Assembly (NCBI RefSeq): GCF_947623445.1 | Contig: NC_135244.1 | Coordinates: 15,748,860-15,812,859 of the forward strand | From: Clavelina lepadiformis | Lineage: Eukaryota; Chordata; Ascidiacea; Aplousobranchia; Clavelinidae | Length of the DNA: 64,000 nt | Reading direction: 5' to 3' | In this document: piece by piece, positions 1 through 64,000 of the stretch | Layout: each line of letters begins with the position of its first letter | How positions within the stretch are numbered: the stretch's first letter is position 1 | Made by a program: the position numbers and the translations under genes | Notes under the pieces: generated by a model | Seen by the model: the letters and a program-made list of their open reading frames with translations, nothing else | Told to the model about the DNA's origin: nothing | Databases searched by the model: none

Positions 1-2520
1 AACAGTTGTTTACTCGACAACGCAATATTTATTACCACCAGGCCAAAGAGTATTAATGCGTGAGAATAAGCACGCCGCGATTGTCGCGTATATGCTGTGG
101 ATCACTGGCATATAATGCATAGTTATGAGTTGTTACAGAATATGGAGAAAATGGGAAGGGTCAATATTGTCTCCTGCTGATGTTTGACGAAAATGATCTT
201 GTTGTTCGTGTATAAACGTTTCAGTGATCAATGGAGTGTATTTCGACAAAGAGGAAGATATTCAAGAAATGAAGAAGAAAGGAAATGTAAATTTTAAGTC
301 TGTTTTATAGTTGTACCATAGCAGACAAGAGGGCAATTATTTTTAAACCATTTAAAAGTTTAGAAATTTACAAAAACAGCAAGTTTGACGCATGTTAAAT
401 AGTTAGGCAATGATTTTGCCACATACTTTAGAAAGAAATCAAAATTGAAAAACGGCGTTGTAAAATGTGATGATGCAGTCAATTCATTTGCTTTGACCTC
501 AGTTTATACCCAAACTTCATATTAGAATTAGCTCGGAAAGTAATGACAAGAACATTAGCCATTCTAGTAATTTCGCCTCCAATTCATAGGACTTGCTGAA
601 TACTGTATATTTAGACACATTTCCACCGATAATTACTCGGTGTATACTGTTTGCTCTATCACTTTTTTCGGTTTAGAGCAGTGATTCCCAACCGCGGCTC
701 TTAGAGCCGTATGCGGCTCCAAGCTAGCCTTCTTGCGGCTCTCATTGACCCCTGAAAATCCCACAAAAAAATATGAAAAATCTATTTATAATAATTAGGG
801 CGATTATTTTTTGACTCGTCAAACAAAGTCAAAAATTGGTCAAAATTTGTATGATTTGTGTTATTTTTCTTGTTAGTGTTGCTATTCGTTGTACATGCAT
901 GCTTTCATGCTTTAAAATTTTCGTTATAATTACTTGAGTGTTTTCATGCGGCTCCATACGTACTCTGAAGTTTGAAATTCGGCCCCGACACCAAAAAAGG
1001 TTGGGAACCACTGGTTTAGAGAGAGCATGAAATATGTGGTAAGGTATCATACTATTTATTCTCAGACTGAGAAAAGTCTTTGCACGACTTAAACTCGGCA
1101 TTCATTCCTCATCGCTCGAGCCCCAGTTATCTTGCAAGTCGTAGTGGAAGTTCCGATTTCATGATACAAGCAATTGTTTTATTTTTCTTGTAATATCCGA
1201 ATTTGTAATTGTTCATCAGGACCACTGAACAGGAGCAAAGCACCGCTAATGTCTTTGCAAATTTTTATGGCAGTTCTCTTTGTTTAAGTGGTGAAGCATT
1301 GACAGCTTGGATGACATTAAGCAAAATGTTTTGGTTTTGTTATGTTTTGCACTGTAGTCATTTATATGAACAGTACAGCATCAGCACAAACAACTTTAAG
1401 AAAATAGCTTTAACAGGTTGGGCAATTATTTTGTACAACCTAACTAAAAGATAAGTACGTATCATTGAATTACCATTTCAATTATATTTCCACTTACAAT
1501 TTGTACTTCTGTTGTAAGAAACTTTTGTCATACGTTTCCCTAAGCTTTTTTGAAGCGTAAAGTGGCAAATTATTTTGCGCTTCATACGCATTTTTGGTCA
1601 GGGCTGGTATGGGCAAACACTCACATTTTGGAACAGGTTTTCAAAAAATTTCAACCCTCCCCAACCTAATCCTAAAAATACTCATCTAGACACAAGGTTG
1701 ACATACAGTATAAAGCGCAATACGATTGCATCATTACAGGCAAAATTTAGTACGAGGCTGCCAAAAGCAAACAAACTGCAGGTAGATACATAATTTTAAT
1801 GAAGTTTACTAGCTTCGGACACGTTTATGTCCTTCGTCAGAACGAATGTTTAAATAAATGGATGAATGCAAATTGTAATGACTATTTATTACATCTTGGC
1901 CAAAGTGTAAAATACGTAATAGTCAGCACACCACGTGCTGTGGACATAATACAGCCATGAGATACAAATTGACGAACGGGGAGCGGTCAATATTTGCTTT
2001 TGCTGATGTTTGCTGATTTGGTTCGACGAAAGCGACCATGGCTGGTAGTCGTGTATAAACATTTCAGTAATCAGTCGAGTGTATTTTGAAAAAGAGGAAG
2101 GTATTCGAGGATTAAAGAATTAAAGCTCAAAGGAAATATAAATCTTTCAGTTTGCTTATTAATTGTATACTACGTGATACAGCAGAGCAATTATTGTTAT
2201 ACTATTTCGAAACTTTAAATATTTTCAAAAACTGTAGGTATGAGGCATTTTTAAGTCGCTTGGCAATGATTTTGCCAAAAAACTTTAGACAATAAATCAA
2301 AATTGAAGCAATGTGTCAGTGTTATACTGTTAATGCAGTCAATTCATTTGGTTTGACCTCACTTTGAACCAAAACTTCATGTAAGCCCAGAAAGTAATGA
2401 AAAGTACATTAATTATACCCTATAGTTATTCCAACTTCATCATATACTGCTTGTACAATGCTGCATATAGACAAATAATGACCCTTGTTTTGCATGCTCT
2501 ATGACTTTGTTACGGATTAG
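1..2520. repeat. Duplicated upstream block, copy 1 (upstream of gene A)
   Basis: This block matches 21195-24010 almost base for base over most of its length; position 1 pairs with 21195. Inside it, about 20-520 and about 1883-2400 are diverged copies of each other, sharing the 'ggccaaag..gt', 'cagtaatcag' and 'gaagatattc'-like stretches, so each block holds two old tandem units. No protein-coding gene can be supported here. Part of 301-600 is missing from the second copy. The block runs into the promoter side of gene A and very likely moved together with the gene family. Similarity is by eye; the outer left edge lies at or beyond the window start. Confidence 0.85.
679..1013. mobile_element. 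hAT-type non-autonomous element (335 bp)
   Basis: The ends are inverted repeats: the left starts CAGTGATTCCCAACC and the right ends GGTTGGGAACCACTG. Both sides carry the same 8-bp target duplication, gtttagag (671-678 and 1014-1021). The paralogous block near 21619-21633 reads straight through 'cggtttagagagagcatg' with no insert, which is an empty site. There is no coding capacity, so it must have been moved by a hAT transposase from elsewhere. Confidence 0.92.
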
Positions 2521-2800
2521 AGATCGGGGAGTAAGCAAATTCCAGTTTTCTTACTTTTATTTCCTTTGTGAGATTAACACTCAAGCCTCATAGTCATATA
2601 GTGAAAAATACTAAAAATAGCAAGAACACAATTTAATTAAAAATAAAAATACTGGGAGAAAAGGGAATTAATGAGGCTGAGAAATATGTATAACTATTTT
2701 AACTATTCAAAAAAAGTTGGTTTTTAATTTGAACATTTTCGTTCCGCCATTTTGCCTTCATTTTAGCTGACCTTGAAAGTGAATATGTTTTAAGGTTGGA
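2375..2800 (+). promoter_or_regulatory. Conserved upstream segment of gene A
   Basis: The same segment precedes all three family members: here, at about 10585-10985 before gene B, and at about 23020-23118 plus 23985-24255 before gene C. Shared landmarks in order are 'tatactgcttgtac', 'ctatgactttgttacgg', 'ttaatgaggctgag' and a stretch ending 'cccttgaaagtgaa'. Its constant position ahead of each first coding exon suggests it holds promoter or 5' UTR sequence. That role is inferred from position only; no core promoter motif was identified with confidence. Confidence 0.45.
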
Positions 2801-2864
2801 ATAAGTTTGCAAGTCTCGCCAAACCCACTGTTTTAGTTATAGCATATTGGTTGCTATATTTGCC

Positions 2865-5800
2865 ATGGATAAAAATTACAGTTTATCTTATATAAAACGT
2901 AATGTAATTAAAATCACTCTATTCATCATGATTCTCTGTTTGGCTTTGGAGTATTTTTTCATAATGGAAAAGACTTCTGGAACAATTCGAGTTGTTTTTC
3001 CCTCAGCTGCATCCAGCTCTAACATGTATCCTTCTAACAAAATAAAAGTAAACTGCTCTACATGGAGAAAGCCATTACGAAACGTATCGGCTTTATCATC
3101 ACAGATTATACTAGCTCCTGACAGATTCCTGTATCCTGGGTTAATCTGGGGACCAAACAATCAGATTGTTGGTTTATTTCAATCCATATATGTCGCTATT
3201 CGCCTCAACAGGTAAGTAATACTGCTGTTATAAGATAGTTAAGTGCCGTAAAAACTTGAACATAATTCAAATAGAGCGTTCCAGTACGTAAACCACACGT
3301 GCTCGTAGAGACGTAGACGATATTGAGATTGTGAAATAAGGAACCTGTTTGTGACATAAAGCAGGAAAGCTAAATTGTTTTCTTTCTGTAGAACTTTGGT
3401 TGTACCACGTTTCGGTACACAACACACAGAGGGCGAAATACAAAGCGTGCCAGATTATCAACGAATTGACGTAGATCATTTGTGTTCATTTGTATCTTGC
3501 ATATCAATTGAAGATTTCCATAAAAAGTGTCACGGATCAATGGATGTTGTGTTTCAGGTAAATGATTACATATTTATTTGAGGCGGCTTGTGTGCATGAA
3601 CGTAGCGTGGAAATTGCAACAAGTTAATAAACTGACGAAACTTCAAACGTGGAAAACTTGAAACTCTATTTCGCTTATTGCTGATACTTATTTTGCAAAA
3701 TTTGCACCCGAGGCGCAATTCGGCCAATTAAAGCAAACGTATCAAACTTTATTGCTGTTCTCCAACCGCATGTGGCCCTTATGGACATAAACTGCGGTAC
3801 GTGACGTCTATCTTCATATATTTATCAAAATTTACATTTAACAATATTTCAACAGTTGCGGACCAAATTTCATTTCATTTTGGGGGCCGTCAACACATTG
3901 CTTAATACAAAGTCCACATACGCTTTTACCAAATAAGTGGATTTGTTGTACCAGCCCCTTGTGTCAAGAGTATCTTTGCAAATCAAAACTACTGCAACGC
4001 AATAATTTAAAGTTCAATTTAGTTGCAGTTATCCAATAAAACAACAAAAGCATTTTAAATTGCTCATATAGGTTTTCCGAAAAATGCATTTTTTATTTAG
4101 GCGCATGTATGAGAAAATTGCAGTTTTTTCACTATTTTGCCATGTTGTAAAGTGAGGAAATGCAGTCTTTATAAAACCAGTTATACAATACAGTTATATA
4201 ATTCGCGACATATGTAACGAGCATGAAAATGTTTTGAAGAGTAGACCATGCTGTGCAAGTGCATACATGTAAAGAACGATCAAGCAAATGAGTCAAAACT
4301 TTAAATGCGCAACTTTCGAGGATTGCTGGTCTATAAACAGACTTGCTTCTGTACAAAGATTTTCAAAAAAAGATAATCACCAATGGGACCAAAAAGATTG
4401 GACTTTCTTAAACTTAAAATTGGCTGCAATTTGTACTAATTTTGATACTAAAGACAGCATGGCTTCGTCTATCATCATTTACTTCATCATGTGTCTTATT
4501 GCGTAAAAATGAAGTGTTCTTTAAACTTACGGACAAGTTATTGAAAAACCACAAAGTCATTAACTATTAATGAACGCGTTGTATGCACAAACAATCTTAA
4601 TTTGTTCGGACACATGTTAATTATGGTGGTGTAAAGTAACAATAGATATAAAACAGGCTAAAACGGTTCTATCCGTTATCAATAATATAATCGTATCGAA
4701 AATGTAATTTTTGCTTAATTTTCTCAAATTTGAATCCGAAAATGTTTATTTTGGACAAAAGTTTAAAATTAGCCCTTTATGGATGATACTTCCTTTAGTT
4801 CGAAAACTTTAATTTCTTTTCAAATTGCTTGGTAAAGTTTTATTTGATGGAGGAAGTTAATTTTGCTAACTTGATTTGTATGGCAAAACTTGACTATAAT
4901 GGAGTTATTTATATATTTATATTTCTATATTTCGTATATGTTTCAGGCAATGTTATCCAAAATGCGTGACGTAGAAAAGTTCCAGAGAGACACACAAATG
5001 CATATTATTATGAACGAAGAATACAAATTGTCCGATTATTTTGTTGGAAACAGTCTGCAATCATCAGAGAAACCTACAAACAAAGCAAATATACCGTTCT
5101 ATCCCTGTTGCAATAACAAGGCCTCTGTCAATTGGTTATCTTCAAATCAACAAGTAATTAGAAGTACTTTCAATACCACGGCATCATGTGCTTTGTTTGC
5201 AAGTGCTTATCAGCCTTTGATGTTAAAGTCAAAGGGCCAGATTGCCATACCATTGGATAAAAACTATACAAAAGTTCGACAAATCAGAGATGATACACTT
5301 TACATGGCCATCGTCGATTCTGTACGGCGACCGAAATGTATCACACAACTTGCAGACGCATATATTGATGCTAACATAGGAACTGATGAGTTTGTCGCAG
5401 TACATTGGAGATACGACAAAAATGATTGGCTTCGAGTGTTCCGTGGTCTAAAAAGATACGAGCTTTGTGAGGTCATCACCAACATCACGTCGGAAGACGT
5501 AGCGCGAGCAATTATCAATAATCTACCATTGCTACATGACAAGAAGGAAATACACTCACACAATATAAGCGCTGCTGTGTCGGTCTATATTGCCACCCCA
5601 CCAAGTTTAAAAGAATTCAAATTGGAAATCTTTGATCATTTAGAAAAACTTGATCGTCGAATTAAAAAAGTTCCTCTTGACCTTGACGTCTATCTAAGTA
5701 AAAGTGTGTTTAATAAATGCTGGAACAGCACTGGATGGGTAAGCCTACTTGATATACTATCTCTTACCGAGATGGAAATAATGAGAAAGAGTAAATATTT

Positions 5801-5945
5801 CTTCTATTCTCATCTTTCTACTTGGTCAGACAACATTCGACCGTTAAGATGGAAAAGATCAGAAGGGAAAATACAAAGATTATTTGAGGCTTCAATACTT
5901 GACTTATCCAAAACTGTAATGAAAAATAGAATCAAGAGAAATTGA
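2865..5945 (+). CDS. O-fucosyltransferase-like type II membrane protein, copy A
   Basis: Three exons: 2865-3211, 3392-3557 and 4947-5945 (GT-AG introns, phases 2 and 0), 503 residues plus stop. I chose the ATG at 2865 over the in-frame ATG at 2847 because its context is gccATGG. Residues about 14-34 form a hydrophobic signal anchor. Exons 1 and 2 join as GPNNQ (about residue 96) ... LNR/TLVVPRF, matching the N-terminal nucleotide-sugar-binding region of the O-FucT family. VHWRYDKNDW (about 323) and a C-terminal STWSDNIRPLRW match later conserved blocks. The expected role is transfer of fucose from GDP-fucose to secretory-pathway proteins in the ER or Golgi; acceptors are unknown. The family call rests on motif recall, not a search. 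Confidence 0.72.
3558..4946 (+). other. Intron 2 of gene A; no other gene seen
   Basis: This is the 1.4-kb interval between splice donor CAG/GTAAAT and acceptor TTTCAG. Short open frames on both strands show no family motif and no splice logic of their own. Nothing else is supported. Confidence 0.7.
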
Positions 5946-8900
5946 CTCTTACATCTTAAAAAACTAATCGAAAAGTTCTTGTTGTTTTTGGACGTTACAT
6001 TACGGATGTAATGTCCAAATTAGCATTGTTATTTATTCAAATTATATGATTTAAGTGATAATGATTTATATGATTTTGTGTCGCCCAAAACTCCAAATAG
6101 TTTTGTCAATGCATCTCTAGCCTCGTGGTAATTCCCTTTTCTTATGTTGAATTCCTTTCTTTAGATCTGATGAGCCTTGACCTGCTTTGTTACCATGTGT
6201 TTGTTAACGCCCAGTTTTTTTGTGTTATATCTGGTAGTTCATCAGTTTAATCCCAGTCAATTTAGTATATGTATTGCAGTAGTTAGTCTGACTTGTTTAA
6301 GTGATTGTTTTCATGCAGTATGATAAGTTAGTTGCCACTAAACCTGTTATAATCCCTATATTTGTTAGCTACGTGATTGACATCTAATTTACTAGTATTG
6401 CCGATTATTGCTATTGTGTGCAGGCTCACAGGGTAGTGATCATTTCCTTACTTTGGCCTTGTTTGTAATTTCAGATGATAAGTAATATTACCCTGGGTTC
6501 TGTACTTATAGAAACCACACACACACACCCCACACCCATACCCGCCCACAGATTTGTAGCTGGTCTGTTCGTCTGTTCGGGTGATCATTTCTTTCTAGCC
6601 GTTCAATATAAGACTTTCAAGAAATCCGTGTGCATTTCTAATATCCAGGGTAGGGTGGAATTCAGGCCTTGCTGGCCCGAAGGACACCCCTTAGGTGATC
6701 AGCATTTGTAAATTTGCCGGTTACATACCCCTCGGGGAGGCTTAGATGGGAGTTGCTGTAAATAGAATTATCAAGGTTGTGAATAGTACGTTTGGACACT
6801 CTTTAACAATAACAACATATCTTACCAAACCGCATCCAAAACACTTACGACGGCGTCGGATTTTTCGTCCGAATGATATTATTCAAAACCGTTGTTAACC
6901 AATTAAAGGTACTTATTCAAGCAGTGATTCCATTCTCCAAGGCTATAAATAAACATCATGCACGTTTATAGGAAAAAAATTTGGTTTTTGTTAGGGTTTT
7001 GGGCACGTTTTCGATCGTCTAAATGTAAATTTCATGTGCCATATAGTGACATCGCTTACAATGTATTTAATATTAAAATATTTTTCCAAATTACGGAGGA
7101 AGAATTTGAAAGCGTGTTTCACTGTAAGTATATATGTCACACAGCCCGTATAATTAAAGATAGGGGGTAAAGGCAAAAAGTTGATTTAGTTGTATGTAAG
7201 GTTTCATTGAAGTTACCATCATACATTTCGAATATGATCATAATGTAGTTTTAGGTTATTTTGTTGTAACATTTAAGTGAACGTCACTGTGACAAGAAAC
7301 TATGAACAATAGCTTCGATCGTACGAATTTTTCCGTTGAGATTGTGACACTGTGACAGTAAAAAAACACTGTAAAAACGCTTCAGTTATGGGCTAGCGGG
7401 AACAAGACAGTATACACTGCGTAGCATAAGTATAGTGTTACCAATGTACAATATGACATATGTTGTTCCACTTAGCCTACTGACAGTAGCGGCGGAGGCG
7501 CCAGAATATATTCTTCAAAGGGCTACAGAGGCTGGTTGAAAGCATGGAAGAGCTAACCTATTAATATTTAATAGTAGGTTAGACTTATTATACAGTTATG
7601 AAAATATGAAAAAACAAGCTGGATAAGATAAGCTTTGAAAATAACAAGGCAAAGCTCGTGTTTGAAATTAAGAGGATAAGCGTGAGATTTTTTATTGTGT
7701 ATAAGCTACTCAACAAATTGATTGCTGAAACATGGAGTTACAACTTATAACATACGTCGCAGTGTAGTAAATGATCGAAACGGCATCTGAATCTAATTAT
7801 GCCATGAACGAATAAGGTGTGGCGGCAGCACTAAAATTAACCAGAAATACTTCGATTTTTTGTTTACCGAGTAATCCAGGAATATAGGTTATTAGGATTC
7901 GTCAGTTCCAACAACTAAAAGCAAGCAAGCATTCCTCTTTTGAACTAAGTAATCAATTTTTTAACTACAGCTTTAAGTGAAGAAATCTAGGGCGTTTTTA
8001 ACGGGGACAGCACATTGACATCACATGACTACGTTATAGAGATATTAGTTTAATCTTTTATCAATGTGACCTAACAAAGACACTTGGCAGTCCAACGCGT
8101 TTATAGACAACATATGTGGAATATGTATAAAAGACCGGGCCAATGAAAGTGAATAACAACATATGAATTTATTTATGCTGCTGTTATGACAGAAAACAAG
8201 GACAGTTATAACAGAAGAAATATGCCATACACAGTATCTTAGCGTGTAATCGCCCTTTCGGTAAACTACAGCGATAAGCGAAGAAGTTGAACATTCAGAA
8301 ACCTAACACCTGCCATGAAAGCATATGACTAGGTAGCTGGCATTGTTACACCAATCACCATTCAATTGAAACGTAAGACATACTGACGCCATACAAGTCA
8401 ATTTGACTTGATATATCGGGCTAGGCACTGACACTGGAAAGCTTAGAATGTAAACGTGAGGTCAATCGTAGTTTAGTAGGCAGAGACGAAGTTGACTTCT
8501 GATAGTAGCTTTACAACTGCAAGTCTTGAGTCTTAATGTCAGTTTTCAAATCATCTTGGCTGCTCTGCAGTTATGGTTTCATTACAAAAACCTTCGAAAA
8601 TCACTTTTTAATAAAAACTAAGTAACTAATTATATATCAATACGGTACCGTAATTTACAGAAGAATGTCGCCAGCATGTAGCCGACGTAGGACGACGATG
8701 TAGCCTAGCTTTTGACTGCGCGTAAAAATAAGGATAATTTAATTCCAATAAGTAGGCTAACCATAGCTTTGAACGTGAAAGCACAGTATACCATAAAGCA
8801 GGGCAAACGATCGCGGAATCATTTTCAAAGTGGGTGGGCCCACTTGCATATATAGGATTGCGTGGAAAGGGGCCAAAACTTTTTAAAGTTTGATCCAAAT

Positions 8901-10584
8901 TTTTTGCTTCTGTCCCTTCGACCAAAGTTTGCCAAGCGCAAGATTTTACGCCGCTTCGAAAAATGCTTCAAGCCACCTCGAATGACATAAAATGTTTTCT
9001 CACATTCGGATACCTACAGTAGTTGGCTATTTATGACGTTCACTTTTGAGACGCCGTATAAAACGATTTTACAACGCCTCATTACCCATTTATTGTGGTT
9101 TTGCAAGAATCAGCCAAATTTTTGATAAACTGAGCTTGTATCCATATTCACTTTATAATGAGCATTGTGACGTTTTTCTACTCAAGATCTATCTATACAA
9201 CTCGACTAAAATGAAAAACTCCGTATCAACAACGGCAATGTCCGATCTGCTTGATTTGAACTTGGAAGTATAGGGCGTCGAAAAGTTTTCCCCAATGCTT
9301 CATAGCCAGAACGACAAGCAACCGGCCGTGCTTAAGCTCATAATGTTCCTGACTACGGTCTTTGTTTTATAACAAGATGTTTTATAACATCTGCAGCTTT
9401 CATAGCACCTATAACACTGCAAAGGTTATAGCCGATAAGGAGTCACCAACACGAAAGTACTTCATCAAAGGCTGGAAAACGCAAGTGCAGGCAACAACAG
9501 TACCAAAATAGCCCACAGGTTGTTAACCCTTTTACAACTACTCGAGGTAAGTTTGGTCGTTCAGGTATGGAAGTGCAAGTTTCAAGTATAGCAACAATTT
9601 AAAAATGGTAATTCAATGATATGTATACTTACAGTATCTTTTAGCTTTGTAATACAAAATAATTGTCAACTCAGTTAAGTTAATTTAATAAAATCTTTAT
9701 TGGACTACTTGTTAATTGTTTAATTATTTATATATTATATTATAGTTATAAATAATATTATATATTGTATTATAAATTGCCGCGCGTATAAATTATTACA
9801 GGGCAAACTGTCAAAAGATCAGTTTATTTTGCTTTATGTGATCTAAGTTGGAAAAATAGGACCGCTTAAACTAATAAGAACTTCTATTACATTTCACAAA
9901 GCATGTATTTTCATCAGTTGTCTTTGAGGTTTGCGATGTACATATTTTGTTTTGTAGAGAAAGCTAAATTTGTAAAACAATTTAAAGCAATAAAGTTACA
10001 AAAAGCCTCGACGATTTCGATTTTGTTAAAATCTTCTTCTACTCAGAAAATGTGTCGTCAGTCTGTTTGTAGCTCCTGCAAATTTTCTATACTTATCCAT
10101 TTGACCAAATACTTGTAAATTTACATTGTGACACTGAATACACTTTTTTCAATTAAAATCAAAATTGAAGTGAAAATAGAAATCAAAATGAAAATAGGAA
10201 ACAAAAAAATCAGAATTAAAATACAAGTCATACCTACAAAAATTAAAATGAAACTAAAACAAAAATCAAGATGTAAACGAAAAAGAGAATAAAAATCGAA
10301 ACTAAACCGGAAGGTGAAATTAACATCCATAAGTATTTTGTTTGAGTTTTTCCAATTTGCTAAATCCTTGTTCAATTTTTGTGTTTCAATTTTTAATTTT
10401 CTTGTTTCGAAGATTTCATTTTGTTAAATGGATTTTACCGGAATTTTACACCCCAACCAGCTTTTCATTTTATTGTTTTTCTTTTTTTTTTGCTTAAAAT
10501 ATTCAAATGGATTAAATGAAGATTTTGTAAATTCTAAACTTTTTATTTTTCGTTTACTCTGTGTACTGTTTGCTCTATCACTTT
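5946..10584. other. Intergenic, no gene supported
   Basis: About 4.6 kb between gene A and the upstream block of gene B. It holds a short CA-rich microsatellite (about 6517-6545), a very AT-rich stretch (about 9710-9785) and a degenerate A-rich tract (about 10135-10330) built from variants of 'aaaatc/aaaatg'. The long hydrophobic open frame opposite that tract is only its translation and is not a gene. No RNA gene was recognised. Confidence 0.6.
10135..10330. repeat. Degenerate A-rich simple repeat
   Basis: Short units such as aaaatc, aaaatg and aaaatag recur with drift for about 190 bp. On the opposite strand the tract reads as an artificial hydrophobic peptide rich in F, I and L. Confidence 0.7.
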
Positions 10585-11445
10585 TATTTCAGTTTAAAAA
10601 GTAATACCCTAGTAATTCCAACTTGAATTTATACTGCTTGTACACTGCTGCATATAGGCAAATATTGACCATGCAGTATAGCAAGTACTGTATGCTCTAT
10701 GACTTTGTTACGGATTAGAGATCGGGAGTAAGCAAATTCCGGTTTTCTAACTTTTATTTCCTTTGTGAGATTAACAAACAAGCCTCATAATCATAGTGAA
10801 AAATACTCAAAATAGCAAGAACTCATTTTAATTAAAAATAAAAATACCGGCAGAAAAGGGAATTAATGAGGCTGAGAAATATGTATAACTATTTTAACTA
10901 TTCAAAAAAATTGGTTTTTAATTTCTTCATTTTCGTTCTGCCATTCATTTTATCCGCCCTTGAAAGTGAAATGAGCAGTGATCGTGGTGATGGTGGTGAT
11001 GGTGAGACTTTATCAGATTTGTAGATTATATCGGAGTGCATTGATTTTAATACGGGTGCTTATTACGTATAAGAAATCGGATTGGTTTCAGAAAAGGTAA
11101 TTTATACAGGTGCTTTATGTTTGAAGTAAGTTATGGAATATGTTTAAAAGTAAAAGTGCATCAATCGATCTGCAAAATATAGATTAGATTATATTATTCG
11201 CTTTCTGCAAAAGAGGTTGATGTCGTTAAACTGCGTCATACAAAAGAATAGGTTAATTGTCTTCTTATAAATGGATGAAATGGCAATGAATAGTTTTAGC
11301 TACTTAATAGACGTGTTGCAATATAGGCTAAACGTATTCAACATAAAATATTGACAGCGGGCTGAAATACACATATCGGAGATTCTTAAACTAACCGTCG
11401 AGGATTTTATGTAACACAGTTCGCAATTTGCCTTTTAAGAAGAGG
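10585..11445 (+). promoter_or_regulatory. Conserved upstream segment of gene B
   Basis: The first part (10585-10985) is shared with the segments ahead of genes A and C. The second part (about 10985-11445) matches only the C segment at about 24256-24715, including 'ggtgatggtgagactttatc' and the run ending in 'tttgccttttaagaa'. Genes B and C therefore share a longer duplication than either shares with A. A promoter or 5' UTR role is inferred from the constant position before exon 1. Confidence 0.45.
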
Positions 11446-12129
11446 GCTCCACCAGCTTAAGCTTGATCGATCTGCTTGAGCGATGGACGGAATCGGTCAA
11501 CAACGTCGACGTCTCACACAGTGACCCTCGAGCCCAAAGCATGCAGCATGATATAAGCAACCTGACTAGCTGATCAACTCATTCTTCTTGTCCGTGCTCC
11601 ATCTCTCTGAGCCTCACCGAAACTCATGCAGTAAAAAGGGAATCCACGAGAGGAAGATCCATAAAGTAATGGCAAAGAAAGCGTCTGAGCTGTGGACGAT
11701 ATATAGAAATATCTGACGGCAACACATCTACCATGATATTTTCACAGAAACGTTTGCCGTTGCCTTCAAACAAACAAAGCCAGGCATAGCTCCAAGCCAG
11801 ACCTCCTGCTTGTGACATTAAAAAATTGAATCTGCAGAAAAGTCATTTTAGTCCCCATCGAAAAACTTTTGAAGCCGCCATAGCCCTAAAAAGATATCTT
11901 TCAAAATTTCTTTTGTGTGACCTTTTTGAAACCCTCAAACACCTCAATCTAGTGGTGCAGTGTAGATCGTAGTTAGAATTGGACGTATAGCTTTTTATGA
12001 TGCGGTCATCATATATTTGTTCAAACTCAACCAAATCGTTTTAGATTCAATCTGTTTATTTTTTTTATTACAGGGTGGATAGGTTGGCATAACCGATATT
12101 TTGCCAACATTGTTTGTAAAGCTGCTTCC

Positions 12130-15100
12130 ATGAAACATCGTGAGATTAAAATTGCAGCATGGTTGATAATTTTCTGTTTAGGTTTGGTGTACGTTTATTT
12201 AATGATTGAAGCTATAGAAACTGATAAGATTTCCATCTTACCGATTCGCAATATTTTTCAATCATCATCAACAATCGCATCTACAAGAAAAAAATCAGAT
12301 GTACCAAAAGAACAGGATGTTATTCCAACTCAGCATGTAATGAAGATTTACCCCGATAGCCCGAAAAAGTCAACAATAGCTTCAGTCATTTCCAGAAAAG
12401 TATCTGTGAAATCTCCTTCCTCCAGCAAAATGAAAATACGCTGCTCACTTTGGGAAGAGCCGACCTATAAAGTATCAAATTTATCATCTCAGATTTTACT
12501 AGATCCTGATAAATTCCTCTATCCCGGATTAATTAACGGACCAAACAACCAAATTTACGGTTTATAGCAATCGGTGTATGTGGCAATTCGTCTGAACAGG
12601 TAACGTTGTAAATATATTAAATTATAGTTGCATGTTCAAAAGTTGGCAAAGAGTGCGCTAGTACAAGTAATTATTCTCGTGACAATAGCAGCAGCATTAG
12701 AAATGAATTTTGTTAACTCAGTAAAACCTTACTGCCTGAAAGTACGGCTTGTAAATTTGACAATATCGTAAAATAAAGTTTATCGCAAATCACATCCACA
12801 TTTTATAAATTAAACAAGAGCTTCAAGTTTTATTCGGTGTAAACGTAAACTGGCTTAATGGCAGTCGGTCAGTAAGCACAGCAAATTATACCTGGAAAAA
12901 TAAGAAGCCAAACCACTGACGGACAAACAACAATGTCACACAAGTTACAACTATACCGTTTATCCAAGGGTATTAGCACACATGAGTCTTACAAATAAAT
13001 GGGGTGGTAACGATAAATATATATTGTTGACATAAGATAATACAGCATTTCAAAATAAAAATTTGCATTTTACACTTTGGTAAGTTAGTTAAGAACGGTT
13101 TAAAAGTTAGCGCAGCGACCTCTTAATAAAAAAATTGATTAATATAAAATTATTAAAAATGTATTTTTGAAACGACAAAAAGTAATATGCTTTATGCATC
13201 ATTTCTTATTTTTTTCTGTCTTTTTGTAAGGCACTTTTGTGTGGTAAAAAAGAGTCAAACTGGCTACAACCTGCCTCGACCAAAAAGTTCACACTTGGCC
13301 CAGTAGGTTCTAGTCCAAAACTTTTTATAGTAATTTTGGCTCAGGCCATCTGCAGTCACATATAGCTTTTGCCACTAATATAACTAGAATGTTTGATGAT
13401 CAACTCGATAACTCGTCAACTTTTTTGAAAGCATATTTGCCTTTACAACAGACAGTTTGCAGACCAACAGCTCATCAACACAGACAAACAAACACAAAAA
13501 TATAGGTCTTGAAATATTTGTTAAGACCTTTAGGCAAAATGTCCTACATGCATCTATAAAGATTACAGAAAATGCACCAGTTGGGAAATCCGTGAATTTC
13601 TTCTATTGCTAAGTCTTGAAGGTTTATAACATTTGCATTTATAAATAATGTGCTGTATTGTATGCATTATAGGATTTCCGAATTCTATCTTTTTAGTCAA
13701 TAACTCAAATATACTTTAAATTTCCAAAATAATTAAATCAACCAGAATCCTTAAACAACGACTCCCTTGATAAACTTTATTTGCACTCATAATGTGTAGA
13801 CCGGCATGAATAAAAAATGGCAAATATATTCCCAATCTCAGTTTATTTCGGTTTCTCAGTTTATCAAATTGAAAACCGATAAATAACAGAAACAGTTGAA
13901 ACTAGAGCAACACTCACAGAGCGCACACTGCATACCTCGGTCAAGGCAGCTGAATGCTCCCATGTGATAGTTTAGAACGGTTATAGAACTGTTTCACCGT
14001 AATTTGTTGATGTATTGCACTTATATAACGGCAGCCCATAACTTTTTACTTTGTTTTTCACGTGCATCTCAGTTTCATCTCATTTTAATTCTTTTTTATA
14101 TATTCATTTGTTTTTTATACTTTTTTTCAACTAACATGGATTTACATGAATGCAATTAAATTGACATAAATATAATTTTTATAATTTACTGTTATTTAAA
14201 TCGTGGTTTTAACAACAAGTAGCAAGTGGTTTTATGGGTAATCCACTTGAACTTCGCATAGGTAATTAATAAAGATACCAAGGAAATGGTAACCAGCTTC
14301 AACTGCGAATAGGTAACCATGCAGGAAACCGGTAACTGTCAAGAAACGACGGTAAAGAAACATTTTGTGACAATTTGTGTTGCTCTCACACGTCTGACTG
14401 TGATTTTTCTATTGTAAGATAGAGTTTTAACATTGTTGTTTTTGCATTGGAGTTAGGCAATTATCGCTTAAAACTAGTTTCTTGCCTGTAATGTGTCTTC
14501 CGGTGAGTTAATCAGCCCAAACTTTCCATTTTTACGTAATATAGACGAGATGTTCTTGAAATTTAATGAAATTGGATCACAGGTTTTTGTTTAATATTGT
14601 TAATAGATAACCAGAAAAACGGTCATTAAACAAAATCTCCTTGGCGTAGGTAACAATAAATATTGAAAAAATTGATGCTAACCGCATTCAAATTCTGCAA
14701 ACTTTTTCATGAAAAGGAAAATTCATCCCACGTTGATTTACTTTATCATTCAAAAACGCAAATAATACTTTTATTTTGTTTTCCAGAACGTTGGTCATAC
14801 CACGCTTTGCGACACACTACGCAACCGGCAAAGTGCTAAGTGTACCGGCGAATCAAATTATTGATGTGGACATTTTGTGTTCGTTTGTGTCCTGCATCTC
14901 GATTGAGGAATTTCGCAAGGCATGCCATGGATCAGTGGATGTTTTGTTTCAGGTATTCCAACACTTACAATGGCCGCTGATCGATAGACCTACATCAAGA
15001 AATTAAGTAATGAGTGTAACTTTCTGTATTTACCTAATGAGGTTGTTTTATATGTAGTTAGGATAAGACACAAATCACTTTTCTTTGGCACACTTTTAGG

Positions 15101-16086
15101 CTATGGAAACGCGCTTATCAGATATAACACGCTTCGAAAATGATGCAGGAATGAATGTCTCCAGAGTGGAAGAAAATGATTTGCTTCATCCTGGTGCAAT
15201 TAATTTGCAGTTATCTCAAAACGGGAAAAAATCAAACATACCAGCTTTTCCCAGTACAAGTTACAAAATGACACATGGTCCCTGGCTCTCGTCAAGTGAA
15301 AAGTCGATTCGAGAGGCTTATAACTCAACAGTACCTTGTGCTTTGTTGGCAAAAGCATTCCATCCGCTTTCCTTGGAAGTGAAAGATAATATCGCTGTTC
15401 CATTGCATACCAAAGAATATGAAATCAAAGAAATCAAGAACAACGTCCTTTATTCAGCCATCGTTCATTCTGTTCGACGTCCTAAATGCGTCACTGAAGC
15501 GGCGGAAGCATACATCGACGCCAACATAGGTACTGATGAGTTTGTTACAATACATTGGAGATACGATAACAATGACTGGTTAAGAGTTTTTAGCAGATTC
15601 GCAACGTGTCAAGCGTGCAAATTTCTGAAAAATATCAGTGCAGAAGATGTTGCACAAGCAGTTATTAACAATTTGCCTTTGTTACGTGGCAACAATGACA
15701 CACAGCCTGTAAACACTGTTTCAGTCTATATTGCTACACCGCCAAGTTTAAAAGAATTCAAGTTGAAAATCTTGAGTCATTTAAAAACACTTGATTTTCG
15801 CATGGAAAGAGTACCTCTCGATCTTAAAGTCTATCTAACGGAAAAAGGATTTGAGAATTGCTGGAAAAATAGCAATTGGGTCAGTCCCAGTGAAATACTT
15901 TCTCTCGTTGAAATGGAAATTATCAGAAGAAGTAACTACTTCTTTTATTCTATTTTGTCGACTTGGTCAGGGAACATTCGACCTTTAAGATGGAAACGGT
16001 CAGATGGAAAAATAAAAAAAATGTTTGAAGCTTCAATACTTGACTTGGCTAAATCTGAAATGACAAAGAGAATGAATAGTAATTAA
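12130..16086 (+). pseudogene. O-fucosyltransferase-like gene, copy B, with an in-frame stop
   Basis: Exons 12130-12599, 14787-14952 and 15100-16086, with clean GT-AG sites and the same phases (2, 0) as copies A and C. A TAG at 12565-12567 falls in exon 1 just after GPNNQIYGL, where C has TGG and A has TTT. No other stop or frameshift is visible; with that codon read through, the frame runs 540 residues. N-terminal residues 7-27 are a signal anchor, and the last exon keeps IHWRYDNNDW and STWSGNIRPLRW. A possible 3' splice acceptor of a 5' UTR intron (T-rich tract then ACAG) lies at about 12055-12073. AATAAA-like signals follow the stop near 16110. Either a very young pseudogene, a polymorphic null, or an assembly error. 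Confidence 0.75.
12600..14786 (+). other. Intron 1 of gene B; no other gene seen
   Basis: 2.2 kb between donor AACAG/GTAACG and acceptor TTTTCCAG. The corresponding introns in A and C are only 180 and 348 bp, so this intron has grown by about 2 kb. I could not match its content to any other repeat in the window, nor see terminal repeats that would explain the growth. Confidence 0.6.
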
Positions 16087-17565
16087 CACAGTTTAAGTGG
16101 TGGAATGTTAATAATAAAAACTTTAACATTTGGATTGTTTACCAAATGCCTATTGCCATCTTTTTTCCAAACAATATATACGATCCAGAACAATGGTTAC
16201 ATTAGCATAAAGCCTAGCCACACAAAGCAACCTTTTGTTTTTATTAATAGGTCTAATATGCTGCAAAACAGTAAACCTAAACAGAGCAGAAGTAACTTGT
16301 CCAAAACGGACAAACCTAAACAAAAAAGCATAATAAGGGACAAAACTAAAACAAAATGCAAACATAAAACGGATCTGTATAAAAAAGTAATCACAATACG
16401 AGCAAACAAATGTTGTAAAATGATGACAAACCTGTGAGAATACAGCCTTCGCAGTTTAATATTTTTCAAAGCGGCCAAATGTTTTGTAAGCATTTTGGGT
16501 CCTGTAAAGTATTGCACAACAAAATCCCTTAAAAAGCGAAAAGAGGAAAATATTTCTTAAAAGTCAGAAAGTTCACGTAACAATGCTTATGACAATAAGA
16601 TAAACCGAATAGAAATTTTAAAGAATTTTACAAAATGTTTTGGCCATTTGTTATGTATTTACTTGTAAAAGTAATGTTTTAGCGGAAGGTTTGAAAAGTT
16701 AATACCCGGTATAAGCTTTCAAATAGAAAATAACTTTCAAAATGTTTGCACGACATCGTATCATTACGCTTTGGTGCTGTAACTAAAGGAAGTCGCAAAT
16801 CGGAAGTCAACAAAATTTCATTGTCAGATGGATAGAAAACTACCTTTCAACTCCGTTAAGTTCTATGCTTTTGTGTTTAAAAAAGTTTTTGGTAACTTCA
16901 TGCTGTAATCACTAATAAGTGAGCAGATTTTTCTTAAAACCTACGTACAACTGTACATTCCACTATACAAATTGATTTTTCTGTTAGTTGAAATGAAAAC
17001 GTTAAAAGTGATTTGTTTAACCTTACACTTAAAACTAAAGCAAACCATTGTTAAGGTCGAATCCTGTTACTGCATCTCTGTCAAAGATTATTTTGCTTGT
17101 GTTATTTATGATATACGCTTACATTGTTCGTTACCAATGGTTATATATTTGTCTTATACGCAGCTTTGGTTGGATTCATACATATAGGCGCCTGCAGCGT
17201 AAACGTACAGTATACACGTGCGTATTATTTTTCAGCTGTGTATTTTCTGGACTTACGCTTACTAAAGTTTTTCACTTGAAAAACTTAAATGGACTTAAAA
17301 TGTCTATGGGCTGGGATCAAGCCCACAGGGATAATAAAGATAAAAGGCTTTGGTAAATAATTCATACACTTCGCAGGAACAAGAAAATTCATAATTCTGA
17401 TACCCGCAGATGTTTGATAATAATCGAAAATCTATGAATTTAAAGCGATGGCACAAAACATTGTAAAAGAAGCGAAAGTTTCAAGCAAATATTCAGAAGC
17501 GGGATAGGTTTAAGGAGTTAATCCGAAACTATACAAAACACCTAAATGTATATCTGCGCTCGTCT
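16087..17565. other. Intergenic, nothing supported
   Basis: AT-rich sequence downstream of gene B. Open frames up to about 110 codons occur on both strands over a lysine/asparagine-rich A-tract (about 16250-16400), but none has recognisable domain content or splice context. Confidence 0.55.
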
Positions 17566-17572
17566 CATTACA

Positions 17573-17845
17573 TACACAATCTATGCACCACGTTGGCGCC
17601 ATATTCAAAATTCCTGTGTGACGCAATAATCAGAAAAGTTCGATTGTTCGGCAAGGACCGATCCACCAATCCAAGCCGCGTTCGCTTGTTCCTTGTTAAG
17701 AGTTGTCTGGCGTTCCTTCCATCTTGCTGTTTACCTCATCCTGGAGTCGGGATCTCAATCCTGTTAACCTCCCGGTGCCTCCAGATAGAAGAATGTTATG
17801 GTTGGATTCCTTCAGCAGATCAGCTTCAACTCTGAGGAAGAAGAA
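17573..17845 (-). pseudogene. Actin-superfamily C-terminal fragment (relic)
   Basis: Read on the minus strand from about 17840, the translation has NHNILLSGGTGRL, then GLRSRLQDEV, then an in-frame stop, then ERGLDWWIGPCRTIELF and a second stop. This follows the order of the actin C-terminal blocks (SGGT..., R-L-x-E-, ER...WIGGSILASL). Two stops in about 250 bp and no flanking exons make it a decayed fragment of an actin or actin-related gene. The family call is from pattern only; which actin-related protein it came from cannot be told. Confidence 0.5.
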
Positions 17846-18820
17846 CACATCATTGACATCTCATTAACTCGTCTCTATAGCATGGCAGACATCGCAAGAT
17901 GTCGCAGTTTTTTACCGACGCGAAATGACTATGACAGACAACAACAATATTAAACAACACTCAGCAATTAAAACAACTTTAACCAGTTAACGATTAAACA
18001 ACATTAATCAACGCTTAGTCGATTGCTTTTAATAATAAATATTATTCAACGATCATCAAACAACATCGATAATAATTAATCAACAGTTAATGAGATAACG
18101 AGACAGTTTTTATCTAACTTCAAAATATGATGAAAGATCAGCATATTTATGATGATATAGAGATATTTTTGAGTCTGTACAACGTGGCATAACCCACCTT
18201 TCCAAGGATTGTTTAACTAGGTGCGTGAGCCCTAGACTGGATTTCCACACAAGACCTTAAACAAGGGTTCTGTTCAAAGTGTAAGTTCCTTGTCCAGTTT
18301 AATGACCCTGCCATCCGGTAGGTTATAATCTTCGACACCGTTCGTTGAAGTGCGGCCTGAAAACATAGACAACTTAATTTAATATTCCAAACCACTCTAA
18401 CAACGTATAAAGTGTGAAGTTAAAAGACTGGGATAGAATACACAAGTACTAAATGAATTATAAAAAAGTATACCCTCCTCCATGTAGTTTATCACTTAAA
18501 AGACGACCGACAAATTTAGGAAGCAAAGTCCCTTCTAATCTTACCTGTCTGCACAGAAGCGTGGCTCTCTTTAAACCCATTTATTATTTCCATTTCAGGA
18601 ACCGAAGTGAAATTAACACCCCTCTCACTCTGTATCTCTCTTTGAACGAGCCAGGTAAGATATTCCGTCGCCCTGCGACGTGCAACTATAAAGCGAAAAT
18701 AAATCAAGTAGACGACATTATGACAAAATTGTAGGTTCTGTTTCGACATTAGCAAATTCCTCATTATTGCAGTCATATTCTAATACTGTACAAGTTAACG
18801 CAAATATGATTCCACAGGAT
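17846..18820. other. Intergenic; one isolated exon-like segment
   Basis: Mostly AT-rich with several AACA-rich stretches near 17935-18090. At 18600-18653 there is a 54-bp open segment between a good acceptor (T-rich then TTTCAG) and a good donor (CCAG/GTAAGA), reading NRSEINTPLTLYLSLNEP. No neighbouring exon was found to join it to, so it is not called as a gene. Confidence 0.4.
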
Positions 18821-19630
18821 GAATATCGTATTAATTTATCGAAGGTAATCATGGGAGTTCTAATTGTAGCTTATGTTTAGAGCTAAGCAATAGAAACAAA
18901 ATGTCCTTACACTGTATCTTCAACTTTGGGGTCGTATAATCTCAGCGTTTTCGGTTTTGCTTTGCCGAAAGTAGGAGGTTCTCTTGGTCGTTCGCAAAAC
19001 ACGTATCGTTTCCAGTAAGGACAACGCGAATTGTTGTAAACAGCTGTCGTTGCTGTTGATAAACAATGAGCAGACGCGGCTCAAAGAGGAAAAGAAAGCA
19101 GACACGTCGCAAGACGTAGCGCGAGCAATTATTATCAATAATAATCTACCAGTGCTACATGACAAGAACGAAATGCACTCACAGAATATAAGCACTGCTG
19201 TGTCGGTCTATATTGCCACCCCACCAAGTTTAAAAGAATTCAAATTGGAAATCTTTGATCATTTAGAAAAAATTGATCGTCGCATTAAAAATAGTTCTTT
19301 TTTACCTCCACGTCTATCTAAGAAAAAGTGTGTTTAATAAATGTTGGAACAGTACTGGCTGAGTAAGCCCACTCGATGTACTATCTCTTACCGAGATGGA
19401 AATAATGAGAAAGAGTAAATGTTTTTTGTATTCTCATCTTTCTACTTGGTCAGACAACATTCGACCGTTAAGAAGGACAGATTGGAAGGGAAAATGAAAA
19501 AGCTATTTGAGGTTTCAATACTTGACTTATCCAAAACTGTAATGAAAAAGAGAATCAAAAGAAATTGACTTTTACATCTTAAAACAATAATCGGAAACCT
19601 CTTGTCGTTTGTGGACGTTGCATTACGAAG
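18821..19630. pseudogene. Chimeric duplicated fragment: NOP14 exon 15 piece joined to 3' half of an O-FucT-like exon
   Basis: 18821-19096 matches 32334-32612, which is NOP14 exon 15 with part of intron 15, in the same orientation (antisense to + here). From about 19107 to 19630 the sequence matches 5491-6005, the 3' half of copy A exon 3 and its downstream flank. Intron and flanking DNA are included, so this was a DNA-level copy and not a reverse-transcribed one. The fucosyltransferase part has small insertions (extra 'att' and 'aat' near 19129-19143), frameshifts near 19300 and a shifted C-terminus, so it codes for nothing intact. It is closer to copy A than to B or C. Confidence 0.85.
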
Positions 19631-21194
19631 TCAAAAACTTCAATATATTGGCTAGCACTAGAAATAAAGGTGTCACTTGAATTTTTCTATTTTTACTAAA
19701 GGCGATGAAATTTTATAGGCACCATTTTCTTGATAGCATCAAGTCGGTCTTGCTTGTAAATCGAGAGGGACGGTACTAAAATTTAATTTAAGCTTAGAAC
19801 GCTTCATTTATTAAAAAACATGACTGAAGCAAGAAAAAACTGCGTTGGAGAAAAAAGTTACCCTGCGTTGGAAAATCGTTGTATAGGCTAAATAAATTGT
19901 GCATCATGAATTGTCAACTATGGTACGGGTAAATATGAGGATATATTTTATTTTTGAAGCACTTTCAAACAGTTTTTCAGGCGTAATTAAGCCTTCCCCT
20001 TAAAAAAGCTAAAATCTTAAAGCAGTTTTAGCGGCTTTGTCATTTACACTCTTAAGTAAATTTTATGCTTATATGCTAACTACATAGTTTTACATTATAA
20101 CATAATTTGACGGTGGTTACCGGTATTTCATTATTTTTTGTCTGACGCTATTATTTTATGTTGTTGTCAAATCTTAACCATATACTGTAACAAAAGCTGG
20201 TTAGCCTCGTAACAAAATATTTTGATAAAGTTTATAAAACTGAACTTGGCAAATATGGGTTTAAATTAAACTGAAATTTAACCCAACTAAAAGTGCCCTC
20301 GCCAAAGCTGGGCCCCAGGGTACTCCACCTTGTAAACCCAGGGCTGTTTGCGGCAAGTTGCCTGTGGAATTTCTGCTGCGCAAATATTAAATGTAGTGTT
20401 GGTGAAGATCCTGTGGCCGTTCTGGGGCATCATTGGCCAAAAAGAGTTCTTGACACGTCAAAAAACACTATACTGCACTTGCTTTAAATTTATAAGTGAA
20501 TCAAACATTGAAATACGTTTTGTTTACTGTTAAAGACTTCCTCAATTTTTTTCTGTCGGTAAGGCCACCTGGTGTCAGGTGTTCCTGCCTTGCCGAACTC
20601 CAGTTTATTCTTCAGAGTGGATGTTATAAACATATGGTTCGATAAGATTCAGAATGAACTTATCCAAGATCTTGCATGTAATGAAAAGTGGGGTATTATA
20701 TAATTGGCTATAACTTGGGAATAACTTTATAAGTTGATTTAGCTTAAGCATGGCAAAGATTTTGGCTTGTCACCAAATTTTCGAATTATGATAATTTGTT
20801 ACGGTGTAGTCTGACGTGAGCGCTACGTCAGAATCTCTGCCAGTGTTTCTGAAGTTATTATTCCGTTTGTCTGTCGGTTAAAATAAGTACGTGATATCAA
20901 ACAACGGTTCTGATTCACTCCTTGTACATTGTATTAATAAACCGCCAGTGGATGCTTTACTGGTCAACAAGGATCGGCGATTTAACTAAGTGTGCCAACG
21001 AAAATGGCTGCACATGCGGTAGCTTGGTTCTTTTATATGGATGCTTAATGTTTTTTCGACAAAACTTTTTTGGCCTACAGTAAGTTGTGCTCACCGCGGT
21101 CTATTTATTACTGGAACTTTGTTAGGATTAATTGTTTGTTTGCATCGTTTTAATAAACCTTTGACTTGGTAGCTGAATAGTAATAAGTCATAAA
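19631..21194. other. Intergenic, nothing supported
   Basis: No splice-consistent exon, repeat pair or terminal inverted repeat was recognised. Two overlapping open frames near 20293-20533 contain proline- and cysteine-bearing sequence but no family motif. Confidence 0.5.
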
Positions 21195-24010
21195 AACAGT
21201 TGTTTACTCGACAACGCAATATTTATTACCACATGGACAAAGAGTATTAATGCGTGAGAATAAGCAAGCCGCGGTTGTCGCGTATATGCTGTGGATCACT
21301 GGCATATAATACATAGTTATGAGTTGTTACAGAATATGAAAAAAATGGGAAGGGTCAATATTGTCTCCTGCTGATGTTTGAGAAATGGGCTAGTTTTGTT
21401 TGACGAAAATGATCTTGTTGACGTGTATAAACGTTTCAGTAATCAGTGCAGTGTATTTTGACAAAGGGGAAGATATTCAAGAAATGAAGAAGAAAGGAAA
21501 TGTAAATTTTAAGTCTGTTTATTAGTTGTGCCATAGCAGTTGTGCCATAGCATACTGTATATTTAGACACATTTTGACCGATAACTACTCGGTGTATACT
21601 GTTTGCTCTATCACTTTTTTCGGTTTAGAGAGAGCATGGTATATGTGGTAAGGTATCATAATATTTATTCTCAGACTGAGAAAAGTCTTTGCACGGCTTA
21701 AACTCGACATTCATTCCTCATCGCTCGAGCCCCAGTTACATTGCTAGTCGTAGTGCAAGTTCCGATTTCATGATACAAGCAATTGTTTTATTTTTCTTGT
21801 AATATCCGAATTTGTAATTGTTCATCAGGGCCACTGAACAGGAGCAAGCGTCGCTAATGTCTTTGCAAATTTTTATGGCAGTTCCCTTTGTTTAAGTGGT
21901 GAGGCATTGACAGCTTGGATGACATTAAGCAAAATGTTTTGGTTTTGTTATGTTTTGCACTTTAGTCATTTATATGAACAGTACAACATCAGCACAAACA
22001 TACTTTAAGAAAATAGCTTAACTGGCTCGGAAATTATTTTGTACTACCTAACTAAAAGATAAGTACTTATCATTGAATTACCATTTCAATTATATTTCCA
22101 CTTACAATTTGTACTTGTGTTCTAGGAAACTTTTGTCATACGTTTCCCTAAGCTTTTTTGAAGCGTAAAGTGGCAAGATATTTTGCGCTTCATACGGATT
22201 TTTGGTCAGGGCTGGCATGGGCAAACGCTCAAATTTTGGAAAAGCTTTTTAAAAAATTTCAACCCTCATCAACCTAATCCTAAAAATACGCCACTGAACA
22301 CAAGGTTGACATATTAAGCGTAATACAATTGCATCATTACAGGAAAAAAATTAGTACGAAGTTGCCAAAAGCAAACAAACTGCAGGTAGATAATAATTTT
22401 AATAAAGTTTATCAGCTTCGGACACGTTTATGTCCTTCGTCAGAACGAATGATTAAATAAATGGATGAATGCAAATTGTAATGACTATTTATTACATCTG
22501 GGCCAAAAAGTAAAATGCGTAAGAGTCAGCATACCACGTGCTGTGGATATAATACAGCCATGAGATACAAAAAATTGACTAACGCGAGCGGTCAATATTT
22601 GCTTCTGCTGATGTTTGCCGGTTTGGTTTGACGAAAGCGACCTTTGCTGGTGGCCGCGTATAAACGTTTCAGTAATCAGTCGAGTGTATTTTGACAAACA
22701 GGAAGATATTCAAGAATTAAAAATTTTAAAGAAGAAAGGAAATATAAATCTTTAAGTTTGCTTATTAATTGTACTACGTTAAATAGCAGAGAAGAGCAAT
22801 TATTGTTATACTACTTCGAAACTTTACACATTTACAAAAAGTGCAGGTTTGAGACATTTTTAAGTCGCTTGGCAATGATTTTGCCAAAAAACTTTAGACA
22901 AAAAATCAAAATTGAAGCAATGTGTCAGTGTTATACTGTTAATGTAGTCGATTCATTTGGTTTGACCTCACTTAATACCAAAACTTCATATAAGCCCAAA
23001 AAGTAATAAAAAGTACAATAATTGTACCCTAGTTATTCCAACTTCAATATATACTGCTTGTACACTGCTGAATATAGGCAAATATTGACCATGCGGTAAC
23101 CTGTTATGCATGCTCTATCCCGCCGGCCGGATCCGGCCCGCCATGCAAAATCGTCCGGCCCGAGATATATTAATTAGTTATCACAAGAATACGGCCCGCC
23201 GTTTCTTATTGAGTTTCAAACTGCAGTGTTAGCACTGTTTGAAAAAATTGTGGTATTGTTACGCCATAAGTACGTCGTACTAGTCTATTGTTACGCCATA
23301 AAACTGGTGCGAAGGCGGTAGATTAGTATCTCGTACTAAGTACGAGATTGTCTGTAGAGTAGACTAGACTAGTCGTTATAGATACAAAGAGAATTTTAAT
23401 TACTGAATTTTCCTCACGCTTTTCTGACATTCGTTCTCTACAAAATAAATTCAGGCTATTCAGTAATCAGTACTCCTTTTGAAGTGGACGCCAATACCAA
23501 AATTTCACGGCAAAATTTCATACAAAGGGCATATCGCTGCTTGACTTTTACAAAAAGTACGTTCTTGAAAGTGGTCTTTATCCCAGCTTGACCAACAATG
23601 CAAAAGAAATGGCATCGATGTTTGGTAGCACGTACACATGTGAACAAATGTTTTCAACAATGTAATTCACGAAGAGCAAGCTAAGATCACGCATTTCCGA
23701 CGCCCATTTAGAAAATGTTCTGGTTTTTGCGTCATCTGACTTATCACCAGATGTTGAAAAACTTTCACAAAGCAAGCAGCATCAAGTGTCACATTAATAC
23801 TGTGTTGTTGAAGTGTGAATACATATATTTTTCTCTTTTTGTGATTGGTATGATTGAGATTGCAACAATGTAGCGTAATATACTGAAGTGAGTGTGAATT
23901 ATAGTATTAATGAAAATTGCGGCCCGCCAAAGAGTTGTACACTCGACATTTGGCCCGTGACTAGCAAAAGGTTGCCGACCCCTGCTCTATGACTTTGTTA
24001 CGGATTAGAG
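21195..24010. repeat. Duplicated upstream block, copy 2 (upstream of gene C)
   Basis: Second copy of the block at 1-2520. It lacks the 679-1013 hAT-type insert and part of 301-600, and carries its own insert at about 23119-23984. Apart from those changes the match continues through 'ctatgactttgttacggattagagatcgg' into the segment leading to gene C. The block was therefore duplicated together with the gene. Confidence 0.85.
23119..23984 (+). mobile_element. Degenerate hAT transposon with transposase C-terminal relic
   Basis: The right end reads GGTTGCCGACCCCTG, the reverse of the common hAT terminus CAGGGGTCGGCAACC. Flanking 'tgctctat' occurs on both sides (23111-23118 and 23983-23990), and genes A (about 2496-2503) and B have uninterrupted 'gctctatgactttg', giving two empty sites. 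The left terminus lacks a matching inverted repeat and appears truncated. On the + strand about 23595-23795 reads ASMFGSTYTCEQMFS, a stop, then FTKSKLRSRISDAHLENVLV, the pattern of a hAT C-terminal dimerisation domain. Other stops (for example near 23583) show it is dead. A 10-bp-arm palindrome ATCTCGTACT-a-AGTACGAGAT lies near 23330. Confidence 0.8.
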
Positions 24011-24715
24011 ATCGGGGAGTAAGCAAATTCCGGTTTTCTGTCTTTTGTTTCCTTTGTGAGATTAACACTCAAGCCTCATAGTGAAAAATACTCAAAATAG
24101 CAAGAACAAATTTCAATTAAAAATAAGAATACCAGCTAAAAAGGTATTAATGAAGCTGAGAAATATGTATAACTATTTTAACTATTCAAAAAAAGTTGGT
24201 TTTTAATTTGTTCATTTACGTTCTACCTTTCATTTTAACCGCCCTTGAAAGTGAAATGATCAGTGATCGTGGTGATGGTGATGGTGAGATTTTATCGGAT
24301 TTGTAAGTTATATCGGAGTACATTGAGTTTAATACGGGTGCTTATCATGTATAAGAAAGCCGATAGGTTTCAGAAAAGGTAATTTATATAGGTGCTTTAT
24401 GTTTGGGGTAAGTTGCGGGATATGTTTAAAAGTAAAAGTGCATCAAGCGATCTGCAAAATATAGATTAGATTATATTATTCGCTTTCAGCAAAAGAGGTT
24501 AATGTCGTTAAACTGCGTCATACAAAAGAATAGGTTAATTGTCTTATTATAAACGGATGAAATGGCAATGAATAATTTTAGCTACTTGATAGATGTATTG
24601 CAATATAGGTTATACGTATTCAACATAAAATATTGACAGCGAGCTCAAATAGTCATATCGGAGATTCTCAAACTAAGGGTCGAGGATTTTATGTAACACT
24701 GTTTGCAATTTGCCT
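23985..24715 (+). promoter_or_regulatory. Conserved upstream segment of gene C
   Basis: Continues the segment also found before A and B. From about 24256 it matches the B-only extension. A T-rich tract ending TTTTTTTTTACAG at about 24806-24824 looks like a splice acceptor of a 5' UTR intron just ahead of the first coding exon, like the one before gene B. The promoter role is inferred from position. Confidence 0.45.
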
Positions 24716-24925
24716 TTTAGGAAAAGGTGTCGTCCAGCTCTGGATGTGCCCCGATGTGGGAGTCGAAGGCTTGCTCCGGCTCCGCAATGTTCTCGTTAAC
24801 ACTAAATCTTTTTTTTTTACAGAAATCAGTTTCTATACATTGTATAATGATAGTTGTACGAATGCGAGTTTAGTTGTTTGTCAGCTTGTTTATTTATTTG
24901 TTGGACCGTTTTGTGCAATCAAAGC

Positions 24926-27900
24926 ATGAAAGCTTGGGGTTTACCCGTCAAAGGATACTGGACGAAATTACGCACAATAAATATTGCTTTATTTTTGGGA
25001 ATATTCTTTTTCATGTTTATTTTTTTGTGCATTTTAAATGCAATTACGGAAACAAATTACGTTTTCCTTTATTCTGGAAACTATTTTGCAATTCAACCTT
25101 TTCTAAATCCGAAAGATACAATCCAAAACAAAACGATCGCCTCACCAAAACTCAAAGAAGTAGATGAAGAAGTATTTCCAGGAAGAACGGATGAAACAAC
25201 ACATTTTCTCATAAATTATACGAAAACCATCTCCCTAAAAGTTTCCGATAACGCAAGAAGCAATATCTTTGCTGGATTAAGGTCAACTAAAGTTACTTCC
25301 AACAGAAAAATAAGGAGGAAATGTTTGTTATGGGAGCAACCGTTGTATCAAGTATCAAACTTACCTACGCAGATTAAGTTAAATGCTGAAAAATTTCTTT
25401 ATCCCGGATTAATTTGGGGACCAAATAATCAGATTGTAGGTTTCTGGCAATCTATTTATGTCGCCATTCGTCTGAACAGGTAAATATATTTTTCTATACT
25501 TTCTGCAAGTATAGAATAAACAACACGTGGTCAGCATGTTATTTTAAAGTTAGATGGAAACATGTAAAAGAACAGCTGGTATCTTCAAATAATGTGATTA
25601 GCTGAAGGTGGAGATGCGAATATTTTCAGTTTTTTAAAGCAAAACCATAAAAAACAGTGACGTTTAAAAGACTAAAAGTATGTTTTTGTATGCACAAAGT
25701 ACAGCAAATCTATGATTAATGAAAGGCATTTGTAAACGAAAAACTGAAGTGAAATTCAAGTAAAATTCTAACCCTATAAAGTGTGATTAAACATTCTGAC
25801 GTAAGATTTACTGTTCTTGTTTTCAAGGACTTTAGTTGTACCAAGATTTTTTACACACTACACGACGGACAAAAAGGAAAGTGCAATACCAGCATATCAG
25901 AGAATTGACGTAAATCGCCTGTGTTCATTCATATCTTGCATTACAATTGAGAAATTCCATAAAGCGTGTAATGGATCCATGAATGTCGTTTTACAGGTTA
26001 GTTTAGTGATAGGTATGTTTCTTTTGCCTATTTTTTTTGCAATTTTTAGTGTAAAGAGTCCAAGGTATAATCGTATAGCTTATTATGCTCTTCTCAAATA
26101 ATACCAGACATATAAAGTCGACTTGCCGGAAACTTTGCATAGTTAAAAATACTTTACGATCATATTAATACTTCACTGCAAATGTGTTGGCCACAGTTGT
26201 CATGATGCGCTGCCTGCATATATAGTTAAACTATAGTAATTCGTCAATCAATATATAAAAGGAGTTAAAAATAATCGAGATAATGATTAAACGTCTCCTT
26301 CTTGTGAGTATGGTACTACTATACCATGCAGTACAACGTTTAGGTAACTTTTTAAGCCTGATCCATAACAACATTCACATTAGTATTAGGATTGTTCACA
26401 TTAGTGGGATTCAGCCGGTTCTTGGAATTTTAATGACCTCCGCGAACCTGTTGTTAACAAGCGTATGTATAGGCCTATGTGTACGTCGGCCCCGGACTAA
26501 TATGGCATGCTGCTAGTAAGAGAACCGGATGTTAAAATAATTGAATCCCACCACTGCATGGTTGTTCATATTTAGATCGTGTTTGAAAAGTTCAAGTTAA
26601 ATTAACTAATCGCATTCTGAATCTTCCGAACATTTTCTTATCACATTTTCTTTTTTTACAACATTTTCTTATCACCTTGCGTTTTTGCGTTCATCCTATA
26701 GTGTATAAAAAAATTGTCAGTATATTATTATGAAAGCAGTAAATTGGGCTTCAGAACTGTACATTTGTAATCAACAAAATCCAATATATACTGACTGTAA
26801 AGTGTATAATTCTATTTTATTTTATTTTTTTGAAGTACGGTATAACCAAGTATGACAGATGATTTTAAAAGTTTTTTTTTAGTGAAAACTTTGGGGCTCA
26901 TGAGCGGGGTCAGATAATCACAATTTTCAAACAGTTTTTTTGCCATTTTAGTTTTGGTTGATATGGAATGAGATTATTTAACTTGAACTTTTTAAACATA
27001 ACCAATTAAATATGAACAACCCTAATGTATATATACGATAAAATTAATTTGAAATAACTTTAGTGAAAACAATTCAAGAGGTGCGTATTCAGTTCCCGAT
27101 ATTTGTAGACCTCTTTTGCCCACCAAGCCAGACACTGAAGCACATATTATATTAGTGGCCGAACACGTAAAAGTGCATGCATGTGAAGCTCGTGAAGATT
27201 TCATATAGCAAGATCTTCTTTTGTTTAGTCCTGCCTGGCTTCAACATATAGCTTAATTACGTTTTATTGCCTCCGTGTAGGCGATAAGTTATATGAAATT
27301 GCATAAACGTGGGTGACGATTTAACGTGGGCCTATACGTGTGATAAATAATTATTTGGTACAACCTGTTAATAGCAAAGGTTGACCCCTTCGCTTATAGC
27401 TCATAGATGCAGCTTAATTGATTGCGTAAATGCGGTTTTATGTGTGTACTTGTGGTAGCAAAGAAGCCTGATAATGTACTTATATAATGTATAGGCCATG
27501 ACGTCAACAACAGCTGATATCCGGAGATTTGAAAAGCACACACAGATGAATATCTTCAAAATCAAAGGAAAAAGTGTGTCGGGATTTTTCGGTGCAACCA
27601 AGCTGAGGTTATCAGGAAAAGAAAACGCGATAGCCAATGTACCGGCCTTTCCAAGTGAAAATTACAAACTAACATATGAACCTTGGTTATTACCAAGTCA
27701 AGATGCCATCAGAGCGGCTTATAACACCACAGCACCTTGTGCTCTATATGCAAATCCATTTTACACAATATCGTTGAAATTAAAGGACAAAATTGCTTTT
27801 CCATTGAATATCATTGGTTCCAGAATTGAAGAAATCAAGGATAATGCCATTTTTTCAGCTATCGTTGATTCTGTCCGACGTCCTAAATGTATCACTGAAG

Positions 27901-28481
27901 CAGCAGAAGCATACATTGATGCTAATATAGGTACTGATGAGTTTGTCACGGTACATTGGAGGTATAATAAGGAGGATTGGCTCCGCACATGTCATTTGGA
28001 AAAGAAACGTAACACCTGTGAAATCCTAAAAAACATTACCGCAGAAGACATCGCTAATGCAATTGTTAACAATCTGCCTTTGATGAAAAACTCGAATCGT
28101 TCTAAGACCATATTCGTTTATATCGCCACGCCTCCGACTTTGAATGGATTTAAGTTGGAAATTCTAAATCATTTGGAAAACATTACCCGGCAGATTGTAA
28201 GGAGAGTGCCAACAGATCTCAACTCTTATTTAAATGAGAGTGGAGTTGAAAAATGTTGGAAAGATACACATTGGGTAAGTTCAAGCGAAATACTTTCGCT
28301 TGCTGAAATGGAAATCATGAGGAACAGTAACTACTTTTTCCATTCGGTTGGCTCGACTTGGTCGAGTAACATTCGACCGTTACGATGGAAGTGGACAGAT
28401 GGGAAAATAGAAAGAAAGTTTGAAGCTTCAATTTTGGGCTTAGCTAAAACTATAATGACGAAGAGAATCAATGGCATTTGA
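24926..28481 (+). CDS. O-fucosyltransferase-like type II membrane protein, copy C
   Basis: Exons 24926-25479, 25828-25996 and 27495-28481, phases 2 and 0, giving 569 residues plus stop. The chosen ATG starts MKAWGLPVKG just ahead of a hydrophobic anchor at residues about 18-38; an upstream in-frame ATG at 24854 gives a cysteine-rich leader with no counterpart in A or B. A long, poorly conserved stem follows, then CLWEQPLYQVSNLP, GPNNQIVGFWQS, the exon junction NR/TLVVPRF, and in exon 3 VHWRYNKEDW and STWSSNIRPLRW. Exon 2 is one codon longer than in A and B (KKESAIPAYQ). It is the cleanest copy and the best reference for the family. Predicted Golgi/ER fucosyltransferase with unknown acceptor. 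Confidence 0.74.
26402..26556. mobile_element. Short hAT-type element in intron 2 of gene C
   Basis: Starts (T)AGTGGGATTCAGCCGG and ends TTGAATCCCACCACTG, the same termini as the 549-bp element at 52736-53284, and shares internal stretches such as 'ggcctatgtgta' and 'atggcatgctgctagt'. About 155 bp, so internally deleted relative to that copy. I could not find a convincing target duplication. Confidence 0.75.
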
Positions 28482-28719
28482 TAAGTGACCGATCAATTAG
28501 TATAGCACAGGGCAAATATTGTAAATGCATCGTTTGTATAGCTGGGTATCTACTGTATATGCATGAGCTAATTTACTGTCTTGAACTCACTATGGCGATT
28601 GTAATAGTAAATTGTAATAATTTAGATAATTGGCGTTTTAGTAAGCAAATTGTGTGTTCTCTGACTAGGAAAAATGTGCCATTTAAAATATGCACGTTTT
28701 GTGTTACGTTGCCATAAAC
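28482..28719. other. Gene C downstream flank
   Basis: Short non-coding flank. An AATAAA occurs only further down (about 28989), beyond the adjacent mobile element. Confidence 0.4.
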
Positions 28720-28905
28720 CAGGGGTCATCAAACTACGGCTTGTGGGCCAGATCCGGCCCGGAAGATTAATTTGTCGGGTCGGTCTCACTGAATCACAAA
28801 TAAGCTTATTGTATGGTAGCCTATTGAACAAAGTGGGAATTTCGCAAGCGATCGTCAGTTTTCATGATTATCTGGCCCTTTGTGAAAAAAGTTTGGTGAC
28901 GCCTG
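28720..28905. mobile_element. hAT-type non-autonomous element (186 bp)
   Basis: Ends are CAGGGGTCATCAAACT and its near-inverse AGTTTGGTGACGCCTG. Flanking 8-bp duplication ccataaac (28712-28719) / ctataaac (28906-28913), one mismatch. Internal 'gggccagatccggcccgg' is typical GC-rich subterminal sequence of this group. No coding capacity. Confidence 0.85.
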
Positions 28906-28913
28906 CTATAAAC

Positions 28914-31757
28914 TATGACACGTGGACTATCTGTGTGGTAGAGTAACCTTCTTTTCATGTGCTGTAGTACAATTAGAGTGTTACGAGAATAAACGTGTTC
29001 TTGTTGACAATATCTCTGTAATGTAAAGTGTTGTCAGGTTGTTAGTGATTACAAAGGAAATATTCTTTGACGCGTCAATATGTGATCGATTTTTACAACT
29101 GGTGGCCTCAGCTGATTTGCTTTCGGAAAAGCAATAAAATTGGAATTGCTTTTAGTTTAAGCGTACTCTTATGAAAATCTCTCTCTAAAAAGTGTGTTTG
29201 TAAACATAGTACATGATAGTTTCTTCTGATGTAAATTACTTTATATTTTTGGAACATAAGAATTCGAACTTCAAAATCGCTACATCACAATGAAATAAGT
29301 TTGTTTTGTCATATGTTGTTTTACTTTAAGGTGTAGGTTATTTTTGATCGTGTTCATTTAACTGCTTATCGATTTACAATTACAAGTCTACATCAATCTA
29401 TTTACTGTAATTGCATAAAATGATGAGCTTCTAAGCTGAAAATAATATTAAGCATTTAGTCTGGTACATATGCATTTAAGACGTGAAAGTCTCTGGTTGA
29501 CACCGCACTGCCAAGTATCTCGTAAATAAATTACGATGCGTATAGGTAATGGTTTTAGGAGAAAGTTCCAATCAATGAGTTTGAGCTATATTATTAATGC
29601 AAAGAAATTATCAAATTCCTGTCGATGTAAAATCATTCTACGGTAACTTATTATAAGGTACCTGTACCAAATAAGGCCCACCTAACACTTTTTTGAAAAT
29701 AACTCAAGAACCACAAATGAGAATAGACTGAAAAATCGTATTCTATTAGTGAGGGTATATGACTACAACATATTAAAACCAGAATACCTGACAACCCCCC
29801 TTATTAGGGCCTTATTAGGCACATGTACCTTACGATGGCTGATGGCATTACATAGGTTGATGACAACAGACAATTCCAAATTTCCAACCAACGACAAGTA
29901 TTTTTGCTGGAGAAAGCCATTGCAGCTTGTGGCGGTTGATCTTAGTTAAAATAAAGTAAAACCAAATAACATCGACTTAAATTAGTCCTATGGCCTTTCT
30001 AAGATGCAAATGCGCTTTTCCGGTTCACCCTCTCTCTTCTATTTGAAGGATCGCGGAGGCAAGTGGGCAAATCTGAAATGCGACGACGTTTTTCGCCATA
30101 TTTTCCAGTTCAGTTGGAGAAATAACCAATTGCTATCAGGGCATGTCGGTGGTGCGGTTGTGCCACTTGATATGTGAACAATTCGTTGGTGTTTTACTGG
30201 TCAGATATGGCAAGCATGGCTTATTTTGCAATTTTTTCCAGAAGCATTCTGGTAATTTGGCCCTGTTCCCAGAACTGGGGAAACGCTCTTACAAAATGAG
30301 TGCCGATCGTCAATAAAAAAAAAACAGCATCGCTCGTTCTTTCGCTTTTCCATAAAAACGAAGCGCGCTTGTGCCATGTCAGCTCGATAGAAACTCACCT
30401 AGCTGGACCGGGAAACGCATAGTAGTTCGACGTTTATATATAAGTTATAGTACTTATTGGCGGATGTCAGTGTTAACACGCTTGATTTAAAAACATTGCA
30501 CCAAAAACTTTATAGTGTTAAAAATCACATTTTCAAATCACTCGTTTGTTAATTAATTATCTAGGATCCTTCGACATTTTGATGAGAATTGGAGCAAAAA
30601 CTGATTTATAAATTAAGAGCCTGGCAACCTCCGTAAGTTTTGCTTGCGCTTTGTGAACACCACGATCCCTAGTTCTACGTTTCACCTTTTATCATTCGTT
30701 AATTTCACTGCCAGGTATGCTTGACGTCTTCTCAGGCTTATGGGTTTCTCCGCCCACTTGCGGTGATCACTGAGTCGAATTGTCTGGGAGGTGTATTACC
30801 TGCCTTTTGCCTTATTGCTTTCATTGCGCTTATTTTTTGCCAAGATTCATAGTGAAATGCTCTAAACCGTTTAAGTGCATTCTATGAGCTCAGATTTAGA
30901 AGCCCGGTGCGTCAAGTCATCCGCACATAACAGATTTTTAACTTAATTGTTTCCCGCCAAGATGGGTTATTTGCCAAAGCTGTATGCCTGGCGAATGGCC
31001 ATTCATTGTATGTAAACAATGGCCAACAAGTGACATCATACACCCTGGCGCAGCATAACACTCGCAGTAAACGGTTTTTTATTTCATTGATTTTGGATTT
31101 GCATTTAACCTATAACTAATAGCCACTAACAAACCGTGTAGAGCAGTGTGCAATAGAAACAACGTGCATTGTTAGCTCCTTAACATCCAAATTTACTGAC
31201 GCCATCCAGCCAAGTTTTCTGACATTTTACAAGAACCTTTCTAATTGCCGGTATAGCTAACGTGACACCCAAACATTTCAGCTGAAGAGAGCAGTTACTG
31301 CGAGTAACGTGTTTCGCTCTTGTGACCCAACCAAATTTCAAGGAATAAACAAAAAATAAATAGACTACGAAAATGAATAGACTGTTACGTTAACAAGCTC
31401 TGACGTTTTTACACCTCAAGCTCTGAAGTTTAAATATAATTCAAACAATTATATAAACGCTCCAAACCACATCAATACAAAATATCGTGACTACACCAAA
31501 ATAGTGAATACCGACGGCTGACCAAAAGATGACCATCAACTGAAGACTGTGCACTTGTCTAAGGTAGTTGAAGTGCGCTTAAGCTAAATCAAAATAGTAT
31601 TGGACATATATATGTGCTTGGAAGACTACCCAGCCAGCTGGTGCTTTATTACGAAGACCCACGGCCGAAGGCGAAATCTGAATTGATAATTATCTAAACT
31701 TCGCCAAGTTAGGTATCGGACTGGAGTGTTCATAATGCAATGACAGTTCCCGAAACA
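28914..31757. other. Intergenic between gene C and NOP14
   Basis: Apart from the small element at 29656-29830 no gene, RNA or repeat pair was recognised. A possible polyadenylation signal for NOP14 (TTTATT on the + strand, AATAAA on the minus) lies near 31645. Confidence 0.5.
29656..29830. mobile_element. Small TA-flanked inverted-repeat element (175 bp)
   Basis: The left end AGGTACCTGTACCAAATAAG is inverted at the right as CTTATTAGGCACATGTACCT, about 20-24 bp with few mismatches, and TA dinucleotides flank both sides (29654-29655 and 29831-29832). TA flanks fit a Tc1/mariner-type target site, but no transposase is present, so the superfamily is a guess. Confidence 0.6.
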
Positions 31758-34700
31758 CTACAAGTCCAGTTTGTATTTCTTCCTCTGAATCTCTTTAACT
31801 TCTCCTTCTTGGTTTGAAAGCAGCCCATAGAGTCTCTTTACCTTGGCAGCTCTCTCTTCGTCCCTACAAATAAAAAGAAGTAAAACCACTGACTTGACAG
31901 TCCGTAAAAAGGTTGGTAGAAATATTTTCGGCAGCATCAGAGTGACAGAAAAGTTTGAAGGAGGATAAATGACAAGGAATGAAAAGCAACAAACATACAT
32001 TTCTGTTTGCTCTTTCTGTTGTTGTCGAGATATAAACTTCGAGTCTTTTCTTATTTCTCTCATTGCGCCCTTCATCTCTCGACGACGTTTGTGAAGCAAA
32101 CGTTCCCGCTCTCGTTTTGAAGCGTTCAGTTTCCTGGAACGTTTCTGAAACGGTTCACCTCTGAAATGAGAAGTATTGGCCTTACACATTATTACAATAT
32201 TAAAACATATACTGTAGAAATCACACACTGCAAAGCTTGTATTATCTGTATACCACAAACGTGAGAAATGCAGCGACGAAAAAGACTAGTTATTGTTATA
32301 TTATAAGTTAATGAGAATATGAATCTACGGGACGAATATCGTATTAACTTATCGAAGGTAATCATGGGAGTTCTAATTGTAGCTTATGTTTAGAGCTAAG
32401 CATGAAAATCAAAATGTCCTTACACTGTATCTTCAACTTTGGGGTCGTATAATCTCAGCGCTTTCGGTTTTGCTTTGCCGAAAGTAAGAGGTTCTCTTGG
32501 TCGTCCGCAGCACAAGTTGATCGTCTCCAGTAAGGACGACGCGTGTTGCTGTAAACAGCAGTCGTTGCTCTTGATAAACAGTGAGCAGACGCGGCTCAAA
32601 GAGAAAAAGATTTCATCATAGGCAGGGACTTCCGAGTAAAGATTTGCGAATTTATCCGAAAGTCGAAAGGCAGTTCGAATCAGTTGACACCTACATAAGT
32701 TTAGGATGGGATGAAATGGTGTTTTTTCAATGGGGAGGGGGGGTTTAAACTGTTAGGGTGCTACCACAATGTTCCCTCTAAGCTGCGCGCGTGCGCAAAT
32801 GCGCACTGCTGCCACGGTCTCTGCACACAGAAAATCTGTGCTGCGCACAAGAAAAACAATCTAACCTGAATTAAAAATAAAATAAACGCATAATAATGGC
32901 CACAGAGCGTACGTCTGATGTTGCTCACAGTGGTCCAAGGGACCGCTCAGGGAGTAAGTGTGCTTGCTCAGACTGGTGAAAAATTAGAGGGAACATTGGT
33001 GCTACCACCTTTCTTCGTCGGTCGCTTCTTCGTCAGTATAATCCTGGCTAAGAAGTTTGGTAAGGTTAGGTTTGTCAGTAACATCGCTTTGCGTAGGATC
33101 TTTACACACCAAAAGACTACAGTTCTTTCTGTTACGACGAATCATGGCAACTTCGGGGATTTCTAGAAAAAAGGCTCATTTAGTGGACAACATTTCTGAT
33201 ATTTTACGAATAGATTCAAAACTTGTGAAATCAGCTACTCTTTATGGAGTTTATGTGCTCACCTGGTTGGGTTGTTTCACCAGTTCTAATTGCCATACTG
33301 ATCACGGTGGCAAGAAAATTCAAACATTCAGGAACCAATCGCTTTGAAAAACAAACATATTCGTATACCAGAGTACAAACAAACAAGCCACGGGCGACGT
33401 CCCTGTGACGAAATGTTTTGGAATTTAAACAATAATCATTTATAGAAAACTGAGAAAAAGCCTATATTTACTTTAAACTGAGCACACGACAGTTGTTTAA
33501 TATATTGCACATAAATCCAAGTGTAGGCGTGACAACGTTGTGGCGAAAATCGCTTGTTGAAAAAAGCAGTTTAATCAACTTGAACTGAATCATCTGCAAA
33601 AGAACGAACACAGTAAAAACACAAGCTCCTAGAAAATGACCAACAAAAAACCTTATATTCAAACTTACTGTTTCCAGAGATGGCCACTGGGTAGATTTTT
33701 CTGCTTTAAAAAGTTTGTAATGCAGGCTTTTAAGGCGTTCGCTAACACATTGCGCACAACTCTCTGTGTTCATTTCGCAGAGTTCATAAAGGTGGCTGCA
33801 GAAAATATGTCATGTGTTAACTTAGGATTAGCAAAGACTCAGCACAATGGACAGCATTTAGTCAGCGTGCTATGAAAGTCTAACTCCAATACCTTGTCAG
33901 TATAGAAATTGTGTTCAGTTCGGGGACATGCTTCTGTGCTGCTATGCAGCAGTGTTCCCAAATGTAGGTGAAAAGTTCAATCATTTTTGCTTTATTTCCT
34001 TTCCCTAGGCCAGGAGAAAATTCTTTACGCAGTTTTGCAACAACCTTAGATGGACAAACTCCCGGCGACAACAGTGACACAAATTCAGAATATGAAGATG
34101 GAACTTCGCAGAAAATGACACAAATCAGTCTTCATGAGATTTAAATTACAACATTGTTTACTAGACAGGATATAGTAATACTTTATGTTTCTGATACATG
34201 CATTAAATTTTGATTCAATTTTTCTTACATTTTGATTTGGAAGGAGTGGTGGTCTTTACTGGATTTTCAACGGTTACTTCTATTTTCTCAACAAATTCCT
34301 CTTCTAAACTTTCGACATCAACATCATCTTCGTTGCCAGAATCAATGTCAGAGTAACTGTCACTTCCATCTTCAGGTTCATCTGCATCCACTGAAATTCC
34401 ATCTTCACCAATGCCTTGATCACCGAGATCTGACCCCTCTTCAGGAAGGACAAGATCATCAACATCTTCGTCACTGTGAGTTTTACTTTCATCTTCATCA
34501 GCTTTATCTTCCTGGGAACACAATTATGTTCAACGTTACTGTTCGTACATAAGCGACTTATTAACAGTATAATGACCGGGTTCTACAAATTTCAGGACAA
34601 AAGTGTAAACATTTCAACTCACATCGTCCGTATCTTCTTCATCCTGAGGCAGAAATGAAAGCGGTTCAACTTCAACTTCTTCTTTATCAAATGAAAAACT

Positions 34701-36983
34701 TCAACACATTTAGAGATTGCTTTATAATCTGGTTAACGCCTGAATACTATTACCTTCTTGCAGTTATCTTACTTCACCAACACATTGGTTTGGAAATTAA
34801 GTAGAACACAAAAACAAGACGAATTCATTTTTTAAGTTTTAACAAACAGAAACCACATCCATACTCATCATCAAGAGCATCAGCAGATTGATGTTTTGGC
34901 TTTCTTTCGCCCTCTTCTTGATCCATGAGCATTCTTAATCGTCGTTCCTCTTCCAGTTTTCTCATTTTGGCTTCCCTTTCAGCAGTTAACTCTTCGTCTG
35001 TTTTACTTCTGTGTAAGCCGAAAGATATATCATTAATTAATCAACTAAAAATTATTTGTAACATTTTCCGATTATGTCAGCATTCAATCACAACCTTTCT
35101 GTAGGAGCAGCTTTTCTTTCAAACAACATTTGCTTCACAAAGATGTCATAATCATCCGGCTTTGACTTTTCTCTAGCTTCTTCCTTGTCTGTAATGTTAA
35201 ACTAAGTGTTTAAGATGAATTACTGTTTATAAAACAAAATCAAAAAGATGCTTTACACTTCTTGCTCTAATAAAACCAGTGGTACCATATGAAGTTCGCA
35301 CAGCTGGCTTGATGAGTTTTTGGAAATCCTCCCACGCATCATCCAGCTTGTCCCTTAATTCTTCTGATTTTTCTTTTGTGGCTTGTTTCTCAAACTGCAA
35401 AAATTGACCACATATCTAAACATCACTGATCTTGAAAAGTCATATTTTAGAGTAAGGTTGATTCATTTACCTTTGCTTTCTTTGATTTTGCGATAATTTC
35501 TTCAATAACGTCTTTTCTTGATTTAATTCCATCTTCTACAGGGTCATCTACTTTCTTTTTAAATATACCGCCACCAAAGTGGGCATGTTCAACATACTCC
35601 CCTTTGAGTAAAAGTATAAAGTTTGTAAATGTTTAGAGTATATAATAATGAATTTTTAGACAATCAAGAAAAAAGCATTTTATCACAAAACAAAACCCAG
35701 TACTAGTAAAAATTCACATAGTTTGAAGCATTCCTTCCTCTCAATAGAAAATACTTATCTATGTCTCTCAGTTGAGCGATGTTACCCAAGCCACCAAGTA
35801 AAAATAAAACGCTTTATAAAAATGCCAAACCTGACATTGTTCCACCAGCCTCATCTCCATCACTGTCCATGAAATCATCAAACCGGTTGATCTTTGATAA
35901 AGATTGTCCAAGATGCGTTAACTCTTCATCATCATTAAGGCTACCGTACACAAAAGGCATCATATTGTACTAATGCCATATCTTGCACCCTATTAACTAA
36001 GAAGCTATAATAAAATGCCGTAGCCAATTCATGACTTTGCATCTATCAATTCTCAATTACATATTGCTGGTGCGGAGTATATTAGTGTGTAAATTTGAAT
36101 CTGATCTCATCATATGAAATCTTTCAAACTAAATACCGTATCCACTCAAACGAAAGACGCACCTTTTATTTTTTGCTTAAATCATTTCGTACACTTGTCA
36201 CTATCTAATCAAGTAAATTTGTTATGTATATAATTTTGAAATTGCTCAACATTTCAGTATCATTTAAAGTTTATGATAACACTCTTTTATGACTCAAAGT
36301 ATGGTATTCAATGCTAATTACATTCTCAAGAAATTAATGCAACGACAAGATAGAACTCCATCAGCATTTGGTAAGTCAACTTACTTAAATTGTGACATTT
36401 TTTCGTGTTTCTTTTTCCTCTCAAGTGAAAACCTTTGCAGCATTTTTTCTTCCAAAGAAATTTGGGCATCACTTGCACCAAACCTTTCATCTTTGATGTT
36501 GTTTGCTTTGTTGCGGTACTTGTACTCTTGCAATAGAGTCTCTTTCCTCTAAAATTACAAAAGCTGACTGTTAAACAAGTAACCACGTGCCACCAAATAG
36601 TTTGAAAGTTCCAAACTCATTGAATTGGTTATTGGAACTATTAAAAAGGAAGAATGGCTGGAAACTAAACACAAAATGACAAATTAACATCAAAAATTCA
36701 AGTTTACTAGGTAGAAAAAATAAAACATTTAAAGAAAAAAACAGATAACAATATCATGTTTGTATTTTATGAATTTAAGTACCTTTTTATTTGCTTTTGA
36801 ACGTGACACACCAGGTAATCCAAGATCATGCTTTACCTTCCTTCCAATTATGTTATGCTTTTGTTTGTTTACTTTGATTTCAAAAGGATTATTTTTTACT
36901 TTGTCCAATCCAAAGGCAGAATTTGCATTTGATTTAGACTTGCGTACTTTATCAGATAATCCTTTCTTTTTATTTTTTGCCAT
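31758..36983 (-). CDS. NOP14: NOP14, nucleolar protein of small ribosomal subunit assembly (17 exons, complete)
   Basis: Exons in transcript order: 36983-36783, 36548-36385, 35940-35831, 35601-35471, 35394-35257, 35201-35095, 35008-34865, 34698-34623, 34511-34229, 34103-33893, 33795-33669, 33593-33472, 33402-33263, 33162-33009, 32690-32424, 32160-31999, 31863-31758. They sum to 2643 bp, 880 residues plus stop (human is about 857), and every junction keeps phase with GT-AG sites. The N-terminus has NPFEIKVNKQKHNIIGRK and HDLGLPGVSRSKA; the middle has RFGASDAQISLEEKM and AHFGGG; exon 9 is a long Asp/Glu tract; then GNKAKMIELF and LFSTSDFRHNVVTPTL; the C-terminus has MKGAMREIRKDSKF. All are NOP14 family blocks in order. 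NOP14 works in the SSU processome in the nucleolus for 18S rRNA maturation. Confidence 0.95.
32767..32998. mobile_element. hAT-type element in NOP14 intron 14 (232 bp)
   Basis: Termini CAATGTTCCCTCTAA and TTAGAGGGAACATTG are perfect inverses. Direct flanks gtgctacca occur at 32758-32766 and 32999-33007; the exact 8- or 9-bp size is ambiguous by one base. The interior is rich in 'tgcgcac'. The right-hand target duplication overlaps the splice donor of NOP14 exon 14 (GTGGTA, 33008-33003 on the minus strand). Confidence 0.9.
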
Positions 36984-37507
36984 ATTGCTAACAAACAAAG
37001 CTTATCTACTGTAGACACCAGAAGATAATAAAAACAGCCAAGAATTTTAATACATAACAATATAATGCAAGACTAACATGCAGTGTCGTATTCACAAACT
37101 CTTACTCAAGATTGTGAAGTTTTAATTTCATTGCTACTATTGTATAAAATTGTCTAAATTTTTGCCATATGCTGTTATATGCATGATAACGCTGTGATTT
37201 CGGATTGGAAACATCTGATATTGTACTTTAGAAGTTATTTACAATTAGATTTAGTCTGGTGCACTTTATACACCAAAGATATAAGTTGTGTAAATATATA
37301 TCCAGAAAATAGTTGCCTGGTGGTAACTTTTGCTTCGATGAGGTCACCATATTTCAAAGTGAACTTCCTTCACAACTACGATAAATAAATAATTGAACAA
37401 AGCTTTCACAAAATGATTTGCAATCGTATTTTTAACGAAAAAAAAATAGATGAAAAACTTTGGTGTGGAGACAAGCATTGAAGTCTCAATAAGTTGTTTA
37501 TTCATTA
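36984..37507. other. NOP14 upstream flank
   Basis: About 520 bp between the NOP14 start codon and a transposon end. It should contain the NOP14 promoter, but no specific motif was recognised. Confidence 0.4.
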
Positions 37508-39348
37508 CACTGGTCTACAAAAACAAAAAAAAATTTTGTTGCATGAACTTTGATGATTGATTTAGGCTAAGTTTTGGTTGCTGAATCCAATTCTGAGCTC
37601 AGAATTGCTCTATCACGTCAGGTTTTTTCGCTGCGCATTTTCCCCAATTTCATAAATTGATCAAATTTTGACTTTCGTTAGTGACGGTACGGTGAGCGTA
37701 TAACAGCAACAAATCAAATATTGTTATTGAAATCACCTATGATGAAACCTCGGCTGGAAGTTTTGTTGTAGCACAGAATGACAGAGTTTTCAGTAAACTT
37801 TAATCTAGTGGTTCTCAATCTTTTTTCAATCACGGACCTCTTTTCGAATTTCGAAAATATATGTGGACGCATTCATTTTTTTTTCGTATCTCATTACTTA
37901 GTTACCATCTTTATACATCGCGCTTGGTTTATACATCACGTTTGGTAGCTCATTACTGAGTTACCGTCTTTATCTGTATACATCTGCCCTGGAGACTTAA
38001 AAGGCCAATGCTTTTTGTGACAGCACCCTGCTCTTTAGTAAAACGTAAACATTGTCAACAATAAACATAACATTGTTTGTATAATGTAAAAGAAAAGAGT
38101 TCAAAACGAAGCCTGAAGTGCGTGTTACTTCACAATGGAAATAAATATGCATCGATTCCAGTAGGACATTCTGTGACACTCAAAGAGACGTATGAAAACA
38201 TTAAGGATGTGCTGGAAACACTGAAGTACAGTGATCATGGCTGGGCATTATGTGTAGACATAACAATAATGAACCTTCTGTTAGGACAGCAAGGTGGTTA
38301 CACCAAAAACCCTTGTTTTCTCTGCTACTGGGATAGCAGAGCCATAGATGAGCATTGGATAAAAGATAAGTAGCCAGAAAGGAGCAGTTTAACACCTGGA
38401 GAGAAAAATATCATTCATAACCCGTTAGTAGATACCAAGAAGATCATCCTGCTGCAACTTCCCACCAATCTTGGGGCAATGAAATGGTATGCTAAGGTTC
38501 TTGATCACAATGCTTTAGAGTTTAGGTTCTTGATCACAATGGAGATTGCTTTAAGTACATCTGCTAAGCCTTCCCAAGTCTCAGTGAAGAAAAGAAAGAA
38601 AAAGGCTGTAGTTTTTAGTGGCCCACAAATAAGGAAGCTGCTCAGAGATCCAAACTTTGCAGCATCAATAAACAGAGTTGAAGCAAGGGCTTGGAATTCT
38701 TTTTCTTTAGTTGTTAATAACTCCTTTGGCAACAGAAAGGCAGATAACTATCGAGACCTCTTAAAAGAAATGTTATTCAGCATGCAAGAGATGAAATGCA
38801 ATATGAGCATAAAGCTACATTTTCTGAAAAATCATTTAGATTACTTTCCCGAAAACCTTTGGGACGTCAGTGAAGAACAAGGTGAGCGCTTTAACCAAGA
38901 CATTAGAGTTATATGGAAGAGCGCTACCAAGGCCGATGGGACTGCCAGATGATGGCAGATTACTGCTGGAAATTGAAGAGAGAAAATTACACCACTACCC
39001 ATAAACGAAAGCCATTAAAACGAAAATTTTCGAGGTCTTAAAGATTGTGGCAGTTTTGTATCATTACATTGATTGTTCAACGGCTAGTTTCTAGTGATGT
39101 TTTTTAAATGATTTCGAGGCTTTGTGTTCGTGTTTTGCATGATTAAGCGTTCCAGCAGTTTTGATTAAAACAACCTCTACATTTCAAAGCGGTTTCTGAT
39201 TTGCGGTATTATTTATATTGATCATATATATTATTTCAAAAACGTGATGTGATAGAAAAAAAATAATGCCAGATTCGGATTCAGCGCCCCAAAATTAGGT
39301 AAAAAAGACCCCAACACAGTCTGCCGCAAAAATCGTGTTGACCAGTGT
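37508..39348 (+). mobile_element. CACTGG-terminated DNA transposon, copy 1 (decayed)
   Basis: Starts CACTGGTCTACA and ends TGTTGACCAGTG; TTA flanks both sides (37505-37507, 39349-39351). Subterminal 'GCTGAATCC' recurs in inverted orientation near both ends and in copy 2. The + strand encodes a degraded relative of the copy 2 protein: KCVLLHNGNKYASIPVGHS, a TAG at 38371-38373 where copy 2 has TGG, GPQIRKLL, SEEQGERFNQDI, then a frameshift near 38912 after which MEERYQGRWDCQMMADYC resumes. Its N-terminal part is missing. A hAT-like terminus (TAGTGGTTCTCAAT, near 37806) suggests a nested fragment. CACT termini with 3-bp duplications fit EnSpm/CACTA elements, but the superfamily is not proven. 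Confidence 0.8.
38077..39041 (+). pseudogene. Transposon protein relic in copy 1
   Basis: Reading frame equivalent to the 57345-58355 protein of copy 2. It has one internal stop (38371-38373) and one frameshift (about 38912); downstream of the shift the frame runs to TAA at about 39039-39041. The region 38430-38620 is poorly conserved, suggesting local rearrangement. Not functional. Confidence 0.8.
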
Positions 39349-42300
39349 TATTATTGTTTATTTGTTGTCATAAGTTGTTTATTTCATTCATTTGGCATTA
39401 AAACAACAAAATTTGCCTTCTATCTCTATTACATGTAAAAGAAATTTGTGTACAATGTGAGTCTTGTGTGTGCATTGCTATGCCAGGGGTGTCCAAATTA
39501 TTTCTCAGCACCTGTTTTTTACTGGCCCGAGGCCATCATGGTAACTTCATACCAAAGGTAAAGAAATTTGAAAGAAACATTGGAAGTATAAAAGTAACAA
39601 AATTTATATCAACACAACTTACATAAAACTGTTTTATTTAGAAGAACGCTGAAGCACTGCCATCCTTTACCCGTCCATTTTGGAATGAATAGAATATTAT
39701 ACTACAATATTGTAGAATACAATATTACATTGCAGTAGTTCTTATAGTTATTTGGTATACATAGCGCTATGCTGCATAGACTTTGCGTTTGTGGTAGCTT
39801 TTATCTGACCTATGCCTCATAATGTAGCCATATACCAGACGAAAAATTTTGCGAAATGAGCAGTATTAGGCTATTTATTGCTAAAAATGCACAGTGCAAT
39901 CTATAATTCTGGTCAAGGTTATCAAATAAAACACTTATAAACACAATTGCTTTTCCGTTAGAAAATCGGGGATTGGTTTTGAGTTTCGACACGTGAAAGA
40001 CCTGACTGGAAAGTAGGGCAGTTTTCGACGAGAAATTGTGCGTGACAACACAAATTTTGGCATGATGACATGCACCAAAGCCTTAATTCTTTCTTTATTT
40101 ATTTATTAAGCATTGGTGTTCTTCAAACAACCAGATTTTTTTTGTTTGATTCTTATAAATCTTTGTTAAGATAAAAAATTTGGCATGCACGCTGGAAAAT
40201 CTCCTGCCACACTTTGCACTCGGCCTATAAGGTCTATCGGTACCAGATTTAAAAGTTTGCCGTTTTTTTTGGGCGAAATAGCCCGCTCAACAAGCTCATA
40301 AAATAGGGTCGGGTAGCCAGTGTACGAAAAGACATGCCATGCTGCTGATTCAAACCTAAAACGATAAGTTATACATCTCATAAGTTGTACACAACGTGTT
40401 CACTTCAAATTGCTGTGCAGCAAGCACAGTCCTAAATTATATCAGAGTAGGAAAAGCCACGCTTTCAACTCTGATCATAGAAATCTAACAGCAATGCGCC
40501 AATGCAAACCCAGTGTTTCCCATTCTATTTCTTTATCCTGACGTGGGACTATGGTGGCTGCAGGTGGCACCAACTAAACACGTTTTTATATAATATCTAA
40601 GGGTAGAAAATGTAGCGTTTCAAAAAGTAAATCATGGTTCGCTTTCTTTTCAGTATTGTCTAACCTTTACATTCCCTTGTGCTAGTTATGAAGCAAACAC
40701 ACAATGAGAAATTTGTTGCAGAAAGTAATCAACTATTTTCTTAACTGGCATGATACGGTGTTGTATCATAATAATTAACCTCTTTCTTCGGACTGAGAAA
40801 AAGTCTTTGCACGGCTTATTAACTCCGCGATAATTTCTCATCGCTCGATTTCCAGTTATCGAGCTAACGGTTTTATCCTTCTAAGTAGGGTAGGTAGCAT
40901 ACAACTAAATAGCAATAGCTTTTGATACATTCTTTAGCAACAATTTGGTGAGAAACTTTTACCCAGAACTCACGGACCAGTACACTACCAAACATATCTT
41001 AGCAAGTAGAGTTATTTTTTAGTTCTGAGTTATAAGATACTCTACCGACTTATTATAAATGGTTTTCTCACTAACCTCAAATCTGACTCAGATACTTCCG
41101 AAAATCGAAAGTAGCCTATCTCAAAAAAATTTTTTTCGAAACTTTTAAGAGGTATAAAATGGGAAAAGTAGGCTATACATGTAACCAACTTTAACGGACT
41201 TTGTAAAACAAAAAAAAACGACTTTGATATAATTTTACGGACTTTCTCGCGATTTCGTAAATATTCAAGTGCATTGCTTTCTTATTATCGAACAGCGGAC
41301 ATTGATTATTTTAACGCAAGTGTTTACAAAACTCATTCCATCTTCAATATTGCTGTAAATTTCATCTTAATATACACTTTTTCTTGTTAGGCCTACATTT
41401 TTCCCGTTTATTCGGTCAATTGTAGCATACTGGTGACGCTGGGTCAGTTGTAACTTGTAACACCATATTTAAAGCTGCTATTTTATTACAAATCATTAAA
41501 ATCGATCATATGTGAATCTATAAATCAGTGTCAGCGTAACAGGTTTGAAAAAAAAACGTTTAAACTTCACTAACACGACGTTTATAGATCCAGTGCTTGC
41601 ATACCATGCACTGAATCCATCATTCACCTTGCCGATTGCTATTGAAATGCTTGCAGCATGATTCGTCGACAAATTCATCAAATTCTAAAAGCATGTGTGA
41701 TCAAGTTGACTGGAACAAATAAAGTTGATGGTTGAACCGTGGGTGAAGATAAAGATCATTAAGTGATATTTTAATAAAGTGTTCGGCAAGCTGTTACAAT
41801 CAATCTGTGGCCGTCCCTGCCAATTGGCTATGAGTCCCTTCGGAAGCTATTCCAACGAACAGTCTTCTATCATTAAAGCCCACTTGGACGACGGCTGATA
41901 AAACTTTATTGACCATCATCAGAACCTAGAGTGAGAGCGGAACTCACCTTCACTACCAACGAGATTGCATGTCTTTCTCAGCAGCACTTTCACAGGGATC
42001 GATCGACCAACATACTTAAGAAAATAAGACTGTATATTGAGCCGGTAACTTACGGAACAACTGATTAACTTGATAAACGCTGAACATGAAAATATAAAGC
42101 AACGCAATCAACGTTAAATTAACTCAGGAATGTCAAGAATCGGTAAAGCAAAGAAATTAAAAATATTGTCCAATGTTGTGACTTTGACATGATGCCGACC
42201 GCCATAAACCCAAGCATACGCATCCAACTTGTGACCAAAATTTCTAATCTTCTACAAACCAATTGCACAAATAAAGACTAATTTATAATAACTCTTATTT

Positions 42301-42959
42301 CCTATTTCCTCCTTGTTATACCGCCAAGAATCTGATTTTATTATTTGTTTGATGCAGGCAAAATTATTCCGTTTTTTTAGAAATTACTCACTTGGTTTAA
42401 AAACAAATTTTTGTTGATCTTTTCTTTTTAGCATACATTACAGTTGACATAATTATCTTAGCTTATACTGGTTGTAAAGCCGACGTATTGTCTAAATTTT
42501 CGACAGCCACGTAGTTAAACAAGGAACATTTAAACTGTTACACTTGACCCGTGTTACATTTGTCCCAGGTCTCCCCAAACGCCCAAGAGTATCCAAAGCA
42601 GTTATTTTTATTAGATTTACTGAAAACGTGAAGATTACAACAAAAACGTGCACAAAAACATAAACAAACCTGACAAAAATCGTTTACCTGTTTTGCAATA
42701 GGATTATAATGATACAGTTTTTTGCAAACTTTGTTGTAAAATTTTTTTAAACGCATTGCAATTTGGGTAAGATATTTTACATGCTTGTCTGAAAATGGAA
42801 GTCACGGTTAAAACGAAGAAAAGAAAATGATAAATGAAGCAACTTCATTTCATTAATAGAAATTTATAAAATAAATAATTTTTTCTGTCGCATAAATAAC
42901 AAAAGTACAATCATTATGTACAAATGCAGATATATACAAGTGTAGTGCCAGCAGTAAAT
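39349..42959. other. Intergenic; a few repeat fragments only
   Basis: 39484-39540 begins CAGGGGTGTCCAAAT, a hAT-type terminus with no partner found. 40755-40865 is a diverged copy of a stretch in the upstream blocks (see separate entry). 41936-42005 on the minus strand is exon-like (YVGRSIPVKVLLRKT between TTCTTAAG and GAAG/GTGAGT) but stands alone. No gene is supported. Confidence 0.5.
40755..40865. repeat. Dispersed copy of an upstream-block motif
   Basis: Shares 'gactgagaaaaagtctttgc' and 'tcatcgctcgatttccagttatc' with 1059-1135 and 21672-21740. It lies far from the O-FucT-like genes and ahead of the other gene family, so the motif is a dispersed repeat and not only part of the local duplication. 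Confidence 0.7.
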
Positions 42960-45303
42960 TTAAAATTCGCTTCGAGCTCTTTGCAGCATGTTCTCAGCTT
43001 TTGCAATGTCACTGATTCTCTCTGCTTCTGTGCTAAAATCAGCTTTTCGCATTGCAGCGATGGCTTGCGACAGAATTCTAGCTGCGTCTTGGGGTCTATT
43101 TTTCCTCAGGTAAGCGCCCCCTAAGTTGTTCAGGTGTGTACTGAAAATCTCGAATTTTTCTGCGTCACTACCAAGTGTTTCTCGCATCAGATTTACGGCT
43201 TCATTTATTGAAGCTTCAGAAGCATTATGATCGCCAACCAACCCCTGGAAAATCTCAATGTGATGCAAGCAGTTAGCCTCAACCAAACACAACTGTTTTT
43301 TATCCACACCATGGACAACCTTGAGGTGCCTTCTCATTTCCAACATTTGTGGAATGAACTGGCGCTTTATCAAAGCTCTAGAAGCCAAATTTTGATTTAC
43401 CAGGGCCATGACTATTAACTTGCAACCTAAAGCGCATGTTTGCATGCCGTTGACTACATTAGCAATATCAATTTCGTTTTTGAGAAGAGAAGCACCAAGT
43501 TGAAAAAACAAGAAAGCGGAAAAGTACTCTTTTTTTACCTGGAGTTGTTTCGCATATCTAATTAAATCGTCAGGTGGAATTTCTAATTCGTCGCGAATTT
43601 TGCTTTTCAACTCGCTGATTATCTGTTGGCATTTGTTGTCACGATCGGTGGTAATGAGCGTAGTGAAATATTTTATCAATACCCGAACGAAATAAACGCT
43701 GGCACCTAGCTTGTATTGCTTTTTCAGCAAGCCATAAGCTTCCTCATGTTTTCCCTCCTCCATATATTCGGTAGCTTTTGCTAAAATAAAACGTTCAACA
43801 GTGGTTAAAGCGGCTATATCAAAAGAATAAGAGTAACTAAAGAAAGTAATTAATAAATGCAGGCTGTCACGCCAATATACTTCGAATGAACAATAACCAA
43901 CGCAAACTTATTCACCTTCAAGGCCAAGTAAGCGCTCGACTGATGTGGATTGCTCCGAGGATGTCTCGCGTTGATCTATGCCAAGAGTTACAGTTTTTAT
44001 ACATTATAAAGCGGGGAAAGGTGAGCATGCTTTAAAACACCACGCAGTAGCCATGTTTACATCAGTTGCAGTTGAAAACATATTGTGTTAACATTGCTAA
44101 TTTGCTGGCAAAGCTTGTATATAGCCTATAATAAAAGCTGCTTTTCCGGTGTACGACGTTTTTTATTTAAATTTTCATTTGTAACAGCAACTTGCTCTTT
44201 CGAAACGAAACGTTATAACTATATTATCAGAGAAGTCGTTCATCAGAAGTGCAGCTTGTAGATTTGAGATTATGCTTAGTATTAAACATATAGCGTTGAT
44301 TTGTTTGGTATTATAATTTTTATACTGTATTATATTTGAATATTATTATCTTGTGGTTATTTTTATCATAAATTAGTTCTAATTTAATTTAGCTATAATT
44401 TTGTTAAATTAAAAAATTTACACTTAAAAAACAGCCTTTTCTGTTAACTTTATGCCTGGCTGCAAACTTGTGATAGGCTATTAACTATATAGTTTCAAAT
44501 AATTACAAAATTATCCGTCACTAAAGCACACGTCAATGTAAATGAAAATAAAATTGTAAAGTATAAAGAACTAAAAACAAAAGATAAAAAGCAACAAATA
44601 AAGCACGACTGGAAGTTGGTTCATTGAAATGTCGAGGTCAGTACGGGCAAAATTCAGTCTGTCGCATACAAAACTCCATGATAAATAAATATACTTTAAA
44701 TCAATAGCTCTAATAAATCTACTTAAAAAAGCAACACTGCTCCGTTCTCAAAAGCCTATTTGTTAAGCAGTGATGGGCTTTTTTATTATTAATGCTTCGT
44801 GATGTTATATAACGATGATGATGTTATTATTGTTATAGTGCATCAAAGAGCTTAAACAAACCTGATGTTGCTCCTGATTCTTGGTCGCTTTTATTGTCGT
44901 CATCATCATCAGTCTGAGCTGTAATTTATGAATAAATGTTAATGTTGCCTTAAGCAGCTGCCTACAGTAGTATAACAAGCAAATCTGTATTGATGCAGCA
45001 GTAAACTTCTCGTATCTTGATGTGAGATATGTCAATCATTTATCTAAATCTTACCCAAGCGTTGAAGGCCAGCAAGAAGCTGCAGTAAGCTGCAAACAAC
45101 ACGGTGTTAGAGCAAAATATAAAAATATTGTTTGAAATTCCCATTAAATATGTTGTTTATTAGCCTATATTTCAATAATTACTTAAGTAGTGTGTAATCA
45201 CACTGTTTCACTGCTAACTATAATTTTCCAACAACCATAGCGATTGCTTAAAAAATCATTTAGCCTAATTCACTTACCCGTCGTTGTCTGCACCGAAGCT
45301 CAT
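42960..45303 (-). CDS. TPR-like tandem family gene G1 (five exons)
   Basis: Exons in transcript order: 45303-45278, 45089-45055, 44918-44862, 43975-43916, 43780-42960 (26, 35, 57, 60 and 821 bp; phases 2,1,1,1), 332 residues plus stop. The start exon reads MSFGADND; exon 3 is acidic (AQTDDDDDNKSDQES); exon 4 ends SVERLLGLE; the large exon begins AKATEYMEEGKHEEAYGLLK, itself TPR-like. Near the C-terminus HLNNLGGAYLRKNRPQDAAR fits the tetratricopeptide helix pattern (N-L-G-x-x-Y ... A). No signal peptide or membrane segment, so probably cytosolic or nuclear. Function unknown; TPR folds usually bind other proteins. Exon calls are supported by the same architecture in G2-G5. Confidence 0.75.
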
Positions 45304-46963
45304 TGTCGAAAGCTGTGGTAAGCTATAAAGTAAGTTCAGCAAACACTACAAGCATAAAATCAAAAAGACAGAAATGTCTTTACAATTTGAAAGAGGTGCA
45401 ACTGCTTCAAGCGACTGGTTTCTATGAGTGTTCATTGTTCTTATGCTGGGGACGTGTTTGTTTGCTTTACTGTATTCTCTTCTCTTTATAAACGAGTTTC
45501 GGTTCCTCCGTCGACTCTGCTGTTTGGCCAAATCAACATAGTGTGATGGTGCAATACGAGACCAGAGAGCAATTGACCTTTTAAGAAAACACGTCTCACC
45601 TTACACGTTCTTTCATCTTGTGCTTTATACACGATTATACATAGAATTCCTGAAGAATGCGCAACAGCCTACAATCACGCGTAATTGCAAGAATATTTGC
45701 AATCACAATTTACTAATATAGCCAGTGTATTACCTTAAACATTACAATCAGCAAACCTAAGGTGTTTGAATTAATTATTTCTTGTTTAATCTGCTGTTTA
45801 TAGTCGAGCAATGTATAAAACCGATGCTACAAACTATATCACTATAGTTATACACATTTAGTTTCTCGTATTGAATTAAACGATGCGACATCTTTCGAAT
45901 GCTAACCCATGCATGCAGTCTTCAAGACAGTTGAAGTAAAATACCAGGTAATGTTGGTACATAACAAAACATGGAACAGCGATTGGGAAGTATGTGAAGT
46001 ATGTGATCCTATACCTGTTACGTGTGAAGCATGTTTGCTTTTTAGTAATCGACTCGATTACTAAACAGAGAATCATATGGGGTGCCGTTTGTAAAAATAA
46101 ATTTTTGAGAATACACGCTTTCCTTAGTCAACATTTGTCAAATCAGGATGATTTACATTAAATCGAAATGATTTAGTTATATCGGAATCATTTCTTTCTG
46201 ATTTAAACAAATCGCCCTGATTTAAATTAAATCCTTCAGATATAACTAAGTCGTCCTGATTTAAAAGAATAAAAAGGTCCTATTGCAGGGTGTAAAGGCA
46301 TTCTATTGCAAAAGCTAGAGATATGTGATTTTATTAAGATTTCATTAAATAAATAATAGACTAAGACATACCAAAGTGACATGCAAAATTTCAGGGAGCC
46401 CCATTTGGAATTTTTCGATTAATTGCATTTTTAGTAATTTCACTTTATAATAAAATAAACTAAGAAATTAGGCCTTTTTACAAGCAGATACGGTGCCCTG
46501 TTATAAAAACATTTTAGTAAAGTTTGCAAGAGTTTCTAAGCTTGAATATCTTATGCACTTTATTCTGCCTAAACTGGTTCATAAGGGAATTTGCACACTT
46601 GAAAAGTACACGCACTCAAGCAAAAGCATTTATTCAGACAAAACACTACAGTAACTGCATACATCTTGCTTCTTTATTTACAGCCATGAATTCATGCATT
46701 TACAGTTTGTTGGTAAAAGGAAATCCTTACTACAATATAAAGAAATTAAAGTACAAAAGTAAGTTGTTGTAATACGTTGTATGTGAATAAATGCATATAT
46801 ATTCAAATAAGTTTTTACTAATCTCTATATTTATAAGTCTTCGTCAAATCATTTAACAAAATTGAAATTATATTGAAGTGGAAGTATAAATTTTTACAGC
46901 TTTAAGAAGACGTATTGAAAACACATTAATGGTTATAAATGGTAAGAAAAGACCGAACAAGCC
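45304..46963. other. Intergenic G1-G2
   Basis: Contains the hairpin-forming repeat at 46138-46264. No gene supported. G1 and G2 point the same way, so this should include the G1 promoter. Confidence 0.5.
46138..46264. repeat. Large imperfect inverted repeat built from 'gattta' units
   Basis: The left arm begins aaatcaggatgattta and includes gatttagttatatc; the right arm includes gatataactaagtcgtcctg and ends gattt. Arms pair with few mismatches around a centre that is itself made of gattta-like units. No target duplication or gene was seen. Confidence 0.65.
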
Positions 46964-48999
46964 TCATATCATAGCTTGAGCTGACAGCAGAGCCCGTTCA
47001 GCTTTTGCTAAGCAGTCGGCTCTTTCCAGCTCAGTGTCATAATTGGCTTTCTTTATGGAAGCGACAGCTTCGTTGAGAACCCTTGCAGCGTCTCTAGGTC
47101 GGTTTATTTTCATGTAGGTGTTGCCTAAGTTGTTGAGAAACGCACCGTAAAGCTCGTGCTTCTCTGCCTTGCTTCCCAAGCCGTCACGCAGAACTTCCAC
47201 ACCCTTAAGTAAAACAGATTCCTGTGCTTTGAAATCACCAGCCTGTAACAGGCACTGCTCTGTGTGGTGATAACATATCGCCCTCACCAAGCACAGCAAA
47301 GCCTTAGGAATGCTTTTTATCCGACTGAGATGGTCATTCACTTTTTGCATATGCGAAATCACAAAACGTTTTATGGCGTTTTTTGATATGCCTTGAGTTC
47401 CCAAGAGATTTGTCACAGCAAGTTTTGTGCCCAACGAGCAACGTTGAGCGGTTTCTGTAATATCACCTGAAAGTGTCTCAGTCTCTAACAAATCTGACGC
47501 AATTTGATAAAATAGGATCGACTCCATGGAGCTTCCTTTCATCCGGAGATTATCGGCGTGCTTCACAAAGTCTTGGGATGAAAGATCGTTGTTGCTTGTC
47601 AAAGCAGAAATTAATTCGCTACGTATTTTATCTGCCTTCTCAAAACGGTCTGTATGTACAAGCGACACAAAGTATCTGGTCAAAACTGGGGCAAAATTAA
47701 TGCTGGGGCCCAGTTTATACTGTTTCTTCACTATTCCGTATGCTTCCTCGTATCTTCCTTTTGCCATGTAACACGAACTCTTTTCTAAGAAAACAAGCAA
47801 CGAAAACTGGTAAAAACAAAACCATGTGAAATTTTTATTAATCATATTTGCAATTTCCACACATACGCAAGCACTCCGCTAGGAAAGGCTTAACTAAATT
47901 ACAAACGTGCACATGCATCTTCTCTATAAGACAATCTGTGTTCGAGCGTCCAGTAATTAACTTAGCCTTATGTTTCTTAAATTTGGAAAAAACTTTATTG
48001 TAAACTTTGCTCAAAATATAAGCTCGTTTTAAACCAAGTTCGTTGAGGAAAAGGCGAACTAACTGTTTCTAGTCAAGAAAACAACGAAACGGGAGTTTAT
48101 GATATTATCATACAGTTTTATTCATGTCTTATTTAAAACCAGGACAACAAATAACTGCGGTTATGATTGTGCAAATAACAAACGAGAAAACTTTTATAAC
48201 CTTCTAAATTGAAGACAGAAAATTTATGAAACTGCGTCTAATGATCAGTAGTGGCTTTGCATTTTTTTTCAGTGGCTTACCGTCAAGGTCAAACATTTTT
48301 TCCAATTCACTGGTCGCTTCTGATGTAGAATTTGCTTTATTTTCTGCACAATAAAACTTCCTATAAATATGGAAACAAGTTAACACGTAATTGCATATGA
48401 AGGCTGATGAATGGGAAGAAAATTTAATGTAATAATCTCTCAATACTCGATCTTGATATGGGCGTGCAAGTTGTTATTTGCATTGTCTGGTTATAATACA
48501 AAATATAAATAATAATCTTGTTGAGCAGTAGAAGTGTAGATTATTGCCTGCTGTCGTTTACATCACTCATACTATAAGTTGTAGGCAACTACCGTCATCA
48601 GTTAATTCCGTTATCCTGGATGACCCTTCTCTGCCATCAGCAGCCTGTCGTCCAGCTTGTGCTGTTTTTAAAATTAACAATATTTACAGGACTCAATGCA
48701 GGGACGCTGACGCTACTTCACACAGCCATGATATACCTATACCGCTTGTCACAGTGAACGAAATTATTAATTTGTCTAATTAATTATGTATCAGTTACGT
48801 GCACAAATTTTACATCAGTAGTTACTCAGTGCGATACAGGCTTATTTATTATACTGACCAATATGATGCAGGGCCAACATAGCAAGCAAGCTGCAATTTC
48901 AAAACAAAAGCATTTAATGCTAGGTTTTATAAAGAGACATAAAACGGCTAAAGCGTTTAAACACAAAGAGTCTTACTTATCGTCCAGTTCGAAGTTCAT
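46964..48999 (-). CDS. TPR-like tandem family gene G2 (five exons)
   Basis: Exons: 48999-48977, 48890-48859, 48661-48593, 48343-48281, 47784-46964 (23, 32, 69, 63 and 821 bp; same phases as G1), 335 residues plus stop. The start exon reads MNFELDD; exon 2 LLAMLALHHI; exon 3 AGRQAADGREGSSRITELTD; exon 4 ends TSELEKMFDLD. The large exon starts EKSSCYMAKGRYEEAYGIVK and ends with a TPR-like FLNNLGNTYMKINRPRDAAR. The large exon has exactly the same length as in G1 and G3. Probably a soluble protein-binding protein of unknown role. Confidence 0.75.
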
Positions 49000-51737
49000 G
49001 GTGATATTTTGTTCCACTGGCCTTCTGTGCAAGAGTGCAAGTTATAGCCTACAGATGAAGTAACTGCTTTAATCAACTTTTGCTTTGAGTTGTAGCGTAT
49101 ATCAGTCTGAACCTCGTTTATTTCACACACTTTGTAAAACTACTTGTTACCTCTATATGACGCAATCGCAAGCACTGAACGAAACTGAAGTTTCGACTCT
49201 TGTTTATGTTCTGGAGGCCAATTTGTTGCGCAAATTTTAAAACAGGTTTCTAACAAAGCGTATGGGCGTATAAAACGCACACAGCAGTCAACAAACAGCG
49301 GTTATTTGGAAAAAGGGAAATGCCCTTTAGGGTATCAGTGTGGGGAAAACTACAGCATAATAAGACTTTGGCACCGTTTCTAATTCGGTCCAAACAGAAT
49401 TGGTATGTCTCACATACAGTTTCCTTATTTTAGCATCTTTGTGTATCAGCAGACCGCTATCTGCACCGTGTTTTGTTCCTCAGAATTAATAAATAAATAA
49501 TTATTCAATAATAATTGGTTGATATAGACTATAGAGTAATGGTGCTGCTGCATATTTTCGTTCACTTCCAAATTTCTAGGAGGTTTATACATATAAAAGC
49601 ATAAAACATGTTTTGTAATGTCTTGTTGGTAGTTTTGTTCATACAACTTCTTACCGCTCTAAAGTTACATTCTTGTATGTATGTACACAAAATTAACAAA
49701 AGTTGTACCATTCATTTTTGGTTGTGTATTAACAATCAACTTTTGTAATAGCCTACTTACTGCATTACAAATGTTTGTACAGACGGTGATTATTTTACCC
49801 TCAGTAGAGGTCACGCAACCTGTAGTTAAGGATAAGCGGTTAGGTTAGAAGAAAGACCACGCGAAAAGTTGATTTTAGCTATTTAAGTTTTTTGGATTTA
49901 GATTTAGATTAGAAGGTAAATTTCGGTTAGGTTTAGGTTGCTATGCTAAAACAATTAAGTTAGGTTTACAAAAAACTGAGAAAAATAGCTTAGAAAGCAC
50001 GATTTTTTCCGATGAAATAATGGAAGCAATTTCTGTAACTTTGGTGCTGAGTTCAGGTTTCTGTTGTCACGTGATTACACAAAACTCATGTTGACATCAC
50101 ACGCCCCACGCACACCTCTCACGTCAAACAAAGAAAACGCGCAAAACGAAACTAAGGTGTCATTGCTCCCTTATAAGCGTCCTTCCTTAAAGCCATATAT
50201 AGAGAGAGGAAGCACCGCATTTCTGCAAAATAAGCAACGTCAGCAAATAATTAGGGGCCACAGTCAAGCAAATATGCAAATGACGCTCGATTGCTACTTC
50301 AGCAAAGGCAAAGTCTTATTTGCCGAATTTTATGTTAAGCCTGAAAAACATCTCATGTATCATGACCTATCTCGATTACATTTTACAGCACCGACATAGC
50401 AAACAAGGTTTTATAGACAATGACGACTGCACCATATTTACCGTTTTTGCTCCGGCGTAGATTAAACTAGTTGCATTCTTATAGCTTAACCAGCTTGTAA
50501 AAAAAAAAAAAGTTTTGTCAGTATATTTTCTATGACGCATAATAATTTCGTTCCGTCACGTATAGTTGTTTTTTTTTAAATTGGCTAACCTTAGAAAAAG
50601 TGAAAAAATATTCTGTAAACAAAGGATAGCAATTTGCAATTTTTATCAGCATACCAGTAAAACTATCTAACTTTAACAAACCGCATGGAATAGTATTTCT
50701 TGGAACTTGCACAAAAATAACTTTGAAATAATAATTATAATTTTGATACAAAAATAATATAGGAAATGTGGTAAACAGTTGAAAAGCAAAAATGCAAAGA
50801 CATCCGAAAACAACGCCGCCTTGCATCAATGTTTCCACAAATTTTGTTAGAACGTCTGTTTTATTTGAAAGGTATAAGAAAAATAAAATTTAAAGTAAAA
50901 AACACACCTTGTTACCTTGCCTGATACACAAGAGACAGTGCAGAAGTAATTGCAGTCATGCAGCAGAAATTGACGCAAGTAAGAACTTTGATCTCAATAC
51001 CTTGTTTTTGCACAAACTTTGTTAGCTACTTTGCTAGCCGCAGTTTGTCCTCCTCGGCACTATACATTCTTAATATTTTCATAAGTAGTGTACAGTGTAC
51101 TGCATTCAAAGGTCGCCTATTAACCTTGTTCATTTCAAATTGTGACATCATCATTGCCAGTTTATATATAATTATAGTAGCAAAGTTGCCATACATTGAC
51201 AACATCGGCAATATTACTGCTTAACCTAAATTACTAAACATTATTGAAAAAATCATTCACCGGTTTGTTTACAGACAACTATAATCTTTCATTTAAGGTC
51301 AACACCTAGTTTGGACTTGTCAGGCACTTCAAACTGTACATAATTGTTAAATTATACAATACCTCTAGCTCTGAGCACAGCCTTTTTTTATTTAATTCAA
51401 GTAGCGTGTTCTTTTATACAAGTTAACAATCAACCCATAAGCAGGCTACATACATGACATGTAAAATTTCCACCACGGATTATCGAAATGTAAATGAAAC
51501 ACGAAGTGATTCGAAAAAAAACTATAACAGTACACAGTAATGATAGCAAACAATAATGATGAGCAAATAAATCTTTACAGACAAAATTGGAATGCTATGC
51601 AAGACAATCACTAATTTGGTTACTGTAGGCTTACATACATGCACATTTTCAAATCCCGTTACTTGTTAAACGTAAAAAGCTATACAACATGTCGCTTTTG
51701 TCGACAAAGAAACAGGGGTTTATAATAAAAGCTGGCG
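49000..51737. other. Intergenic G2-G3
   Basis: 2.7 kb with no recognisable exon. A 111-codon open frame on the + strand (50064-50396) has no family motif or splice context and is not called. Short TTAGG-like stretches near 49845-49965 are scattered and not a telomere array. Confidence 0.5.
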
Positions 51738-53886
51738 TTAGATTTCGGATTTTAAGATACGGAGAGCGATTTCAGCTTTTTCCATGTCACGTTTACGTTC
51801 AGCTTCAGAGGAATAATCGATGGCTTTTTTAAGTGCTGCGATAGCCTCCGTAAAAAGCCTTATCGCTTCATCAGTGCGACCCTGTATCATGTAGGCATGG
51901 CCGAGATTATTCAAAATTGTGGAATATATTTGGAACTTGCTGGCTTCTTCACCAAACACATCTCGCATCATTTGAACAGCGGTTTCACCAGTTTCCTCAC
52001 GCGCCTTTATCTCTCCTAGCAGCCAATAGGCTTGATCAATGCAATGCAAAATAATAGCAAGCACCAAGCAAGATTGCTTTTTATCCAAGCCTGCTAGACC
52101 TTTGACGCGTTTATACGAATCACTCATTTGTGAAACAACACGAGTTTTCACAAATGATTTTCGCACCAAGTGTTTCTCCAGCAAATCTCTCACTAGTCCT
52201 GACCAGCCAACAACGCATTTTAGAAAGCTGTTGATGGCCTCTTCAGGCTGTGTTTCATTGACAATCAACGTCGCAGCCAGATCGTAAAATAAAAGCGATT
52301 CAAAACATTTTGACCGGACTCGCAGTTGGTCGGCATAAGTCATCACATCTTCGGCCGAAAGCTCGGCATTTTGACTCAAAGAGAAAAACTCATTACGAAT
52401 CTCATACGCCTTGTCGATGCGATCGGTCCGAACCAGCACAACAAAATACTTCACCAACAAGGAAAAACAATTTACAGCAGAACCAAGTTCGTATAACCTT
52501 TGTGCTGTCCCATAGGCTTCATCATATTTACCTTCATCAATGTATTGCGCACTTTTTTCTGCAAAGGTTTTAAACTTTCTGTAGATTTTTTTATGTTTCA
52601 AAACTTGAAGAAACATATACATCGGCTCTATCAAGTATCAAACAACCAATTTCCATGCAACTATCGATTTTATAATGTTGATGTTATGATTACTGCAATG
52701 GGAAATATAATTGGCAGCGTATATATTCCTATACTCAGTGGTGGAATTCAGCCGGTTCGCACCGGTTCGTGCGAACCGGTTTTTGTAACTTTAATGACCT
52801 CCAGTTCTTAACAAGCGTTGTTAACCGGTTGTTAAAAGCGTATGTGTTACGGACTTTGTTCCCACATGTTGTTACTTATCATCGTATTTTCGTTTGAAGC
52901 GAGCGTTTTTACCAATCAGCACCGTGTACGCGTTTGTTGAGCTATTTTAATCACGTGTTTTGGCACCCTGGTTGTATATAAAGATTGTGCGATTTTAGGA
53001 GGGGTGAGTCTGAGTCGGCGTCTGGCTGAGACCAATAAAATGTGGCTTTTCGAGGATCGTCGGTTTGGTTTATTAGCGTGATAACGCTACTCAGTTTCAC
53101 AGTGGAAAGTGACTCACAGTTATTGGTGTCGCGGTTCACCGTAAGCGTGAAATTAAAACCTGGCTAACTGAGCGAGAAAATAATCGTTACATATGTATTG
53201 GCCTATGTGTATATCGGCCCCGGGCCAATATGGCATGCTGCTAGTGAGAGAACCGGATGATAAAATATTTGAATCCCACCACTGCCTATACTGTTTTGTG
53301 CCTTGATTAATTACCGTTAACTAAAAGTTAGATAGGACACATGTTGCTTTAAATTTGTTACCTGATAACTGCAACATGCGTTCTATGGCAGTTGTTTCGT
53401 TGCTAACTTCATCATCTGTACAAAATTATGAATGACAAAGGCTAAATTCGTTCCTAAATCCATGTAATCTGTATGTGTCGCAGCGAAAAATCAGTTCCAC
53501 TTACTGGTTTTCTGTAAACCCAATTTCGCCATTTCTTCATTTGCGGCCCTTACTTGCCCTAATAAACAAACAGTGCACATTTACAAAACTGGCAATGTTT
53601 TTTATGGAGCAGTGTCCTTTTTCAATGTATTATTAGCAATTAACCTATACGTCAGGCTACAAACTTCCGTAGGCCAAAACACGGTTAAGGATCCGGCAGC
53701 ACTTACCCGTATGTCGAAGTGCAGTCATAAAGCTGAAAAAGTATTTATCATAAGTGTTATTGCTCTTCGGACACATAAAGTTTCAACAAAACTACTCACA
53801 TAGGCTACTATATCATATATAGTGCTTTTCTCGCGTATATAATAACTTCTTTGCTGAATTTACCTGTTTTGAGCTTCAAAGTCCAT
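51738..53886 (-). CDS. TPR-like tandem family gene G3 (five exons)
   Basis: Exons: 53886-53864, 53732-53707, 53558-53505, 53415-53362, 52558-51738 (23, 26, 54, 54 and 821 bp), 325 residues plus stop. The start exon reads MDFEAQN; exon 2 FMTALRHT (compare ALALRRLM in G4); exon 3 QVRAANEEMAKLGLQKT; exon 4 DEVSNETTAIERMLQLS. The large exon starts KSAQYIDEGKYDEAYGTAQR and ends with ILNNLGHAYMIQGRTDEAIR, a clear TPR pattern. Intron 4 carries a 549-bp hAT-type element, which should be spliced out. Function unknown. Confidence 0.75.
52736..53284. mobile_element. hAT-type element (549 bp) in G3 intron 4
   Basis: Termini CAGTGGTGGAATTCAGCC and TTGAATCCCACCACTG, with a perfect 8-bp duplication cctatact at 52728-52735 and 53285-53292. 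A local palindrome 'ccggttcgcaccggttcg' follows the left end. Same family as the shorter copy at 26402-26556 in the other gene cluster. No transposase. Confidence 0.92.
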
Positions 53887-55237
53887 TTCAGGAGCTTGAA
53901 AATGGTAAAGTTTGAAGGTATTGAATAAGCTTTCGGAATTTTTCTGTATGCACCTCCTCACATAAATTTGAAGTAGCTACTTTTTGTGGCTAGGTAAAAT
54001 GATCTACAGCCATTCGAAATACGTGATAAAGTTTCATTCCTGTTTTTGCTTCGAGTGGCGCAATTCTGACAGTTGCTTGACAAGCAGCGGTTGCCTTATA
54101 CCCAGGGTTGCCATGCTGTTCTTATTTCTACGATTTGTCCTTATTTTGAAGGTTTGTGTCTTAGAAAATATTTTGGTTATTATTTCTAAGAAATTTTCTT
54201 ATTTTTACTTGCTTCCTTATTTTTGTCTCATTTTTAGGGCAGAGCTTTCCATGTTGGGCATTTCGATATACCTTAGTGCGCCATTTAGAACCGAAGATAG
54301 AAACAGCCTTAGTGAAAGTCCAGTCAAGTCCATTTTGCAAGTAAAAGTACACTTGTACAAGACCTGCCGTGAAAACTGTCTGCTTTTTTAGGCACATCGC
54401 TTTTTCCTGCGGCCTTTTACATTGAATTGACGTGTCGCATGAATACATTCCGTCCAATAACTTCTGTTCCTTTTTAATCTTATCTTGTTTCCTGGTTGTC
54501 CTTATTTTTTAGTCCAGATCGATGGCAACCCTACTTATACCCAACGCAAATAGGTTTTGCAGTACCGTAACACGATTTTGATTCTTCGCACTAGTTATGT
54601 CATAAACCACCCGACTAAGTCATAAAGTAAGCGAAAGGTTCTTCTTCGCATACAAATGACACAAAAAGTATTTCAAGCTCGCAAACAACCTGTATGACAC
54701 AACTAAATTAAAGGGTTACGCGAGCCTGCATCGTTAAAGCTAAACCTTTGCTTAAACGTAACGGCATTCTTTTGAAGAAAACTATTGCTTGAGTATTGCC
54801 AAAGCAGATTTTCTAAGGTTGTGAATTTTGCACACCATGTTCAGTTCAACCCAACTATTAACTGTAGTCGTGGCTGTTTAGCAGACAGAGAGAGTTGTGT
54901 TCTTCTTCAGGGGAATACACCCAAGGTAAAACTATTTTCTTCACAACACAATTTTGGTGAATTGCTGCTGGTCAAATTGTCTTGCTTGTGCTGGGGGTAA
55001 CACTTCAGATGCATACTATGCCTACAATAATTCACTACGTCTTTGCATATCTGTTAATCGGACTACTTTAATTTTATTTTACCTTAAAAACAGTAACAAA
55101 GTTGGAGTTATATGCGAATACCTAATATCACTTAAATCAACACAATCAATTACAAAAGTAGAAAGAACTATACTACTCTATGTGAGTCATTTGGTATGTA
55201 CAACAATTAATGCCGTGGGGTCCATGTGGATTTTTAG
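53887..55237. other. Intergenic G3-G4
   Basis: Contains the hAT-type element at 54103-54533 and otherwise nothing that can be supported as a gene. Confidence 0.5.
54103..54533. mobile_element. hAT-type non-autonomous element (431 bp), pyrimidine-rich
   Basis: Left terminus CAGGGTTGCCATG, right terminus GATGGCAACCCTA; an 8-bp duplication cttatacc at 54095-54102 and 54534-54541. The interior is dominated by 'ccttattttt'-type runs near both ends, extending the inverted repeat. Sits between G3 and G4. Confidence 0.85.
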
Positions 55238-56429
55238 TTATAATTGTCTGCGAGCAATTTGCAAAGCCATCTCACTTCTTTGCACATCCTCTCTTTTTTC
55301 CGCCTCACTGTCGTAGTCTTCTGCTCGCTTCTTCGCCACAATGGCTTGGGAGAAATATTTTGCTGCCTCATTTGGTCTATCCTTCAGCAAATAAGTATGG
55401 CCGAGATTGTTTAGAGCACCGCCGTAAATCTGCTTCTTCTCCGCATCTTTTCCATGCCCGTCTTGCATGATCGAAATGGATTCCTTCAACGAGGCTTCAC
55501 GCCCGCTAAGGTCACCGGCAAGGAACTGGCATTGCTCAATGTGGTGAAAGCAAACAGTTCGAATAAAACTTAGACTTTTTTTGTCGATGCCCTTCAAGCC
55601 AGCGATTTGATCATTTATCTTCCGCAACACGGGTATCATATGGTCTCTGATCAATTGCTTTGAAGTCTGCTGATTTTCTATCAGGTCGGTCACTGCAGTT
55701 TTAATGCTCTGACTGCACCTGTGAAGAATGTTCACACTGTCGCCAGGGTTGCTTTCATTTTTGCAGTAAACAGCAGCGATTTGAAAGAAGAGGATAGCGT
55801 CAAAATTTTTCTTCTTCTTCATCAACTCTGCCGCAAAATGTTCTGTGTCCGCGGCAGAAGTATCAAGAAGTTTTTTCATCAATGAGATGATTTCATCACG
55901 GATTTTGGCGGCTTTGTCAGGGCGTCCGGTTTGCATCAATGAAACGTAATACTTTACAAGAACAGGTAAGAAGTTGAGTTGGTCCCCTATCTTGTATTGC
56001 TTCTTAACCAGCCCATAGGCTTCCTCATATTTGCCTTCCTTTATATATGTTGCACTCGTTGCTAAAACGTAAAGCTTGAAAGCAAACTACATTGGACATT
56101 CACTAATTAGAATATTATGGTTACCACAGTGGCCTGAATTATAGACAGCTTATCAACCCAACGATCTATTGTGAAAAGCTGATTGATGTGAAGTTCAATC
56201 ATATAGTACGGTTTAAAGTTTTAAAGTACTTTTGTTTCCTTTCAAGGAGCGCAAATTTTGTTAAATTATATCGCTTGCTTTGCAAGATTACTTGCGAACT
56301 AGTATGCACTGAACTTTGTTAAATGAACGTACTTAGCAAACACTCTTATTGTTTATAGTACATTAATTCGCGTTTTACTTACCATCCAAGTGAAACAACT
56401 GCTCGATTGATATTGAGGACTGATTATTA

Positions 56430-58849
56430 CACTGGCCAACAAAAAAACATTTTTTTTTGAGTGCCAAAGATATTTTGATGGTTTCTGGGTAATTTTGGGC
56501 TGCTGAGTCCGAAAATAACATTCGTTTCTTTGAATTGGCTCTAGTTTTTGAGATATCAATGTTTTTTATTTTTGACGAGAGAAAAATCGTTAACTTTAGT
56601 ATCTGCCAATTGTGAACACAAGCATCAGTAAAATGCATATTGGAAATGTCTCTTAGGCAGTATGCATTACTTATTTTGGACCAGATACTCCACTATGTCT
56701 ATTTGTTATTGTAGCATCCCATTACTTCAGAAACAAGGCATTGAAAACACTCCATTTTCGGCATCATTCTGATAAGCTACAGTTTCTTTGTATTGTTCAC
56801 CACATGTACAGTGTAGAGTACTCCCTTCAGTTATCACATCATATCAATATCTCATTTTATAGCTATATTGTTGTAGACTAAAGATGCTGTAATCAGAATT
56901 TAATAGTTCTGTAGCCAGAGAAAGGAATACCACGAGTCAAGTTCAAGCTATTGCTCACATAAGTAAGTTTGGAAAACGTGGAGGTTTTTTGTAATTCAAG
57001 TGAGAATTGAGTTCATTAGTGGAAGTTTGACAATATGCTTAGGCCTTGTCACTGGGAGGATGCATTTTCCTGTGACTGAATTGACAACCTGTCACATTTT
57101 CGTTCAGTATATATATGCTCTGCAAGTGAGAGCAGTGGAAGTGTGTTCGAAAGCAGTCCATTCATTCCAGAGCCATTCAAGCAGGAGGAGCTGAGCGATC
57201 TTATCAGGGATCTCAACTTATCCAAAGAAGCAGCAGAAATTTTGGCATCCTGACTCAAAGACAAAAACTGCCTTGGAACCGGAGCTTCAATAACATTCTA
57301 CCGTACAAGAGAGAAAGAATTACTTCCGTATTTTAGCCAACAAGATGACCTTGTTTACTGCAAAGTGCAAAGACATCGAAGGGCTTCTGCTGAAAATGGG
57401 AGTGCCACAATATAGACCTCAAGAGTGGCGCTTATTCATAGACAGTTCGAAAAGGAGTTTGAAATGTGTATTGCTACATAATGGTAACAGATATGCATCT
57501 CTCCCAATTGGCCACTCAACAAAACTAAAAGAAGAGTACAACAACATTAAAACGGTATTACAGAAACTGGATTATGACTCTCACCAATGGTTAATCTGTG
57601 TAGACTTGAAGATGGTAAATTTTTTGCTTGGCCAGCAAAGCGGATATACAAAATACCCATGTTTTATCTGCTTGTGGGATAGCCGAGCGCGCACTGATCA
57701 CTGGGTGAAGAAAGGGTGGCCACTTAGAGATTCCATGAGAGTAGGTGAAGGTAACATCATAAATGAACCTTTAGTTGCTAGAGAGAAGATCATCATTCCA
57801 CCGCTGCACATAAAACTTGGTTTGATGAAGCAATTTGTGAAAGCCTTGCCTGCAACTGGGGATTGCTTCAACTATATTTGCAGAACATTTCCTGCTTTGA
57901 CCATCGAAAAGCTTAAAGCAGGCATTTTTGATGGCCCTCAGATCCGCAAACTCATAAAGGATGTGTGTTTTGTGCAGTCCATGACAGACACAGAGTCTGC
58001 TGCTTGGCAATCGTTTGTTTTAGTCACACAGAACTTTCTTGGTAACCGAAAAGCTGAAAATTCCCAAGAATTGGTGGAAGATATGCTTTCCAAGTTGAAA
58101 GATTTAGGTGTGAAGATCAGTATCAAGGTTCACTATCTCTTCAGCCACTTAGATCGTTTTCCTGCAAACCTTGGTGATCTAAGTGAAGAGCAGGGAGAAA
58201 GGTTCCACCAGGACATTAAGGTCATAGAAGAGAGGTATCAGGGCAGGTGGGATGCCCATATGATGGCCGACTACTGTTGGAGTCTCCAACGTGACTGCTT
58301 GGCTGCATCACATTCCAGAAAGTCGTACAAAAGAAAATCTACAAGCATCAACTAATTTTTTTGTATTACAGTACCGATATATGATTGATTAGCGTGCTTT
58401 GACAGCTTACTAAATGTACTTTGAGCGTTACTAAAAGTAGTGTTTGTGCTTTGACGTCGCCTGTTTTTGCGTTACAAAAATCTGTTGTTTGCTGCTAACA
58501 TCGCCTAAGTTTTATAATTTTTGCTTGATTTTCACATGAAACATGATTCGCGTAAAGAAGGCTCTCTGTGTTAACGATTGCGTCTTTAACAATATCGCAT
58601 CAGAAATAGATGAATACTGTATGCACATGATAGAAAAGACAGATGTAGACTCATCGAAGTTGTAGTATAAAGAGAATTTTACCTATGTCAAAATTTGCGT
58701 ATTTTTAGCACTTTTTGAAACAAAAACATGGAATATCTCAAAAACTAGAGCCAATTCGGAAAAACTAATGCCATTTTTGGATTCAGCGACATAAAAATAC
58801 CCTAAAACCGTTGAAACTTTCTTGGCACCAAAATGTGTGTTGACCAGTG
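56430..58849 (+). mobile_element. CACTGG-terminated DNA transposon, copy 2, inside G4 exon 4
   Basis: Starts CACTGGCCAACA and ends TGTTGACCAGTG, flanked by TTA on both sides (56427-56429, 58850-58852). Inverted similarity extends well inside: 'gctgagtccg' and 'ttggctctagtttttgagat' near the left are inverted near the right. It encodes the 57345-58355 protein on the + strand, antisense to G4. Upstream of that frame, degraded N-terminal sequence is visible: LSDLIRDLNLSKEAAEILAS, then TGA at 57251-57253, then YRTREKELLPYFSQQDDLVY and a frameshift. CACT termini with 3-bp duplications suggest EnSpm/CACTA; this is an inference. Confidence 0.85.
57345..58355 (+). CDS. Transposon-encoded protein (N-terminally broken), family without a firm name
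   Basis: 336 codons. Blocks seen: FIDSSKRSLKCVLLHNGN (about residues 32-49), VNFLLGQQSGYTKYPCFICL followed by WDSRAR with a C-x-x-C pair (about 92-116), PPLHIKLGLMKQFVKAL, GPQIRKLI, FLGNRKAENSQELVEDML, SEEQGERFHQDI, ERYQGRWD and MMADYCWSLQRD. From memory this protein type recurs in many animal genomes, annotated as uncharacterised and usually inside repeats. Its presence within matching terminal repeats in two copies here supports it being the element's own protein, probably the transposase, but catalytic residues could not be assigned. The true start lies upstream of a stop and a frameshift. Confidence 0.7.
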   Translation: MTLFTAKCKDIEGLLLKMGVPQYRPQEWRLFIDSSKRSLKCVLLHNGNRYASLPIGHSTKLKEEYNNIKTVLQKLDYDSHQWLICVDLKMVNFLLGQQSGYTKYPCFICLWDSRARTDHWVKKGWPLRDSMRVGEGNIINEPLVAREKIIIPPLHIKLGLMKQFVKALPATGDCFNYICRTFPALTIEKLKAGIFDGPQIRKLIKDVCFVQSMTDTESAAWQSFVLVTQNFLGNRKAENSQELVEDMLSKLKDLGVKISIKVHYLFSHLDRFPANLGDLSEEQGERFHQDIKVIEERYQGRWDAHMMADYCWSLQRDCLAASHSRKSYKRKSTSIN

Positions 58850-59343
58850 TTATCTGTGCAACATTAAAATTAATTAAATGGCAAATTCTAGAGCTGCTAG
58901 GTAGTTATCTAAATTGAATCACATAGCTTACAGACCATTTGTTCGAGCTTGATTTTGCTGCGCTGAGTTTGTTTGATTTGATTCAAACATCCCCAATTGT
59001 TCTAAAAAATAGGTCACATTGAATAGGCCTACATGTATGTTACTGAAAGCCTTAAATTTTCTCTTTTAATTTGTCATAGACACTATCAAAACGCAAAACG
59101 TATAAGCCTATGATTTTGATACTCCTGTAGCCTATAGCTTGCTCGATATGTTTGTTAAACACCCGATCCAGGCAATTTACTTCAATAAAGCTATAATTAC
59201 TTACCCATTAATCGGCGAAGTGCCAAAGCGCTGAAAAAGAAAACAAATTCGATTTCAACATCAATTGGTTTATAAAGTTTTCTGATTTAAGTTTTTATTA
59301 ACTGCAACTTATCTGACCCGTTGGTGCCTGCATCGAAATTCAT

Positions 59344-60317
59344 GCCTTTGCTTAATGTATAGTCTTCTATCTTGCTGATAGTTGATAATAATTAATGTTT
59401 ATTCTGAAAAAAAACTTTTTGTCCACTTTAGAGGAACTGTAAAGCTGTAACACAGCTACAGACTTAGCACCTGACAGCTTCTGAAAAATTCTCTGCACCG
59501 CTGGCCGAAAAAAGCGGAACTAAGCTTAGTCGATTAGCACATTTTGTTTTATTACGCGTACACGGTTTCGTATTATCACGTGATTATGTTGTTTTAGATT
59601 GATCAGCTTTTAGAACTGTATAGGTCGACAATGGAAAGCAATCCGAGTAAGGTACCAGCAGAAATTCTACAGCCTATATGCCAATAAATCCTTCAAATAA
59701 CCTCAAGAGACACTTTGAAATGTTATTAGTACAGAATGGTAAAACTAAATAAACAATAGAAAAGGATGGGAAAAAGAGTTTTGTGCAAGCTGAAGAAAAA
59801 ATGAAATGAGACTTTATGTAGAGCAGTCGAGTATAAATGGTTTTAATAATTTCCGTAAAGTATCGATTTTAAATAGGCTTAAGTATGTTTAAAACGCATT
59901 CATGCAGAAGAGACAGCATGCAGGAGATTGCAATTGTTACATTGCTTCAGTTAACAGATGTCAATGCGCATTTTAACTAGGCCTAAACCTTAAATAAAAC
60001 TTTTGATCTTAAATCTAGTCATGGTACCTTCAGATATAACGGATACAATCTTTTCTATAAACTAAAATCTATATGTAAAAAGAAAAGAACGTGGGTTAAT
60101 TTTTGGATATAATATAACCATACAGCAATATCCATACTATATAATATTCTCACGTTAAGCAATACTGAATTTGCAGAAGATAGAATTTTGGCGTTATGAG
60201 TGAAGGCGGGTGAGCAGAGATTTAAAAAAATTAAACCAACTTTATCTTTTAAATTCAATTTTAAACTATATCATAGCTTTGTATCTAGTTTTCTATAACG
60301 ATCTTTTACTTGTGCAG
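59344..60317. promoter_or_regulatory. Shared region between head-to-head G4 and G5
   Basis: The G4 start codon (59343, minus) and G5 exons (from 60318, plus) diverge from this interval. A possible G5 start, ATG at 59632 in context 'gtcgacaATGGAAAGC', resembles the G1 start context 'ttcgacaATGAGC', but its nearby donors (GTAAGG at 59648, GTACCA at 59653) give the wrong phase for exon 2. No core promoter motif was identified. Confidence 0.4.
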
Positions 60318-60768
60318 GAACTTGCTTGCTCTGTTGGCTCTCCACCGCATAGGTAAGAATAACGCAAACCATGAGTACAAAAGTAATAAACCTTTGCAAA
60401 TGCTAACATCACATTTCTTTAAGTTTGGTTTTATGTTTTCAATTGTCGTTTTGCAATTTGAATTTGACAGCGCAAATGGTAGCGGAAGGTGATAATGACG
60501 ATGACAGCAATGGAGCTCGGATAAGCGAACTAGAAGATGAAAGTGAGTTTCTTTTGTAAAAACAGTGCAAAGAATTAGTAAGAGTAAGTATCTTCGCGTG
60601 GTGGGCACGAAAGTATCTTGTCTGTGTCTTTGCATATATGTGCAGTTAAATTTCTTTAGGAATAATTTTTTTTTTGCACGTGATTGAAATATAAAGTTGT
60701 TAAAGTCAGATCATTAAACTTTGTAGGCCGAGCTCAAACCACGCTGGAGCAGGCGCTGGAATTGGAAG
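60318..60768 (+). CDS. TPR-like family gene G5, exons 2-4 (partial)
   Basis: Three exons on the + strand: 60318-60352, 60471-60542 and 60727-60768, all with AG/GT borders and the family phases (2 to 1, 1-1, 1-1). Exon 2 reads NLLALLALHRI (G2: LLAMLALHHI), exon 3 AQMVAEGDNDDDSNGARISE (G2: AGRQAADGREGSSRITELTD), exon 4 RAQTTLEQALELE. These match the minus-strand genes in order, so this is an inverted family member. The start exon is unresolved and the 821-bp TPR exon was not found before the window end; a Harbinger remnant occupies the presumed intron. Either the gene continues past 64000 or it is a truncated pseudogene. Confidence 0.65.
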
Positions 60769-61236
60769 GTAATTAATTATGTACATATGAGTTGCCAACT
60801 GAAATAGTTTGTCTTATTGCTAAAAGCCTTTATAGCAATCACAGCATAAGTTAATACAGAGATAGATAGACCAAGAACTTACTGACAGATTTATAAGCAA
60901 TGGACATCATTAGTTTGTTGATTGGCATTAGGCATCATTAGCCTGGGTGTCTATTTGTTTATGAGATCCTAACCCAGATGTTGCCCTAGGGCCTAGGCTA
61001 TCAGGGATATATCAGGCAAGCTCAGGCTTTGGTATTATAGATAGGCTACCATAAAGTTCGTAATATTTTAAAATTGTAACTAGGCTAGGCTGCCGATAGA
61101 CTGTTTAAATTGTACACGTACAGGTAAATTTGAACGGAAGAAAGTTCTGAATGGTTCTACAGTTCTATACATTGTGTTGCTGAATTTATAATACTGTTAT
61201 GTTTGTGTATAAACCTAGACTTAATTTTGAAAAGTT
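60769..61236. other. Presumed start of G5 intron 4
   Basis: Begins with donor GTAATT after exon 4. No left terminus of the neighbouring Harbinger element was recognised here. Confidence 0.35.
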
Positions 61237-61266
61237 TTGTGCGGTTCAGGTGGTGTAATTTTCATC

Positions 61267-61503
61267 ATGGGAAGGAGAGCAAATTTTACAGTTACGGAAA
61301 AAAACATTTTTATTGACTTAATGAATAAGCCTAATTACATTAGTGTAATTGAATGCAAAAAAACTGATAGTAAATCTTTGGAATCCAAGTCCACTGCTTG
61401 GAAGGAACTCTGTGCAGAATTCATCTCCAGCAAAATCTCATCAGCCTCCATCTCCGAACAAAAAGCCATCAAGAAGATTGTTTTCAAATTTGTAGGAAAG
61501 TGA
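61267..61503 (+). pseudogene. Myb/SANT-like DNA-binding protein of Harbinger, C-terminally truncated
   Basis: Starting at MGRRANFTVTEKN, the frame follows the Myb/SANT-like pattern of Harbinger accessory proteins (ANFT..EK...L..L, ECKKTD, AWKELCAEF). After SSAS it runs into sequence antisense to the transposase and ends at 61503. The full protein normally continues with a K-rich helix and a linker, absent here. In intact elements this protein helps carry the transposase to the nucleus and to the DNA ends. Confidence 0.7.
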
Positions 61504-62118
61504 GCTGTTGTCAAAAATTCTGCAATCGTGTGTAGATCCAGGCCATCTACAGACTATATTAGTAAAGCACATATTTGCATCTGTGACTGCTTGAACATTG
61601 ATCGAGAAATAACCTTTGCGGTTGCGATAAAGTTCTCCATTGTCTCCACTTGGCCTTTTAATGGGAATATGACTGCAGTCAATTGCTCCTAGCACACCTG
61701 GAAACTGAGCAATATTTTTAAAATGAAACTTCACGTTGTTCAAATCCTGATTGCTTGGAAATCTTATGAACTGCTCGTGTCTGGTGGCAATTGCCCGTGT
61801 TACTCTATGAATAACCCGGCAAGCACTGGATTGGTCAATGCCGATTAAGTCACCATCTGTCCGCTGAAAATGTCCTGCGGCATAAAACCGTAAAGTAGTG
61901 ACAAGTTGAAGAATTGGTGGTATGCAGTGATTACGATTTGTGCCATGCTCTAAATCAAAGGAAATCATCCCCAAAAGTTGAAGAACTGAATCCTTTCTAA
62001 AGCGAAAACGTTCGCGAAATTGCTCTTCTGTAAAATTTTCAAATGGGTTTAGTCTGTCTTTGATGTTTCTTCTCGGTGGTGTCTCAATAAAATGCTCAAT
62101 AAATTCAATACAATCCAT
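61441..62118 (-). pseudogene. HARBI1-like DDE transposase, C-terminally truncated
   Basis: 225 residues from MDCIEFIEHF. Family blocks: ERFRFRKDSVLQLL, LRFYAAGHFQRTDGDLIGID, SACRVIHRV, then GVLGAIDCSHIPIKRP holding the first catalytic Asp and WPGSTHDCRIFDNS holding the second. The frame stops at FGDGG, where a normal protein continues GDSGYP and later supplies the third acidic residue. Without that residue it cannot be catalytic. About two thirds of the usual 340-350 residues remain. Confidence 0.85.
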
Positions 62119-62673
62119 TATAATATTTGCAACGTTTTATTGCTAAATCTGACAGAAAATGACACAATAAACAAGGTAACATAAGGTAAGGTAACTAATC
62201 TATGTTAACAAAGGTTAACCGATGCTTGGTCTCATAGTTTTATTTGTATTCCATAAAAAATCTAGCTAACGCTTAATCTCTCTGCTATGTAGGTTGCAAT
62301 TAATAATATAATGAAATAAAGCAACGCAAGCCTCTGCTACCTGCCATATAAGTTCAACGGTTGATAGGCCTACCCTTCTGTAGTACTGTATTACTGCCAT
62401 TGCATATAATATTGGCTCAAAGGCTAGTAGCACTTCCAATACACAACCTATAGCACTCTCCAATACTTCCATAAACTTGCTTTTCATCAATTATTCACAT
62501 TGATCTAGACTTAAACCTCCTCGTCAGTAGGATTAAATTCAAGGATTAAATGCCTTATTTTAATCCTGGATTATCTCTGATCGTCGCTGGTGCATACCGT
62601 TAGTAAAGATCAACAGTAGTTAATCGCGGATCAAAAGTAATCTGTACTTGATCGGGTTTGGTGCATCCCACCC

Positions 62674-64000
62674 TAATTGGATTTACTGCATTTAATACGC
62701 CATAGCATTTCACATCAAAGAGGTGCTATAGCTTCATGGCAGTGCAAGGAAAGTTTTTTCAAATTAAGAATCGAATTTAGAAAACAAGAACTGTGAGTAT
62801 TGGATGAATAAAGGCTAAATGCCAGTTTTATTCGAACCAACAGTCTTTTGTTTGAGCCAGAAGTTGTCGGACTTGGCTAAGTGGCTGCTGACAACATGAC
62901 AAGTACCCATGTTGCAATCATTACCTAGGCTTTATGAGGTTAGCATTTACGTATATGTTTGCAAAGTTTTTTGGTTTGGAGCAAGTTCTGCTTTTAAAGT
63001 GAGCGAAATAAACAAAAACAAAAGAGTATACTTCATGAATTCGTAATTCAGTATGCCAGTTAAAGAAAAGCGAAGAAGGTTTTAAACTTTAAGACAAGGA
63101 ATGAAGCAATAAATACCATATAAAAGGTAATATAATATTTTGAAAACAGCTTCCTCCTCTTATGTAGCCGCCTACGATACACCTTCTTTTTTTGTTTGTC
63201 ATGACGAATGCGAGCTCGTGCTTATGGCCTATAAATAACATAATATCCGGCCATAAGCTTAAATTATGGACTAATACAATGCAATATGAATTACTTTTCT
63301 AACTAAACACCGTTGGCCTCGCTATGGTTTTGAGTAAAAAGTCGTTTCAAGTTATGTCAATAATAAGACTTTTGAATGGCATATAAAACAGCTACAGAGA
63401 TCTGATTGGTTGGGGAGTTTAAAGAGCGGGCTTTTAGCCTCATTTACATTCAACTTTTTGCCCTATACAACAATAGCCTAAAGCTGATGTTTACGACTAT
63501 TGGAATGTGGTTCAAGCCTCTTTCTTTTATTGCAACAATCCCTCCATTTGCTTTCTCTAAAATGACCTTCAAATTAAATCTTTTTGTTCAGCTTTCTTTG
63601 AGGAGGTCACATCGCACCTATGGTTGTGCTCCGTGCTCCAGCATAATTGGGCAGGTATGTGTTTGATCATGTGTTCGATTGTGGATTTAACATGACAGTT
63701 CTTGCTCCATCTTCAGAGAACAATAAAAAGTCTATATTTAACCAGGTTATTATTATAGCTTTTTGAATAGCTTATATATGTTTACTGCGACTTTGAAATT
63801 TAAGTTTTGCTCCCTCCACTCCGCCTCCCTCTTTAGCATATAAGGTTCACACTTTTAAAGCAAGCTTGCGTGCATGTTACTTACCCTTTATTGTATTCTT
63901 TTGCGGCTTAGAATGTCTTAGGTATTGTATTGCAACTAAAGTGCACAAATGAAACACTTAAGCACAGTAGCTGATATTATCGGAGGTTTATAAGCTAGTG
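62674..64000. other. Right edge, nothing supported
   Basis: No TPR exon, fucosyltransferase exon or transposon terminus was recognised. The 87-codon open frame at 63406-63666 has no family motif. Confidence 0.5.

Follow-up and report, generated by a model that had tools for sequence, protein, structure and literature searches.

A transposon within exon 4 of G4

The window, a 64,000-nucleotide stretch of Clavelina lepadiformis DNA (15,748,860-15,812,859 of contig C5), contains G4, a five-exon minus-strand gene of a TPR-like family, and a 2,420-bp DNA transposon lies inside exon 4 of this gene. In the model obtained by joining the G4 flanks with one TAA, exon 1 (26 bp, with the ATG; 59318-59343), exon 2 (26 bp; 59205-59230) and exon 3 (66 bp; 58936-59001, with a GTCTGT donor after 58936) are followed by a symmetric, phase 1-1 exon 4 of 48 bp and by exon 5 (824 bp; 55238-56061), which carries the TPR-like helical domain. 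Read along the minus strand, the 82-nt intron 3 ends in the exon 4 acceptor TTGCACAG (58854-58861), which is followed by a single exon base (58853) and a TAA; beyond these come the element, another TAA and then what is left of exon 4, down to 56383, where a GTAAGT donor follows. The right copy of the TTA target site duplication occupies 58850-58852 and the left copy 56427-56429, the latter within the 47-bp remainder of exon 4 (56383-56429). The original prediction had placed the element at 56430-58849, flanked by TTA duplications and one base past the acceptor; both ends and both TTA copies were found there, and only base 58853 is cut off from its exon. Its further claim, that excision with one TTA copy restores a 48-bp phase 1-1 exon and a 990-bp frame, was reproduced, the frame having no internal stops. 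The insertion and its boundaries, the interruption of the exon and the open frame of the remaining gene can be read directly from the DNA.

Complete gene models were obtained for the sister genes G1 (999 bp), G2 (1,008 bp), G3 (978 bp) and G8 (1,035 bp), and G7 is also complete. The phases after exons 1-4 were 2,1,1,1 in all seven genes read (G1, G2, G3, G4, G6, G7 and G8), G6 being counted with its first four exons only and its last exon not used. Exon 4 is present in each of the six other cluster genes read, its length in the family varies from 48 to 81 bp, and its ends are alike, as in SVERLLGLE and SIEQLFHLD. The earlier view that G4 exon 4 fits four sister genes holds with respect to phase and to the similar exon ends, but the family comprises more than these four sisters. 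An exon 4 that ends elsewhere in the family had been named as evidence against the insertion model, and the family models gave an exon 4 with like ends and the same phases.

We compared G4 with G8, its closest sister. Over all aligned codons, silent sites were saturated (pS 0.857) and replacement sites were not (pN 0.306). In its final nine codons exon 4 shows seven synonymous and no nonsynonymous changes, as counted by eye from a codon list, and these codons look constrained. The first seven codons of the exon 4 alignment all encode different residues in G4 and G8, and exons 1-3 are weakly conserved (pN 0.567), suggesting that the N-terminal part of the G4 protein may be tolerant of change.

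A structure model of the exon 5 part of G4, made from four sequences, is an all-helical array (pLDDT 90.9). Its fold is like that of the TPR domains of LGN/Pins and kinesin light chain (best E 3.2e-05), with which it shares about 11-16% identity, and some 14-3-3 chains appeared among the lower-ranked matches. In searches with TPR profiles at curated cut-offs, the G4 part 55241-55939 scored below the cut-offs, and the sister G3 scored above several of them. Because of the fold of the model, our guess is that the G4 product could be a peptide-binding adaptor.

Other relatives of the family were noted. Plus-strand exons resembling exons 2-4 lie at 60318-60352, 60471-60542 and 60727-60768; a protein search found no last exon for this gene, and judged from these exons it is perhaps a broken copy of another family gene. 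Further clusters at C8:969000-992000 and C5:24183000-24193000 contain distant relatives of the TPR-like genes.

Identity, copies and age of the element

The element (56430-58849) has CACTGG...CCAGTG ends and imperfect inverted-repeat arms of 116 nt that are 73% complementary (56456-56571 and 58718-58833). A transposase-like ORF of 336 aa (57345-58355, plus strand) runs antisense to G4; its motifs PCFIC, PPLHIK and HYLFSH were matched by eye to the Chapaev3 motif names C(2)C, LH and H(4)H. Among the 20 near-complete copies described below, 19 have CAC...GTG ends, with one end base changed in the remaining copy (L007), and 18, that in G4 included, have an exact 3-bp TTA/TAA duplication between A and T, the other two (L003 and L008) having a 4-bp ATAA duplication. 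According to PMC4079192, Chapaev3 or Chapaev elements have CAC/GTG ends, duplicate TWA between A and T, and encode transposases with the motifs C(2)C, LH and H(4)H. Judged by its duplications, ends and motifs, the element fits a Chapaev3-like transposon of the CMC group. The ORF had no match in Pfam (E up to 0.01), in PDB sequences (E up to 1) or in NCBIfam (E up to 1), and a single-sequence structure model of it was too poor to use (pLDDT 35.5) and was discarded.

Other putative mobile sequences in the window include a fragment at 38479-38952 (plus strand) of a second, diverged relative of the element's ORF, to which it is 46% identical, and an ORF at 61441-62118 (minus strand) with a DDE_Tnp_4 domain (E 1e-15), which we take to be Harbinger-like. 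Three long plus-strand ORFs (4890-5945, 15103-16086 and 27498-28481) are similar by eye; the one searched against Pfam (15103-16083) gave no match.

We searched the whole genome (209 Mb, 95 contigs) for the element and scored 40 of 338 candidates, so that the counts are lower bounds. At least 137 matching pieces were found, among them at least 19 near-complete copies elsewhere in the genome, 20 with the G4 copy. In this search the 19 others matched the G4 copy at 96-99%, and over aligned bases its identity to them is 97.7-99.4%. Twelve substitutions were flagged as private to the G4 copy, but three neighbouring ones represent a shifted A/T run and were set aside, leaving nine in the 2,342 columns in which 90% or more of the 19 others have the same base (about 0.4%). 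A 7-bp tandem duplication in its transposase region (57359-57372, plus strand) is likewise private to the G4 copy, being absent from all 19 other aligned copies. Since the closest copy is 99.4% identical and at least 19 near-complete copies exist elsewhere, the insertion in G4 looks recent. The other copies, the target duplications, the gene models of the family and the small number of changes private to the G4 copy all support the original prediction that an element jumped recently into a genuine coding exon, and from the last of these we infer that the insertion allele may still be polymorphic. Two DNA searches with the flanks, in this assembly of one haplotype, found no empty allele and no second copy: the 1,751-bp right flank had no match besides its own locus, and the 1,530-bp left flank matched, apart from its own locus, just two pieces of G8, the diverged sister. 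When the insertion sites of the 20 copies were joined, the open frames across them ranged from 13 to 121 codons, and one exonic copy was identified.

About eight of the other copies had no match to the stretch at about 56594-57116, although both of its sides were well matched. A gap of nearly equal length occurs there in L061 and L062, which could point to two subfamilies or to recombinants.

Splice signals and predicted transcripts

Splice sites were scored with a matrix built from the sites of G1, G2, G3, G4 and G8 (20 donors and 20 acceptors), all of a single gene family; with each site left out in turn, the real acceptors scored 0.7 to 12.0 and the real donors 0.4 to 12.8. The native exon 4 acceptor of G4 obtained a fair score (7.7). 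If it is used, the frame is predicted to enter the element and to stop after 23 codons, giving a product of about 62 residues that lacks the TPR domain.

The left end of the element had been proposed as a new acceptor that would shift the frame. The GGCCAG at this edge is indeed out of frame, but it is weak (2.3, or -0.6 with another pseudocount), and it was rejected as a candidate; a better, in-frame candidate is CTCAG/CAGCCC, with its first exon base at 56502 (56502-56504, minus strand; score 8.1). Near the other end of the element, CACTG/GTCAAC is a candidate donor whose last exon base is 58845 (58843-58845, minus strand; score 6.1). The rescue routes through these two sites were found post hoc, by looking for rescues. 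Joining exon 3 to 56502 is predicted to create a 120-bp hybrid exon that is in frame and stop-free, uses the native donor and encodes 25 residues mostly from the element followed by NNQSSISIEQLFHLD. Use of donor 58845 with acceptor 56502 would instead remove the element as an intron and add 81 nt in frame, and splicing of a 9-nt mini-exon (58853-58845) directly to exon 5 is also predicted to keep the frame. The junction from 58936 to 56061, which skips exon 4, was among those listed in the original prediction; there its frame was unstated, and by our computation it is in frame, with a loss of 16 residues. Since the insertion could be bypassed in frame by several routes (the skip, the hybrid exon, the mini-exon and the element as an intron), this allele may still yield a TPR protein.

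Effect on G4 and related systems

The explanation we favor, and hold to be quite probable, is that a Chapaev3-group transposon jumped recently into exon 4 of a TPR-like gene, leaving an allele that is most likely null or strongly weakened. In this scheme the element would have entered A-TAA-T of exon 4, antisense to the gene, and duplicated TTA, after which the native exon 4 could presumably no longer be made. Transcripts spliced at the native acceptor would run into the element, stop early and lose the TPR domain, and transcripts that skip the exon would be in frame but would be deprived of the peptide SIEQLFHLD, which is common to G4 and G8. The allele is judged most likely null or strongly weakened because of these three effects together: the loss of the native exon, the truncation by read-through and the loss of SIEQLFHLD on skipping.

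Each of the alternatives leaves G4 with a working product or questions the insertion itself. Skipping of exon 4 could keep the gene working through a protein of 313 residues, from which nothing but the 16 exon 4 residues would be missing, and this is possible, if somewhat unlikely. The symmetry of the 48-bp exon, its phases being those of the six other genes read, would permit it, and exon 5, which holds the TPR-like domain, alone gives the confident model described above; the apparent conservation of the last nine exon 4 codons between G4 and G8 and the retention of the exon in six of six other genes read speak against it, however, and the short intron 3 with its fair acceptor favors use of the native site. 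That same native acceptor, being the closer one, must be passed over if the element supplies the acceptor at 56502, which would give a protein of 353 residues in all. Left-one-out scoring ranks the element site slightly above the native one (8.1 versus 7.7), and only 44 of 3,000 simulated elements contained an in-frame, stop-free acceptor as good, but the order is reversed when the native sites are left in the matrix and the other pseudocount is used (9.2 for the native acceptor, 7.0 for that of the element). Simulation of the last 420 bases alone gave an acceptor of 7.0 or more in 12 of 1,000 cases. Given these figures and the post hoc discovery of the site, we consider this route improbable. 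That the insertion is an assembly artefact or a misjoin is scarcely credible, since the element is flanked by an exact duplication of the target site that its family prefers and the assembly, according to PMC10884593, is a HiFi assembly (reads ERR10499356) with a QV of 67.4. The individual assembled is kaClaLepa1, for which an alternate haplotype is published as GCA_947623165.1, and the published RNA-seq (ERR10908613) was made from a different one, kaClaLepa9.

It is very doubtful that the element in its entirety is spliced as a new intron between donor 58845 and acceptor 56502, adding 27 codons. A donor and an acceptor together as good as these occurred in 4 of 3,000 simulated elements, and the title of Menssen et al. 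1990 (cited in PMC4219821) offers a precedent in En/Spm of maize; against this, a 9-nt exon would be required, the donor is below the median of real donors, and the pair was again found post hoc. The 73-nt exit tail of the G4 copy has no stop in any phase, nor do its 71-74-nt counterparts in the 19 other copies. Exactly 81 nt would be added by 16 of the 20 copies if a 3-bp duplication is assumed, and 14 of the 20 would be in frame with the duplication length of their own. The 20 copies are nearly identical, however, and amount to one observation, and a stop-free tail arose in 162 of 5,000 dinucleotide shuffles (5 of 5,000 single-base shuffles) and in 55 of 2,347 such windows on the same strand of the element. 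Among eight further loci (L056-L063), whose ends were read by eye, L056, L057 and L059 are diverged relatives: the donor GT is missing in L056 and L059, and the tail contains stops in L056 and L057. Because these three do not keep the full set of donor and open tail, selection for a splice exit in the element is not claimed. The broader form of the idea appears to us a long shot: in the antisense direction, this Chapaev3-like family would have a donor 5 nt inside one end and, 73 nt inside the other, an acceptor followed by an exit that is stop-free and frame-neutral, and copies that land in exons could then be removed as new introns, leaving a scar of 27 codons. If it were true, the G4 insertion would represent an early stage of intron gain, in a chordate.

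A recent jump into exon 4 with loss or strong weakening of the allele, the explanation preferred here, is an ordinary and known kind of mutation, apart from the splice-like signals that the element happens to carry and that might partly rescue the gene. The locus offers a clean, young exonic insertion accompanied by many near-identical genomic copies and by sister genes with an intact exon 4. Its added value is that gene loss, rescue by exon skipping and rescue by the sites of the element correspond to distinguishable transcripts, one of which would represent a young intron gain.

En/Spm is a CACTA element, and its membership of the CMC megafamily is common to it and the element in G4. Maize supplies close parallels: by its title, Menssen et al. 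1990 deals with splice sites at the termini of En/Spm in the A2 gene that generate a novel intron (cited in PMC4219821), and the title of Giroux 1994 concerns a Ds-made intron (cited in PMC3151243). In those cases, as may be so here, splice sites of a transposon are able to make an intron, but in G4 the sites are predicted ones and the host is an animal. According to PMC9860276, many introners resemble DNA transposons with target duplications, some add codons once spliced, and their families have median lengths of 30-654 nt with between 5 and more than 2,000 intronic copies; the G4 element, in contrast, is 2.4 kb long, with the single exonic copy noted above. A 50-bp Chapaev fragment inside an intron in stickleback is mentioned in PMC3151243, in passages that are silent on its splice sites. 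Among the CC-licensed titles and starts of abstracts covered, there was no report of the G4 element, of a tunicate Chapaev or of Chapaev splice sites. With the Chapaev3 group itself the element shares the TWA duplication, the end bases and the transposase motifs, and it differs in belonging to a sea-squirt family and in the private 7-bp duplication that the G4 copy carries in its transposase region.
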